Shown here in pieces: positions 1 to 64,000 of a stretch of DNA of 64,000 nucleotides (within the stretch, counting starts at the first letter, position 1; each line of letters starts with the position of its first letter). Under the pieces are notes generated by a model. That model ran no database searches, had not been told where the DNA came from, and worked only from the letters and a program-made list of their open reading frames with translations. Origin of the DNA: Deroplatys truncata (taxonomy: Eukaryota > Arthropoda > Insecta > Mantodea > Mantidae); NCBI GenBank assembly GCA_030765065.1, contig CM060987.1, positions 74,224,557 to 74,288,556 on the forward strand. Reading direction: 5' to 3'. Both the position numbers and the translations under genes were made by a program.

Positions 1-1797
1 TAATTCGTCATAAGGAATATTTTGGAAAATAATCCTAAAAGTCTAATTTTCAACAGTTTCTTATTATAAACTACCTTTAATTTTGTACAGATTTGAATTA
101 CAATTACTTGTAATAGTTCGTAAATTTTTGAAGCGCTTTTGTTCCGATTTCAATCAAATTTGACACGTTGGAAAAAATGCCTTCAAACTTCTATAAAACT
201 TCAACTCCAGCCCAACGTTTCTCCTAAACTTTACAACTATTTATGAGGTCTTTACTTCAATTCTGTAGGATTTGAGCTAGTTTGAAATGCTTAAAGAAAT
301 GTACTTCGATTTCGGCAAAATGTATAAATATCCTTACGCGTAAAATTTCGACTCCATACGTGCAGCGGTTCAAGAGTTGTTTCATTAATGTGGACGAATG
401 AAGAAATAAATATATGCTAATAGGTGCCCTGCAGAAGCAAACGTACGAAAAATGGAAGTCGGATAAATATCAAGTTTGATAATTAAGTCATAACTTTTTA
501 TGTGCAAATTTTCTTTTGGGTATTTAAAAATGGCTGTAGTGATTTTTCATTATAGTACACGCCCTAGCCAAATTGGGGAGGCAGGACGGGTGGCGCCCGC
601 CTTAGAATTTATTTGCCCGACCTAGCTTCGAATCATAAGCTAAAATAATCGATTCAAAATAGAAAAAATGAAAACCATAACGGTAATTATGGCCCTGAAA
701 GTATCGAATGCATTTACAGTTTTTAACCTTCCCACACTGTTATTACCGCCGCTTCCACATCGAGTATACAGGGCAAGAAATACGAAAGCTTTGCTCTGTT
801 GTGTTGTTTCCAATAATTCACCCCTACCTTGGTGTATCTCCTTACCCTGGTCGCGTTGAGTAGCACACAAAGTGTGAACAGAAAATTGACCCGCAGTGGA
901 AACGAGGACTCTTACACCATGCCATTAAGGTATGTTCATTAGTTAATTATTGTCACAGCAGTACAAGGAAGATGACCGCTTTATCGCTAATCAAAATGAG
1001 GCATGATCACAGCAATGTTGATAAACGATATAGCGGTCTTTTCCCCGGAGATTTTTAAAGGCAGTTAGAAAGGCTATTATTTTATTACGTAGATCCGGTT
1101 TTTTTTTATTATAGTATACGACTATTATTTCTTATTCTCTTCGATCTAAACTGCAATTATCCGAGATTCGTCGTAAGCTGCTTGAAAATTCTTTTTTCAT
1201 CCACTACCGGCAGTAATTTGGCTACGGTGAGAGATATTTTGTATCAAATATAAAATTCATGAATAGTACCCGAATAACGCACTTGTCAAAATCATCAGAG
1301 CCGGGGACAGTTTAGTTGATTCTCGGTTTTTACCGGGCGTAGTGAATAAAGTATTCATACCTTTACGTTGAAAACAGGAACACTAACACATGCACAGCAC
1401 GCTTATAAAAACTGATATGTTCTCCTCTAAGCGGAAACTTCTATAATAACAACACGTGCTACTTTCGCAGTTTGCAATAAGTAACACGCCAAGCTTGCTG
1501 ATATTGTGTTTCTAGTGATTGGGAAAGATATGGTGTGAGATCTGGAACACTTTTAGCAGTATAATTTACAATCCTTACGGCGGTTGCCCACCAGATGAAC
1601 AAATCGCAAACACAAGCGGAACACGTCCTAACTCAATACATTACACATTAATACTTGCTCCTGTCTGTTTGGTGGAAAACCACTCTTCCTGGCAGAGGTC
1701 CATATACTTAAGAAGTTTTATAATGGTTGAGTTGACGTGTAGTGAGCAATAGTGACGTAAAAGTTTATCCATAAGTTTTCTAAAACATGGACAATAT
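1..1797. other. AT-rich intergenic stretch, no gene recognised
   Basis: No domain, splice-bounded exon or clear repeat end could be recognised here. The small open frames (for example 77 codons from 1519) have no motif and no compositional support. A GC-richer patch at about 560-600 resembles transposon or exon debris but cannot be assigned. Confidence 0.5.
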
Positions 1798-1846
1798 TGT
1801 GACGCACCGGCTGCATCTAGAGTGCTGCAAGATTGAGTGTATTATA
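1798..1846 (+). repeat. Promoter-like repeat copy 1, segment 1
   Basis: The start of this segment (gtgacgcaccggct) matches the start of the second copy at about 45592 (atgacgcagcggct). The copy is then broken by the transposon at 1847-3265 and resumes at 3266. Assignment rests on short alignable blocks and on the order of the three segments, so the exact left edge is approximate. Confidence 0.45.
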
Positions 1847-2424
1847 CTCGGCGCCAATCAAGAAGGTGATTGACAGTTACTAAGCACGTGGCGGAAAGCT
1901 TTAAATGAATGGGAGGGGATGAATACGTCACAGCGGTCGTCATAGCAACCATTTGAAGGACCAATTAGAACTAAGACGTTTCCATAGTAACGATAGACGC
2001 AAATGCCTTGTTGCGATATCGTAACACGTGATTGGCATGACGTGCTGGGCGAGCGACCGTTGCAGTAAACATGAACTGCAGTCTTATCTTCTGCTGTCGC
2101 TGCAGTTATAAACAATGTCCTCCTTTTAGCCTCAGCTTGCTTATGTTTTTGTATCAGTTTAGAGATTAACTGCGTACTGAAAAGTTCTTTTGCATCGTCT
2201 TATTTGTATGGCATTTGCCTTGTGTTACGTGTGTTTGAGTCCGTGTATTTGTGCGTGCGTGTGTTGTGTGAGCATTTATAATTATGTTAACACGTTTAAG
2301 GGATATTTAATAATGTTCAAAAATAGTGACAAAGAAGCGCAGCCAAACGAAAAACTGAGCGCACTCGGGAACCGAATTAAACTGTATTTGGTAAAAGTAT
2401 CCCAATTAAAGGACAGGCGCGGGA

Positions 2425-2983
2425 AATAATATGCTCTGTGAGAGAATATTTCAAAGAGGAGAAAATAATTAGGTGGCTTGTTCGCCGCAATATACCTACC
2501 GATGAAGGAAGGACTGAAGAAAAGTGAGCTACTGGAACTTGTGAAAGCAAACTAACCGCGGTTTCCAAGTTATGTAGTCGATGGCATCGCTGCAGAACAT
2601 GGTCACAAAATAGTTAGGCTTCCCCCTTATCGCTGTCATTTTAACTCGATTGAATTAACTTTGGCGACATAAAGGGTTATGTTGGGCGAAACAATAAAGG
2701 TTTCACTGTGTCGTCAGTAATAAAGCTTACAGAAGAGGCACTAACAGCAGTAAAAGCTGAAAACTGGGAAAAAAAGCGGCGACTAATACAAAGGGCATAA
2801 GTGCAGCTTGGGAAAATGAAGGAGTTTTAGAAGAAACTATAGAACAGCTTGTCATTTCCGTGGGGAATTCTAGCAGCTCTTCATATTATGATGACGACGA
2901 CGGTGGCAACATTGTCTATCAAACGAGCAGCAACAGCAGCGATGCAAGCGATTCGGAAATCTGGCATTTTTTTCGATTAGAAT
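2425..2983 (+). pseudogene. Broken DDE_3-type transposase, catalytic core deleted
   Basis: The plus strand near 2425-2545 reads as a helical amino-terminal segment (EYFKEEK, RRNIPTDEG). From about 2608 it jumps straight to a typical carboxy end: LPPYRCHFNSIEL, whose glutamate corresponds to the last catalytic acid of this family, then KGYVGRNN, LTEEALTAV and ENWEK. It ends in an acidic, serine-rich tail before a stop near 2981. At least two frame changes break it, and the region that should carry the first two catalytic aspartates is absent. The family resemblance (IS630/Tc1/mariner DDE_3 endonuclease-like proteins common in arthropod genomes) is from recalled motif layout, not from a search. 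It cannot be functional. Confidence 0.6.
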
Positions 2984-3197
2984 AAGCATCAATATTTCAC
3001 AGGTATGTCTCTTCTGTTAACGCATATTTTTACACTGATATATTCTTGCATTTTCTGTCCTCTGCACGTAGATTCATTATTTTACAATTGTCTTCATATA
3101 TGAATATAAATAATACCCGTTCTACAATGCAGGTGCAACTCAGTCGCCTTCGACACAGTTCTAGTTCGCTCTCCACGTGGTCGCGATGAGTGGCAAC

Positions 3198-3205
<8 letters not shown>

Positions 3206-3229
<24 letters not shown>
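3206..3229. repeat. (CT)n microsatellite
   Basis: Uninterrupted CT dinucleotides, about 12 units, inside the right part of the 1847-3265 transposon. On the minus strand it makes an Arg-Glu run that inflates a spurious reading frame. Confidence 0.9.
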
Positions 3230-3265
3230 CGCGAAATGTCAATCGCCTTCTTGATTGGCGCCGAG

Positions 3266-3530
3266 TACAGTTACGGCTCGAGTTTATCGGGAAGGCGCCG
3301 ACCGGCTGTCCGGTAAGAGGTAAGCCGAAAGGATGGCGCTCTCACCCAGCGTAAACACCAGAAGCGTTATCTAGATATAACGAGATTGTTTTGAAACGTT
3401 GTTTCTCCCCTCCCGAATTCTAGAAGTCTGGAAAATTCCAACGGCTAAAATTATAGCGAGCGTTCTTGCGAATGGAGTGAGGTAGTGAGTTGCAGGTTGC
3501 GTTTCTGATGCGACATCAAGTACGGTTCTA
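3266..3530 (+). repeat. Promoter-like repeat copy 1, segment 2 (heat-shock-element region)
   Basis: This block aligns with 45620-45870: shared pieces include gcgtaaacac, ttctagaa, tggaaaatt, gcgag-gttct-gcga, gagttgc and gcgacatcaa. It keeps heat-shock-type pentamers: aTTCt-aGAAg at 3417-3426 and gGAAa-aTTCc at 3430-3439, plus tGAAa and tTTCt spaced one pentamer apart at 3392-3406. The TATA position is degraded (ttatagcgag here against tatataagcgag in copy 2). The segment ends where a Tc1-like element inserted at 3531. Confidence 0.55.
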
Positions 3531-4666
3531 CCTAGTAGGAGCATAAATATGTTACCCAACATTGCAAGTTGTACAGAGGCAAGTGAGATGGCAAGCATGT
3601 GAATGAAGACCGGTGCTTCATGCATTCAGTCTTCCAACTGCCATAGTGTGTTTTACAATTATGGAATGGGGCGAAAGAGAAAATCGAATAGCTGTTATTC
3701 CTCTATACAAAGTAGCAATAACTCATTAGAGCAATGGCGGCCAGACTACGTCGAAATTCTGTACGAAAGCAAAAAATCTTTGCCCGTGAATTGAAGGTTT
3801 CTAGACACAGCATACAACGAGTTCTACGGGATGACCTGGGAGTGAAGGCATATTATAGACGAATGGATACTTTCTCACTCTTGAACTGAAGAAAAAGAGG
3901 ATGCAGAAATCAAAGGCATTCATAAAGCGTTACGCTAATGATCAACACAGGACAATTCTTTTCACCGATGAGAAGCTATTTGACGTGGAAGAATGCTTTA
4001 ACCGAGTGCTAAACCTATCGGACGTATGCCAAGAATGCAACTATGGCTCGAGAAGTCGCTCCTCAAATCCAGAGAACCTACCATCCACAGTCTATTATGG
4101 TATGGTAGGGAGTAAGTTTCACAATTTTTGTGAAAAGGTGTGTCAAAACATCAGCAAAAGTTTACGATGAAACAGTACTTGGCCCAATTTTTCAGCAGCT
4201 TAACACACAATTGTTTCATGGATCGAATTGTACATATCAACAGGACTCAGCCCTGCACATGGAGCAAAGGCCACTCATAGCTGGTTGCGCGACAGTATTC
4301 CCGACTTCATTTCATATAGCCTGCTGCGAGTTCTCAATTAAATCCCCTTGATTACAGTCCGTGGAATGAACTTCAGAGAAAAGTGCGCAGCAAGAGGCAT
4401 CGCAATATTGATAGTTTAAAGGGTGCTATAATGAAAGAAGCGAAGGCAATTCCTTTGAAGATTATTCGTTCCAGCGTTGATGCATGGCCAGGAAGATTGA
4501 GAGCCTGTATTAGGGCTCGAGGTGCACATTTTGAAACCTAAATGTTGTAAGTACGTAATTCTGGAAACTACGTACTTCATTTTTTTCGTCAAAGATTTGA
4601 GCTAAAAATGTTTTAAACTATACTTTTCCATGTTAAACTTTTAACAGTATTTATGCCCCTACTAGG
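3531..4666 (+). mobile_element. Tc1-like DNA transposon, decayed
   Basis: Inverted ends of about 24 bp are visible: cctagtaggagcataaata at the left and its reverse complement (tatttatgcccctactagg) ending at 4666. The left flank is TA; the right flank is now CA, consistent with a point change in the duplicated TA. Length 1.14 kb. The plus-strand interior encodes a broken DDE transposase. The element sits inside the promoter-like repeat, so it is younger than that repeat. Confidence 0.7.
3735..4541 (+). pseudogene. Tc1-like DDE transposase pseudogene
   Basis: Near 3745-3840 a frame gives an amino-terminal helix-turn-helix type stretch (KQKIFARELKVSRHSIQRVL). From 3901 a second frame gives ILFTDEKLFDVEECFNR, with the first catalytic aspartate in TDEK. 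Around 4130-4270 come ETVLGPIF and YQQDSALH, with the second catalytic aspartate in QQDSA. A third frame (about 4348-4541) gives the carboxy end DYSPWNELQRKV...RHRNIDSLK and WPGRLRACIRARGAHFE before the natural stop at 4539-4541. Several frameshifts separate these parts, and the third catalytic acid lies in a damaged stretch. The order of motifs is that of Tc1/mariner-superfamily DDE transposases. Inactive. Confidence 0.7.
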
Positions 4667-4918
4667 CACAAGTGAGTTTATGACGCACAGTGGATGCTGC
4701 TTCTGCAAGATTAGAGACGTCTTGTGACCGATTCCCCAGCGAGTGAATCACCCGAAGAAGAGGTTGCTTCGCGCGTTTCATCATGCGGCGACGTCGCAAA
4801 GAAAAGTGAAGTGACAAGGAAATTTGAACTAGATCACATTAGTGAAGTGACAGTGAAAACTCGGTGAAGGGAGAGTGAGAACTGAACAAAGTGAATTTAA
4901 GTATTATACTGCATAAAG
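4667..4918 (+). repeat. Promoter-like repeat copy 1, segment 3 (GTGAA-rich leader)
   Basis: Shares ordered blocks with 45960-46260: ccgattc-cc-agcgag, gaagtga, ttgaactaga, agtgaagtga, gacagtgaaaact against gacagtgagaact, and a closing cagtat/agtatt-attgc block. Repeated GTGAA/GTGAC words make an A-rich, weakly structured leader. No open frame of a recognisable protein follows. Confidence 0.5.
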
Positions 4919-6627
4919 TTTTTGGTATGCTCAGTGTTGGTTTTGTGAAAAGGTTGATTTTGTGTAATATAGCATTCTGTTGTAAAATGAACCTACTAAT
5001 CTGAAGAAACAATTTTTGAAACCTAGTATAGTAATACTCCCCATTCCAATATTTGCAGATGAAGCACGGTTGGGCAAGGAAAGATAGCTCATCAGTTCAT
5101 CACATACATTTGAAAAATTTAAGCAAGAAGAATTAACCGATCAAAGAAATAATTTCGAGAATATCCAAAGCTGAGTAATAATCTTCATTTCAGGATGCAT
5201 GGTATAAGCAGTTTAAGTGGTTTCAAACTGTGAAAAGAAATTGAAGTTGCTCTAGGGTACAGAGAAAATAAAGTTATGCATTTTCTTTTTCATGTTGAAA
5301 GCATTGTATTTACGTCCGTAAACTATGAAAGTAGCAGTTCCTCATTTTGTTAGTCAGATATTTGACTACCGAAACAAGAAACATCTCACTGTGTTTTGCT
5401 CAATGCATTTAGTCTTCCGACTTATGTGGCATAATTGCTAGCTTTGCACTGCTTCCTCTAGCTTGGCAGTCATCATAGGCCGCATGAAGTTTATGTACAC
5501 TTTTATATTGTGCCATTGATATTGCTGAGGTTTGAAAGTGAGAAACACTCTTAAGTAGAACAAATACGCCAGTAGTAATTCTATGAGGGTTCTAATTTTT
5601 GACACATGTACGAATATAAAATCCCTGTCCCTCTACAGACATGACCTGGCTATAGCCCTGGCATGATATATATGCCAAGATAAATAACATGTGCGTAAGG
5701 TTTTAATAGCTCATGAAATCCTCCATACCTTCAAATTTTTTCTATCTAGAAAACTCTAAAATGTATGCAAAACTCTTGTGCAAGAAGTATGTAGAACTCA
5801 TTAAAACATACATTAAATGCTAAGTAACTTTTTTGTGAGATTAAATATTTGCTGTTGTTCATTTGAATGAACCAGTATTCCAAGCAATACACTCAGAAAT
5901 GTTAAGCAACTCTTCTGTCTCTTATCAGCTCAAAGAGTATGTATTATCAAGACTTACATATTCAAATTGCTTTTAACAGTTCCATCGTGCTTGCCTGTGC
6001 CTTTGTACCTATATCAACGTTAGTATTGAAACCATCTTTGTGTGTGAATAGTTGTCATGTTAGTACTTACAAAAATGAAAATAATTTGTAGAAGTATATT
6101 GAAAATAAATTTCAATGGGTGGAGAGTCATGATATTTGTTACTCATCAGATAATTCCTGTCATATTAACAACAGCATTTTGTATGAGGATTACATATTCT
6201 AAGTTTCAGAACACCAAACAAAATGGGGGGGGGGAGAAAGAAAAACTTTGGTGCGGAATCTTGCATATTGCTGTAGCTGGTAGGGCAAACCACCATTTTG
6301 TAGGCTGCCTATGACTAATGAACTAGCCATCATACTACGCATGAAACTCTTTATAAGCGATTAAAGACATGAGCACAGAATCGTAACACGATGGTACTTG
6401 TGAATCCAGAACGGCAACATTTCATGATGAATAGGGGCATGTACTAGTTTAATTAACTGTCTTTGCTATCGGTATTCATATCGAAAATAATTAAACATAT
6501 AATAACATGAACAAATATAATTTCGAATATCATCAGTTTGCTGCAAAACAAAATATGACTGAAAGAAACATTTAACTTTGTACATTCTCCATCTTTATTG
6601 CTACATATTTTAGTGGATTTTAAGTGT
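4919..6627. other. AT-rich intergenic stretch, no gene recognised
   Basis: No domain motifs, transposon ends or tandem repeats stand out. The open frame at 6057-6314 contains a GGGEKEK stretch from a G tract and has no other support. Confidence 0.5.
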
Positions 6628-7589
6628 TGGTTCACAACAGCCCGAAAACGATAACCAAAACGGAAACAGAACGGGAAGCAATGCAACATAAGATTTTGGT
6701 TCACAACAACCCGGTAACGAGAACGGTAGTTCATATCGATGACAAAGTGGAAAGTCGATTTTGCGCATTGGGAATTTATTTGTTTTTAACTGACCAATGC
6801 TATTTTTTCATCTACTTCCAATTCATCCAACATAATGCGGGAGAGCCAACCTCAAAGTTCGACAGAGTAAACATTATCTAAATGCATATTCTAGTCGTAC
6901 CAAGCTTTCATTCCTGTATTTAATGGCATACATTAAAGTATATTTTTCTTTGTTAATTTCCACCTGATTTTGCCATTCCTTATAGTTTTTGCCATTGTTT
7001 CTGAGGCAATAGCCAGTTTTGAGTTGCATATAAATAAACTACAGGTGACCCTTTCACTAGGAGAACCATCGCATGGTGGATTTGCGGATGTTAGGATCTG
7101 AGCACAGCCAGCTTTAAGGAAGTCGACGGTTTGGCAACTCAGCCCGAACTTCAACTAGTCGGCTGGGACAACGCATTGAACATTTATTTATTGCTTGCCT
7201 TTTGTATACGTTACGTATAGGAACTGAAATGTTTGGTGACATATTTAGTAGTTCGCAATAGCACACCGCAACTAAATGGTAATCATCATTGACTTTCGCT
7301 CTACCTTACGCCTAATGCGTTTATTACCACTCATTAATCCTTTAATGCAATAACCTCGTAATACGGTAATACAATCATGAATATTAATATATCTACAAGG
7401 ATAATTGAGTAAATTCAGTTTCCTTAGAAATTTACTTAAGTTGTATCCCATTTGCTTAAGATTGAGATATTGGGTACAGCAAATAATACATATAATTTCT
7501 CATTTTCAGAACTACTGAATTGTTTTGTCAGATCTGAGGATTGAAGGAAAAGGATTAAAGGTTATTAAAAATAAAGAATAATAACTTTT

Positions 7590-8330
7590 AGACATCGTTT
7601 TATTTACATGTTTATACGACTGGATTAAATAACATCACTTCACTTTCTCTTAAATACAGACAACTTCCTTAATTTGAGTTAAGGCTGGTTATATTGCATA
7701 ATTTAAATTATTGTTGTAATTGTTTAACAGCGTAGCAGCTAGTCATACACGAGTTACCACAAAAGCAAAAAGCATTTAAAAATTATAGGATAGGAAGTAA
7801 CAACACATTCTTCTCTCAGGAGACTTGTTTTGAGCTTCTCCGTGGAGAAGGCTGACATAACCTCAGCTTAAAGGTAAAGCCTCAACATCATGATTTGGAA
7901 AATATGAGATTATAACAAATAAGGATAAATGCCTTTTAAAATATGTTGTGTTTTATCTGCATACGACATTTCACTTCCTCTGAAATACAAGCAACTTCCT
8001 TCTTTTGACTGAGATATGCATGCGATTCATTGTATCATTTAAATGTTTTCTCTAGTTTAACGGTATGTTGGCAAGGAAATTTACTATCAAGTCATATATA
8101 GTGCTAAATGAATTACCACAAAACCAAACATCATCAAGAAAAAACCAGAGAGCAGGGTTGGCGGAGAAATGTTTCCAAACATCTATAAACAACAGTTTTT
8201 GGTTTGGAACTCTCAGAAAAATATTTTCAAACTTTTCTGTTAAGAAAGCTGGCATTATACTCCAAGCTAAATGTCAAAGCCTTAACACGTTGTTGATGGA
8301 GCTGTTAAGCCTCATCTGTTAAGACTAAAG
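7590..8330. repeat. Diverged direct duplication inside the P-type element
   Basis: Two blocks, about 7590-7900 and 7945-8330, share ordered words: catacgac, cttcactt-ctcttaaatacagacaacttcctt against cacttcctctgaaatacaagcaacttcctt, then gagttaccacaaaa against gaattaccacaaaa, then aaagcctcaaca against aaagccttaaca. Divergence is high, so it is old. No coding content was seen in either block. Confidence 0.4.
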
Positions 8331-9250
8331 TATATGCTGTCACATCTGCTGGATTTTACAACTTCAGTGCAATGACTGCAGGATAACAATATTTCAGCCT
8401 TACGTGTCATATAACCAGCTACATACCAGACAAAAGCTGGAGCAGTATTTACCAAACAACTACTTTCTGTGGTATGAAGACAGAGTTCTTCAAACTCATT
8501 ATTTCCAACAAATTCATAAATATCTTGTTTATCACCAGTAACTGCGGGTTGAAACAGTTCATTCAAAATTTGAGGACAAAAATTTACATTACCATAGTGA
8601 GAAGAATGTAATCCTAGCAAACTCTTTACTCTGATCTTTTTCTCTAATTCCTTTACTTGTGTAAACGACACATGCTAATTGGCACCAGACAGTTGTCTAT
8701 ATAAACCAAATCTCCCCTCAAGATCATCATTTTGAAACTTTGCAGTCAATATGTACCGAAGTTCAAAATGCATATGACAAAAGCTTATTAATTCAATGAG
8801 TGCCTCAGTGCTATGGGACAGTGCTTTGTGCGTTTCCCTTGTGAGCGAGGATGATCTCTCATTTAGCAGTTCCCATTTTTAAGCCACTGTAAAAATGTCC
8901 TTGGATACTGAACCATTATTCACAATTCCATAGTTTACTATCTGATTCATCAGTGAGTTTAAGATATAAACTTCTGTTTACAGAAGTGTCATCACACATG
9001 ATTGTGATAACTCTTAAATTGCATGAAAACATGAAATCTGACACTTGACAGAGTTTTCTCATACAGCTGCTGACCAGAAATACTTTAACTGATACAGAGT
9101 ACACTTTCCTTCATATTGCTGAATGCTGCATATTGCCGAAAGCTTGTACTGTCTTCGCTGCATCGTTACATGACGATTTTGTTTTTTTGCCAAACCAGTA
9201 ACTACTCCACCTTTGTGCTGAAAACTTGGGTTTATATATATCTCGTCCAA
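8312..9250 (-). pseudogene. P-element-type transposase, catalytic and carboxy-terminal part
   Basis: Read on the minus strand from 9250 downwards. MDEIYINPSFQHKGGVVTG holds the first catalytic-type acidic pair of P/THAP9 transposases (DE followed by a KGG turn). Next, IMCDDTSVNRSLYLKLT (about 9000-8930) matches the family's second aspartate region. At 8780-8690 another frame reads YILTAKFQNDDLEGRFGLYRQLSGAN, the LExxFxxxR-type segment near the end of P transposases. Finally AFVWYVAGYMTRKAE with a CSHC pair lies at about 8430-8370, the usual carboxy-terminal GY.ARK-C..C motif. At least four frame changes and stops break it. Family assignment is from motif order. Inactive. Confidence 0.7.
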
Positions 9251-9674
9251 TTGAATATTTACTACCTTTTCCCTTTAAGATAACCTGCTAACCACAGTTT
9301 TTAGTAAATGCAGATTATTTGAATCACTACATGCTGCGACACCAAAAGAAGAAATAAGCTTCTGCAATTGGTTTTCGATGAGGTCAACGAAGCCTATTGT
9401 TCTTATAGCGTAATATTCTGCATGGTACTGTTAAAAAATCATAAAGGCGCAGAGCACCATACTTACAGTATATTTCTTTTTTTTTTCTTTTTATGACACG
9501 CGACTTTTCAAGAGTAGCTATTCACTTAGGAAATCTAACTGAAAACTATTTTCTCTTTCATCTAATCCTGAATTTTCCAGAAATCTAATGCTTTCTCCAA
9601 GTTGTTCCACTAACCTCTACATCATTTTTACTGTCATTTATTACATATCTTATCAGGATATTTTCTAACTGTGA

Positions 9675-9938
9675 TCACCCTGTAACTTTAAGATTTCCGG
9701 GTAAAATCCATTTGAAATCACTGGCACTCACAATAGCTGAGCCTGTACACACTTGGATTACCATATCAGAATTCACTTTTACACTTGCTGCAATTTTAGG
9801 GATATCCTCCACAGATAACTGATAAAAACATACCGCATCACTCAACATCAGATAATTCCACTTATTCACCTCTGAAAGCTTCTGAAGAAAGTTATTAGTA
9901 AATCGCAGAAACCTGTAATAACATCTTCGGTCAGCCAT
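9675..9938 (-). pseudogene. P/THAP transposase, central region
   Basis: This 87-codon minus frame lies between the THAP part and the catalytic part of the same element. It reads NKWNYLMLSDAVCFYQLS, DIPKIAASVKVNSDM and ASDFKWILP, a layout I associate with the linker/amino-terminal domain found after the THAP finger in insect P-like proteins. That association is from memory and is weaker than the THAP and core calls. It starts with ATG at 9938, but this is probably not a real start because the THAP part lies upstream in another frame across the TTC microsatellite. Confidence 0.5.
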
Positions 9939-9941
9939 CCT

Positions 9942-10355
9942 TTATTCTTCTTCTTCTTCTTCTTCTTCTTCTTCTTCTTCTTCTTCTTCTTCTTCTTCTT
10001 CTTCTTCTTCTTCTTCTTCTTCTTCTTCTTCTTTAATGTTCCCCCTTGGGCTGCTTAAATAAGTGGGGAAGTTAGGAAAAATCCGCGGTACGGCTCCAGG
10101 TCGTTTTGGTCGAGCATGTGGGAATTGTTTCTCTTTACCTTCTGAATCATGATTAACATCGTAGATAATTGCATCTTCGATTTCAAAATGCTTTATGCAT
10201 ACTACAGATCCCTTCGTTGGATTCCATTCCCTTCTCGGAATCCGTTTGACCCATATAGGTACTGTATATTTCATTATCAGCAGAAAACTTGAACACAGTT
10301 ACGTAGCTGTTTTTCTCGAATCATAATTACTGTTACAGCCTGGCACATAGCATTT
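9942..10355 (-). pseudogene. THAP zinc-finger domain of the P-type element
   Basis: THAP domains are C2CH zinc fingers that bind the transposon ends or host promoters. On the minus strand from 10351, CYVPGCNSNY supplies the first cysteine pair (C-x4-C). After one frame break comes WVKRIPRREWNPTKG, with the conserved tryptophans, then VVCIKHFEIEDA, supplying the C-x2-H pair and following phenylalanine. AVPRIFPNF is the closing AVPtIF-type motif. All zinc ligands are therefore present, split by a frameshift near 10275-10290. The frame then runs into a poly-glutamate tract made by the TTC microsatellite. Confidence 0.75.
9945..10033. repeat. (TTC)n / (GAA)n microsatellite, about 29 units
   Basis: An almost perfect TTC run. 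On the minus strand it is GAA and encodes a glutamate run fused to the THAP remnant. GAA/TTC runs of this length are prone to expansion and to triplex-like structures; this is general knowledge, not shown here. Confidence 0.95.
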
Positions 10356-11218
10356 ATCAGACACTAAAATAAATAAATAAATATAAAACATGTATTTTTA
10401 TTACAGCAGAAATAAAACCGAAATGGTAAAATCCAAATGATCTAACCATTCATCGTCAAAATTAACCTACAAGTATTAACAGCACATGGGCAACTTTTCG
10501 CCTTTACAAATAATTACCTATACATTATAGGTGTGTGCTATACTTATCATGAAAGCTTTGTACTGTAGATGATGATCACCACTGGCTGTGTTATTTATCC
10601 ACGCTATCCATGAAAACTTTTTTCGTTACATTTTCAATCAAGCATCCCACATGCATCGCATCTCACCTCACTAGGGAGTAGGAAACGAAGCCAGCCGACT
10701 TCACAATGTTGCCAAATTTATCGACTCTGGCTTTCTTAAAACTGACTGTGATCTGAGGTTAGGAAGCACATATGTTACTAACTTCTTCCAGTTTCATGTT
10801 TCAGCTTGCAAGTATAGAGACCACTAGCGGCTGTTTCATGTCATAACCTCGACAGTGAAAAGTCTAATATGCACAATATCGATTAAATATGCCGTGCCCG
10901 AGAATGAGAAAATTAAAACTTGAGCAAGTCTTTTTTTCCGTTCCCGGTGCCGGGAACGCTTCCCGTCGATTGTGAACGCTCCCATTTGAATACATGTATT
11001 TCAACTTTGACATTGTCGTTTTGGTTACTGTTCTCGGTTGTTGCGAACCAGCCTTTAAAAAGTTAATACCAGCATAATCTAAAATGAATAAAAAATGTTC
11101 ATACTATTTTGTAAATATAAATGCAAAACATGTGTTCCAACACAATGCTAATGAAGTTCCTTTAACTTCCATGCACATTAATCACAGTTAATTTTATGTG
11201 GTCCCACCCCATCCTTGT

Positions 11219-11504
11219 CGTCCTCCGTGAACTAGTGGTACCGTGCTAGCCTCTAGTTCCGGAGGTCCCGGGTTCAAACCCGGTGGAGGGCGATGGATTT
11301 TTTCGGGCGTAAAAATCCTTAGCACGGCTTCCTTCGGAAGGGAAGTAAAGCCGGTGGTCCCGTGTCGTAGATTTACGGCACGTAAAAGAACCTCAAGCCT
11401 GATTAGAGGCCTCTGAGCAAAATTTCCGGTCTTTCACGCCCAATATAGAATGGGACGCTAAGAACCATAGTAGTTAAAGAGCGTCCATAAATAACACTCA
11501 ATTT
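11219..11504 (+). mobile_element. tRNA-headed SINE, family A, full-length copy
   Basis: The head resembles a tRNA promoter: an A-box-like region (gaactagtggtacc) and a clear B box (gggttcaaacccgg). A non-tRNA body follows (gtaaaagaacctcaagcctg, ctctgagcaaaatt, atagaatgggacgctaag). It is flanked by a 12-bp target duplication, caccccatcctt, at 11205-11216 and 11505-11516, typical of LINE-mediated retroposition. Two relatives lie at 31411-31671 (minus) and 62162-62411 (plus). The body end (ataacactcaattt) is shared with the last copy, so the boundary is well set. Confidence 0.85.
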
Positions 11505-11519
11505 CACCCCATCCTTTAG

Positions 11520-13290
11520 TACAGACTTAGCAACTCTGCAGTAGGAATTCGTCTCTAGGTAACTTTATGACTTTGAAACCCTGGCAAGTGATGTTCAGTG
11601 ATATAGCAGACTAAGCTCAAACTGAGATAAGGGTGCAAGTGTCTACAGTATGCCACTGGGTTTCACAAACCCGTTTCTTTTGAAATTGACCTGGACAGCA
11701 AGGTCTTAATGAATGGGTTGGCTAAGTCATTAATGCTTATAACTCATACTTGGTAGGCCTAGCATTTTGATCTCCTGTAGCTAGTTAACCTGCTATTTTT
11801 TTTTTATTTATTTATTTCCTTATGTTTTCAGGCAAAATTACTTAATCATTTATTTCTTCAATCCATTTGTTGCTTCTAGTTTCTATTGGTCCAAACCTGA
11901 AGTGTTCTAGTGGCCGCTTGTACCTCAAATGGTGTCTTAACCCAAGCCAGTGGCTTGTAAGCTTTTAAGGGTATAATTACCAAAACCTGAGGTTAGTCTT
12001 TTAGTAAAAATCTTTGGTTCCCATTTCATTCTTTTTCATAATTATAGGATATGAAATTTCATGTTCTGGCAGTTGGACCTCTTTAGTTACCATCAAATAA
12101 TTTTTATCGTATTTATATCGGTGGACCCTGTGTTGGGTTAATTCACTTTGGGGATCATTTTGATGATCCAGACATTCTTCTACCAGTTTCAGAAAATTAA
12201 CTCGGTTCCCCAAGATTCTATTAGTATTGGGAATTGGGGTCATGGAATGAATTTAGATGTTAATAAGATAAATAGAAAGAACATATCTGAAGTGTATCAA
12301 TTTCCTGAATTTTTTTAGCTTTTTTAGGGAATTCCATTGACCGTTTAAATAAAAATTTCTTCTGCTATCCGTTTTTATTTTCTCCTCTTTTTATCTATAG
12401 TGAGATAAAGTTTCTCCAAATAGGATTTCTGACTCCCCCGAATGCATAAAAGAGTATTTTATGAGAGGAAGAACAACATACCTGCAAAAATGTTAGATAA
12501 ATACTAAAATTGAGTTGGAACCATTGTAAAACTTCTCCCACCCCAAAGAAACCCTTATATTAATTTTTTTTTCAATATTCTTAGAAAAGGTTATAGCAAA
12601 TTTGACCACCCCCCCTTGGAAATTTGGTGAAGAAAGACGGCATTTGCTAACCAACATTTATATGAAGGCAAGAAAAAACAAACAAGGAATTTGTAAGCAT
12701 TTAATCTGTGATTCGGTGTAATGTATTTATTTATACTCAGCATTATATATTTGATGTATATTATATATGTATATCACATATACAGTATTAAAGAAATGCA
12801 TGTGCAAATGAACTGAGATGTATGTTAGATTTTCCATCTTCTTTATGTTTTAGCAGTAGATGGCATGTCAGCAAAGGCAGATTTATATGTGTTTTGGCAC
12901 ACCTGGGGTTGTCATGGGAACATGTTATCTCTCTAATTGGAGGGGGATTGAGGAACATATTTCCCCTGCTTGGTCTGCATCATCCACCCTAAGCTATGGT
13001 CTTACTAATACAATACAGCTTTGCTTCAGGTTGAGTCACACCAATTTTAACTTATCGTTTCCCCTTTTCAGCATGTCCACCTGTGCCATCAGGTACAACC
13101 CCCTTATTTGCTACCCTCCTCATTCTATTGTTTCTTTATTCTCAATTCCCTCCTTTCATTTTATTGTTGGTTTCTCTCTTTGTACTAATTTGCTGAGCAT
13201 TATTGTACCTGCTATGGCTGCAGGAGCATACAAGTGCACCAAATTCATTTAGGGTTCCAGTGTCTTATTGATGACAGGTTATTCACGAAG
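11520..13290. other. Intergenic stretch, no gene recognised
   Basis: Two open frames occur (80 codons minus at 12001-12243; 130 codons plus at 12860-13252). Neither has a motif I can name. The longer has a Ser/Phe/Cys-rich composition typical of chance frames in CT-rich DNA. Confidence 0.45.
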
Positions 13291-13309
13291 GTTGGTTAAT
13301 AGTACACAT

Positions 13310-14030
13310 CAGATTTATATGCATTAAAAATATCTAAAATATGCATGCATTTGTGTGTCAAAATCTTTAAAATATGCTCCTTAATTTAGAAATATGCACT
13401 AAACATACACTAAAATTGTTAACCAACTTATGTTTTTTGGTTCTTACAATGTACATTCTTCTTCAGATATCATTCCTGTCATTGTAATTTGATTTGCAGT
13501 GTACAATGATCATTTTCTCCAAATGCTCAGGTGTAAGTTTCAGACGTTTATTGGTTAACACAAGTTTGTATGATGAGAAAGATCCTTCCACGTCTACAGA
13601 TGTTATTGCGCAATATTTGAAAGCCCTTATTAACTGTGAGGGAATTTCTTCAGGAAGCACTATGTTTACTATGGATAAGTATCTTTCACCTTCAAGATCT
13701 TTCTCTCTAAAACACTGCACAATTTCTCACTTAATGTTCCTGCATATTTTAAAGGAGCTCGCTCTCTTCAAATTTGCCTGAACCTCCAAATTGGTGTCTC
13801 CATAGTAATGACTTTATTATTTTGTCACTAATGTTTTTAAATATTAATTTTAAAATATGTGTATTATATGCATGGTGTATGGGAAAATGATTAAATGTGC
13901 AACAACATCAGAAATATGCAATTATATGCACTATAAAATTTACATACAAGCACAGAAGAATATGAAACATCTTGCAAAACTGAATTCCATACCACAAGTA
14001 CAATATAACTAAATATGCATTTGCATACAA
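13310..14030 (-). mobile_element. hAT-type transposon fragment with ATATGC-rich flanks
   Basis: A hAT carboxy-terminal coding remnant (13463-13720, minus) sits between stretches dense in the word ATATGC or its complement: around 13315, 13338, 13372, 13391 on one side and 13867, 13913, 13923, 14011 on the other. hAT elements often carry short motifs repeated near their ends as transposase binding sites, so these may be subterminal repeats. True terminal inverted repeats and an 8-bp duplication were not found, so the edges are approximate. Confidence 0.45.
13463..13720 (-). pseudogene. hAT transposase carboxy-terminal dimerisation region
   Basis: The minus frame contains YCAITSVDVEGSFSSYKLVL followed by NKRLKLTPEHLEKMIIVHC. 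This matches the hAT dimerisation region: a short SVxxERxFS-type core, a basic KR turn, then LTxExLEKxxxV. The usual arginine of VERSFS is glycine here. Only the last fifth or so of a normal hAT transposase (about 600 residues) is present; upstream sequence is broken by stops. It may be a fragment of a transposon or of a domesticated hAT-like gene; the surroundings favour a transposon. Confidence 0.65.
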
Positions 14031-14239
14031 ATCTGTTGTCTAGTTGTATATTAGTAAGGTTTAGTTGTGTATTAGTAACGTTTTCTTGTTCCTGCAATTT
14101 TGAAGTGCAACTCAAAGCAAGATTTTTGAATTGGCTTTTTGTTCATAAGAATATGTCCATTTAAAATGTTATTTAGCTTCAAACTTTGCACAAATATATT
14201 AAGCATTTTCTTTTACAACGTGTGAGCTTTGATTAAGCA

Positions 14240-15130
14240 TAATATTATATGCTTTTCTCAGTTTTCTGCAACACTGGAGTAAAATTTGATAAAATGAGCT
14301 CGTTAAGGGGACAGTTTTATTCACTCAAGTTCTCTAAGTCTAAAAATACACACTGACTTTGTCTGCTAGACAAAGTAACTAACTTTTATACATACTTTTG
14401 CACCATATTGCATACTTATTAGAAGTAAAGGAAATGCTATCACTGAATAAAATAATTCAAGCCATCCACTTCCAAATTCATTAAGTCTACTCAGAATTCA
14501 AATCGAGTTAAAGCTATCATTTTGTAGAAGACATCAAATCACACCTTTTCATTGTTCAAAGCACTTCCAAAAGTTGTTTTATTGTAAATAATTCCTTTGT
14601 GCATCAGCGTGTGCAGGCCAAGGCCAACCACAGAACCATTGCTTTCTATGCCTCTGTTCATACAGGATATCATGGGAAGAGTGCAGTAATGGCTGTATCA
14701 ATGTGTCAGTATGCCACCTCACCTTTAGCTTCGATCAAGCAACTCTTCAGTTGGGCCCCATGGACCTCAAATTACTGAGTGGCTACTGCACTAGAAAAAA
14801 TAACCAAACAACATTGCGAATTGAACCCAAAGCCCTTTGCATTGAAGCGCTGCAATGTTGTTGTTACTTCACATGAGAGAGAGAGAGAAGAGGGAGGGGG
14901 AGGGAGAGCTTTTGAAATTTCACAGATTTTGAAACATAGAAAAATAAAAGAAGAATGCATTAACTCCAGGTAGAATCTATATTTCAAATTAATTCTAGAG
15001 TCTTGTGACAAATGCTCTGAGTCCAAAGGTGACATTTTTTCACAAATAGTAGTATTTGTCAAACCTTTTCTGATTCTGAAATGTATGTACTTTTATGATT
15101 TTTAAATGTTTGAAGAAGTCTCACTCTGAA
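14240..15130. other. AT-rich intergenic stretch with a short GA microsatellite
   Basis: Nothing coding is recognised. A GA/GGGA purine tract lies at about 14874-14907. The 96-codon minus frame at 14772-15062 is a shadow of that tract and low-complexity sequence. Confidence 0.45.
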
Positions 15131-15675
15131 ACACTGTTGTATGAGTATTCCACCAAAAAATTCAGTATTGAAATTTCATTGGAAATACATGTTTTGAGGT
15201 CCCCAAAACAAAAAAAATGTATTAATAGAAGGACTGTTATGTGTGTGTGTCTTCCTTTCCTTTTGTGTGTCAATAAACAGTGTATTGAAAAATGAAAAAT
15301 CTATAAATACCAACGTGGTATTGAAATTCACCATCTTCCAAAGATTGGAAAAAAAGATTTTCAAGAAAATCCTATCACTCCAAGCTATCCTTTGCATGGA
15401 ACATTTTATTGTTATTCTTCATTTTCTCAAAACTGGTACACATGATGAAAATTTAAAATAATGTAGTTTTAAGACTTTTTTCATGACTAATAAAATATAT
15501 ACCTTGAATTTTTGGTCAATAGTCTGTATATTCCTCTTCATTCTGAATGAATTTTTTATAATTTTATATTATAGTAAATCATAAGAAATAGACAAAAAAT
15601 AAACTTACAAAACAAAAAATGTAGATCTCATTAAAAAAAAACACACACACACGCACACACTCTCTCTCTCTCTCT

Positions 15676-15720
<45 letters not shown>

Positions 15721-15850
15721 CCTCTCTAAGTCATTCTGTTGTTTTTTGTATAGTCATGCATAGAATATAGAATTTCAAAACTAGCACATAGAGATTCAGT
15801 TTTTAAAAATTTGACTACTGCTTAGTCTGTCTATAAGATTTTGTCCAAAA
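15131..15850 (+). repeat. 0.85-kb dispersed repeat (R850), plus copy, diverged
   Basis: This is one of many copies of an unclassified repeat. Landmarks in order: attccaccaaaaaattc, aaatttcattggaaatacat, gttttgagg-ccc, a GTGTGTGT tract, caaagattttcaagaaaat, ctttgcatggaacatttt, cttcattctgaatga, aaatgtagatctcatta, then tcatgcatagaat-gaatttcaaa and tttgactactg. ACAC and CT tracts interrupt it at 15645-15725. No protein is encoded in any frame across copies. Confidence 0.7.
15645..15728. repeat. (AC)n and (CT)n microsatellite
   Basis: An ACACAC run followed by a long, slightly interrupted TCTC run, lying inside an R850 copy. Confidence 0.9.
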
Positions 15851-16479
15851 TTAAGTGATTTGCAATGCAATGTTTGACAATACTAAATCACTAAGGAGTT
15901 ATCAAGTGTGCAGCATAACAGTTGAATCAAAATTCAGGCTGTAACTAATTTGTTCTTGCTACCACTGGATCTATGTTTTCACCTTTGTGTTGAGAAGGAG
16001 AAATGATTTGTATTTGTGAGGTGTTTGCATTTTCCACTTACTCTGATGAATAGATTAATGTGAAATCCTACTGAGAATGTGTACAACTATAAAATAAATG
16101 TTTGGGTTTTATATTATTGAACACTTTGCATTGAAAATAAAATTTAAAAGTTGACATAATTGAACTTTTTGGTAAGTTGTCCATGTAAATATTCTAAGCT
16201 TTTCCACATTCTCGTCCTCTGCCAGCCGAACAGTTGTGAAAATTTAAGAAAACAATGTGATGTGTTAAATTTACATGACCTCTGTACATTTTTCAACAAA
16301 GTTTGTTTCTTCTGTTTGCTTCTTGTTAATTGAGATAAACTTTCATTGCATATTTACACATTTTGTTTTAGATATAAGAAGAATAGAATAGGCTAAAGTG
16401 ATAGTCATACTTTTAAAAAGAGAATCGCTATGTGATTACTTTAAAAAATCCATGCTCTTTGCATGAACACAAGAAAAAA

Positions 16480-16900
16480 AGAATAGGTACATACCACTCA
16501 AAAAATTACGAGTATTTGAAAATTCAAATTAATAATGAAGAATAATTTGGAAATGGTTAATGCTACAAAACAATTTATTTTACCGAACTGTGTGATTTAA
16601 CAAGATGTACATTTTTGTCTACTATGATTTTGCCTATCTCTTATTGTTTACTAATTAGTCATTCAGAATAAAGGGGATGTCATAGATTATTGCCAGAAAT
16701 TCCAAGATATAAATTTTATACATCAAATAAATGTGTTTAATATCTGGTATTTTAATAAAAATCATTAGAGCCACTTCAGATAAAATAAAAAAAAATTATC
16801 AAACATATTTCTATGTAAAGGGTAGTTTGAGGTGGAGTATTTTCTTGAAATTTTAGTGTCACATCTTTGGAAGTCACAGAACTTAAATACCAAGTTTTTT
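16480..16900 (-). repeat. R850 repeat, partial minus copy
   Basis: Reverse-complement landmarks are visible: aatggttaatgctacaaaa, cattcagaataaaggggatg, attgccagaaattccaag, attagagccactt, tgtaaagggtagtttgaggt, ttcttgaaattttagtgtcacatctttgg. It faces the plus copy at 15131-15850, giving an inverted pair with a loop of about 0.6 kb of weakly alignable sequence. Confidence 0.65.
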
Positions 16901-17249
16901 TCATGGAATGCAATATTTCCTCTTACCTCTATAGGTACATCTACCTATACCTACAGAGAAAGTAAAAATGCATAAACTGACTCCTGAATCCTTCAAGGTG
17001 ATAAAGATAATCCTATTAGTAGTTCAAAATCCTTATCACAGATATTGAACCATTCTTAAAGATAGATTCGTTCACAGTTTACCAGGTTGTTAATGTGCGT
17101 AAAACAACTCATGTAAACAAAAACAGTTGTATTTTTCTGTTTACTTCTTTCAGATCTTATTCTTCTAGCTATAAAAACTATTCTTTGATTTATTTGTGTC
17201 TTTCAAGCAACAATGATCAGTTTCTAGTTAACCTAAAGGTTAGATTGTT

Positions 17250-17800
17250 TTCCCTTTCTGTACCTCATACCTATACTAAGTAGAAAAACATTGCATTACA
17301 CCCAGAAAATTTCATATTGAGATTTCACCAGCAATACATGTTTTGAAGGACTCTTGAGTACAAAAAAGGATTTTTTGAGTGGGGGAAGGGTGTGAGAGAG
17401 AGAGGGAGAGGGAGGGAGAGAGAGAGGGGGAGAGAGAGAGAGAGGATAAATCCAAACTTGGTGCTTTATTCAGCAGCTTCCAAAGATGCAGTACAAAGAT
17501 TTCCAAGAAGTTCCCCACCTTCAAACTAGGGTTTACATGGAAAAATGTACCTTGTTGATTTTCCCAAAAGTGACTCTAACAATTTGAATTAAAATGCCGA
17601 AAATTCAAGCAGGACTATTAAAATGCATATCTTGAATTTTTTTGAACAACCTGTGAAGTTCATTCTGAATGGATTTTATGTAATTTGCAATGCTGGTAAG
17701 CCATAAGAGATATACAAATCTTACCACACAAAACATGTAGATATTGGTAAAACACCCACTTTATGTAAAATGAGGCAGTATTTTTAACACTCAAATGATT
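17250..17800 (+). repeat. R850 repeat, partial plus copy
   Basis: Begins at catacctatactaagtag and runs through attacacccagaaaatttc, gagatttcaccagcaatac, ttttgaagga, ttccaaagatgc, tcaagaagttccccacct and aaaatgcatatcttgaa. A GA-rich microsatellite replaces the usual GTGTGT segment. Confidence 0.7.
17391..17444. repeat. (GA)n-rich microsatellite
   Basis: GAGAGA with GGGA interruptions, inside the R850 copy at the position where other copies carry GTGTGT. Confidence 0.9.
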
Positions 17801-17960
17801 TCAGTCAAATTATATAATATATAAATTCAATAACAGCCCACCTTAAAGCAATATGTGTTTAATATAACATATAAAATTTATGTAACAGTCATTGTATTAT
17901 GTTTATATTATTGTGTATATGTATATTAATGCCTAATGAATGCATTACATAATTTAATAA

Positions 17961-18469
17961 TGTAGGAGCTGTGAGAATAGAATCTGAAAGTTGCTAACAA
18001 TGAGGTAACCTTGAGGCAATAATGAATTGGAAAGTTTAATAATGCTACTAGTAATTCTTGGAACAATAATGTAATATTTAAAACAGTTTATAATGAAAAA
18101 ACTAGAAAAGCTGAAACTTAAATAAAAGTATTGGAGTGAAATTAGCCAACCAGAGACTTGAAATTGAGAAATTACAAATTTAAGTGGTAAACGCCAGTCC
18201 CTAGAAAGCAGCGTACCCAGCCGGATGCTAGACAGCAGCGTACCTGAGCAGTTCGTTCGCTCGGTACATATCCAGTGTGAGACGAAAATTCATTACGGTG
18301 GGAATATTATAAAGTTGACATGTTAAAAAGTGCAAGTAATTAATAAATAGTCTCACAGCTCTCTATATCAGTGAAGTGTTATTTAATCGTGTGAAGGATT
18401 AATAAATGGAGTGAAGTAAAGATTATAATTTGTGGAAGCCTACATTCTTTAGCCGCATCACCTCCTGCA
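17961..18469 (+). repeat. Possible solo LTR
   Basis: The block begins TGTAGGAG and ends CTCCTGCA, an imperfect TG...CA inverted terminus, and is about 0.5 kb long. Near its 3' half are two aataaa words (18343 and 18401). The composition differs from its flanks, with GC-rich patches around 18195-18275. No matching target duplication was found at its edges and no second copy is in the window, so this is a weak call. Confidence 0.25.
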
Positions 18470-18769
18470 AAGAGATACATGTGTCTACAAATTACTACTG
18501 ACGCAGCCGAGGCAAACATAAATATATAATATTTAAAGAAACATTAAAATACAAAGTTGATTCCTAAACGTTGGGGCAAAGGCCACCGGAAACTTTGTAC
18601 CATACGTTGGGCAGTTACTTCATCAAGATTGGCTCCCCAACAGTAGAACTACAATACAACCATTACTTCAAATTGGCTTTCCATACGTGGGGTTACAATA
18701 CAACCTTCTCTCAAAAAGAGATTTTTTTTTATGACAATAATCATTTCCAAGGTTTTCAATGCTGTTAAT

Positions 18770-20690
18770 ATGAATTTTGCAATGCTTTCATACTTTTTTA
18801 AGTTCTAAGGCACCATTTTTTAGGTTCTTGTGATGTCACTCAAAGAGTATGTCACAATCCACTTTTTAAAGATTTTACTATCACTTCAGCCACCTGTACC
18901 TCTTTTGCACATAAACTAATATGAATGAAACCATTTCTGCAGGTGTTTATCTTGATTAACACTGGATAAATAAGCTTTTGTAAGGACAGATATAAAAATA
19001 AATGAGAAAGTCATGTGAATATTCCTGATGATATGGTTTCTGTTCAAAACAAGGACACCCATGAATGAATATTGAAAATACTTGCAATAATGCCAATTAC
19101 TTGTCTTACCTTCCACTATCCCTACCCCATTTCGTTCATTGATCTCTTTTGTTACTATACCACTCTTAAGTGACAGCATTTAGGATTTTTGGAGCTCTTG
19201 AGCAGTTTAAAAATGTGGGTACCTTATAGAGACACATACGTTGTTTAGTGGCTTAACATTTCAGTTAAAGTACTGTATGGAACAGACACTAAAATTTACT
19301 TCTACACTTCTGTTTATGTTTATTAATTAATGGTGTAGAAAATGCCATTAAACAGTGACTTTAAAAAGCACTAAGAGGGAACTAATTTTTATGAAGCTTT
19401 CTTTATGACAAAATAGTTTTTCAGGAGGAAAAACGAAATAAATAAAAAAGGAAACGAATAATTTTGTATGCATTGCTCTGAAAATGTAACCCAAAGGATG
19501 GCATCTTATTTGCTTGGGAGCCTTTCCAAACAGAGCTTATAAAGCAAAATATGATACCATAACCCCGAAAGAGAAAATTACTTTGTATAGGAAATTTCAT
19601 GAGAACAGTTAAAACTTTTGAAAGCAGCAGAAAATACAAGCAAGCAATTGCTACAAACTTCAGTAATTCAGTGACAGTATTTTAGAACAGGGATGGTGAA
19701 CCTAGAATGCATGTGTCACTTATGAACACTATTTTGGTGTCAATATGCATGAACACACAATTATCTTATTGCTATTTTCATTTTCATATTTATTTTTTTT
19801 TCACCTCAGGTTTTTACTTAAGCAGAATGGTATTTTCTGAATCTGTTTTCTGGATATCTTCTGGCTGAAGCACAGTGTTCAAAATAATTCAGAATTGTCT
19901 GAATTTTTTAAAAACAGCGAAAAATGGAATTTGGAGGGAGGAAATAAAAGCTTTGTTTTGCCTATGTTTGGGCTAATTAGAATCATGCACATTTAACATA
20001 AAACATCATTTTGAGACAAAACATATAAATGTTTGTGTACTACTAAATGAAAGAAAGGATTCATTTTATACAATACACCAAAGAAGCACTTTCTTTTATA
20101 AATGGTATTTCAAGTAAGACTTAGTGGCATATATCATGCTAAATATAAATAATGTGGTGCCCACATTTTAATTGCAATATTACTGTGTTGATTTATACAT
20201 TAACACAGTGAGTTTTATGTTCTTTAACCTGGTAGGCCACACTGGAATGTGAAAATGGTTTTGCTGAAGCCTTAGTATATCATGTAACTATTTTGCTTGA
20301 TTAATCATTATTCTTTTAAAGCAAATTCATGGTGTGAGTCCCTATGGAAAGCCAGAATCTGTGATGACTTAGGTAGCAAGGGATGAGTATTGCAAGATAA
20401 AAGAACACCACACAGATTTTCTAATATTGTAGTTCTGTTGCATGTTTCCCACTGGTGGCAAGTTGAGAATTATATTATGGAGCGGCTAGCTTTTGTATAA
20501 GCATGCCACACCAGAGAGTAAAATGAAGTTAATAAATAGAGGTATATGCTAAATATCCAGCTATTAGGACATTTTACTCCAGTAATATTATTTTTAAAAT
20601 TTGCTGCCTTAACATCAGTAATCAATGCATTTTGAGAAATGATAAGGAAACTATAATAGTTTAGCAAATATTAGATGAAACATTCTTATT
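18770..20690. other. AT-rich intergenic or intronic stretch, nothing recognised
   Basis: No domains, repeat ends or tandem repeats were recognised. Since a spliced host exon lies at 22785, this could be intron, but nothing local shows it. Confidence 0.4.
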
Positions 20691-20692
20691 TT

Positions 20693-20804
20693 TTAATAAC
20701 ACTATTATGGGTCGGTTTATTGACACTGCATCACTTACTTTTTATAAAATGGGATATGTTTCGAGGGCTCATGCCAATAAACTGACCCATAATAGTGTTA
20801 TTAA
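20693..20804. mobile_element. Short MITE-like hairpin, 112 bp
   Basis: Two 30-bp arms, 20693-20722 and 20775-20804, are reverse complements with a single mismatch (gggtcggttt against the complement of aaactgaccc). The loop is about 52 bp. The outermost bases are TTAA on both sides, which could be a piggyBac-type TTAA duplication or, counting inward, a TA duplication of a Tc1/mariner-derived MITE. It encodes nothing. Confidence 0.7.
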
Positions 20805-22780
20805 CTTGTTTAGTACATCATTCTACATGAACTTCTGTTAAAGAAATTGGAATTCTTATTGTTTATTTCATCAGAAAATTGACTGAATATGCCTATGTTA
20901 TTAGTAATAAATAAGCATATTTGATAATTACTATTTTTATGTATGCAACATAAATAGAAATAGATGTGTTAGCTAATTGCTTTTACAGGCTCCAAGCATT
21001 ATGTCACCATCATCTGCAAATTCATTTTTCTTTCAGTAGTAATCACTTGAATGTGTAGAAGAGGAAGCCTTATCTGAAAAGCTTTGGCTCTTCTAATTTC
21101 TTGCTTCATATTCTGATATTTTAAAAATGATAAGTTTGAACCACCAGAATGTTTACATTTTTTACTGGTAATTATCATTGTGTGGGATATACAGCAAAAC
21201 TTTCATGTATGCAATGTTGCCTATGAAATGAAGCTGTGTTTTTAAAGCATTCTTGAATCACTGGGATCATACAGTTTCTGGGTGGCCTTTGCCTTGTTAC
21301 ACTTGCCACATTTAGCTCTCAGGAGCTTATACTAGACCATAGGTTTTTTAGGAGGCGAACAGGTTTATGATTCTCAGCTAATGCTTTAGTATATGCATAT
21401 GTAAGAAAAATAAGAGAACCTGGCCTAATATGACCTTTAGTTTCTGTAGAATCTGCATGAGGGGATAATGTCATCATCATTGTTCTCAAGCTTTCCTTTC
21501 ACAATTGCTGAACCAACCATCATCATTTCTCCAAATAGCATTAGTGTTTCTTGACCAAGAAGACTCATTGCTTATTTTTCTTCTGTCTCCATCTAAGTAT
21601 GAAGCTTTAAAGGAAATCAGACTGGCTGCTGCTACATGTTCACTGAAATCTCGCAGTGCTCAAAACCGTATTAAAGATCTTTTCTGCCAAAGACGATTTT
21701 GAGTTCAAATTTTTCCATTACCTTTACAGACAGGATTTGAGATTATTGGAGCTGTAATATTATTAACGAATACATGTATGAGTAAAGATTACCAGAAAAG
21801 AAGTCATTACATTTAATCAGTTGCATACCTTGCCCATCTCCATGCTAGGTGTTAGCATGCCTGTCATCTAACCTGAAAGGTTTGAATTTTAATCTCATTT
21901 GGGTTGGGTTCCCCGAATAAAACTTTTTCCATTTTTTCCCCTGTCTGTTGGGTAATGCCTTAGTAATCCCCAGTTTTATTTGAGCATAATTCCAACCATT
22001 TCATTCAGCATATCTGTAGATCCAGGTTGTTACAAGAGATGTTAAAACATAAATGAGCATTTAAAAATAAACTGTATCATCGAGATATTTACTGCTAGTC
22101 TACCAACCCTCATTATAACATGTGTAACTCTGATTTTCTGAAGCTGTAAGAATCAGTTTGGAAATCACCTCATTTGTTTGGAAAAGTTGGCAGTGGTGTT
22201 CATGTTGACATACAAAACTTCATATACCTCCAGCCATTTAATAACATGATTATTTTTTAGATTTTATTATATTCCCAGTGATCAGTATTTAAGTTCAACC
22301 CTTTATTTTACCGAAAACTTTGTCAATAATAGCTTGCCAATTTGGTCTTTGGATCACTTTATTCTATTATAATTAATCATACATAAATTTCTCTAAGCTC
22401 TCTGTTGCTGAATATATATGTTGCATTTCCAGTGAGACTGCATTGGTGTGTTAAAATTAATTACTTATGTTTATATCATGTAATTCTGTGTATGCTATCT
22501 CAAATTGTAATGTAAATGTAATATCTTGATAATTTGTGTACAAAAAATGATTTCGTACTCTTAAACATTCAGGATGTTTATGTTCTGACTATAAATATAA
22601 GGAGAGGGTATTGATGGCTGGTAATTGAGATGTGGTTTGTGTCCCCCTTTAGCTTTATTTTCAACAGGGGATCAAAACAATTTCTTTTCTTTATGTGGTG
22701 ATTCGTAAGGTTTGCTTTGCATACGAGAGAGCGATCTCAATAAGAAGATTATACAATATGTATATATAATTTTTTTTGTT
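20805..22780. other. AT-rich stretch upstream of the host exon, probably intron or 5' flank
   Basis: No domain or repeat was recognised. The polypyrimidine tract and AG at its right end serve the exon at 22785. Confidence 0.4.
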
Positions 22781-22784
22781 GCAG

Positions 22785-23116
22785 GTGGATCAAGAAGAGC
22801 CAGCAGTGGCGGACTTGTTGTCATGGCAACGGCACAACCATCATTCAACATGGCCGCCACAGCCTCCACAACAGCGACTGCGGCAACAACAGCTACAGCC
22901 TCTGATCTTGTAGGGGGAGGGAGCGGAGGAGGAAATAGTGGAGGAGGCAGTGGAGAAGGTGGTGGTGGGGGAGGTGGAAGCCAGCAACAAGGGGTCAGTC
23001 CAGCAGCGACTGTTACTGTTGTCAGTAGCCCTACACAGCAACAAACAAGCCAGCAAGCCATTGTTTCAGCCAACTCTGTTTCCATTACTGCTGTTCCACA
23101 TAACACACTTCAACAG
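22785..23116 (+). CDS. Host coding exon, Gly/Ala/Thr/Gln-rich low-complexity protein
   Basis: This is the only convincing host exon. It is preceded by a polypyrimidine tract ending ttttttttgttgcag (AG at 22783-22784) and followed by CAACAG|gtgaca (donor at 23117). The frame is open throughout and leaves two bases at the start and none at the end. The product runs from a basic serine-rich start (SRRASSGG) to MATAQPSF, an Ala/Thr tract, a GGGSGGGNSGGG-type glycine run, QQQ patches, then TVTVVSS and SVSITAVPHNTLQQ. Such disordered, Gln- and Thr/Val-rich segments are common in transcription regulators, but no domain is present, so the gene cannot be named. ATG at 22823 has a good context (G at -3 and +4), so this could be the first coding exon with upstream untranslated sequence. 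Base composition is far more GC-rich than the flanks. Confidence 0.65.
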
Positions 23117-25750
23117 GTGACATACATTGTAATTATTCAGCCCTTAGTTACTATATTTTGTATTTATTGTCTTTTACGTTCAGATGACATTGGAAATTGT
23201 GATTTGCAATAAACAGGCAATAGCAGTTAAACAATGGACTTGAATTTATATACCCAAATGTGGATATTTTCAGAATCTTTAAGGCAACATAGAGCTGAAA
23301 GTTAGACGACAGTGCTGAAAAATTAAAACTACCTTTTCTTATTAGAACTTAGAATATGCCATTTTCAGACTCCGTTTTGAACTTCATGTTCTTCACCTTT
23401 TGGTACCATTTTGTGAAGGTGAACAGCTTATGTGTATGTATGTGTATGATTAATCCAATGCTGAATGGTTGTTTTCATTTTAATATTAGAATCATATGCT
23501 TAGAAGAAGATTTCTATCTCATTTTATTGAAATGCCCAGGTATGCAAGCAGTTAAAATTTTGACATACCACTTTGAGTTAATTGTAAACAGTTTAAAGTT
23601 ATTCTTGAAGCAAACAAAGTGATAAAAATTATGTCCTGTATAAATATTTTTGTCATTAAACAAATATGTCACCTTGTTGAATTATTCTTCTGAACACAAA
23701 AGCAGCAGAATAATTAGACTTTATACCAACATAATTATAGATATAGGGAGCAGCAATCAAACAGAACATTAAAAAGTTTTCTAAAACCACTAAACTTAGA
23801 AATTTGAAGCTTTTAATGAATTATTAATATAACCTTAGTATACAGAATTGATATATTCTGTGTGGATAAATATTACAAGATTTAGAATTTTCACTTGTGT
23901 ATAGCCTTACCCTGTATGATACAACATTGTTTTATCAAAACAGGTACTGCAGACTTGACAGCATATTGAAGATATGCTGCCTTAAGTACCTTGTACTTGT
24001 TCCTGGGTTTGTAGTTCTGTTCACTAAAGCATTGAACATGATGACTAGAGTTTCAATATCGGAGGTTAGGTAGGTTGCTACAATACTGCTAAGTCTTTGG
24101 TGAAGTGCTGTGTCCACATAAAGTAATCCGTGATTGATATGCATGGATGTTGACAGACTTCATTAGCATTGTGGTGAAAAATATACTTACATTGTAAAGC
24201 TGAAAAACCTATCGTATTTTTTGTTTTTGTTTAGTTTAAACCATGCTGTTATTCATAAATTTAATGGAAATACCAAAATAGGTAGCAATAAAGATGCAGA
24301 ACTGCTCATAAAAGTTTCTTGTTCCCATAATTTGTTTTCCAGCAAACTGGTTTATAGGTTAACATCCACTTAAATGCATATGGGAACTGGAAATGCAAAG
24401 TACTTTTGGAAATAACAAATAACATAGATTTTTTAAAAATATTTGATCAATATCTCTCTGGAATCCCAGCAAACTCTTGCAATTCCTTCAAGAAATTAAT
24501 TAATTTTTGCCTATTCAAACTGTTGCATTGCATGATGCCATTGGAAATTAAACATGTGTTATTATTTCTTATACATGGCAAACTGTGTACTTCAGAGTAC
24601 ATTTTTTTTCAATTAAATATTAACAGAGGATGAAACTTTTACCGTACAATAATGTGATAATAGCATACTGAAACTCAATGTGCATCAGTATTCTCTTAGT
24701 GCTGTTCCTTGACTTTGATTTAATGCTTCCCTGTAAAACTCTCAGAGAAATTAACTTTCTTAAAAAAACTAAAAATGTATGGCTTCACAAACGGAAGATA
24801 TTTTTCAAAATACAAGATAATTGGATAGATAAACTATGAACATGTAGATCTGGAATCTTAATTTGAAAGGTGCTTATTCAATATATAGATTTCAAAACTT
24901 CAATGTTTATGTTTTAAAAAGTAATACCTTGAAATTTGTAGTTGCATTGCTGAACAACCACATACACCAAATTATCAAAATCTCATTATTCACAAATGTT
25001 GCTCTCAAAGTTCCAATTATTATTCATGTGTGAACTGTTACTAACTTTGAGGACTTCTTCTGAGAGTTATTTTAAAAAGGAACATCTGTAATGTTTTAGC
25101 TAATAATTTGTGTTATAATGTCCAGGAGTTTAATGCAGTTGATTGGAAATAATATCAAGTTTTGACATTGCTATCTATGCATGTATATGTATTAAGCAGT
25201 AAAATCTATTCATTAAATTAAAGAAGAAATCTAAATGGCGGAGTGGGCTTGCAGTGAAAGATATGCTCTTGGGCAGAAAACTTTGATTCAACTTGGGTAA
25301 ACCACTGGAAGATGTGATGTTAAATAGTATTTCTGTGCACAATGACATTTTAAATTAAAAGACAGTCTGGGACACTTGAGCTGGAAGGATTTTTAGAGGA
25401 AATAAACAAGCAGTATAAAAAAAGGTGGGATTTTCTTAAATGAAAATCTAGATATTAAGAGGAGAGACATTTTAGTTAGTTTTGGAATTGGAGAGTCCAT
25501 TGAGAATTTATTGAAAAGCAAAAATAGCTTGAGGTAGGGAGAAGCATGTAGAACTTTGTGATAAATACTGTTGTTCATTTACATTTTCCATTATGATTAT
25601 TGTGTAGGAAAATATCTGTGATAGCAATACCTGACAAAAGAGCTCAGTTGCATTATGATGTACAAAGAATGAATATTTAGGAGCTATAATGTTAAACGTT
25701 ACAACAACAACAACAACAACAAAAATAGATGTGTAAATAGGCTTTTCACT
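23117..25750. other. Probable intron and AT-rich DNA
   Basis: Starts with the exon's splice donor. No next exon could be recognised with confidence. Reading frames here are AT-rich chance frames. Confidence 0.45.
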
Positions 25751-25757
25751 TTCTCTA

Positions 25758-25762
25758 CACAT

Positions 25763-25825
<63 letters not shown>

Positions 25826-25828
25826 TAT
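25758..25828. repeat. (ATTT)n microsatellite, about 17 units
   Basis: A nearly perfect ATTT run; a short ACA run lies just upstream at 25701-25721. Confidence 0.95.
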
Positions 25829-26409
25829 AGGTATTGTAAAAATTATTCATACAAAAACTGATTTTTCTGTTTCTGTACTTGCTTTGAATCCAGAAAATAT
25901 CAGCCAAAAATAGTTTCAAATGTGCAATATCAGGTAATATTTTTGGTTGTAGCTAAACAGGAGGCTGAGACATTTGTTAGCAGTGATAGAAAAACTCTTT
26001 GCATGGGCTCATGAGAAGCAAAAGAATAACCACTTAACACTCCAAAGTGTAATGCTTAAAGAACTGGAAAAGCAAAATGAACAACAGTTTAATCTGTAAT
26101 GCCACATTGACATACCTAAATGTTATTTATGTTTGCATTTTTACTGTCAGTAAGTTTCAGTCTGTCTGTTATGAATTCCCAGTTATTTAAACTTCAGTGA
26201 CAATCAAGAAAACTTTTTGTTGACAGAAACTAGAATGCATACATTTTGTCATAGTAGTATCTCAGATTTATTATGTTTTAGTAAAATTTTTGATCAAATG
26301 AAAAATAACAAAAAGCTTAATTTTGAAAAGTTTTTGGTATGGGGAAACTCGTTGCATCCTTAAAAAGTATTTCACAGAAGTATAAAATTTGGTATTTGTC
26401 CAGCTTTTC

Positions 26410-26540
26410 ATTTTTACTCTCTCTACTAAGTAGAGGAAGCATTGCATTCCACCGAAACATTCGATACTGAGGTTTCACCAGAATAATACACATTTTGAAG
26501 CTCCCTAATCCAAAAAAGGAAATATATTTTCAGAATGGCA
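26410..26540 (+). repeat. R850 repeat, 5' fragment
   Basis: Carries only the first part of the unit: ctctctactaagtagaggaag, attgcattccaccgaaa, gaggtttcaccaga, atacacattttgaagctccc. Unrelated sequence follows, then a longer copy begins at 26905. Confidence 0.7.
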
Positions 26541-26904
26541 GTAAAGGACACTCTTTTGCCTCCCCCCCACTTTGAAGGCCATAGGTGGTACTATTGTAAA
26601 TATTTACTTACTCAGTTAAAACATGCACTTATTTGTACTTGTGTTAAATTTTCAAAGGAACGACCAGGGAGATTTTATACTGAAATTTTTACATTAAAAA
26701 TAATTTTACACTTTATTTCTATAACAGAAAATTACCTCTAGTATGCAATTAGTCATTGGACCTTGTATTGGTCAAAAAACTTCCACCATCCTCAATAAGA
26801 TTATGAAAACGGTGACAAGTCACACTATAATTCAGTGTGATTTTAATTTAACATTTTATTGGATTCAAACAACAATTACTGCTTTCAATGTTTTATTTTT
26901 GCTT

Positions 26905-27775
26905 TCCCTACTGTGTATAGTAAGTAGGAAAAGTATTGTATTCCACCCAAACATTCAATGTCGAGATTTAAGTGGAAATAAAGTTTTGTGACTCCCCTCC
27001 CCCCCAAAAAAAGAATTTTTAGAAATAGGTCCGTGTGTGTGTCTGTGAACAGCATAACTCAAAAACAAAAAGTCGGATATACATATACCAAACTTAGTAT
27101 TTAGATTCAACACCTTTCAAAGAGGTGACACGAAGGTTTTCAAGAAAATCTCCCTACCCAAACTACCGTTTACATGGAACATTTTTCGAATGTTTTTATT
27201 TTCTAAAAATGGCTCTTAACGATTTTGTTTAAAAATACTATATATTAAAGATATTTACATGACAAATGAAATGTGTAAAATGAGTTTTCTAGGAATAGTC
27301 TATGAAGTCCTCTTCATTCGGAAGGAATTTTGTATAATCTTGTATAATGGTAAACGATAGACGAAAACATACTACACAAAAAATTTAGATATCTTTAAAA
27401 CACACGGTTTTGTTTCAAATAACTTTTTTGTGGCATAAGCCATTTCTGACATATTCGTTATTAATAGTTCGAATTGTTCATTACTTGGTCATTGTTTTAA
27501 AGTCCTGTCAACATTCAGTGGTTTCTCGCGATTGCATGGTAACAGTATGAAGTTTTAAGGACAACGTATAGGTCCAGTTCTTAAACATTTGACTATCGCT
27601 GTTCCCTTTGTGTCTATAATGAAATGTGGAATGTAGCTGTTTCTGCAATGATTTATTTGCAAAATGAGGTAGGTAGAAATATAACCGTTAAAAAGAATAG
27701 TTTGTATACCCACTAATAAACGATAGAGGGTAAAGAAAATTATGTGAATGTATCACAGATTTTTTTTTTCAGAGC
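26905..27775 (+). repeat. R850 repeat, nearly complete plus copy
   Basis: This copy shows the unit well: cctactgtgtatagtaagtag start, attccacccaaa, ggtccgtgtgtgtgtctgtg, aacagcataactcaaaaac, agaggtgacacgaaggtttt, ccgtttacatggaac, ggctcttaacgattt, cttcattcggaag, ttctcgcgattgcatgg, actatcgctgttccctttg, ttctgcaatgattta, and the end at gtgaatgtatcacagattttttt. Length about 870 bp. Confidence 0.8.
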
Positions 27776-28204
27776 TCTCTCTTTACCATTTGTGTCAGCA
27801 ACCTAAACAAATATGACTTAAACATAGGTTGGGGATATCCATTTAAATGTTATCAGTGAAAAATGTTAACAATTTCTTTTCAGATTATTCAAATTTCAGA
27901 CTATTCAGGGACTTAAGCTATCTCAAAATACACAAAATTAGCTTGCTTTTTTTTTCCTTTCTTTTTTTTACATTTTACAACACATTCTCCATTAAAGCCT
28001 CTACTTTGGTTCTGCCACAGACCAATTTCTTATGCTGCTAGAATCGTCTCCAAACACGTGCCGAATGAGTTACACATTACTATTATAATTAAGATTGTAT
28101 ATTATGTTGTGGTAACACACTGCAATTTCATGTGGTGAATTCAAGAAAACCAACTTTTACTCGGCAATACAAATACAAGTCTGGGAAACGCATTTCAACG
28201 GGGT

Positions 28205-28522
28205 ACTCAACTGGGGAGATGGGTGAATATCGGCAGGCAGAATCAACAGACTGCACGATTGTTGACTTCCTAAGAATCACTCTTTAGGATGTGCAAGGAG
28301 CAATAAACGAGTTGAATGGGAAAGCAGCAGGCCCAGACACCATCTACAATGAACACCTAAAAGACTCGAGGGTTGTCTTAGGAGAAATTTGGGTAGATTT
28401 GTTCAACAGGTGCCTAGAGCTGGGAGAAATTTCAGAAAAGTGGAGAACCTCGTACATCAGGGTGATGTAAAAAGAAAAGGCACCACAAGACACACTTGTG
28501 GAGGGAATATAACCTTCAGGCT

Positions 28523-28569
<47 letters not shown>

Positions 28570-29600
28570 AATCCTGATGAGCAGGCTGACACGGTTGACT
28601 AAAGAGGAAATGCCTGAGAAGCAATTTGGATTTCGGACATGTAAATCCACCTTGCAGGCAGTCGCCAACCTACTAAGAGACATAAGAAGCCTTACAAGAG
28701 CAGAAGGGCAAACTGTACGCCATTTTTGTGGATTATCGGAAAGCTTTTGATCTGCTTGACAGGACTAAAATTATGACGAAACTGGAAGGCATTATCGACA
28801 ACTACCCTTCAACTACATGAAGGCTAACTACCTGACGCGAATTATAAGATCGATAGTACAGTACAAATCGTAGCAATACAGGATGGGATAGACCCATCAA
28901 ACAAATAGGTTTTGCAAGGGGATCCGTTATGCCTCCTGCTATTTAACCTAGCAACAACAGATGTAACGAAGGTGGTGAACAACACCTTCACAAATATATA
29001 ATTTATGCTGATGATATGGTCATGACGGCAAGGAATATCGAGGACCTGCAATAGAGTTTCATCCAATTAATAAGATGGGCAGATGAAAATGATCTGAAAA
29101 TAAATAGGAAGAATACCGTTCAAATGACCTTTCGGAAAGGAGGAAAGAGGAAAAACATAGAAACAATCACACTGAGAGGTGAAGATCCAACAGTGAAGAA
29201 CACCTACAAATATTTAGGAGTAACCCTGCAAACAACTGGGATCACTTCCGGGGTACATGCAAATGAGAAGGCATAACTGCCATAAGACACAGATCATATA
29301 CAGCAAATCTCCCTAGAGGTGGCAATGAAACTCTTCGTTGTCCCAGTTCTGACATTTGACATATATCAAATAGGAGAAAACCTAAAAAAAGGACCTAAAA
29401 CCAAGGGAGAAAGTAAAGGCTACTTTCCTCAAGCGAGTAATTGGGGTGTCGAAATACACTCCATCGAGATATGTATATATATTCTGACGAGAGAGCCATT
29501 TCTGATGGAAGATCTTTACTACTTCTGCCTGCAACTTCTGCCTATAGAAAACTGGTGGTAGAAAACTTGAGGAAAAAAAAGTGCAGTCGAGGAGGACTTC
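28205..29600 (+). pseudogene. LINE reverse transcriptase pseudogene
   Basis: The reverse transcriptase copies the element's RNA at the genomic target. Motifs in order: INELNGKAAGPDTIYNEHLK at about 28302-28361, the typical pre-catalytic block; EKWRTSYI near 28437; PEKQFGFRTCKSTLQAV at about 28615-28665; FVDYRKAFD at 28725-28751, the first catalytic block with its aspartate; and YADDM at 29004-29018, the signature catalytic pair. ADENDLKINRKNTVQM and YKYLGVTLQ follow, then the thumb region. All catalytic acids are present, but the blocks lie in different frames, with stops and a poly-T run between. The style fits the jockey/CR1/R1 group of LINEs; a finer clade cannot be set by eye. Confidence 0.8.
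28524..28564. repeat. Poly-T run, 41 bases
   Basis: An uninterrupted T homopolymer in the middle of the LINE coding region, flanked by ttcaggctg and acaaaaatcctg. It produces poly-Phe in shadow frames. Confidence 0.95.
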
Positions 29601-29852
29601 TAAGCAACAAGCGGATTGGACAGGACCGATCAAAACGCGAGGAACGTTGTAACGAGGCTGGCCGTGCTAGTTTCCACCATAACGTATGCTACAAAAACAA
29701 TTTTCATGCAGTGTCGGATGTGTGTTTGCAAATTCCTTAATTAAAATGTGATAAATACCACTGTTGAACTGCAACAAATGTCCAAAAACAGTGACAGAAC
29801 TTAGTGCTGAAAATTGAAGTTATGTTCATTCTGTTCCTTGTGCGCACTTCAC

Positions 29853-29853
<1 letters not shown>

Positions 29854-29914
<61 letters not shown>
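29854..29914. repeat. (ATT)n microsatellite, about 20 units
   Basis: A perfect ATT run. It gives Ile or Asn homopolymers in shadow frames on the two strands. Confidence 0.95.
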
Positions 29915-29915
<1 letters not shown>

Positions 29916-30257
29916 CTCACAAAGAAATTTATTTTCTGCTTAGAAGAAGACTGCACTTCACTTTTATGACAGATTGCACAGACGTGTTTCAAATTGGATT
30001 CACCGCCATGTGCAACAGAAAAAATAAGATTCCAAGTATTACACCGTGCTTTGAAACTGTTATTTTTCACGAGTGATAACCACGAATACTTTCCTTCGTT
30101 TTCGCATTTTATTAAATATTCGTAAATGCAAGGTCGCCTTTTCTTCGGAGGTGAATTCATTTTTCTTCAGTAACTATCAGTCAACAAAATATAACTAACA
30201 CAAGCCCGCGCATTTTAAAATGCAATCTTGAAGCATAGAACAAAATATTTTTTTTTC

Positions 30258-30258
30258 A

Positions 30259-30289
<31 letters not shown>

Positions 30290-30292
30290 TTT
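30258..30292. repeat. (CTTT)n microsatellite
   Basis: A short CTTT run after a poly-T stretch, close to the edge of the next R850 copy. Confidence 0.9.
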
Positions 30293-30369
30293 TAACCGTG
30301 TAACAGTAATACAGGACACGATTCTTCCTTCTTGAATACGGGAAATCCCGTATAATACGGGATATCTGG

Positions 30370-31010
30370 CAAGACTAGCTGTGTGTGAACAGCTAAGTTC
30401 AAAAACAAAAATTCGTTAAATACTAAACTTGGTATATAAGTTCAGCACCTTCCAAGAATGCGACTCGAAGATGTTCGGGAAAACATACCCTCCTCCAAAC
30501 TACCCTTTACATAGAAAAATCAATCTTCCTTATTTTTGACTTTCTCAAAAACGCCTGTAACGATTTTGATTAAAATGTCTTATATTTAAGGTATTTGCAT
30601 GGCAAATAAAGCCTATTTGTTTTGCTGTGAAGTTCTCTTTATTCTGAATAAGTTTTGTATAACTTGTAAACCATAAGAGATGGAAAAGAACTTGTTTTAA
30701 AAAATTGCGGCAAAATCTTTTCTGAGATATTCGTTATTATTGCTTTGAATAGTCAAATACTTTATTCTTTTCAACTGCTAAGTCGCTATTCGTTTTTCTC
30801 TATGGTTATGCAAAGTGAACAGAATTTCAAAGGCATCGTAATAGCGACCCGCTTTTGAAGTATTTGACTATCGCCTACTGTACCTACAGCTAAATGTGCA
30901 ATAAAATAATTTCTGCAAATGTTTATCTTAACATGAAACTGATAGAAAATGTTTTTAAGAATAGTTTGTAGAAGGGTTAGTAGAGAAAGTCGTGCAAATA
31001 CAACATATCC
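30370..31010 (+). repeat. R850 repeat, plus copy lacking its first part
   Basis: Begins at gtgtgtgaacagctaagttc and runs through ccaagaatgcgactcgaag, ccctttacatag, acgcctgtaacgattttgat, tctttattctgaataag, ttctctatggttatgcaaag, gacccgcttttgaag, tttctgcaaatgtttatc, and ends gagaaagtcgtgcaaatacaac. Confidence 0.75.
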
Positions 31011-31019
31011 GATCGTTTT

Positions 31020-31143
31020 ACTTTTTCACTTACACACCAAGTAGGTAGAGGAAGTATTGTATTCTACCCAAAAATTCGATTTGGAGATTTCATCGGAAAT
31101 ACATTGAAGCCCTCTGAATCCAACAAGAGCACTTTTAATAAAA

Positions 31144-31200
<57 letters not shown>

Positions 31201-31250
31201 AACATAGGTAACTCAAAAAACAAAATTTCGGATAAATTTCAAACTTATGA
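31020..31250 (+). repeat. R850 repeat, 5' fragment with an expanded TG tract
   Basis: Starts immediately after the previous copy: caagtaggtagaggaagtatt, attctacccaaaaattcg, gagatttcatcggaaatac, then a long TG run where other copies have a short GTGTGTGT, then aactcaaaaaacaaa and truncation. Confidence 0.8.
31143..31197. repeat. (TG)n microsatellite, about 27 units
   Basis: A perfect TG run exactly at the GTGTGT site of the R850 unit. Confidence 0.95.
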
Positions 31251-31410
31251 CCGAGTGCATTAATCTCAGTAAATATAAGCTGTTGCGATACCGCGGTTAA
31301 ACTGTTACCATGGTAAAGTCATAAAACCTGTGCACCATTGCTAACCTTTGGTTTGAATACTGTGGTTTCGTAGCGCCAGGTTTTCTCACTATTTTTCTCC
31401 TCCGAAAAAA

Positions 31411-31671
31411 ATTAATTCAGTTTTATTTATGCACGCTCTTTAACTGCTGTGATCCTTAGCGTCCCATTCTATATTGGGCGTGAAAGACCGGGAATTTTGC
31501 TCAGAGGCCTCTTTATCAGGCTTGAGGTTCTTTAACGTGCCGTAAATCTACGACACGGGACCACCGGTTTACTTCCCTTCCGAAGGAAGCCATGCTAAGG
31601 ACTTTTACGCCCGAAAAAAACCCATCGCCCTCCACCGGATTTGAACCCGCGACCTCGGGAACTAGAGGCTA
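31411..31671 (-). mobile_element. tRNA-headed SINE, family A, minus copy
   Basis: Reverse complement of the copy at 11219: tatttatgcacgctctttaac, ttagcgtcccattctatatt, gctcagaggcctct, ggcttgaggttcttta, then the B box as ggatttgaacccgcg and gggaactagaggct. The tRNA head is truncated at its 5' end near 31671. No clear target duplication was found; only ctccgaa recurs on both sides. Confidence 0.85.
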
Positions 31672-32029
31672 ATTTATTCTCCGAAGCAATTTATAGTAGT
31701 ATTCAGAGGGCATTGATTAATTTCGACTGCCACTTGCTTGTTGTGTTTATGCATAGACTGTAGGCAATGGCTGCTAATGCATTTCATTCTTTGCAGCCAG
31801 TTTTGTCTCGAAACATATTCGCAGTGGACTCAATCAAGAACGTAGGCTATAAACGCTCAAGATCGCCGAATTTTCACACTATGAGAGTTCCATGTTACTA
31901 GATTTAGTAGATAAATCCACAACCGAAAACCAAAAGATGATTGGGATTACCATTAAAGACAAAGTGAAAACTTAGCAAAAATTCTGATTGTTACATATAC
32001 ATTACTTTGTTTAGTCACTATCGTTTATT

Positions 32030-32875
32030 ACTTTCTCTACTACGTATAGTAAGTAGGGGAAGTAATGCATTCCACCCAAAAATTCCATACCGAGATTTCA
32101 CCGGAAATACATGTTTTGAGGCCCCCTAAATAAAAAAAAAGTACTTGTAGAAAAAGGTCCGTGTGTCTGTGAACAGCATAACTCAAAAACGAAAAGTCGG
32201 ATAAATACAAAACTTGATATTTAGATTCAGTATCTTTCAAAGATGTGACACGAAGATTTTCAAGAAAACCCCCACCCCAGACTACCCTTTCTTTACATGG
32301 AACATTCTTGGAAAATATTGATTTTCTCAAAAATGCCTCTAACGATTTTGATCAAAATATATATTTAAGATATTTTCATGACAAATAAAACGTATATCTT
32401 GAATTTTCTGGGGGTATCCCCAAAAGTCTTCTTCATTCTGAATGGCTTTTGCATAACTGGTAAACCGTGAGAGATAGACAACATTGTTCTTCACAAAAAA
32501 ATGTAGAGCTCGTTAAAACACACAATTTTTATGCTCTTTTTTTTAGTCAACTATTTCCGAGATATTCCTTCTTATTTGTTTAAATTTTCCAATACTTATA
32601 CTTTTTCTCAAATGGGAATTCGTTATTCGTTTTTTTATATCCTGGATTTGCGAAGAGAATGAAATACTCCACATAGCAACCAGCTCTTAAAAGATTTGAC
32701 TGTTGCTTGAAGCCTACCATATTCCCCTTGCACCTACAAGAAAATTAGCAATAAGATAATTTCTGCAAATGTTTATCTCGATTAACATGAAGTAAGTGGA
32801 GAATAAGCGTTTGTAAAAATAGTTTGTACAAGAGTAGATAAAGTATGTGAGTGTAACACGTCAGAATTTTTTTAT
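32030..32875 (+). repeat. R850 repeat, complete plus copy
   Basis: A good reference copy. It starts ctctactacgtatagtaagtag, an imperfect palindrome, continues with attccacccaaaaattcc, gagatttcaccggaaatac, ggtccgtgtgtctgtgaac, agtcggataaata, gatgtgacacgaagatttt, ctttacatggaacatt, taacgattttgatcaaaat, and ends gtgagtgtaacacgtcaga. The segment aaaacgtatatcttgaatt at about 32385-32405 is the unoccupied equivalent of the Tc1 insertion site at 34705. Confidence 0.85.
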
Positions 32876-33430
32876 ATAGCTTCACACCTTTCTTACGATA
32901 AACCATTGCAGAAATAGTTACATTATACAATTATTCATTGTAGGTGCAATGGGGATAGAAGGAACCGCATCGATAGCCAGATGTTTAAAAGTGAGTGGCT
33001 ATATGCTGGCCTTGAAATTCCATACTATTTCGATATCGCAAAAAGCAACTGGATAGTATTTTAAAAAGTGAGAAAAGTGTTGAAAAATTCAAACCAATAT
33101 TTTGGAAGTGACTGATGCCACAAAAAGGTTATTTGAAACAATTTTTTTGTTTTAAAGAGTTCTACAGTTTTTGTGTATCTCTCTAGTTAAACAAAATTAT
33201 AAAAAATTCTTTCTGAATGAAGAGGACTTCACAACAGACTATTACCGGAAAATTCAAGTTGTATTTGCAGTAAATATCTTAGCGATGTTTTAATTAAAAT
33301 CGTTAGAGGAATTTGTAAGAAAATAAAAAAATTCACAAAATTATCCATATAAAAGTAGTTGGGGTTGGGGGATTTTCTTAAAAAGATCTTCGTCTCGCAT
33401 CTTTGTTCCCGTTGTGCGAGAGGCAGTTTT
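32876..33430 (-). repeat. R850 repeat, minus copy facing the previous one
   Basis: Reverse-complement landmarks: attgcagaaatagtta, gtgagtggctatatgctggc, gaaattccatac, gatgccacaaaaag, ctgaatgaagaggacttcac, gttagaggaatttg, gggggattttctt, cttcgtctcgcatctttg. It abuts the plus copy tail to tail, forming a large inverted repeat. Confidence 0.75.
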
Positions 33431-33439
33431 ATACACTGA

Positions 33440-33960
33440 GATGATAACGAAGCAATTACGTATAACGTCCTGTGTTTATGCGACATGCCGTTCTGTCTTT
33501 AATCACTCGCCTATTTTCCTTGAAATGTTCCAGACGCATTAAATCCCAGAGCTACATGATGACGGTTTCTGGCGATGCTGGATGTTTCCTTGCTTTAGGG
33601 AGCTGGAGTTGTTCGTCAGTTATATCTATAACTGCAGTTATCCTTCCCCTTTTCAACCAGAATCTTCGAAATGAAACATCGTTCAATTCTTCAAATATGC
33701 ACACTCATTCTCTATTCTATTACTCTGTCTTCGTTGCGTGCAAATCGACGAAAATATTGAAGATACAAATGTAATAGTTAAGTTCCGTTTTGGATACTTT
33801 ATCGACCTTTACAAGAAGATCGCTCACCAGCGAGCAGTAGGCATTTTACCACGATTAAACGCTGGTAAAGTTAAAACCGAGCTTGGTGCAACAGAAATAC
33901 GATTTTAGTATGAGTTTTACGGGGTATTCTGTTAACCAGGAATGATGCATTCGGCCAGTA
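33440..33960. other. Unassigned stretch between R850 copies
   Basis: GC content rises compared with the neighbours. On the minus strand a frame reads RFWLKRGRITAVIDITDEQL and LMRLEHFKENRRV, with a stop between, which may be a decayed transposon protein, but I could not assign it. Confidence 0.3.
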
Positions 33961-33964
33961 GTAT

Positions 33965-34340
33965 TAAATTTTCAAGAAAATCCGCCCAACCCAAACTACC
34001 GTTTACATGGAATTTGTTTCGTTATTTTTTGTATTCTCAAAAATGGTTTTAACGAACTTGATTAAAATACCATATGCATATTTAAGACATTTACGTGATA
34101 AACAAAAATAATTTCTTAAATTTAATGCGAATTATCACCCGTGAAATGCTCTTTATTCGGAGAGAATTTGTATAACATTATAGTAACCTACTTACTGGTA
34201 AATCTAAGATAAAGAGGTAAGCTACTACACATAAAATGATATAATCCCTTTAAAACACACAATTTGTTGAAATAACTTTGTGTTATCAGTCGTTTCCGAG
34301 ATATCCGTTGTTACTGGTTTGAACAGGTTTTTCAACCTTT
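33965..34340 (+). repeat. R850 repeat, internal fragment
   Basis: Contains ttttcaagaaaatccgccc, accgtttacatggaat, ttaacgaacttgattaaaat, gctctttattcggagag, and cgtttccgagatatccg. Both ends of the unit are missing. Confidence 0.7.
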
Positions 34341-34344
34341 GGCA

Positions 34345-34703
34345 TCTTCACTTTTACTATTTGCCTATAGTGAGCATTCCACTCAAATTCAATTTCGAGA
34401 TTTCACAGGAATTACGTGTTATGCTACTCCCTCAATCCCAAATAAGCGCGTTTATAAAGAAGGTCCGTCGTGTGTGTCTCTCTGAACAGTATGACTCAAA
34501 AACGAAAACTCGTTTAAATACCAACCTTAGTACCATAAGTTCAGCGTTCATCCAAGGATGCGACATGAAGATTTTATAGAAAATCCCCCACTCGAAACTA
34601 TCTTTTACAAGTAAAATGTTTTCGTTATTTGTGGCTTTTTCAAAAATGGCTCTTAACGATTTTGATTAAAATATTATGCTTAAGATATTTGCATGACCAG
34701 ACG
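34345..34703 (+). repeat. R850 repeat, left part of the copy split by a Tc1 element
   Basis: Runs from ttgcctatagtgagcattcc through gagatttcacaggaat, ccaaggatgcgacatgaag, aacgattttgattaaaat to aagatatttgcatgac. It resumes on the far side of the transposon at 36084. Confidence 0.75.
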
Positions 34704-34705
34704 TA

Positions 34706-36081
34706 CACTACTGTTTATGAAAATTGCAATACCGTGAAAGAATTCCCCGAATGAATCCAAATGTGGTGGATGTGTAGAACAGTGTGAAGCATTAAGTGAT
34801 TAAGGTTGCAGAGAGGTGGGGTACACGTAGGCCCAGCAGGGCCCTTCGTATTTGTCTGACAGGGTCGGTGTTACGTCTAGTGTAGTCAGCGAAGAGCTGT
34901 GAAACAAGGGAAAACGTGAAAATGCCATTATGCCTCGTCGACGTCAAAGGGTGCATGTTAGTTCGAACGGGGCAGAATGATCGGTCTTCGGGAAGCAGGT
35001 TTGTCATACCGTGGCATTTCGGCTCGTACAGGGCATGCTGCTACGACAGTGATGCGTGTGTGGAAGCAGTGGATAGAAGGGGATCGTACGCAGCGTCGAG
35101 ATGGTACTGCACCATACAATGTGACCACAGCTCGGGATGACCCCATCTTGTCCGCATGATCATAACCGACCATACAGCTTCATCTACAGTGTTGGCTCGA
35201 CGTTGTAACACTGCAGCAGGTGTGAATCTGTCTGCATTGGCGGTTCGTCGCCGTCTGCTGCGTATGGGACTGGTTGCACATATTCATTACGTCGACTTCC
35301 ATTGTCCGGAAACCACAAGCGCTTCCGACTGCAATGCGCACGTAAACGCCGTCACTGGCGAGCTGAGTGGCAAAAGGTAGCCTTTTCAGACGAGTCCGCT
35401 TCAACCTGTCCTACAGTAATGGCCGCATATGTTTTCGATGGTACCGTGACGAGCGCAATCTGGAGACCTACATTGTTGAGCGGCATAGCGGACAAACAGC
35501 AGGTGTGATGGTTTGGGGCGCATTTGGTTAAAACAACCGATCTTGCCTTCTACGAATTGAGGGTAATCTGAACAGTAACTGGTACTTGAGGGAGGTTTTA
35601 AGAGTTCGAGTACTCCTCCTACTTCAGACAACTCCACATGCCATATTTCAGCAGGACAATGCCCGGCCACATATTGCGTGGAATGTATAGACCTTCGAAG
35701 AACGACTAATACCATTGCTTCCCTGGCCTGTACATTCTCCTGATATGTCGCCATCAAACATGTCTGGAGTATAGTTGGTCGGCCACTTGTTCCTCACGGC
35801 CAGCCAGTAGCCAGTGTCAATGTTCTGTGTGCTCGCATTCAAACTGCATGAAGGGAGATTCTTGGGAACATATCCAGAACCTTTTTGATTATATGCCATG
35901 GTGTTTAGCGGCTCTAATTGCAGCGCTTGGAGGCTACACAAAATCCGAATATTCAGGCTCAAACGTCATGTACAGATTTGTAAACTTAATCATTTGTTTA
36001 TTGTCAACCTAATCTGTGGCATAAAATTCATTTCAATCATGGATTTCTTTCTTGGTGTTGCAATTTTCACAACCAGTAGTG
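34706..36081 (+). mobile_element. Tc1-like element inserted in an R850 repeat
   Basis: Inverted ends: cactactgtttatgaaaatt at the left; at the right the complement reads cactactggttgtgaaaatt. TA flanks both sides (34704-34705 and 36082-36083). The 1.38-kb interior carries a plus-strand Tc1-type transposase remnant. The sequence left and right of the TAs joins into a normal R850 repeat, as in the unoccupied copy at 32.4 kb, so the boundaries are certain. Confidence 0.9.
34929..35950 (+). pseudogene. Tc1-like DDE transposase pseudogene
   Basis: Cuts and pastes the element at TA sites when intact. It starts MPRRRQRVHVSS. The helix-turn-helix region follows (LREAGLSYRGISARTGHA, then VMRVWKQWIEG and the basic GRT-type turn), then DHTASSTVLARR and LSALAVRRRLLRMGLV. 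The catalytic domain is in changing frames: VAFSDES holds the first aspartate at about 35380, TPHAIFQQDNARPH the second near 35635-35675, and the third acid region LPWPVHSPDMSPS near 35715-35755 has SN where the family has I-E, so the last acidic residue is lost or shifted. The carboxy end reads HIQNLFDYMPWCLAALIAA. Several indels make it inactive. Confidence 0.8.
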
Positions 36082-36083
36082 TA

Positions 36084-36285
36084 TATCTTGCATTTTCTGC
36101 GAATACCCTGTGAAGACCTCGTCATTCTGAATGACTTTTGTATAACTGGTAAAGCGTAAGACAGGTAAAATCTTACGACACAAAAATCTATAACTCGTTA
36201 ATCCACACGATATATGATCTTTCTTTTGCGTAAACCAATTCCGAGATATTCTTTCTTATTGTTTTTAATTTTCAAAAAAGTATTT
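36084..36285 (+). repeat. R850 repeat, right part of the split copy
   Basis: Continues the copy interrupted at 34703: tatcttgcattttctgcgaa, gacctcgtcattctgaatga, taactggtaaagcgtaag, ttccgagatattctttc. Confidence 0.75.
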
Positions 36286-36286
36286 T

Positions 36287-37104
36287 TACGTTCTCTACTA
36301 CATATAGTATGTAGGGGAAGTATTACATTCCACGCCAAAATTCCATACCGAATTTCACCCGGAAATACATGTTTTGAGGACCCTGGATCCAAAAAAGCAC
36401 TTTTAGAAAAAGATCTGCATGTGTGTGAACAGCATAACTCAGAAACGAAAAGTCGGATAAATACCAAACTTAGTATTTAGGTTCAGTATCTTCCAAAGAT
36501 GCGACACGAAGATTTTAATGAAAATCCCCCCCATCCCGGACTACCCTTTACATGGGACATTTTTCGAAATTTTTTATTTATTTAAAAATAGCTCTAACGA
36601 TTTTGATTAATATATCATATGTTTAAGATATTTTAATGACAGATAAAATGTACCTATATGTTGAATTTTCAGGGACTGTCCCTTAAAGTCCTCTTCTTTC
36701 TGAATGACTTTTGCATAACTGGAAACCGTAAGAGATAGACAAAATTGTTCTATATAAAAAATGTAGACCACGTTAAAATCACAATTTATGACGCATACTT
36801 TTTTTTTGTGGCGTGAACCATTTCCGAGATATCCCTTGTTATTTGTTTGAATTTTCCAATACTTATAGTTGTCCTGGACATGCAAAGAGAATGAAACACT
36901 CCACATAGCAACCAGCTCTTAAAAGATTTGACTATCGTTTCAAACCTACTGTATTTCCCTTGTACTTACAAGAAAATTAGCAATAAAATTGTTTCTGCAA
37001 ATGTTTATCTCGATTAACATGAAGTAGACGGAGAATAAGCTTTTGTAAAAATAGTTTGTACAAGAGTAGAGAAGGTCATGTGGGTGTAACACATCAATTT
37101 TTTT
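36287..37104 (+). repeat. R850 repeat, complete plus copy
   Basis: Starts gttctctactacatatagta, includes attccacgccaaaattcc, acatgttttgaggaccc, gaacagcataactcagaaac, gatgcgacacgaagatttt, ctttacatgggacat, gaccatttccgagatat-type text, tgcaaagagaatgaaac, and ends catgtgggtgtaacacatca. Confidence 0.85.
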
Positions 37105-37330
37105 TCAATTGGAAGTTGCTCTTGTGGTCATGCAAGGAGCATAAAATTACAAAGCAATCAATAGCGACTCACTTTTTAAAAATCTATCGCTTTAGCCTAC
37201 TGTATTCTTCTTATATACCTACAAGAAATGTGTAAATCTGTAATGAAAGTTTATCTCGATTAACAAGAAGTAGTTAGAACGATAAGCGTTTGTTTGTAGA
37301 GGAGTTGGTAGAGAAGTCAGGTGAAGCAGC
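37105..37330 (+). repeat. R850 repeat, 3' tail fragment
   Basis: Only the last third of the unit: ggtcatgcaaggagcataa, tagcgactcactttttaaa, acctacaagaaatgtg, gtttatctcgattaacaag, ggtagagaagtcaggtgaag. Confidence 0.7.
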
Positions 37331-37434
37331 GCACAATACTTTTGTAAAATTCAAACAAACAACCAACTGGGCAATAAATTGACACCAGTGGGTATGTTGT
37401 AACAAGATCTACATTTTAGCGTTTAAAGGTATTT

Positions 37435-38300
37435 AAATGTATTGCATTCCACCCATTTGATATCCAGATTTTACTAGAAATACATGTTTTGAGGCCCCTG
37501 TATAAAAAAAGGCATTTTTAGAAAAAGGTCCGTGGTGTGTGCGCGCGCGCGTGTGTGTGGCAACCAGCATCACTCAAAAGCGAAAAACGGATAAATACCA
37601 CACTTAGTATTTAAGTTCAGCAGCTTCCAAAGATGCGACACGTAGATTTTCAAGAAAATACCCCAACCCTAAACTACCCTTTACATGGAACATTTTTTAA
37701 TTTTTTTTTATTTTCTGAAAAATTCCTCAACACTTTTTATTAAAATACCATATATTAAAGATAGTTACATGACAAATAAAATTTGAGGGATAGTCGAAAA
37801 CATACTACACAAAAAACCTAGATCTCTTTATAACGCACAGTTTATTTCAAATAACTTTTTTGTAGCATCAGCCATTTCCGAGATATACGTTATTAATGGT
37901 TAGAATTATTCAATACTTTGCCATTCTTTTAAAACCCTGTCGTCATTCCGTTGTTTCTCGCGATTGCATGGAAAGTGTATGGAATGTTAAGGCCAGCCTA
38001 AGTGTCCAGTTCTAAAACATTAATACTTTGTCATTCTTTTAATGTCTTGTTCGCTATTCAGTTGTTTCTCGCGATTGCATGGAAAGAGTATGGAATGTTA
38101 AGGTCAGCGTAAGCGTTCAGTTCTAAACATTCCCTTTGGATTTACAACGCAATGTGTAATGTAGCCATTTCTGAAAAGGTTTATCTCGATTATAATGAAG
38201 TAGGTAGGAAAATAGACTTTTGTAAAAATAATTTGTATATCCATTAATAATAGGCGATATAGGGCAGAGAAAGTATTGCGTATGCAACACATCAGATTTT
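37435..38300 (+). repeat. R850 repeat, nearly complete plus copy
   Basis: Runs from attgcattccacccatttg to gcaacacatcagattttttt. The GTGTGT site carries a short GCGCGC insertion (about 37540-37550). The segment ttctcgcgattgcatggaaa-gtatggaatgttaagg occurs twice (37955 and 38070), an internal duplication of about 110 bp. Confidence 0.8.
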
Positions 38301-38757
38301 TTTGTGCAGTAAGGTTTTGTCTGACACTTACGGTTTACGATTTATACAAAAGTAACTCAGAATAAAGAGGACTTCACCGGCTATTCCTAGGAAATTCAAA
38401 ATATACATTTTGCCATTCAAATATCTTAAACATGTGGTATTGTAATCAAAATCGTTAGAAATATTTCTTGAGAAAATAAAAATAATTTAAGCTTTTCTAG
38501 TTCAGGGTGGGGAAACTTTCTTGAAAATCTTTGTGTCGTATCCCGTGAAGATGCTCAACTCAAATACTACATTTGATATTTAATCGACATTACGTTTTTG
38601 AGTTATGCTGACATATTTGCGCGTGCATGCATGCACCTATTTCTATAAATGCTTTCTTTCTTTCTTTTTCCCTTTTTTTATTTCTGGAGCCTCAACACTT
38701 GTATATAGCGAAATTTTTGGATGGAATGGATGGAATTCTCTATTTACTATAGGTAAG
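38301..38757 (-). repeat. R850 repeat, minus copy facing the previous one
   Basis: Reverse-complement landmarks: aataaagaggacttcaccgg, tcctaggaaattcaaaata, aaatcgttagaaatat, gggtggggaaactttcttg, ggagcctcaacacttgt, ggatggaattctctatttac. Again tail-to-tail with the plus copy. Confidence 0.75.
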
Positions 38758-38759
38758 GT

Positions 38760-39475
38760 ACTATAAGTAAATAAATAATGTGTACTTCTGGGGATATTAT
38801 ACTCCCATATTAATTAAAACCTACAGGTATACACAAATGTTCTATGTAGGTAACATTTGAATTTTAATAAATAATGAATTTCAAATACGTTCTTTTACAC
38901 CTAAGCAAAATGAGAGACAAGTTGTAATAATGTACAAATTTAGTGACATAACTTAGTATTGGCTTCGGTTAAACGTAACATGAGTTTATATTTCAAAGAA
39001 CTGCACAGTAATATGTAAGGCATCTTAAGTAATGCCATCCTCATCAAATCGCTGGTTATTGGGCTATAATTGTAGAAATGCGACGGCAGGATATTCGGAG
39101 TTCCGGCGGATGTTCACTTTCAAAATGATGACTCCGGCATAGAAACGTACTCTTTTCCGCCGGGACAATCCTACTACCCAATAGATAGGGATGCAAATAT
39201 CACTGTATAGTGATTTTCATGATGTAAAGTTTTCTCTCCCTGCTCTTGCTTTATGTTGTTGCTAACCGGAAAATAACTTATTTTCATTCCAATTTTACTC
39301 TAATCTGCCCTTTTAGAATATCGTGTAGTACTCATTCAAACTGCCTTTTGGGTACTTCCTACACATCTTTCTCTGCTACCGACTGATTTTCTCGTATTAG
39401 ACAAAACGCTGTGAACGGGCGTAAGGAAGAGTTGTGAACCCCTCGTGGATTACAGTCAAGTCAGCCTCAAATATC
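38760..39475. other. Intergenic stretch, no gene recognised
   Basis: A GC-rich patch at 39075-39175 (cggcaggatattcgg ... ccgccgggacaatcc) has the look of a small DNA transposon, but no clean inverted ends could be set. Confidence 0.4.
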
Positions 39476-39786
39476 TTAGGGCGGTATTCATAGTCGATTT
39501 TGGTTCAGACCAACTTGCTACTTCCGGTGGATTTACAACGGACCATCGATTTTCTTATTCATAGGCCGGGACTTGCGTTGGTCCGGGATCAAACGCCTTG
39601 GTCGGGACCAAATTTTGGTCTACCTGGAGGGGTAGATTAAAGGCAGACTATCTTTACAAAATGGATGACTTTGGAGTGATGGGCGTGCCTGCTTGCGTAG
39701 AATTCGCGAAATGAGACGGTGGAGTAAAACTATCTACCAAAATTAGACATAATTGGAAAGTATGGTGGCCTAAACTTCAAAACAAA

Positions 39787-40026
39787 TACAGGTTTAGTAA
39801 AGCAAAGGTTAGAAAGCTGATAAAACGGATTCATCCTAACCTATATGACAGAGAGGATAACCGAGGCTTGAGTATCTCAATTGATACGATGCTAATAGCA
39901 CTTCCATATTATGCAAGAGAAGGATATCAAGAAAACACCACTGATCTTAGTAACACATCAGTAAGCCGCATTATAACTAATGTGCCATTGATATGTTCTA
40001 TGTTCACAAGCCTTTATGGCTGCTAG
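39787..40026 (+). pseudogene. HARBI1-like nuclease, amino-terminal fragment
   Basis: The open segment reads YRFSKAKVRKLIKRIHPNLY, then LSISIDTMLIALPYYAREGY and DLSNTSVSRIITNV, ending at a TAG at 40024. This is the classic start of Harbinger nucleases: a recognition helix region, a LxxLrfYAtGsfq-type block and the sQSSVSRiI helix-turn-helix. The DDE catalytic part that should follow is missing, so the copy cannot cut DNA. Upstream in-frame sequence back to an ATG is broken. Confidence 0.75.
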
Positions 40027-40775
40027 TGAACTCACAGAATGCAATCTAATCTACATTTACCTTCGTTAAACCGGGAGTGCGATGCACTTTACGTAACATG
40101 ACAGGATGTAACGCGAAGTTAAGAAATTCTGCTAAAGTAAACGTCTAATTAGGATGCACTTAACGTAACGGGAATGAATCTTGATTGATTGTTCATTTAT
40201 TACTTAATGCTACGGCTTCACGCCGATTGGTTCTAATTGCCATGCCACATTAAACTTGACATAACGGGAAGGAACAGTTTGACATTGCCAAATTCTTTCA
40301 GTTACTTCGTTAAAGTAAGCCACGTTAAGACAACCCTAAATAGCTCAATTTAATACAATGTTTTAAGACCTTCACGTTATGTCGCGTTGAGTTAAGTTAC
40401 CTGGGTTAAGTTAGAGGTAATTCAGGCTTTACTTACGTTTTGCCGGCAAGGAGAGGAGGATTACAACTCCCGGAAGTTTTATGATTTATAAATTTCCTCA
40501 GGTAATTATTTCTGTATTATTACTCTCACACAGTACCTATTTAATTATTTGGTTAAGATCCAGGGTGACATTCTAATAAGAGCAAATGTTCCTTCCTATT
40601 TAAATACATTTTAATTCTGTAATTTTAAGGTTAAAAGTTAATATTCCAGCAAGTTAAATTCTTATTGAAATGATTAACAATGCTATGAAACTGTGTATCT
40701 GGTGGACAAGAACGTTTCCAAAAAGGGAGGTGTAGCAATAGGTTAGTGTCATGCACGAAACTGCCTATATACGAA

Positions 40776-41033
40776 TTATCTCCCTCCATGCCTCCTCTTT
40801 TTTGCGTTTGCATTTGTTGAAACCCACTTGTTTTCAATAATATCCACAATTTTTTCTATTAAGGAAAGAAGGCATTTTTCTCCGACCGTTTTAATGCACG
40901 CTTCTTGGTTATCTCCATTTTTTGCTGAGGGATAGGAGTGAGCATTGAATACTCTATGGAAGTCGCGCAAACATCTTCGTCTAACATTTTCTCCTTGTTG
41001 ATCCACGGCCTTTCTTCGTCCGAGACTTTTCAT
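40776..41033 (-). CDS. Uncharacterised 85-codon frame inside the Harbinger element
   Basis: The minus frame starts with ATG at 41033 and encodes a basic, helix-prone protein (MKSLGRRKAVDQQGENVRRR, later IEKIVDIIENKWVS and NAKKRRHGG). Harbinger elements often carry a second gene for a Myb/SANT-like DNA-binding protein, or it could be the reverse-strand end of the nuclease; neither is demonstrated, since no clear tryptophan triad is visible. It is the only sizeable open frame in this half of the element. Confidence 0.3.
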   Translation of the reverse strand: MKSLGRRKAVDQQGENVRRRCLRDFHRVFNAHSYPSAKNGDNQEACIKTVGEKCLLSLIEKIVDIIENKWVSTNANAKKRRHGGR

Positions 41034-41129
41034 CGTCTATGAATATCAAAAGCTTGGGCGGCCTTTGGTCCGGACCAAATGAGTCTGGAGATAGTCCAGA
41101 GCAATGTGAAATCTATGAATACGGCCCTT

Positions 41130-41720
41130 AATGCTCAGCCACACAGAATGGTGTCTATTGTTATCTCTGTTAAATGGCGTATTGTTCAGAGACAACAGTA
41201 ATTATGTATGTTTCACTATTAGAAAGTACAAATTGACAACTATAAATTACTTTCACCGCTTTTGTTCCTACAAGATATAAGGATCATTGCTTTTATCTGG
41301 TGCTCTTTACAGAAGAAGAGTACATGTGGTGAAAATTAGTATAAAGACAGTAGGTGATTTGAATAAAGAGAGTAATGCAGTTTATATTCAAATAGTAGAT
41401 ACAAGAAATTTAAACATCGTAACATAATTACCTATCTGTTGAAGTTATTCCTTGACGAAACTAACAAAGAAAACTCTTGAGGTTAGAGATACCTTATTTT
41501 GCGTTAGCTTTTCATATCTGATTCTTGCTAGAGCCTAAATAATTTGTTCTTATCATTTCAGAGGTGCCCTTAGGAATTGTCTTGATCAGAGTTTTGTATT
41601 TCTTGCAGGAAATACCTTGCCTATTTCTCTCGTATCTTTCTTTGCATCTGTGGTATCGTTCCAAATTGCTGTTCCGTAGTTTAAGCGTGCGCCTTTAATC
41701 TCTAAGAGTAATATTCAGAA
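41130..41720. other. Intergenic stretch, no gene recognised
   Basis: AT-rich; no motif or repeat end recognised. Confidence 0.4.
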
Positions 41721-41724
41721 TTTT

Positions 41725-41875
41725 TCATTGTGTTTAAAATCAAGACTGGAAGCTGGCGAGAACGGAACGTTTTTATAATTTTTAAACCACATTTCGATTG
41801 TAACGGAACCACGGACGTAGGCATTATCTTGTAGAAAAATTCGGTTTTCGGCACAGAAGTCCCCTCACATTCGAA
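41725..41875 (-). pseudogene. Small Tc1-like transposase fragment
   Basis: The minus strand reads RIFLQDNAYVRGSVTIEMWF followed by NYKNVPFSPASSLDF. This fits the second catalytic aspartate (LQDNA) and the region before the third acid (wPaqSPDLN) in Tc1-like transposases. Beyond about 41720 only weak similarity continues. Ends of the parent element were not found. Confidence 0.45.
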
Positions 41876-42208
41876 TCAGTTCGGTATCTGGCAACGGTGT
41901 ATACTGAAAGCGAATTAAATATCTTGGGGAATCTGCTTAATCTCTTCCCTAGCATGGTACAAGAGCGCGATTGGCATGACCAGTTTCCTGCGTGTTGTTT
42001 TCAGATAGTGTAGCATTAACGCAAACTTCGATCAATAAGTAAGAGCAAGTCTTGCATTGACAATAAACGTTTGTCCCCTTAGGAAAAGAAAGAAAGAAAA
42101 ACATACATGTCGGAAACGAATGATATTTTGGAATATTTGAGTTCGCCTTGAAGCTGTCCAGCGCTATATGAATGAATGACAAGGCCTAATGCGGAATACG
42201 TCATCTCG

Positions 42209-42270
42209 CCGTCTTAGCTCAGTGGTGGAGCATGGGCATGGCAAGTTTAAGATATGTGGTTTATGTCCTA
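42209..42270 (+). repeat. tRNA-like SINE fragment
   Basis: An A-box-like head (cgtcttagctcagtggtggagc) followed by a degenerate B-box region (gatatgtggtttatgtcc). Too decayed to be a tRNA gene; likely a SINE head. Confidence 0.4.
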
Positions 42271-42814
42271 ATCATGACATTGAGCTTTTCAGGTCAGATC
42301 TTACCTTCTAGAATACTATGTTTTACACAGGATTTTCCACCAGTTTTCATCATCAGCATACTTGCAGTGTCAAAAACATGTCTTGTTTTGCTTGAATGAG
42401 CCGAGATTAAGATATTAACGCACAAAATCTGCATATGAAGTTTTATTATGGATATTTAGCATTTGCGAAGAAAAATATGGAGTGCTAAGTGACCTTAGTT
42501 AACGATTTTCAGTCATTTGAGTCATTCATAAATATTTACACATGGCTACTGGCTGTTATCTACTTAGAATTTAATTACCGCGGAAACTTAAATAACCCAG
42601 CGTGTATAAGGAAAGCGAAACATGTTTATCACCCTTATGATTAAGGGTTTCTTAAGTAAGGATAAATTAAAATTTCTTATTTATAAACATTAAATAAAGT
42701 ATAAAAAAGCTGACCACATACTTGGATATTCTTCATATAGGTAATATTTACCTTTTTATTGAAGTGTAAAATTGAGTGGAAAAGGAACCGAAAGGTATAA
42801 TGAAAACAAAATGT

Positions 42815-42878
42815 GGTTAAATGGCCAGCGTTCTGGCTTCTAAACCAAGAGGTCTCGTGTTCGATTGTCTGAGGTGCT
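42815..42878 (+). repeat. tRNA-like SINE, family B, plus copy
   Basis: Contains ccagcgttctggcttct, aaccaagaggtctcg and a B box (gtgttcgattgt). The same block appears inverted at 43745-43800, and a looser relative at 56755-56830. Confidence 0.5.
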
Positions 42879-43254
42879 CCCCAGTACTCATTGTAGACTG
42901 TTATGTAGGTATTAAGCTAGGTATTTTAACGTTGTATTCAGTGTTTGTGCCTGGCTGCCTCCAGTTTGCCAAGAAAAATGTTCCTAACCACAAGAAGTTT
43001 CTTATGTTTACATTAATAGGTATGTAAATATAGTAAAGCTATTTTGAGAAACTTCACTTAATTTATTTAATAGACTTCCTAAAGCTGTTTCTTTTGAATC
43101 CTTTAAGAGGTCAGTGAAGCTAACTTTGCTGTCAAATTGCTTTTATTGCCTCAATGAATTTTATGCTACTATCATGTGGTGTTTTTTTTATACATTTCTT
43201 GTATTTGACGTTGCTATATAATACATTTGTTTTAGCAAACAAGCTATCTATGAA

Positions 43255-43560
43255 AGTAGAATGAATGCCAAAATTCATACCACTTTAAGGATGCGAGGTG
43301 AATATTTTTAAGAAAATTGCACCACCCCAGACTACCCTTTATATGGAAAAAGGTTCGTTATTTTTTATTTTGTCAAAAAGAGCTCTAACCATCTTAATTA
43401 AAATCTGTTGTTTTGAGGTATTCACATTATGGACAAGAGCATTGAATTGAATTTCCTCTTATAGTCTGCAAAGTCCGTTTCATCCGAATTGCATTTTATA
43501 CAAATTAGAAGACATTACAGAAAAAGCTTTAGAGTTCATTAAAATATACAGTTTGTCCTT
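43255..43560 (+). repeat. R850 repeat, diverged internal fragment
   Basis: Landmarks: ttaaggatgcgaggtgaat, ccagactaccctttatatgg, gagctctaaccatctt, tcatccgaattgcatttt, tttagagttcattaaaata. Confidence 0.65.
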
Positions 43561-43739
43561 TTAAATTGTTTCATTTGTATAGCTCTTTTGACTTGAGAAA
43601 CAACTGATGATGTTAGTGTGTGTACACTGTTTCTTAACGCTGGGTTTTATTACTTATTTTACATTTAGGCGCACATTCACTTACAATTCTGCGAAGGATA
43701 AGGAATTATTAGTATTATTGTTATTATTATTGTTAGCTT

Positions 43740-43803
43740 CCCTGCTCCATCAGGGATCCAACCGAGACCTCTTGGTTGAGAAGCAGAACGCTGGAGACAT
43801 TCG
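43740..43803 (-). repeat. tRNA-like SINE, family B, minus copy
   Basis: The reverse complement contains ccagcgttctgcttctc, aaccaagaggtctcgg and ttggatccctg at the B-box position. With the plus copy at 42815 it forms an inverted pair about 0.9 kb apart. Confidence 0.5.
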
Positions 43804-43969
43804 AAGCATCTTTGGAAGCATGCGATTTTTCTGTTTTCTTTGAATGGGCTTGTTAGCAACAACAATTGGCTTGTGGTATAAAAAGTTGTGTTTTGTCTTC
43901 CTATAGTAACCAAGTTCTTACCTATTGCATGATTGAAAATATTTTCTAGGCAGTAATTTATCAACATTA

Positions 43970-44955
43970 ACAGAGTAAAAGAATCGCCTTTTAAATGAGT
44001 AGTTATAATATAACAAATAATACCTGTGGAATGTTAATTAAAAAATATCATATAAATATCATATACACGCACATTTATTTGTTTACCTACTAGCTTGCTT
44101 AACCGACGTTGTACAGGTGGCTTTTTAAACCTGGAATGATTAATTTCATTTATCGCCGCCCCTCATTCTTGACGACATAATTGTTGTACAACGATCTAGA
44201 AGTTTTGTATTGAGATTCCTTCCGTGTAACTGTAATTTCGTAAAATCCGTCTGATGTTCCTAATAACTTAGGAAACATCCCCTTATATTTAGGCACATGC
44301 GTATGAAATATCGGCGGATGTTGTATTTCTAATTTCCGTAACCTCCCCTCAACAGTCTTCCAAATATCGAAATGTATAAGGTAAGGATCTTTTAGCGTGA
44401 AAGAGTTATTGATCGAGTAATGTGTAAGTACAGTAAATTACATTTTAAACTCCCGTACTTTCCTCTTTGGTCCCTATTTATTTAATGACATAAAAGCTCC
44501 ACATTTCTATATAATTCAGAAACGCCTGATATCAACATGAAATATGGGCGAAGCAGGTGAATATCAAGATTTCCCACCTCGGACCACCAATTTAAACGTT
44601 TTGGAAATGACATTCTGTAACCAACAAAGTCTGCGACCACTAGAAAAGCTCAGTGTTTAATTATCAACAGTTGAGCGTGCGTGATGTTATGTTGGGCAAA
44701 AGTGTTCTCGCATTATTTAAAATATGCCGGTGATGAGCTTGATTACACACTCAGGGAAAATAAAACAACACTTTCTTGCTAAAGGGGTTTTGGCATCCAG
44801 AAACTTCATCACGCGCGTCTATAGATTTAGAATCAAAGTTTCTCAGATGTTTAATGCTAAATGCTGCACGCATCTGCAGTATTTGACTAAAACGTCAATT
44901 ACAGGACCCGATTGTCTTTTGCTTTTGCGTTTTCATAATTACAAATCGTGAGTAT
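43970..44955. other. Intergenic stretch, no gene recognised
   Basis: No domain or repeat end recognised; open frames are short and featureless. Confidence 0.4.
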
Positions 44956-44959
44956 CTAA

Positions 44960-45530
44960 AGATAGAATGACCGCATCAATAAGAGCAATGAACATCAAAT
45001 ATCTATCGAGGATATTCCTGCAAACAGCAATGAAAATTTTCAAAATAAAGACACTGCCAATCATCACTTATGGGCTACAATCTACCTGCAATACCTCACA
45101 ATGAGCAACCTAAAAGATCTGGAAAAGGTAAAAACGACGTTCCAAGTAGGTACTCATCGTCACGCCTCTGTATGAGTTGAGCAGGGAAACCATACTGCTG
45201 GAAGACTTGTGTTCTGCAATTACTACTACCATCCACACCTGCATACGCTGTTACAGAATGCTGGAGGAAGAATACAAAAATCCAGCGGAGTTCTATACCA
45301 CGGGCACCATGACCAGAGATGATTGGAAGGAAGTGGACTACGAACTGTGGCACATTGTAACCTGGATGACAATCCATAGATTCTGTTTCAAGATATGCAG
45401 CACCAAGAGTTTTCATAAACCCAACACACACTGCATGTCTCCTTATGTGGGAAAGACTGTGGAAAATACCACGTACTGGAAGGCAAAGTTCGTGCAGTCA
45501 TTAACAAAGTTTTGTAGTAAGAACTAAACA
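44960..45530 (+). pseudogene. LINE fragment, carboxy end of the reverse transcriptase protein
   Basis: Reads SRIFLQTAMKIFKIKTLPII then TYGLQ, the thumb block after the reverse transcriptase. A frame from 45177 follows: SRETILLEDLCSAITTT, EEEYKNPAEFY, DDWKEVDYELW and a Cys/His-containing tail (FCFKICSTKSFHKPNTHC) where many LINE proteins have a CCHC-like knuckle. The REx-LLEDL block parallels that of the LINE at 29490, so both belong to one family. Strongly 5'-truncated and broken by stops between the two parts. Confidence 0.6.
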
Positions 45531-45706
45531 TGACTCATTTGCACATTGTGAGTTTTCCTTGTGGTTTTTAATTACGACCATCCTCGTATTATGACGCAGC
45601 GGCTATGGCCCAAGGTTAAAGGGAGGTCGGCGCCGGGCTGTCGGTGTAAACGACGATAAGTACCGCTCGCTAGCGTAAACACTGGGCGCGCTGTCAGCAG
45701 ATAATC

Positions 45707-45726
45707 AGAACCTTCTGGAAGTTTCC
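45707..45726 (+). promoter_or_regulatory. Heat-shock element, four perfect pentamers
   Basis: The sequence is aGAAc-cTTCt-gGAAg-tTTCc: four contiguous, alternating nGAAn/nTTCn units without a mismatch, the consensus binding site for a heat-shock factor trimer. It lies 58 bp upstream of the TATA box. Confidence 0.75.
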
Positions 45727-45750
45727 CACTCCAGAACGTGTGCCCAAATA

Positions 45751-45765
45751 GTTCTAGAATGTTCT
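45751..45765 (+). promoter_or_regulatory. Heat-shock element, three perfect pentamers
   Basis: gTTCt-aGAAt-gTTCt, three contiguous units, ending 18 bp before the TATA box. A fourth GAA follows out of phase (gtggaa). Confidence 0.75.
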
Positions 45766-45783
45766 GTGGAAAATTGCACTGCC

Positions 45784-45791
45784 TATATAAG
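45784..45791 (+). promoter_or_regulatory. TATA box
   Basis: TATATAAG, directly downstream of the heat-shock elements. Transcription would start near 45813-45820; arthropod-type TCAGT initiator words occur slightly later at about 45830-45838. Confidence 0.65.
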
Positions 45792-46506
45792 CGAGTGTTC
45801 TCGCGAGAACAAAGTTGAGTTGAGTTGCGTCAGTCAGTGAGCGAGCGAGTTGGCGGGTGAGTTTCCGTGCGACATCAATAAAAATTAATATTTATGAAAT
45901 ATTTTACTTGACAAAAAACAGAATTTGAAATATTATAATCATCATTCCGCTTTTTAAAGAAAATTGCATCCGCACCGATTCTCCGAGCGAGTTGGCAACG
46001 ACTGTTGTGACGGGGAGTGAGTGCTACTGCTGAGAGTCTGGTTGTGGAGGTCGTGCGTTCGACTCCGGCGTGTGTTCAATACCGTCCGGCGTGAAGAGGC
46101 TTACGTCACGAAAGAAGCGAAGTAACGGATAATTGAACTAGTTCACTGTAGTGAAGTGAACTCCCAGTGAAGTTGAACTAGATAAGAACTTAGAACAGTG
46201 ACAGTGAGAACTGGGAGAAGTGACAGTTGAAAAACTGGACTGTCACAGTATATTGCTTGAAATGAAATATCCGCAGCTTACGTCTTACTTTTACGTGCAT
46301 TTTCTGTGGAGTAATAACTGATTTCTGCTTTATGCCACTCTCAACGAAAATCAAAGCCACCTTCGCAAGTATGTTCTCTTACGACTACAGCATCCTCATT
46401 TTAATATTAGTATTCCAGGCCTTGTAGATCTCTCCCCCTCTCCATTTCAGAATTAGTTGAGTGGTTTCCGAGAGTACCCTATATACAGTGAAGGAGAAAT
46501 TACTAC

Positions 46507-46841
46507 GTGATTGATAGACGTTTTTCCCTGTCAGTTGCTGCTGGGCTCGTCATCTACCTAAGCAATCATCACTGAACTGGGAATTTGTCTTCCTGAAATT
46601 CTGCTGCCATACAAACTAAGAGAACGAGGAGACCGTGGAAACCGAGGCAAGAACTAGCGATAGGCGCAAACGAGAAGGAAAAAGAAATTAATAGTCTACT
46701 GATAGCGAACCTTCTTCTGAGTCTACTGGAGGCCCTGTTATCTCGCGAACCAACCTTTCGAAGGCGGGCCCTCATGTCAGCGATAATTGATTAGCTAGAT
46801 GACGAGCCTCCCAGCAGTTGAAAGCAGCGCGTGTCAATCAC
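46507..46841. mobile_element. MITE with about 75-bp inverted ends
   Basis: The left end (gtgattgatagacg, then cagttgctgctgg, gctcgtcatctacctaagca, atcatcactga) is mirrored by the right end in complement (gtgattgacacgcg, caactgctggg, gctcgtcatctagctaatca, attatcgctga). Total 335 bp with no coding capacity. The target duplication is unclear, so the superfamily is unknown. Confidence 0.7.
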
Positions 46842-47187
46842 AAGTTGTTTTCATCATACACAATTGTTCTCTCTTTATATTAGTACAAATTTCATCTCAT
46901 TTAGTTTAACGGTGAATCCTCGTGATACGGCAATCACTGTACTGAAGCAGCACTAAGTTTGATCACTGCCATTCCATATGATAATTTGACTACTCTGGCG
47001 TACGATTGATTAGCAAATGGTCCCGTCTAATAGTATTCCACGCCCTGAATTCACCTCTAAAATTTGGCAATATTATGTAAGTACTGATAATACAACTGAG
47101 CCCTAAATATTTAGCATGGGATTATGACAATTTAATTGTAAGAGCAACTGAATGCCCAAATTTAGCTCACCTTTTTGGAAATATCTT

Positions 47188-47937
47188 TTATCTGCAGGTT
47201 ACCATATGCAGAAAGATGTATTCAAGAGAAAAGCTTACGCTGAGCTGCTGCCTTGTGCTAGCTAGGTAGGTAATTGCAGGGAACCTAATTGGGCGAGTAT
47301 AGCGGCTGTAGGATGCGAGGGTCATGCAGTTTTGCAGCAACAATCCCAGATGTGAGCAATGACACATTATCGTGATGAAAGGGGACTTCCTTTTTCGCAA
47401 AATGTGGCTTTTTAGTCGTAACAACATTCTTTACGTGGTTCAGTAGTGAGCCGTAATACGGTGATAGTGCCACCATTCTGGAGGTAATCTATGAGCACCA
47501 TGCCATGAGAATTCCATAAAACCATAGCCATGACTTTTCCTGAAGATATAATCCATTATATTTTCTGTGGTGTATTTTAACATGCTGCTATCCGCTGCTT
47601 GGACTGCTCCTTCGTCTTTGGTTTGTAGTGATAAATCCATGCTTCGTTTAGTGTTATGAAACGTCGTAGTCTCTCTGCAATTTCATTTAAACAAGTATAA
47701 ACACTCTTGAGAAATGTTCATCCTAATGGGTTTTTGGTTCATTATTAACAAAGCGCAGCACCCATCGTGAGCGAAAAGCTTTGTTATACCCAGAAGTTCG
47801 TGCAAAATGTAGTGGACACGGCCTGTCGAGATCTTTGCAATGTCAGCCAACTCGTGTACCTTAAATCGGTGATCGGCATTATGTATTTTCATCACAATCT
47901 CGTCGATCGTAGCGGTTTTAGAGCGCTTACCGAGCAC
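47188..47937 (-). pseudogene. mariner-type transposase pseudogene, decayed
   Basis: The minus frame from 47937 reads GKRSKTATIDEIVMKIHNAD, then VHELADIAKISTGRVHYILH, the second helix-turn-helix of mariner transposases with its typical LA...IS.G.V..ILHE pattern. Further down come YIFRKSHGYGFMEFSW-type remains of the first catalytic region, and then KKPHFAKKEVPFHHDN, with the second aspartate in HHDN, and YSPN before the third. Frameshifts and stops break it, and the terminal inverted repeats of its element were not found. More degraded than the mariner at 49.7-51.0 kb and clearly a different copy. Confidence 0.65.
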
Positions 47938-48069
47938 TCATAATCTTGAATGGATGTGCGCACACGTTTAAATTCAGCAGCCCGCTTTCTAACCGTCGAA
48001 AACGAAGGGGAAGAATTCTTCAATGTCGAATCAAATTCCGTTTTTGGTCGAAGCGTATTCTATAGTACG

Positions 48070-49735
48070 CTGATTACATATAACGCGCATAAACTACTTG
48101 CATTTTAATTACTACCATTATAGTCTTGTTGCATAATATACTATTGTATATCTTTTGGGGTTAAACTCTTATGAAGCGATTTACTTTATGAGATCATATT
48201 TCAGTTTATTCCATTTTTTTTTAAAAAAAAGTAAACACTTGTTTGTTTACATGATTCTTACAAACAAATGATGGCATTTACGGTCTGAAAATTTATAGCA
48301 CGCCATATGAAGTCTTAAAAACTATCATAGTAATTTGGCCATCTTCATTATATCTCTGAGTCAAGCCGAGAACGTCACTCGCAGTGTATCTCAACGATTC
48401 ATATAATTTAAGCAGAACCAGTTTTTCACCGTCAGCTTATTTGAATTCCAGGTTGTACGAATTAAATTTGAATGCCAACTGTTTTGAATTTGCTGAAGGA
48501 AATTCTATATTCACAGATTTGACACGACGAAACTCCGGGGAAAATTAAGTTTTCGTTTGATTAGATTTTTTTGTCTTCTACTGCATAGCTCTCAAATAGG
48601 TAAAGCCGATTTCAGATTTAACTGAGTATTCCTTGCTTATATTTTGTTACTAGTTGCATACGGCAGAATGGCAAATGTGTGAACCATACTGTGATATGAC
48701 AGAATGAACAGTACTTCAACTGATAAGCCAGCATTATATGTAAAAAAGAATAATGTTGTGTGTCTGCAAACACAATCAGAGCAGCCTTTTGTGTATAATG
48801 TTGGAGAACAGACAACGGGAAACGGATTAGGCGCCAGAAAGCGTTGTTGAACATTCACTAACTTACGCATCCCTATTAGAGGTCTGCCCTGGCCGTTTGT
48901 ACAAAACGGCAAATTCCAATTACGATAATTCTGGACGTACGTAGTACTTTTTGTGTGTTTGTGAAACTAAATATAGTCCATGGATCAAAATAATAGATAC
49001 ACTAAGTGTTTGGTCATTTTTGTCAGGTTAAAACCCGAAAAACGTTAGTCAGTTTTATTCTTGTAGAAATCTTTAGTTTTTTATTACTTTAGGGTGTTAC
49101 CTAAATTTGTGGATGAGAAATGAGCTCCTCCTAATCCTATCGAACTGACGTCCCCGAAAGCCTCTTTTCATGCCGTAAAACTGCAAAAATAGTAAACGTA
49201 AGACATCAGTCAAGAAGAAGTTTCCCTCCAAAAAGAAAATATCCAAGCCCCACAGACAATATCCAACAAAGTCAAGATAACTCACCTCTTCGATTGGAGT
49301 GTCCCTAAGCTTTTCCGCATCATAGGGCCATAGTTCAAGACTTAATAGTCTTAAAGTTTAGAGCTTTCTCCATGCAGTTTTTCTACAAGATTGATGGACG
49401 TTGATTAGAACCGGAGGAAGACATGTGACTGTGTAATATTGTGAATTAGTTAGCTCTCAGATTCTTGTACCAGAATGGAATTGACAGTCTTACCTCCCAG
49501 TGAGGTAGAAACATTGTATAGTTATGAGAATACTTTCAGATAACAGATGTTCAGACTCCTTTTTTTAAGCTTTACCCCAGTTTCAATTAACTGCCCTTCA
49601 TACCTTACTGCGAGTTAAGGAAATAACAGGAAATAATGTAGCATGATGTTCCTTCGTTCAATACTAGATAGAGGCTTCAGTTTGAACATTAAAGTAATGC
49701 ATTTGCTGTCCTGTTGCGACTTGATTAAATTTGTC
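48070..49735. other. AT-rich intergenic stretch, no gene recognised
   Basis: No domain, tandem repeat or transposon end recognised. Confidence 0.45.
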
Positions 49736-49741
49736 ATTATA

Positions 49742-51031
49742 CGAGGTCGGCTAATAAGTCCCGGGCCTCTCAATGAAAACAACATTAAATTATCTTTTTT
49801 TTATTATTTCTCAACATAATCTCCAGAAAGGTTAATACATTTGTCATACCGGTGTTCTAATTTAATTAAACCATCTCTGTAGTGCGATTTATCAAGGTCC
49901 TCAAAATAGCTGTTTACCGCATCAATGGCCTCCTCGTTGCTGTGAAATCTTCGTCCTCCAAGAAATTTTTTGAGATTAGGGAACAGGTGGTAATCACTGG
50001 GTGCTAGATTTGGCGAATAGGGTGGATGTTCAAGCAATTCGAACTTTAATTCGCAAATTTTCCCCATTGCAATGGCTGAACGATGGGCCGGAGCATTGTC
50101 GTGATGACACAACTTTTTTTTTTCTTTCTTCCAATGAGGTCTTCGTCTTTTCACCTCATCATTCAAACGTTACAGTAAGCTTGCGCAGTAGTCACCAGTG
50201 ATACTTTTACCCTTTTCCAAGTAATCAATAAAAATAATTCTCTGTGCATCCCAGAAAACACTCGCCATAACCTTGTTAGCTGACAAAATTCACTTTGTCT
50301 TTTTTGGAGTTGGTTCACATGACGCAGTCCACTGTTTTGACTGTGATTTACTTTCTGGAGTGTAGTGATGTATTCAGGTTTCATCCATGGTAATAAGCCG
50401 TCTCAAAAATTCATTGGGGTTATTACGGTAGAGCTCCACATTCTTAACAGAAACAGTTTTTCTGTGCAACTTTTGACCAGGTGTCAACAAACGCGACACC
50501 CACCTTGCACAGACCATGTGAAAGCCCAAAACATTATTTTAAATATTACCTGATATGTTTGATACGCTTACAGCCTCTGATATCTCAAGCAACTTTATTC
50601 TGCGGTCTTCCAGTACTAAACGATGAATTTTTTTCAATCACCTCTGGAGTTGTGACTTCCACAGGGCGTCCAGAGCGAGGCTCATCACTAGTGCTCGTAC
50701 GTCCCATTTTAAACTCTGCAACCCACCTTTTAATCAATGATTATGGAGGGACAGAGTCTTTCAATGTACTGTCCATTACCTGCTTAATTTCTTTAGGTTT
50801 TAAGCCTTTCAAATAGAAGTATTTAATCACTGCTCGTTTTCCAAATCCTCCATTTTCGTGAAAACCCTAAAGTTGTCTTGTTTAAAATGCTGTCATTCAA
50901 AAATGAAACAAGCTATTGACCCGTAACTATGGATACAAGCTAGTCTAGAGTAAAACTGTACGATGCTACCGTCTAACTGGCCTAGTGGCGCCATCTCTGT
51001 GTGAGGCCCGGGACTTATCAGCCGACCCTCG
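49742..51031 (-). mobile_element. mariner element, full length, with intact ends
   Basis: Terminal inverted repeats of about 28 bp: cgaggtcggctaataagtcc at the left; the right end in complement begins cgagggtcggctgataagtc. Both continue cccgggcctc. TA duplications at 49740-49741 and 51032-51033. The 1.29-kb length is standard for mariner. The transposase is on the minus strand and broken, so the element is inactive unless mobilised in trans. Confidence 0.92.
49804..50860 (-). pseudogene. mariner transposase pseudogene
   Basis: Minus strand from about 50857: an amino-terminal helix-turn-helix (KYFYLKGLKPKEIKQVMD), the conserved [20 protein letters not shown] linker, [36 protein letters not shown], then MDET with the first catalytic aspartate near 50365. 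VMASVFWDAQRIIFIDYLEK follows. HHDNAPAHRS (second aspartate) lies near 50105-50075 and YSPNLAPSDYHLFPNLKKFL (third aspartate, D34D type) near 50025-49965. The frame stays open from 50166 to the stop at 49804, but upstream there are an in-frame stop and several single-base indels. All three catalytic aspartates survive. The subfamily was not determined. Confidence 0.85.
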
Positions 51032-51034
51032 TAT

Positions 51035-52055
51035 CAACAGTTTACGTGGAGTACTGTGTATAACAAGTAATACATGCAGATAAAGAAACATGTATTTATT
51101 TCATTTCAAGCTGTGGTAGTCCAGTTTTTTCTAACTGCGATTGCAAGATGCATTCAATTGGAGATGAAACGACAAGAGGGTACATGCAGTTTTTTTTTTT
51201 TTTTTTTTTGTATGATTGCTGCGGAGGAGGAATCAGTTTACGGCAGTGATATGACGTAACGCAACACAAGCTTCTCTCCTCCGTATGCATTTAAATGTAG
51301 TAAGGATGATGGGTAATTAATTAAGGTGCTTAGGAAATATATTTTCTGCATTGGCAAGTTGCGAGTCTACGATAGAATTTAAACAACATGAGACTTCCGG
51401 CACTTCTTGGAGGCAACATCCCCCTCCGCTGTTGCTATAGCCAGTAAGGTGCCGCCACTCTCCTTTCCCTTCGCCTACGAGCTGAACTTTGAGGATTAAC
51501 ACGTTGCCATGTTGGCATAGTTTACTACTGCTCACTAAGTGTTGCATCCCAGCGAGCTGTTTGCTTTTCGGCACATTGCTAACAGCTGTCACATGCTCTA
51601 ATACAACGTGACAACGCAGCTCTCCTATTCTCCGCTTAGAGTGAAATGTCAGGAGTCTTAAGTTGTTTAAATGACACTGTACGCGCGTCGTTAAGGCACA
51701 ACTAAGGAACTAAAATCTGACATGGCGCACACACACACAACTTGTATCTCTCACTAAAATTTCACACACCTACATATCTTAAAATTACAGTATTCATATA
51801 CCTAAGTGATCCTTATACTTAAGTCCGTAATTCAGGATGTTTTTGCCTAGAAATGATTTCAAAATTAAGTTGGCAATATACGAAAATAAATTCAGAAATT
51901 GTCAGACACATAGAGCAATAAATCACATTTATTCTTTCATAATAACGAGCTCTTGGGGCAGAAAAAGACAAAAAGAAAGAAAAAAGGTGTCAACATTTTT
52001 ACATGACTTACTGGAAAAGCCCGATGTTGTGTGTGTTTTAAACATCTACGTTCGC
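51035..52055. other. Intergenic stretch with a poly-T run
   Basis: A T homopolymer lies at about 51190-51209. GC-richer sequence at 51395-51640 has no recognised coding motif. Confidence 0.4.
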
Positions 52056-52059
52056 GTTA

Positions 52060-52258
52060 CATCTGTGAAAGGTTGGTATTTATCCCACGTTTCATTTTCG
52101 AGCTATGCGGTATGCACAAGCGCACACAGACCTTTTTCTAAAGATACTTTTTTTTTTTTTTTTATTTATTCAGGATGCCTCAACACACGTATTTCCGATG
52201 AAATACCGATATCGAATTTTTTAGTGGAGTGCAATACTTTTCCTATTCGGTACGAGTA
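52060..52258 (-). repeat. R850 repeat, minus 5' fragment
   Basis: Reverse-complement landmarks: ggttggtatttatccca, cattttcgagctatgc, agacctttttctaaagat, ggatgcctcaacacacgtat, gatatcgaattttttagtg. It abuts the plus fragment that follows. Confidence 0.65.
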
Positions 52259-52261
52259 GGT

Positions 52262-52885
52262 ACTTACACAATTTATGTCAGATAACTTTTTTATGGCGTT
52301 AACTATTTCCGAGATATTCTTTGTTATTGGTTTGAATTTCGGATTACATTTTTTTTTCAAGTGGCAAGTCGCTCTTCGTTTTTACTCATGGTCATTTAAA
52401 GAGAATGGAATTTCAAAGCCTCCACATAGAAATCCGCGCTTTAGAAGTCCGACTGTCGCTTTAGTCTACTCTTGTATCCTCCTTATACCTAAAAAGAAAA
52501 TACATGCAAATTTGTAACGAAAGCTAAACACAATTATCAAGAAATGGAAGATTAAGCTTTTGTAAGAATAGTTTGAAGAGTGAGTAAAAAAAGTCATGTG
52601 AATGCAACACATCCTATTTTTGTAAAGTGCTGTCGCTATTCAGTTGTTTCATGTGATATCATGGAAGGAGTATGAAATTTCAAGGTCAGCATATTCGACC
52701 AGTTTTTAAACATTTGACTCGCTATTCCCTTTGTACCTACCTATAACTGTGTAATGTAACTATTTATGCAAACATATTTGTCTCAATTAACTTGAAGTAG
52801 ATAGCAGAATAAGCGTTTGCAAAAATGGTTTTAAGCTATATAGAAATAAACAGTAGCGGGTAGAGAAAGTAATGTGAATATAAGA
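52262..52885 (+). repeat. R850 repeat, plus 3' part, with a second tail
   Basis: Contains ggcgttaactatttccgag, actcatggtcatttaaagag, gactgtcgctttagtctact, ccttatacctaaaaag, then a second tail (catgtgatatcatggaagg, ctattccctttgtacctacc, tttgtctcaattaacttg). Confidence 0.65.
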
Positions 52886-52889
52886 GGTG

Positions 52890-53480
52890 CTTTTGATGAA
52901 ATTACCTCTCATCTTGACATGCCTGAGAAGTCGGTGTTCACGCATTCGTTGAGCCAACCTAAATTACCCAACTATTTTGTTGCTTTTGCAGCCTATAGGT
53001 GCTAATCAGATCACAGCCATAAGCTTTTAATGCTTTTATTGTTAAATCATGGAATAATTTTTAGTTAAATTACAATTTCAGTCTTTCCGTCGTCTTTTCT
53101 TAATATGCTTTTAATTCCTGTATCGTGATTTTTTCATTACTATACCTGGTGAAACTAGCAAAATGACCATCTCATTTTCATCTCACCACGTTTACAAATG
53201 CTCCGTCGTATCTTGATTTGAATCTATTAGAACCAATGAAGCACATCCTATTTGCTCTACTATGCCTCATTTACCGTGACTGGTCTTCCGCAATAATAGC
53301 AACTTTTTAGTTTTCGTAATACGAGTACCAGGCCAAAATAATTAATCAGTGATAGCAAACTTCTATGGCTCGACTTCAGTCGGTCTGGCGTGTATTTGAA
53401 AATAAAATCGGCCATGGAAAATTATGCAGTAGTTTTAACCAACTGGCCAGCCATTTTGACGCTTCAACCAGCTGTAGATA
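52890..53480. other. Intergenic stretch, no gene recognised
   Basis: No motif recognised. Confidence 0.4.
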
Positions 53481-54104
53481 CCATTGCAATTCAGTGGCGT
53501 AGCTAGGCTGGTACAACCAGTGTACCACACCGGAGCCTCCAAATGAGGTACAACGCCGATCCCGGGGGTGGGGTTCCTGTTCAAAAAGATTTTGAAGGTA
53601 TCTTGTAAAACTTTCTGTAACAATTTACACGTCAAATGAACACCTAATTAAGGTTATTCCATATTATTACTTGCAATTGCACGTGAGAGAATTATTTCGA
53701 AAAATCAAATAATATACTGGCGTTACGGTGGTTGAATGAGGGGGACTCGCAGCACATCCCGGGTTGTAGTGCATTTGGGAGTTTGTTGAACGACTTGTCC
53801 GACCACAATGCGCATGCGCCGCCGCTGACTGTATCTTCCAGCGTCATATTATCCCATGAATTTATACTATATGCTCACAATTTAACAATAGACTCAAGGC
53901 ATGAAGTTGGTAGTAGACGCAAATAGGGTAATTTAACTCATCTTTTCGTCTTCTTCTACTGATGATCAACTGGAAAAATAAGCTGAAAAATTTACAGAAA
54001 CATTTTCTGCCGATATAAAACATTTGTTTACATCACAAATACAGTTAAAAGTTCCTTCAGATCTTAGATTAAAAAAAACCATGACTGATGTGAAACAGCT
54101 TGCT

Positions 54105-54300
54105 AATGTATGCTTGAGTGAGCAATGTTCTTTTATATCTGCCTATCCTGATGCTGTTCCACTTACAGTGGCCAAAACTGAAAGATCATTTTCTTAATTA
54201 AAACTGATAAAAATTATCTTGAGGTTCTATGATCCAAGAACACCTAAATGATTTAGCTCTATTGCCAGTAGAAAATGAAAAGGAGCAAAGGATTAATTAA
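54105..54300 (+). pseudogene. hAT transposase dimerisation-region remnant
   Basis: Reads AYPDAVPLTVAKTERSFS, a stop, LKLIKIIL, then QEHLNDLALLPVENEKEQRI before stops. The ERSFS core and the LkxLxLxSIEne-type helix are characteristic of the hAT carboxy-terminal dimerisation region, in the ZMYM/zinc-finger-MYM-like style. Everything upstream, including the DDE acids and zinc finger, is unrecognisable. Confidence 0.7.
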
Positions 54301-54762
54301 CTTTGATAAAATTTGTGGATTTCTTTGTTGGTTTGCACATCTCAAGTTTAACCATGTTTTTACGGTTGAATTAACGATTTATTTTCCTGGTATAATAGTA
54401 GATTATGATAAAAGGGGTAAAAGTAGGGTTTTATTTTGGAAGTAGGAGCAAAATAAAACCACTTGTAGCATGTGTGGCATATACTATTTTTTAGACAGCG
54501 CTCGAATTTGTAAAATATCAATAGGTACTATTATATTGATTCCTGAAACTAATAGAGATCACGTTTAGAACACGGTTCTTGAAACGAGAAATAACGTTAA
54601 AAAAAAACGAGATGTCCGATGTTTTGTTGATTCACTAGAAGTCATTTTCAGTGAAATTATTTTCAACAAGTTTTGCCTTACACCAGCCAATGAAGCAATT
54701 AAATGCTATATTATATTGCTTTCTAGATTCTTTTGTGTAAGTACTTGTAGTATGATTCTTTC

Positions 54763-55716
54763 CGCTGCTCCTGCAATTTCACCTGGCTCTTCCATTTCAT
54801 ATTCTTCTGTATTCATAATTTACACAATTTAATCCTTATGTACCCTAGGTTATACTAGATAAAAGAATAACGTTTTACATAAAATATAAGTATAGGCTGT
54901 CAATATAACTATAGATTGACTGTACAACGGATTACGATAAATTGAAGTATGACGATTTGTATTGTGAACAGATAATGCGAATGAATCATGTAAAAATACA
55001 CAATGAAAAGAATACCCAATCAAACTAAATCGAGTTTTTAAACATGTGCAAATACAAAGGGTAATTGTCATGTGATTGTACTTGAAACCAAAGATGGTTA
55101 CAATAAAGCCTTTACCTCGTGTGCACTGTATTAAAAATACTACTTTTAGGCCACGCTGTCAACAATTTTTTTTTTAATTTAAGCTTTGTTAAATTATAGT
55201 CTGTATTTATTACTGTAAATTGCTCCTGCAACTTCATCTGGCTCCTCCGCTGCCCCTGCAATTTCATCTGGCTCTTCCATTTCATATTCTTCTGAATTCA
55301 TAATTTACACCATTTCATCCTTATGTACCCTAGGTTATACTAGATAAAAGAATAACGTTTTACATAAAATATAAGTATAGGCTGTCAATATAAGTATAGA
55401 TTGACTGTACAACGGATTACGATAAATTGAAGTATGACTATTTGTATTGTGAACAGATAATGCGAATGAATCATGTAAAAATACACAATGAAAAGAATAC
55501 CCAATAAAACTAAATCGAGTTTTTAAACATGTGCAAATACAAAGGGTAATTGTCATGTGATTGTACTTGAAACCAAACATGGTCACAATAAAGCCTTTAC
55601 CTCGTGTGCACTATTAAAAATACTACTTTTAGGCCACGCTGTCAACAATTTTTTTTTTAATTTAAGCTTTGTTAAATTATAGTCTGTATTTATTACTGTA
55701 AATTGCTCTTTTAAAA
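54763..55716. repeat. Tandem duplication, two units of about 485 bp
   Basis: Unit 1 spans about 54763-55230 and unit 2 about 55251-55716. They are nearly identical (agcgtttt-free AT-rich text such as gctgtcaatataa-tatagattg and ggccacgctgtcaacaattt occurs in both with only scattered differences). An extra partial copy of the first words (gctcctgcaacttcatctgg) sits at the junction. The matching minus frames at 54850-55071 and 55335-55586 are a by-product. Confidence 0.85.
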
Positions 55717-56125
55717 TTGTTTTACGTTTGCTACAAAAATGCCTACTAGTGGCATAGTTGAGTAAGATCTAGTTTAGTTTTATAAAATGTTGAATTAGTA
55801 TATCCATGCAAGACCCAAGTTACTTTTATTTTGAAAGACAAAACCAAAATAACACCTGTTTTGGATCCTGTTGATCTTACTGTAACGGTAAGTGAATGCC
55901 CTAGTTTGTAGACAAATACAAAGCTAAATAAAACAATTAACAGCCCATTATTTGATGCCGTTGTTCTTTTTATGCATTACATATACATAGTTGTTTATGT
56001 ATGATTAATCGAATGTTGAGTAAGATTTAAAACTCCTGAAATCACGTTTGGAAATTGCAGTTAGGGGCCCCATTTGGACCTCATGCACTGGGACCTCTAG
56101 CATCCTAGCTACGCTAGTTACAATT

Positions 56126-56750
56126 AACACAATTATTATCGATCGCCCAGAAATCGTATATAATATACATGTGTTGAGTCTCGGAAATAGAAAATAAGCG
56201 ACAAATGCACATTTTCTTGCATAAGTGCCTGTTTCTTCAGAATTTAACAGCTTTGTTTTGTACAAATCGTAATTTATGCTGAAGTTCACACTTTGCAATA
56301 TCGCACATGCCTCACCAAGTAACTCGCTGACTATCACGCCTGTTAATCTGTATTATATATACCTAAGCCTTAGTTCTTAAACCATCATAGGTCGATCAAC
56401 ATGCGTCCGGAAATGCCAGGTTTGACTGGGCATCCCTTAAAGCATATTTACAAATTAAAAGCAATACGAAAACTACCATTAAATGTAAATAAAACTGTAG
56501 GGAAACCTACAGATTTACAAAGTAAGAAATTCGGAACAAAGAATAAATCTTTCTTAAATATAATAATTATCATCATACTACCACCACTATTTTGTTAATA
56601 TGGTCGAATGGATCTATCCAGATTTTAGAAAGAAACCCTTGGTATTAATTCACACATACTGAGTTTGCATTTTAGATTTATACTTTATTCTTTTGAGTCA
56701 TTCCCCAATCAGCTCTTGGACTCTGCAGAAAGTGTCATCCTAATTAAAGC
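56126..56750. other. AT-rich intergenic stretch, no gene recognised
   Basis: No motif recognised. Confidence 0.4.
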
Positions 56751-56754
56751 AACT

Positions 56755-56830
56755 CGCATTTGTCGAGTGAGAATCGAACCCTGGACCTCTGGGTTGAAAA
56801 GTCGTCACTCTATCGCCGAGATGAATATGG
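56755..56830 (-). repeat. tRNA-like SINE head, probably family B
   Basis: In complement: atctcggcgatagagtgacg (A-box region), ttttcaacccagaggtcc and a clear B box, gggttcgattctc. Stems do not pair well enough for a working tRNA. Confidence 0.45.
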
Positions 56831-56839
56831 CAGCAGGAT

Positions 56840-58200
56840 AAAATCCAGACATCTTTATTGCCTTGTAAAGTGAAGTGTAGTCCGGAAATACCTCGAGTAG
56901 TTTCATCTTGTCGATAATTCCATGAACCGGAGCTTAGCTAAGGATGAGCAAAATTATATTCTCTACGTAGATGAAATACCATTAATGCACTAAGACTATT
57001 TGGTTAACAAAATTTCCTAAAGAGTAGACTACAACTTTCTTGGTGTTATTTAGCTTAATGAGTGTATATCTTTATAAGACATTTTGCAAAAAATGTTTAC
57101 TAATTTTAGGAGAGGGAGACTAATATCTCTGTTGGTATTATTAGGGATGAAAATGTGAACTTCATAGCAAATAAATAGTATCTTACCAAAATTTATAAAC
57201 CTATCTTTATTGCGTTTGAAGAGCGAAACTAATAATTATTCTCCCCAATTCTGTTGTAAAATTAGTAAAATACAGATACACTGGTTAGCAGGTTTGCCGA
57301 CGATATCAAATTTACCAAAGAGTTAGTAATATTCTGAAGAAACACATGTTGATGCTGGGTTACAAAATATCACAGTTGGAACCACGAATCTCGGGATTTT
57401 ACTTAATACGTATTTTCTGTTTTAACGCTGACTGTTCGATACGCACTGTTTTCTTTTCGACAACTAACTCTTTTTGGAATCATGTTTTGGTTATTGAGTA
57501 ATATAATGCTTGCTACAATGGAAATTCGTTTACTCTTTGCCTTAAGGGTACTGGAATTACTAATCTATACAAATTTCAAACAATTTGATTTTACATTTTA
57601 TACAAATTTGTTCAACATAATTATAAGAAAATTAATTTTCGTTGCACTATGTGCAAAACTTTCCAAGAAAATAATTTTCAAAAAATTAAAATCGAATCGT
57701 ATGAATGCCCCACATGATGAAAATATTAAGCTTTTAAATGTTACGTCATATTCTTTGAGTATAGTCATTTACATTCAATTATTTAAAATAACATGCACTG
57801 TAATTTTTTTTACTAGTGACTTTTAGTAACACTTGCACCGTTCCTACTTCACTCCTAACTTAAAATATAATCAAAATTTACTCTTTGTAAGATATTCATA
57901 ACCCAAACATATTTATAAGTTGCTTATTCGGATAGTTACTAAAGTGGAAGCTATCACCTTTGCAAATGAATGGTTAGGTAACATGGATCGGGCCCTATCT
58001 TGGCAATATACTCGTATCCAGGAGTTCATAGGATTACATTTGAACTCTAAATATATGCTTTATATAAATTTGTTGTACTTCACTAATACATAACATAGTT
58101 ATGTTGATCGCTGAAGAATTATTATTGTTTTGAAGCACAAAATATCTTATGTTAAAAGAACTATAAACAGTGTTTTTTCTCTTTTAAATATTTAGAAAGT
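56840..58200. other. AT-rich intergenic stretch, no gene recognised
   Basis: A 114-codon plus frame at 57482-57826 is hydrophobic and AT-driven (Leu/Ile/Phe/Lys) and has no recognisable family. Confidence 0.4.
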
Positions 58201-58254
58201 TTTAACAATCAATAAATGGAAAGGTAGAATCAGATGACTGAAAAATTCAATGCC

Positions 58255-58326
58255 ATAGCCGGGATTTGAACCACGGATCTCCCGGTCTCCGTCCGGTTGC
58301 TCTAACCACTGAGCTACCATGGCAAC
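58255..58326 (-). repeat. tRNA-like unit, minus orientation
   Basis: In complement it reads gccatggtagctcagtggtt (A box), then a gagaccggg anticodon arm and ggttcaaatccc (B box), closing with ctatggc. The acceptor stem pairs over seven positions, but the T stem has mismatches and the anticodon loop lacks the expected T at position 33, so it is tRNA-derived rather than a tRNA gene. Confidence 0.6.
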
Positions 58327-58619
58327 ATGCCGGCTGGAGAATTAATGGCGGGAGATCCGTGGTTCAAATCCCGGCTATGGCATTGAATTTTTCAGTCATC
58401 TGATTCTACCTTTCCAACCCTGTCCAACACACGGCTTGTGTGAAAGAACAATTAGTTCCATTAATTGACCTAATAGTGGTTGAAACTAGAAGCCCGGGAC
58501 TTAAGTACTTACAAAGAATGTAATGAATGGGGTATGACATCTCAATACATTTGAGATCTCCTTGTGGTTTACCGGGAAAAATGCGAGACAGCTGGAGAAT
58601 TTAATGGCGTGCCGGCATG

Positions 58620-58692
58620 TTGCCATGGTAGCTCAGTGGTTAGAGCAACCGGACGGAGACCGGGAGATCCGTGGTTCAAATCCCGGCTATGG
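58620..58692 (+). repeat. tRNA-like unit, full plus copy
   Basis: Same tRNA-like unit as at 58255-58326 in direct orientation, preceded by gtgccggcatgttgccatgg. Box A and box B are intact, so RNA polymerase III transcription is possible. Confidence 0.6.
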
Positions 58693-59145
58693 CATTGAAT
58701 TTTTCAGTCATCTGATTCTACCTTTCCAACCCTGTCCAACACACGGCTTGTGTGAAAGAACAATTAATTCCAATCAATAAATGGATCGACAATTTAGCAA
58801 TTAAATAGCTCTGATATAAAATTCATTTCCCCCATATACTTGAATACAAGAATTTAAACCACATTGCTTTTCCGCCTTTTGCTTCGTGAATCTCTCCCTT
58901 GATCTGTAGAACGACTTCAGAATACCGTGTGTAAAGGGGAAGTATAATTTGGATTAATTTACTTAAAAATGTTTTTCATAAATTTAGAAAGGGCCGAAAT
59001 AATTCACCACATTTTAAGAGTGCATTCTCCTGTCCTCCCTCCGCTGCCAGAATAAAGCTAGCCGCTCTCTCTTCACCGACCTAATCCGGAACCTGCTCGC
59101 AGTAGTACACACCACCAGGCTGCGCCCACGGGATTGAAGATGTTG

Positions 59146-59385
59146 CGTCCAATGAGTTGCTTGCGGCAGAAGGTTCTGGAAACGGGACCAGTTTGTTATG
59201 GTCACCAAAAGGCGGCCGCCATAGACGAAAAATCTCGTACAAAACTGTGAGGGGGGCCGTACAAACGTCCAATGAGTTGCTTGCGGCAGAAGGTTCTGGA
59301 AACGGGACCAGTTTGTTATGGTCACCAAAAGGCGGCCGCCATAGACGAAAAATCTCGTACAAAACTGTGAGGGGGGCCGTACAAA
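59146..59385. repeat. Perfect tandem duplication, 2 x 120 bp
   Basis: Units 59146-59265 and 59266-59385 appear identical base for base. They are GC- and CpG-rich (ggcggccgcc, gaggggggccg) in contrast to the surroundings. The paired reading frames on both strands are by-products. The flank at 59010-59145 has the same composition and probably belongs to the same unidentified sequence. Confidence 0.9.
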
Positions 59386-59904
59386 CTGGTACACATTACA
59401 ACCTTTCCTTGAATAAAGTATGCAAAGCTTTTAATTTTCTAAAAGGTAGTCATGTATTAAATTGCTAAAACCCAAATTTCGAAAGTATAAGTGGCAAAAA
59501 TATAAGAAGACAAGATTAAGAGAAAATTTCTTTAAAATTTATTATCCAGAGTCCTTAGTGAGCTATGCAATGTTGTCCTACCTACGCGCACAGAGTGCTA
59601 GTAATGACAACCTCTTTGAGTTTTACACAGAAAATGGTTTTTCATTCAATTTAGTTGTTTATCAACCAAGAAACGTTATAAAATCAGTTGCGATTTTTTC
59701 ATATAAAGTTGAGTTAAAGGTGTAATAATAATCATACCTCGACAGCAGCGGTGATTGGTTGAAATTTAAGCTACCATATCAAAATGTCCGCATACAAACG
59801 GAATAAGCTAAAGGAAACCTCTCAAAATATCATTTCTGTTTTGCTCCAATGATTCGAGTTGTTATAGTTAGAAGTTCCCTATATTGCTATTCCGGAGGCC
59901 CGCT

Positions 59905-60475
59905 ACATCCACGCCGACGTTCTACCACATCTGCTCAGCCGACGACATTGGATTCAGCAATTTCGCGCTAGCAGCAGGCTTATCTGCCGCGAGGCTGTGT
60001 GTTGCAGGACACGCCAGTACATCTTCAATCTCAGTCTCTCCACACAGTCCAGCCGTCACCGAACACAGCCATCACCACCAAGCTTCGCCTGTGATAAGCT
60101 GGAGGACATACATGCGGAGCTCTTATACATCACCCCCAAGATCACCTCATTTGAAGACACAATTAGGCAACTAAAGACAGACATCGACACACAGCATCAA
60201 CACAACTCCGACACATTCACTGAATGTCCACCAGCAATGACCCAGCAGAATTAACAGCCTCGTACAGACCGTCACATTCTCATAAGAAGGCTCGTCAAGA
60301 AGGAAGTAGCAGTCCTTCAGACGATGCTGAGCCAAAACCACCAGTCCGCCGGAACTGCTCAAGCACATTGACGAGGACATTGACGAGCTCCCACCGGGTT
60401 AGCTTCAAGTCATCGACCGTAATGATCGACGGAGATACAACTAGAATTCAGTAAAGGTCACATCGATGAATTTGT
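59905..60475 (+). pseudogene. Possible retrotransposon ORF1-like fragment
   Basis: A GC-richer block whose frames change: CDKLEDIHAELLYITPKI and TSFEDTIRQLKTDIDTQ (about 60090-60195) look like a coiled coil, then SYRPSHSHKKARQEGSSS with acidic SDDAEPKPP (about 60255-60345). A coiled coil followed by a basic, Ser/Pro-rich stretch is common in ORF1 proteins of LINEs, but no RNA-binding or zinc-knuckle motif is visible. Several frame breaks. It ends shortly before the transposon at 60702. Confidence 0.3.
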
Positions 60476-61059
60476 GACGGTGGTAGGTTGTGTCATCGGC
60501 CAAGCCTTTCTCCCGGCTCCCATCTCATCTCCCATATCATACTCCTGAATTCACGAGTGCTTATAAGCGCCACCGTCACATGGACACCTTAGAATTCCAT
60601 CCGCTTTCCCATATTCCCATCTTACGCTTTCCTCAGTCTTCCCCCTTGTTGTTCCCTTATATTCTTTATCATTCTTAACCCCCCCCCCCACAATAGGGTT
60701 GTGTACGGCACAAATTGCAGGACAAATTCCTCACACGTAGACGAAATTATGTTATATGAACATGGGTCTGGAAACGCTTTGTTTCCATGATGCAACTCTT
60801 TTCTCCAACTCATTAATTATGGGAAACACACCCGAACAGAACGTTAGAATCATGGGGAATATGCACTCTTGGATACGTCTGGTTACGTTGTCATTATCGT
60901 AGGTGCACCGCCAGTGTTTTGTTTTACATGTCCCTGTTGCCATCCGACTTGCGTCATTGCTTGTTTACAGGTAACATCAACTGTTCCAGTGAGCAGTACG
61001 ATCTTGGCAAGCACATGGGTTACTACGTACTAGTAGAGTTGATCACAGACTTGGCTCGT

Positions 61060-62118
61060 GCAATGGAAGTGTACATAAATGCAGAGATGGCAGATGCCCA
61101 TTTGATGTATGGATTAGCAGACGGAAATGGCGCTTTCGCTCAACGTTTGTACTGGGAGAGATTTCCAGAACGAAGGTGCCCCGACAGGAAAACGTTTGAA
61201 GCTATTGATCGTCTAGGGAACATGGGGCGTTTCAGCTTGATACTCGCGACCGGGGAAGACACGGACACCGCAACGGGAGGCGGCAATTCTTCAGGCAGTT
61301 GACGACGACCCCAGTTTCAGTACAAAACAAAGTAGTTGCAACAATGAATGTTGACCACATTACTGTCTGGCGAGTGTTACACGAGGTCCGGCTGTATGCA
61401 TACCATTTACAATGTGTGCAGGCACTATCAGCAGCTAATTTTCATGCACGGGTACGCTTCTGCGAATGGTTTATGCAACAAAGTGTTAACCCTAATTTTA
61501 GTGCAACAGTGTTGTTCACAGATGAGGCGTCGTTTCAACGAGATCAGACTGTAAATTATCAAAATCGGCATGTATGGGCTGACGTCAATTCTCACGCAAT
61601 TGTTGAAACAAGTCATCAACAAAGATTTTCTGCCAGTGTTTGGGCCGGCATTGTTGGTGACTGTTTGGTAGGGCCTCACATTCTTCCACCCAGGGTCAGC
61701 GGGCAAAGTTACCATAACTTCGTAGAGAATGTTCTACCTGATCTGTTAGCAGATGTGCCTTTAGCTGTGCGATAAAACGTATACTTCATGCACGATGGAG
61801 CACCTCCTCATTTTAGTGTTAATGTCCGTCGGCTTCTAAATAATAGATTCAGTGAAGGATAGATAGAGGTGGACCAATTGCCTGGCCTCCGCGCTCCCCG
61901 GACCTAAACACACTGGACTTTTATTTGTGGGGGCATTTGAAAGCTCTTGTGTATCGAATCCCAGTACCAGATGTTCAGAATCTCCGTATCCGTATTATGG
62001 AAGGCTGCGAAACCGTACGCGATACTCCAAGGTTACATCAGCGCATGCGGGATTCACTACACGGTGGGTTGATGCATGTATCAATGCTCACGGAGGGCAT
62101 ATTGAACATCTCCTGTGA
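61060..62118 (+). pseudogene. DUF4817/DDE transposase pseudogene
   Basis: The amino-terminal part, about 61060-61260, reads MADAHLMYGLADGNGAFAQR then RFPERRCPDRKTFEAIDRL, the helix-turn-helix that databases call DUF4817, frequent in insect transposon proteins. A frame from 61299 adds NVDHITVWRVLHE (second helix-turn-helix) and NPNFSATVLFTDEASFQRD with the first catalytic aspartate, then WAGIVGDCLVGPHILPPR and NFVENVLPDLLADVP. After a stop at 61773, YFMHDGAPPHFSVNVRRLL carries the second aspartate, then SPDL-type and DFYLWGHLKALVYRIPV (about 61917-61968) the third acid region. Stops and indels make it inactive. The order is that of Tc1/mariner-superfamily DDE proteins. Confidence 0.75.
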
Positions 62119-62161
62119 GAAAGAGTTGCACGTGGTATGCTGATACGTTCTATTCTTGTGT

Positions 62162-62411
62162 CGTTCTCCGTGGTGTAGTGATTACCATGCTAGCCCCTAG
62201 TTCCCGAGGTCGCGGGTTCAAACCCGGAGGAAGACATAAAAATCCTTAGCATGGCTTCGTTTGGAAGGGAAGTAAAGCAAAGCAAAGCCGGTGGTCCCAT
62301 GTCGTAGATTTACAGCACGTAAAAGAACCTCAAGCCTGATAAAGAGGCCTCTGAGCAAAATTACCGGTCTTTCACGAAAGAGCATCCAGAAATAAAACTC
62401 AATTTAGTTTA
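62162..62411 (+). mobile_element. tRNA-headed SINE, family A, inserted in the DDE transposon
   Basis: Begins cgttctccgtggtgtagtga (A box tggtgtagtgattacc), B box gggttcaaacccgg, then the family A body and ends ctcaatttagttta. Target duplication: gttctattcttgtgt at 62147-62161 and gttctatttcttgtgt at 62412-62427, one base longer. Relative to the 11219 copy, part of the body (the gggacgctaag segment) is deleted and agcaa is duplicated. Confidence 0.88.
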
Positions 62412-62545
62412 GTTCTATTTCTTGTGTGTTTCCCATGATTAATGAGATGGAGGAAATGACTTGTAACATGGTAACAAAGTGTTTCCAGAAACATAAGTTC
62501 TTCGTCTACGTGTGAGGAATGTGTCCTGCAATTTGTGCCATACAT

Positions 62546-63780
62546 TTTTGTTACATTCTGTATATATATAAAATAATTTCATGCTTTAAAATTGTATGGA
62601 CAAATATAGAGATGAATGTTTAATTAATTAACCTATTAGTATGGGAGAAAATGCTAAATATGGCCTTAAATTTTTACCTTAAACATTTATATGACATTGA
62701 TATTATTGTCTAATTACTCCACAACTAAGCATGCTAATAAAATATCTCATCTTTTTAATGTTGCTATTTATAAGGAAGTAGCAAATTTCACACATTTATA
62801 CAAAAAAACTATATTGTGTGAAACAATTTTAAAACATCCTATATTTAAAACTACAAGCTAAATACGTAATGTTGCTTCTGGCCTTTACTGTTTTAACATT
62901 TAATATATGTGCAGGGCCTCCTTTGTCTGGTCCTCTAACCTAAGTTAGTCAGCTGAAAATTCTTGCGGCTTCTTTGAATGGTTTGGTTACTTTTATGTAC
63001 ATACCCTTTTGACCATAATTTTTTAGGCTTTACAGGCATTTAAATGTATATCTCCCATGGTTTTAAATGACCACATGGCTATAAAAACCACAGAGAACTA
63101 AAGTAAGAGGTACGTTGTATTTAATAACACAAAATCGGTATTTATTATTTTTAGCATTTTTTGGCCTTATTTTCATCGATGAGTATCCTTAAGGGCAGTT
63201 TGGAAGGAAGAAGCACGTTGTAAACTGGTAGTCACTTCATGTGCAATGTTACTATTTATCTTGTGTTCTATAAAGGAAAATATTATTAATTACTATGGTA
63301 ACCAAAATGCAACTAATTGTACTGCATTCAGATTATTTGTACTGTCATTTTAATTCATAAATATTCTTGTTTATTACAATTATATAATGGTTATTTATGA
63401 AGATGTTTAGCATGTACAAATATGTACAAGCATCTTAGAGTAGAGTAATAGTCCTGCTCCAACTTAACAATACAAAGCTAGTGATTTCTTTGCACATATA
63501 AGGTAAACATTATCTATGCTTCATGTACTTTCCATTATTTTGTATTAGAAATTAGATAAATAAAGCATTCAGGCTTTCACATTACATCTGTGCTGTTATT
63601 GTCCTCGCCATAGTCATCAATGATAAAGCAGGCAAAGAAGATGTCAAATGATAAGACTATTGGAGCTGCTCTGAATAAAATGAAAGCTATGAAGAATAAT
63701 AAAAAATGAAATAAAACCTAGTAAGACTGTAAATAATATATTACTAAAGAAAGGCTCAAAAAATACCAATCAATTCAAAG
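62546..63780. other. AT-rich intergenic stretch, no gene recognised
   Basis: No motif recognised; polyadenylation-like aataaa words occur near 63558. Confidence 0.4.
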
Positions 63781-63783
63781 TTA

Positions 63784-64000
63784 ATAGCTGAAACTTTCTA
63801 TGATTACTTTTTAAATCTTGCTGAAAGTTTAGCTCCAGAATATAAAGTGAATGCAGGTAATTCCAAAAATAATAGAACAGAAATATTTAAATTAACAATG
63901 TTCTTATACCGCACTGATCAGGTAGAAATACCTTCAATAATTTCTAAATTTAAAACAAAGCATTCTTCTGGTGTTGAAGTCCCAGATTTTCTGTTGAAGA
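63784..64000 (+). pseudogene. LINE reverse-transcriptase protein, partial, runs off the window
   Basis: One frame is open from 63784 to the window edge: AETFYDYFLNLAESLAPEY, then TMFLYRTDQVEIPSIISKF and KHSSGVEVPDFLLK. This is the linker and start of the fingers in LINE reverse transcriptases (NYF..iA..L block, FL.Pt...Ei...i..LK..ks.G.D.ip..lLK). The D of the GxDxIP motif is E here. It differs from the LINE family at 28-29 kb. The frame upstream is broken by a stop just before 63784. Whether the catalytic part is intact lies outside the window. Confidence 0.7.

Follow-up and report, generated by a model that had tools for sequence, protein, structure and literature searches.

The window, the whole 64,000-nucleotide stretch of DNA analysed, contains at 45590-46247 a sequence whose anatomy identifies it as an LTR of a retrotransposon and not as an hsp promoter (Table 1). 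A search of the genome (4.29 Gb in 818 contigs) with 45590-46262 returned 9603 first-look candidates, and the 40 that were scored matched the window LTR at 80-84% identity in their main pieces, bearing out the description of the region in the original prediction as a dispersed repeat. The copies align to bases 1-289 of the query and resume at about base 387, indicating that the window copy has an insertion of ~97 bp that the other copies compared lack. The flanks differ between copies while the copy ends coincide (TGTGACGCAG ... GTCACA); the window LTR begins with TATGACGCAG, where most other copies have TGTGACGCAG, its last bases are GTCACA, and the termini TGTGAC..GTCACA of the LTR copies compared are of the TG..CA type. 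Analysis of the ends of 47 copies, 33 of them usable and 14 with unresolved ends, revealed a perfect 4-bp duplication in nine of the 33, the window copy included (about 0.13 expected by chance), and a 4-bp duplication with one mismatch in nine (1.5 expected by chance). The duplicated sequences were mostly GTAT, ATAC or ATAT. As no match to the internal region of the element was found within the 64-kb window, we classed this copy as a solo LTR.

Table 1. Features of the window LTR and of the split sister LTR (positions in the window).
Feature	Position	Strand	Basis or remark
5' target-site duplication GTAT	45586..45589	+	GTAT on either flank
Solo LTR, 658 bp including the ~97-bp insertion	45590..46247	+	Ends, duplications, related copies
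HSE array 1 (4P, four units in a row), AGAAC CTTCT GGAAG TTTCC	45707..45726	+	
HSE array 2, three contiguous units (3P), GTTCT AGAAT GTTCT	45751..45765	+	
Decayed third HSE pair, GGAAAATTGC	45768..45777	+	
TATA box TATATAAG	45784..45791	+	18 bp past array 2
Predicted R/U5 region with GTGAA/GTGAC-rich leader, split by the insertion	45792..46247	+	Sequence common to other LTR copies; TATA box stands in for the transcription start
AT-rich insertion, ~97 bp	45879..45975	.	Absent from other compared copies
3' target-site duplication GTAT	46248..46251	+	Pairs with GTAT at 45586
Sister LTR, possible block 1	1798..1844	+	First 15-18 bases only resemble LTR start
Sister LTR, block 2, U3/R with two-unit HSE remnants	3268..3525	+	Best E 6e-19 to other LTR loci
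Sister LTR, block 3, U5 part	4672..4918	+	Best E 2e-37 to other LTR loci

The promoter parts that had been described for this region, four contiguous alternating pentamers, three more, and a TATA box downstream of these, were all found in place. When the window was simulated with a first-order Markov model, about 2% of the simulations contained a four-unit run, and none of 300 combined such a run with a three-unit one 20-60 bp away. The leader rich in GTGAA and GTGAC words is also present and is common to the family, but it is part of the LTR and not of an hsp mRNA, and the ~97-bp insertion interrupts it. Elsewhere in the window, 59150-59390 holds two tandem copies at 120-bp spacing (59169 and 59289), each with AGAAGGTTCTGGAAA, a perfect three-unit HSE; assignment of this pair to the same LTR was considered and rejected, as it is one tandem duplication unmatched by LTR probes.

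Examining 45 LTR copies, most of them chosen by similarity to the window copy, we found that the longest contiguous alternating run was at least two units in all 45, at least three in 37 and four in 19, compared with a shuffle mean of 0.13% for runs of at least three units. The mean majority of the TATA columns across the family was 0.94, and conserved pentamers with a TATA box are found in genomic copies other than that of the window. Four of five LTRs belonging to loci reached via the internal region (L042, L043 and L044) likewise carry arrays of at least three units. Array 1 starts about 73-98 bp before the TATA box and array 2 about 23-43 bp, mostly 34 bp, and a two-unit pair lies 17 bp upstream of the TATA box in 27 of the 45 copies. 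Some other copies have a longer array 2, of four or five units; an insertion of 9-10 bp extends it in phase to four units in L034, in L038 and in one of the L044 LTRs. As for the earlier suggestion of an LTR under heat-shock control, its LTR anatomy and the family-wide HSE arrays and TATA box stand, and the heat control itself is predicted.

Paired LTRs were found at five loci, where LTR sequence flanks a short internal region; L027 and L044 have two full or near-full LTRs, L007, L042 and L043 have incomplete ones, and L019, L033 and L035 hold pieces of the internal region only. A purine tract resembling GAGGAGGGAGC precedes the 3' LTR in all five two-LTR loci, and a PBS-like TGGTGTCAGGAGG, so called for likeness of the site with no tRNA assigned, follows the 5' LTR in two of them (L027, 13/13; L042, 12/13) and was not recognised in the other three. 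What follows the LTR in two-LTR loci is a gag-like frame or an integrase stub: the internal region of L007 and L027 carries a lysine/glutamate-rich gag-like frame and then an integrase H2C2 remnant, the latter scoring E 0.0014 and 19.1 bits, below the Pfam cut-off of 25.5, and no reverse transcriptase was seen in the internal regions besides these two. When the internal region of L044 served as query, the junction of the gag and integrase stubs was spanned within one piece by 38 of 39 non-self places at 74-80% identity, these being among the best 40 of 2138 candidates, a selection that favours the junction-bearing form. No autonomous partner with reverse transcriptase was seen among the scored matches to the L027 and L044 queries. 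A short internal region common to many copies and flanked by LTRs marks the family, on structural grounds, as a short non-autonomous LTR retrotransposon, which probably belongs to Ty3/Gypsy. L027 also contains, within 5172-6463, a SINE-like insertion of ~285-300 bp; since this sequence is 93-96% identical at many loci, it is much younger than the LTR family.

A second, split copy of the module had been placed between 1798 and about 4918. The blocks at 3268-3525 and 4672-4918 are indeed LTR-related, but the assignment of 1798-1844 is weak, with no match at E 1e-4 to other LTR loci. The joined blocks show 62% identity over 497 aligned columns, and the middle block yielded 1247 first-look candidates, of which 39 non-self places were scored at 73-80% identity. 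Given that the HSE pieces of this copy have two units only (ATTCT AGAAG; GGAAA ATTCC) and that its TATA-like element is ATTATAG, it is not a second 'textbook' promoter. Its blocks mark it as a sister LTR that has diverged and that two DNA transposons, with TIRs of 34 nt and 24 nt, have split. The nested transposons occupy 1845-3267 and 3526-4671 and, as judged by eye, have TA flanks and Tc1/mariner likeness. The window further contains an open frame at 49804-50169 on the minus strand that by eye resembles the C-terminal portion of mariner transposases, and two predicted tRNA-Ser (GGA), one on the minus strand at 58250-58324 and one on the plus strand at 58621-58695, separated by about 300 bp.

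To judge the age of the family we considered the identities between copies and between paired LTRs. Searches with the window LTR, the L044 internal region, the sister block and a 4P+4P copy revealed no near-identical copy among the 40 places scored per search. The best non-self identity of main pieces was 84% for the window copy, with short pieces of 53-94 bases at 85-89% (40 scored), 82% for the 4P+4P copy (40 scored) and 80% for the L044 internal region, with one 50-base piece at 86% (best 40 of 2138); matches of 90-96% to the L027 query were the inserted SINE or one 87-base piece. The LTR pairs of the five two-LTR loci gave K2P values of 0.14-0.21, and if insects accumulate about 3e-9 changes per site per year these would correspond to some 23-35 million years. 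The best main-piece identities of 80-84% and the K2P values of the LTR pairs gave no sign of recent activity, and by these measures the copies examined are old. CpG columns of U3 decay faster than the rest (majority 0.832 vs 0.895), which suggests germline CpG methylation. The scored places cluster on contig C16 (707 of 4290 Mb), where 24 of 40 places for the internal region (best 40 of 2138) and 18 of 40 and 12 of 40 for LTR probes were located, about 6.6 being expected by size; the concentration perhaps reflects low recombination or a sex chromosome.

With a probability of roughly 85%, we interpret 45590-46247 as an old solo LTR from a retrotransposon that was non-autonomous and probably of the Ty3/Gypsy group, and the U3 of which is a heat-shock promoter with a 4P and a 3-5P array near the TATA box. 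The best reading of the family is that it was once a heat-inducible LTR retrotransposon, an arthropod counterpart of the plant element ONSEN. In a stressed host, heat-shock factor (HSF) trimers would bind to the arrays and have the LTR transcribe the element; an autonomous relative would supply the proteins that reverse-transcribe this RNA and insert it, mobilising the element in trans; recombination between LTRs would later leave solo LTRs, and the family presumably became extinct.

The arrays could instead have served another factor, or reflect a bias towards GAA and TTC, so that the LTR was never heat-responsive, an explanation we consider improbable. It would fit the modest conservation within the close family, where the HSE core was only weakly better kept than other U3 columns (0.923 vs 0.884, p 0.024) and not significantly so when CpG columns were left out (0.923 vs 0.895, p 0.11). 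Comparison across subfamilies argues against it. Mean identity at 26 loci was 0.889 for the core of array 2, 0.846 for the TATA box, 0.585 downstream and 0.559 for the inter-array spacer, with an upstream value of 0.752 that is raised by the way in which the 26 were taken from 35 LTR loci, via array 1 and upstream context. A second array of at least three units is present in 14 of the 26 loci, compared with 1 of 2600 shuffles, and the downstream array of three units is missing in 12. Arrays of 3, 4 or 5 units persist on either side of a spacer of variable length. The better preservation of array 2 and the TATA box than of the spacer across subfamilies points to arrays that were functional in source elements and later decayed. 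Moreover, the position of the arrays near the TATA box resembles that of insect hsp HSEs, given as 30-115 bp before the start (PMC4717527).

Further evidence against a sequence bias came from the genome as a whole, in which the perfect 4P pattern occurs at 7219 sites compared with 652 when its letters are reversed, an 11-fold excess relative to this composition-matched control; the exact 19-mer of array 1 occurs at 274 genomic sites and its reversed control at none. Using probes in which the promoter (HSE and TATA) was masked, we assigned 35 of 44 sampled 4P loci, comprising 41 of 50 sites, to this LTR, the sample comprising the 50 sites listed first, which fall between 16.3 and 37.4 Mb of contig C1. 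Of the nine loci not assigned, one (L103) has a match at E 7e-12 to the block of the sister LTR when nothing is masked. The masked probes detected none of 32 reversed sequences and five of 88 window tiles; four of these contain the two known LTR copies, one being detected via the sister copy's own probe, and the other 84 tiles gave one weak match. This LTR family holds most of the perfect 4P HSEs sampled on one chromosome, and a genomic parasite may thus have been a large-scale source of heat-responsive DNA. If 41 of 50 held genome-wide, an extrapolation from that chromosome, about 5,900 of the 7,219 4P sites would be LTR-borne.

It had also been proposed that the module is an hsp-type promoter duplicated or transduced without its gene, and a related possibility is an LTR that captured an hsp70-type promoter; we regard both as very unlikely. 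The genome gave 59 HSP70-family matches, none at the place of the window, and five full-length frames, one with a stop. Within about 850-900 bp upstream of each of the five, a single three-unit HSE was found in three promoters, a two-unit pair in one and none in one. The layout is alike, in that an HSE array starts 36-40 bp before the TATA box in three of the five (three units in two, at 40 bp, and two units in one) and LTR array 2 starts mostly at 34 bp, but the hsp70 promoters have at most one three-unit array (three of five) and well-kept LTRs have 4P plus 3-5P. In addition, a AGAAACGTGT word stands 3' of a TTCnnGAAnnTTC array in three of the five hsp70 promoters, with a similar CAGAA(A)nGTGT in nine of 45 LTR copies, and three of 16 copy-promoter pairs surpassed most HSE-kept shuffles (L012-L061, reached by 2/400; L012-L063, 4/400; L010-L062, 3/400). 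Averaged over the 45 copies, however, the LTR showed no similarity beyond HSE and TATA to the four hsp70 promoters covered by the test (L061, L063, L064 and L062; L065 was left out): shuffles in which HSE and TATA were kept reached the observed similarity in 235, 228, 84 and 43 of 300 cases, respectively, and under a second scoring scheme in 198, 216, 104 and 64. Capture based on the shared CGTGT word and the L012 and L010 alignments was rejected on this negative averaged test. The anatomy is that of an LTR. A plausible origin of the arrays is duplication of a shorter HSE, by analogy with the HSE gain described for ONSEN (PMC5059998).

The 4P, 3P and TATA columns together were intact in three of 45 copies, where 3.19 were expected under neutral decay, the three including the window copy, which was picked as intact, and L008, which passes as intact only through an alignment gap, its array 1 having three units in register. 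Comparison of these 45 copies with the neutral-decay expectation gave no sign that single copies are protected, and selection on the window copy is unsupported, intact copies being no commoner than neutral decay predicts. Also very unlikely is co-option of the window copy by the host, with a gene nearby using it as its heat-inducible enhancer or promoter, to which the intact state of both its arrays and its TATA box would lend itself, but against which stand the frequency of intact copies just given and the lack of any gene recognised close downstream in the sequence and ORF list.

We compared the heat-shock LTR with known systems. The LTR of Arabidopsis ONSEN/COPIA78 carries four adjacent nGAAn units (4P), the class with the strongest heat induction; ONSEN is bound by HSFA2 and heat-induced, and its HSE number varies among relatives (PMC3907296, PMC5059998). 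The family studied here is likewise an LTR retrotransposon with a 4P cluster in its LTR and a varying number of HSEs, and the ONSEN-kind arrangement of a 3P or 4P HSE upstream of TATA within an LTR is found in it, the 37 of 45 copies with at least three units included. Unlike ONSEN, which is of the copia type, from a plant and HSF-bound, it is an arthropod element, probably Ty3/Gypsy, non-autonomous and old, with a predicted heat response; its LTR carries a stack of two arrays, and its copy number is extrapolated to thousands. ONSEN solo LTRs and fragments in A. thaliana are described as without functional HREs or heat response (PMC5059998), and a present-day action of the window solo LTR is therefore not to be assumed. 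Drosophila copia and gypsy are also arthropod LTR retrotransposons with predicted HSF sites, and heat induction of copia expression is reported (PMC3907296, PMC10745035), but their listed HSF sites are weaker, being single matches (PMC10745035). The HIV-1 LTR is an animal retroelement LTR for which the use of HSF1 and of a heat-shock element has been described, although HIV-1 is an exogenous retrovirus (PMC4870680, PMC9367301). A transposable element group that holds most HSEs of an animal genome has a parallel in the Helitrons of Caenorhabditis, which carry almost two-thirds of C. elegans HSEs with reported HSF-1 recruitment and heat induction (PMC6927752); those are DNA transposons, whereas the arrays here lie in an LTR promoter adjoining a TATA box.

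A partial literature search by title and abstract, which is no proof of novelty, found no case of 3P or 4P arrays in the LTR of an animal retrotransposon, and in the literature compared strong 4P HSEs in retrotransposon LTRs have so far been a plant story, that of ONSEN and its relatives. That the stacked arrays (4P and 3-5P) outlasted changes of the spacer across subfamilies suggests that animal retrotransposons hijacked HSF independently. Should most 4P sites of the whole genome lie in this LTR, as those sampled on one chromosome suggest, it would provide a natural test of transposons rewiring or titrating the heat-shock response. A far-reaching possibility, which we consider doubtful, is that this ancient family gave the genome most of its high-affinity (4P) HSF sites (~6,000 of 7,219), that these rewired or titrated the heat-shock response in the active phase of the family and perhaps still do, and that the host's control of its heat-shock response therefore evolved under pressure from an element out-competing the weaker 3P hsp70 promoters.

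A separate observation from the genome searches concerns TTAGG, the arthropod telomere unit, which in arrays gave 28,607 overlapping matches compared with 13 for the reversed control, as would suit an arthropod genome; one TTAGG array of at least 400 bases lies about 15 kb short of the end of contig C1.
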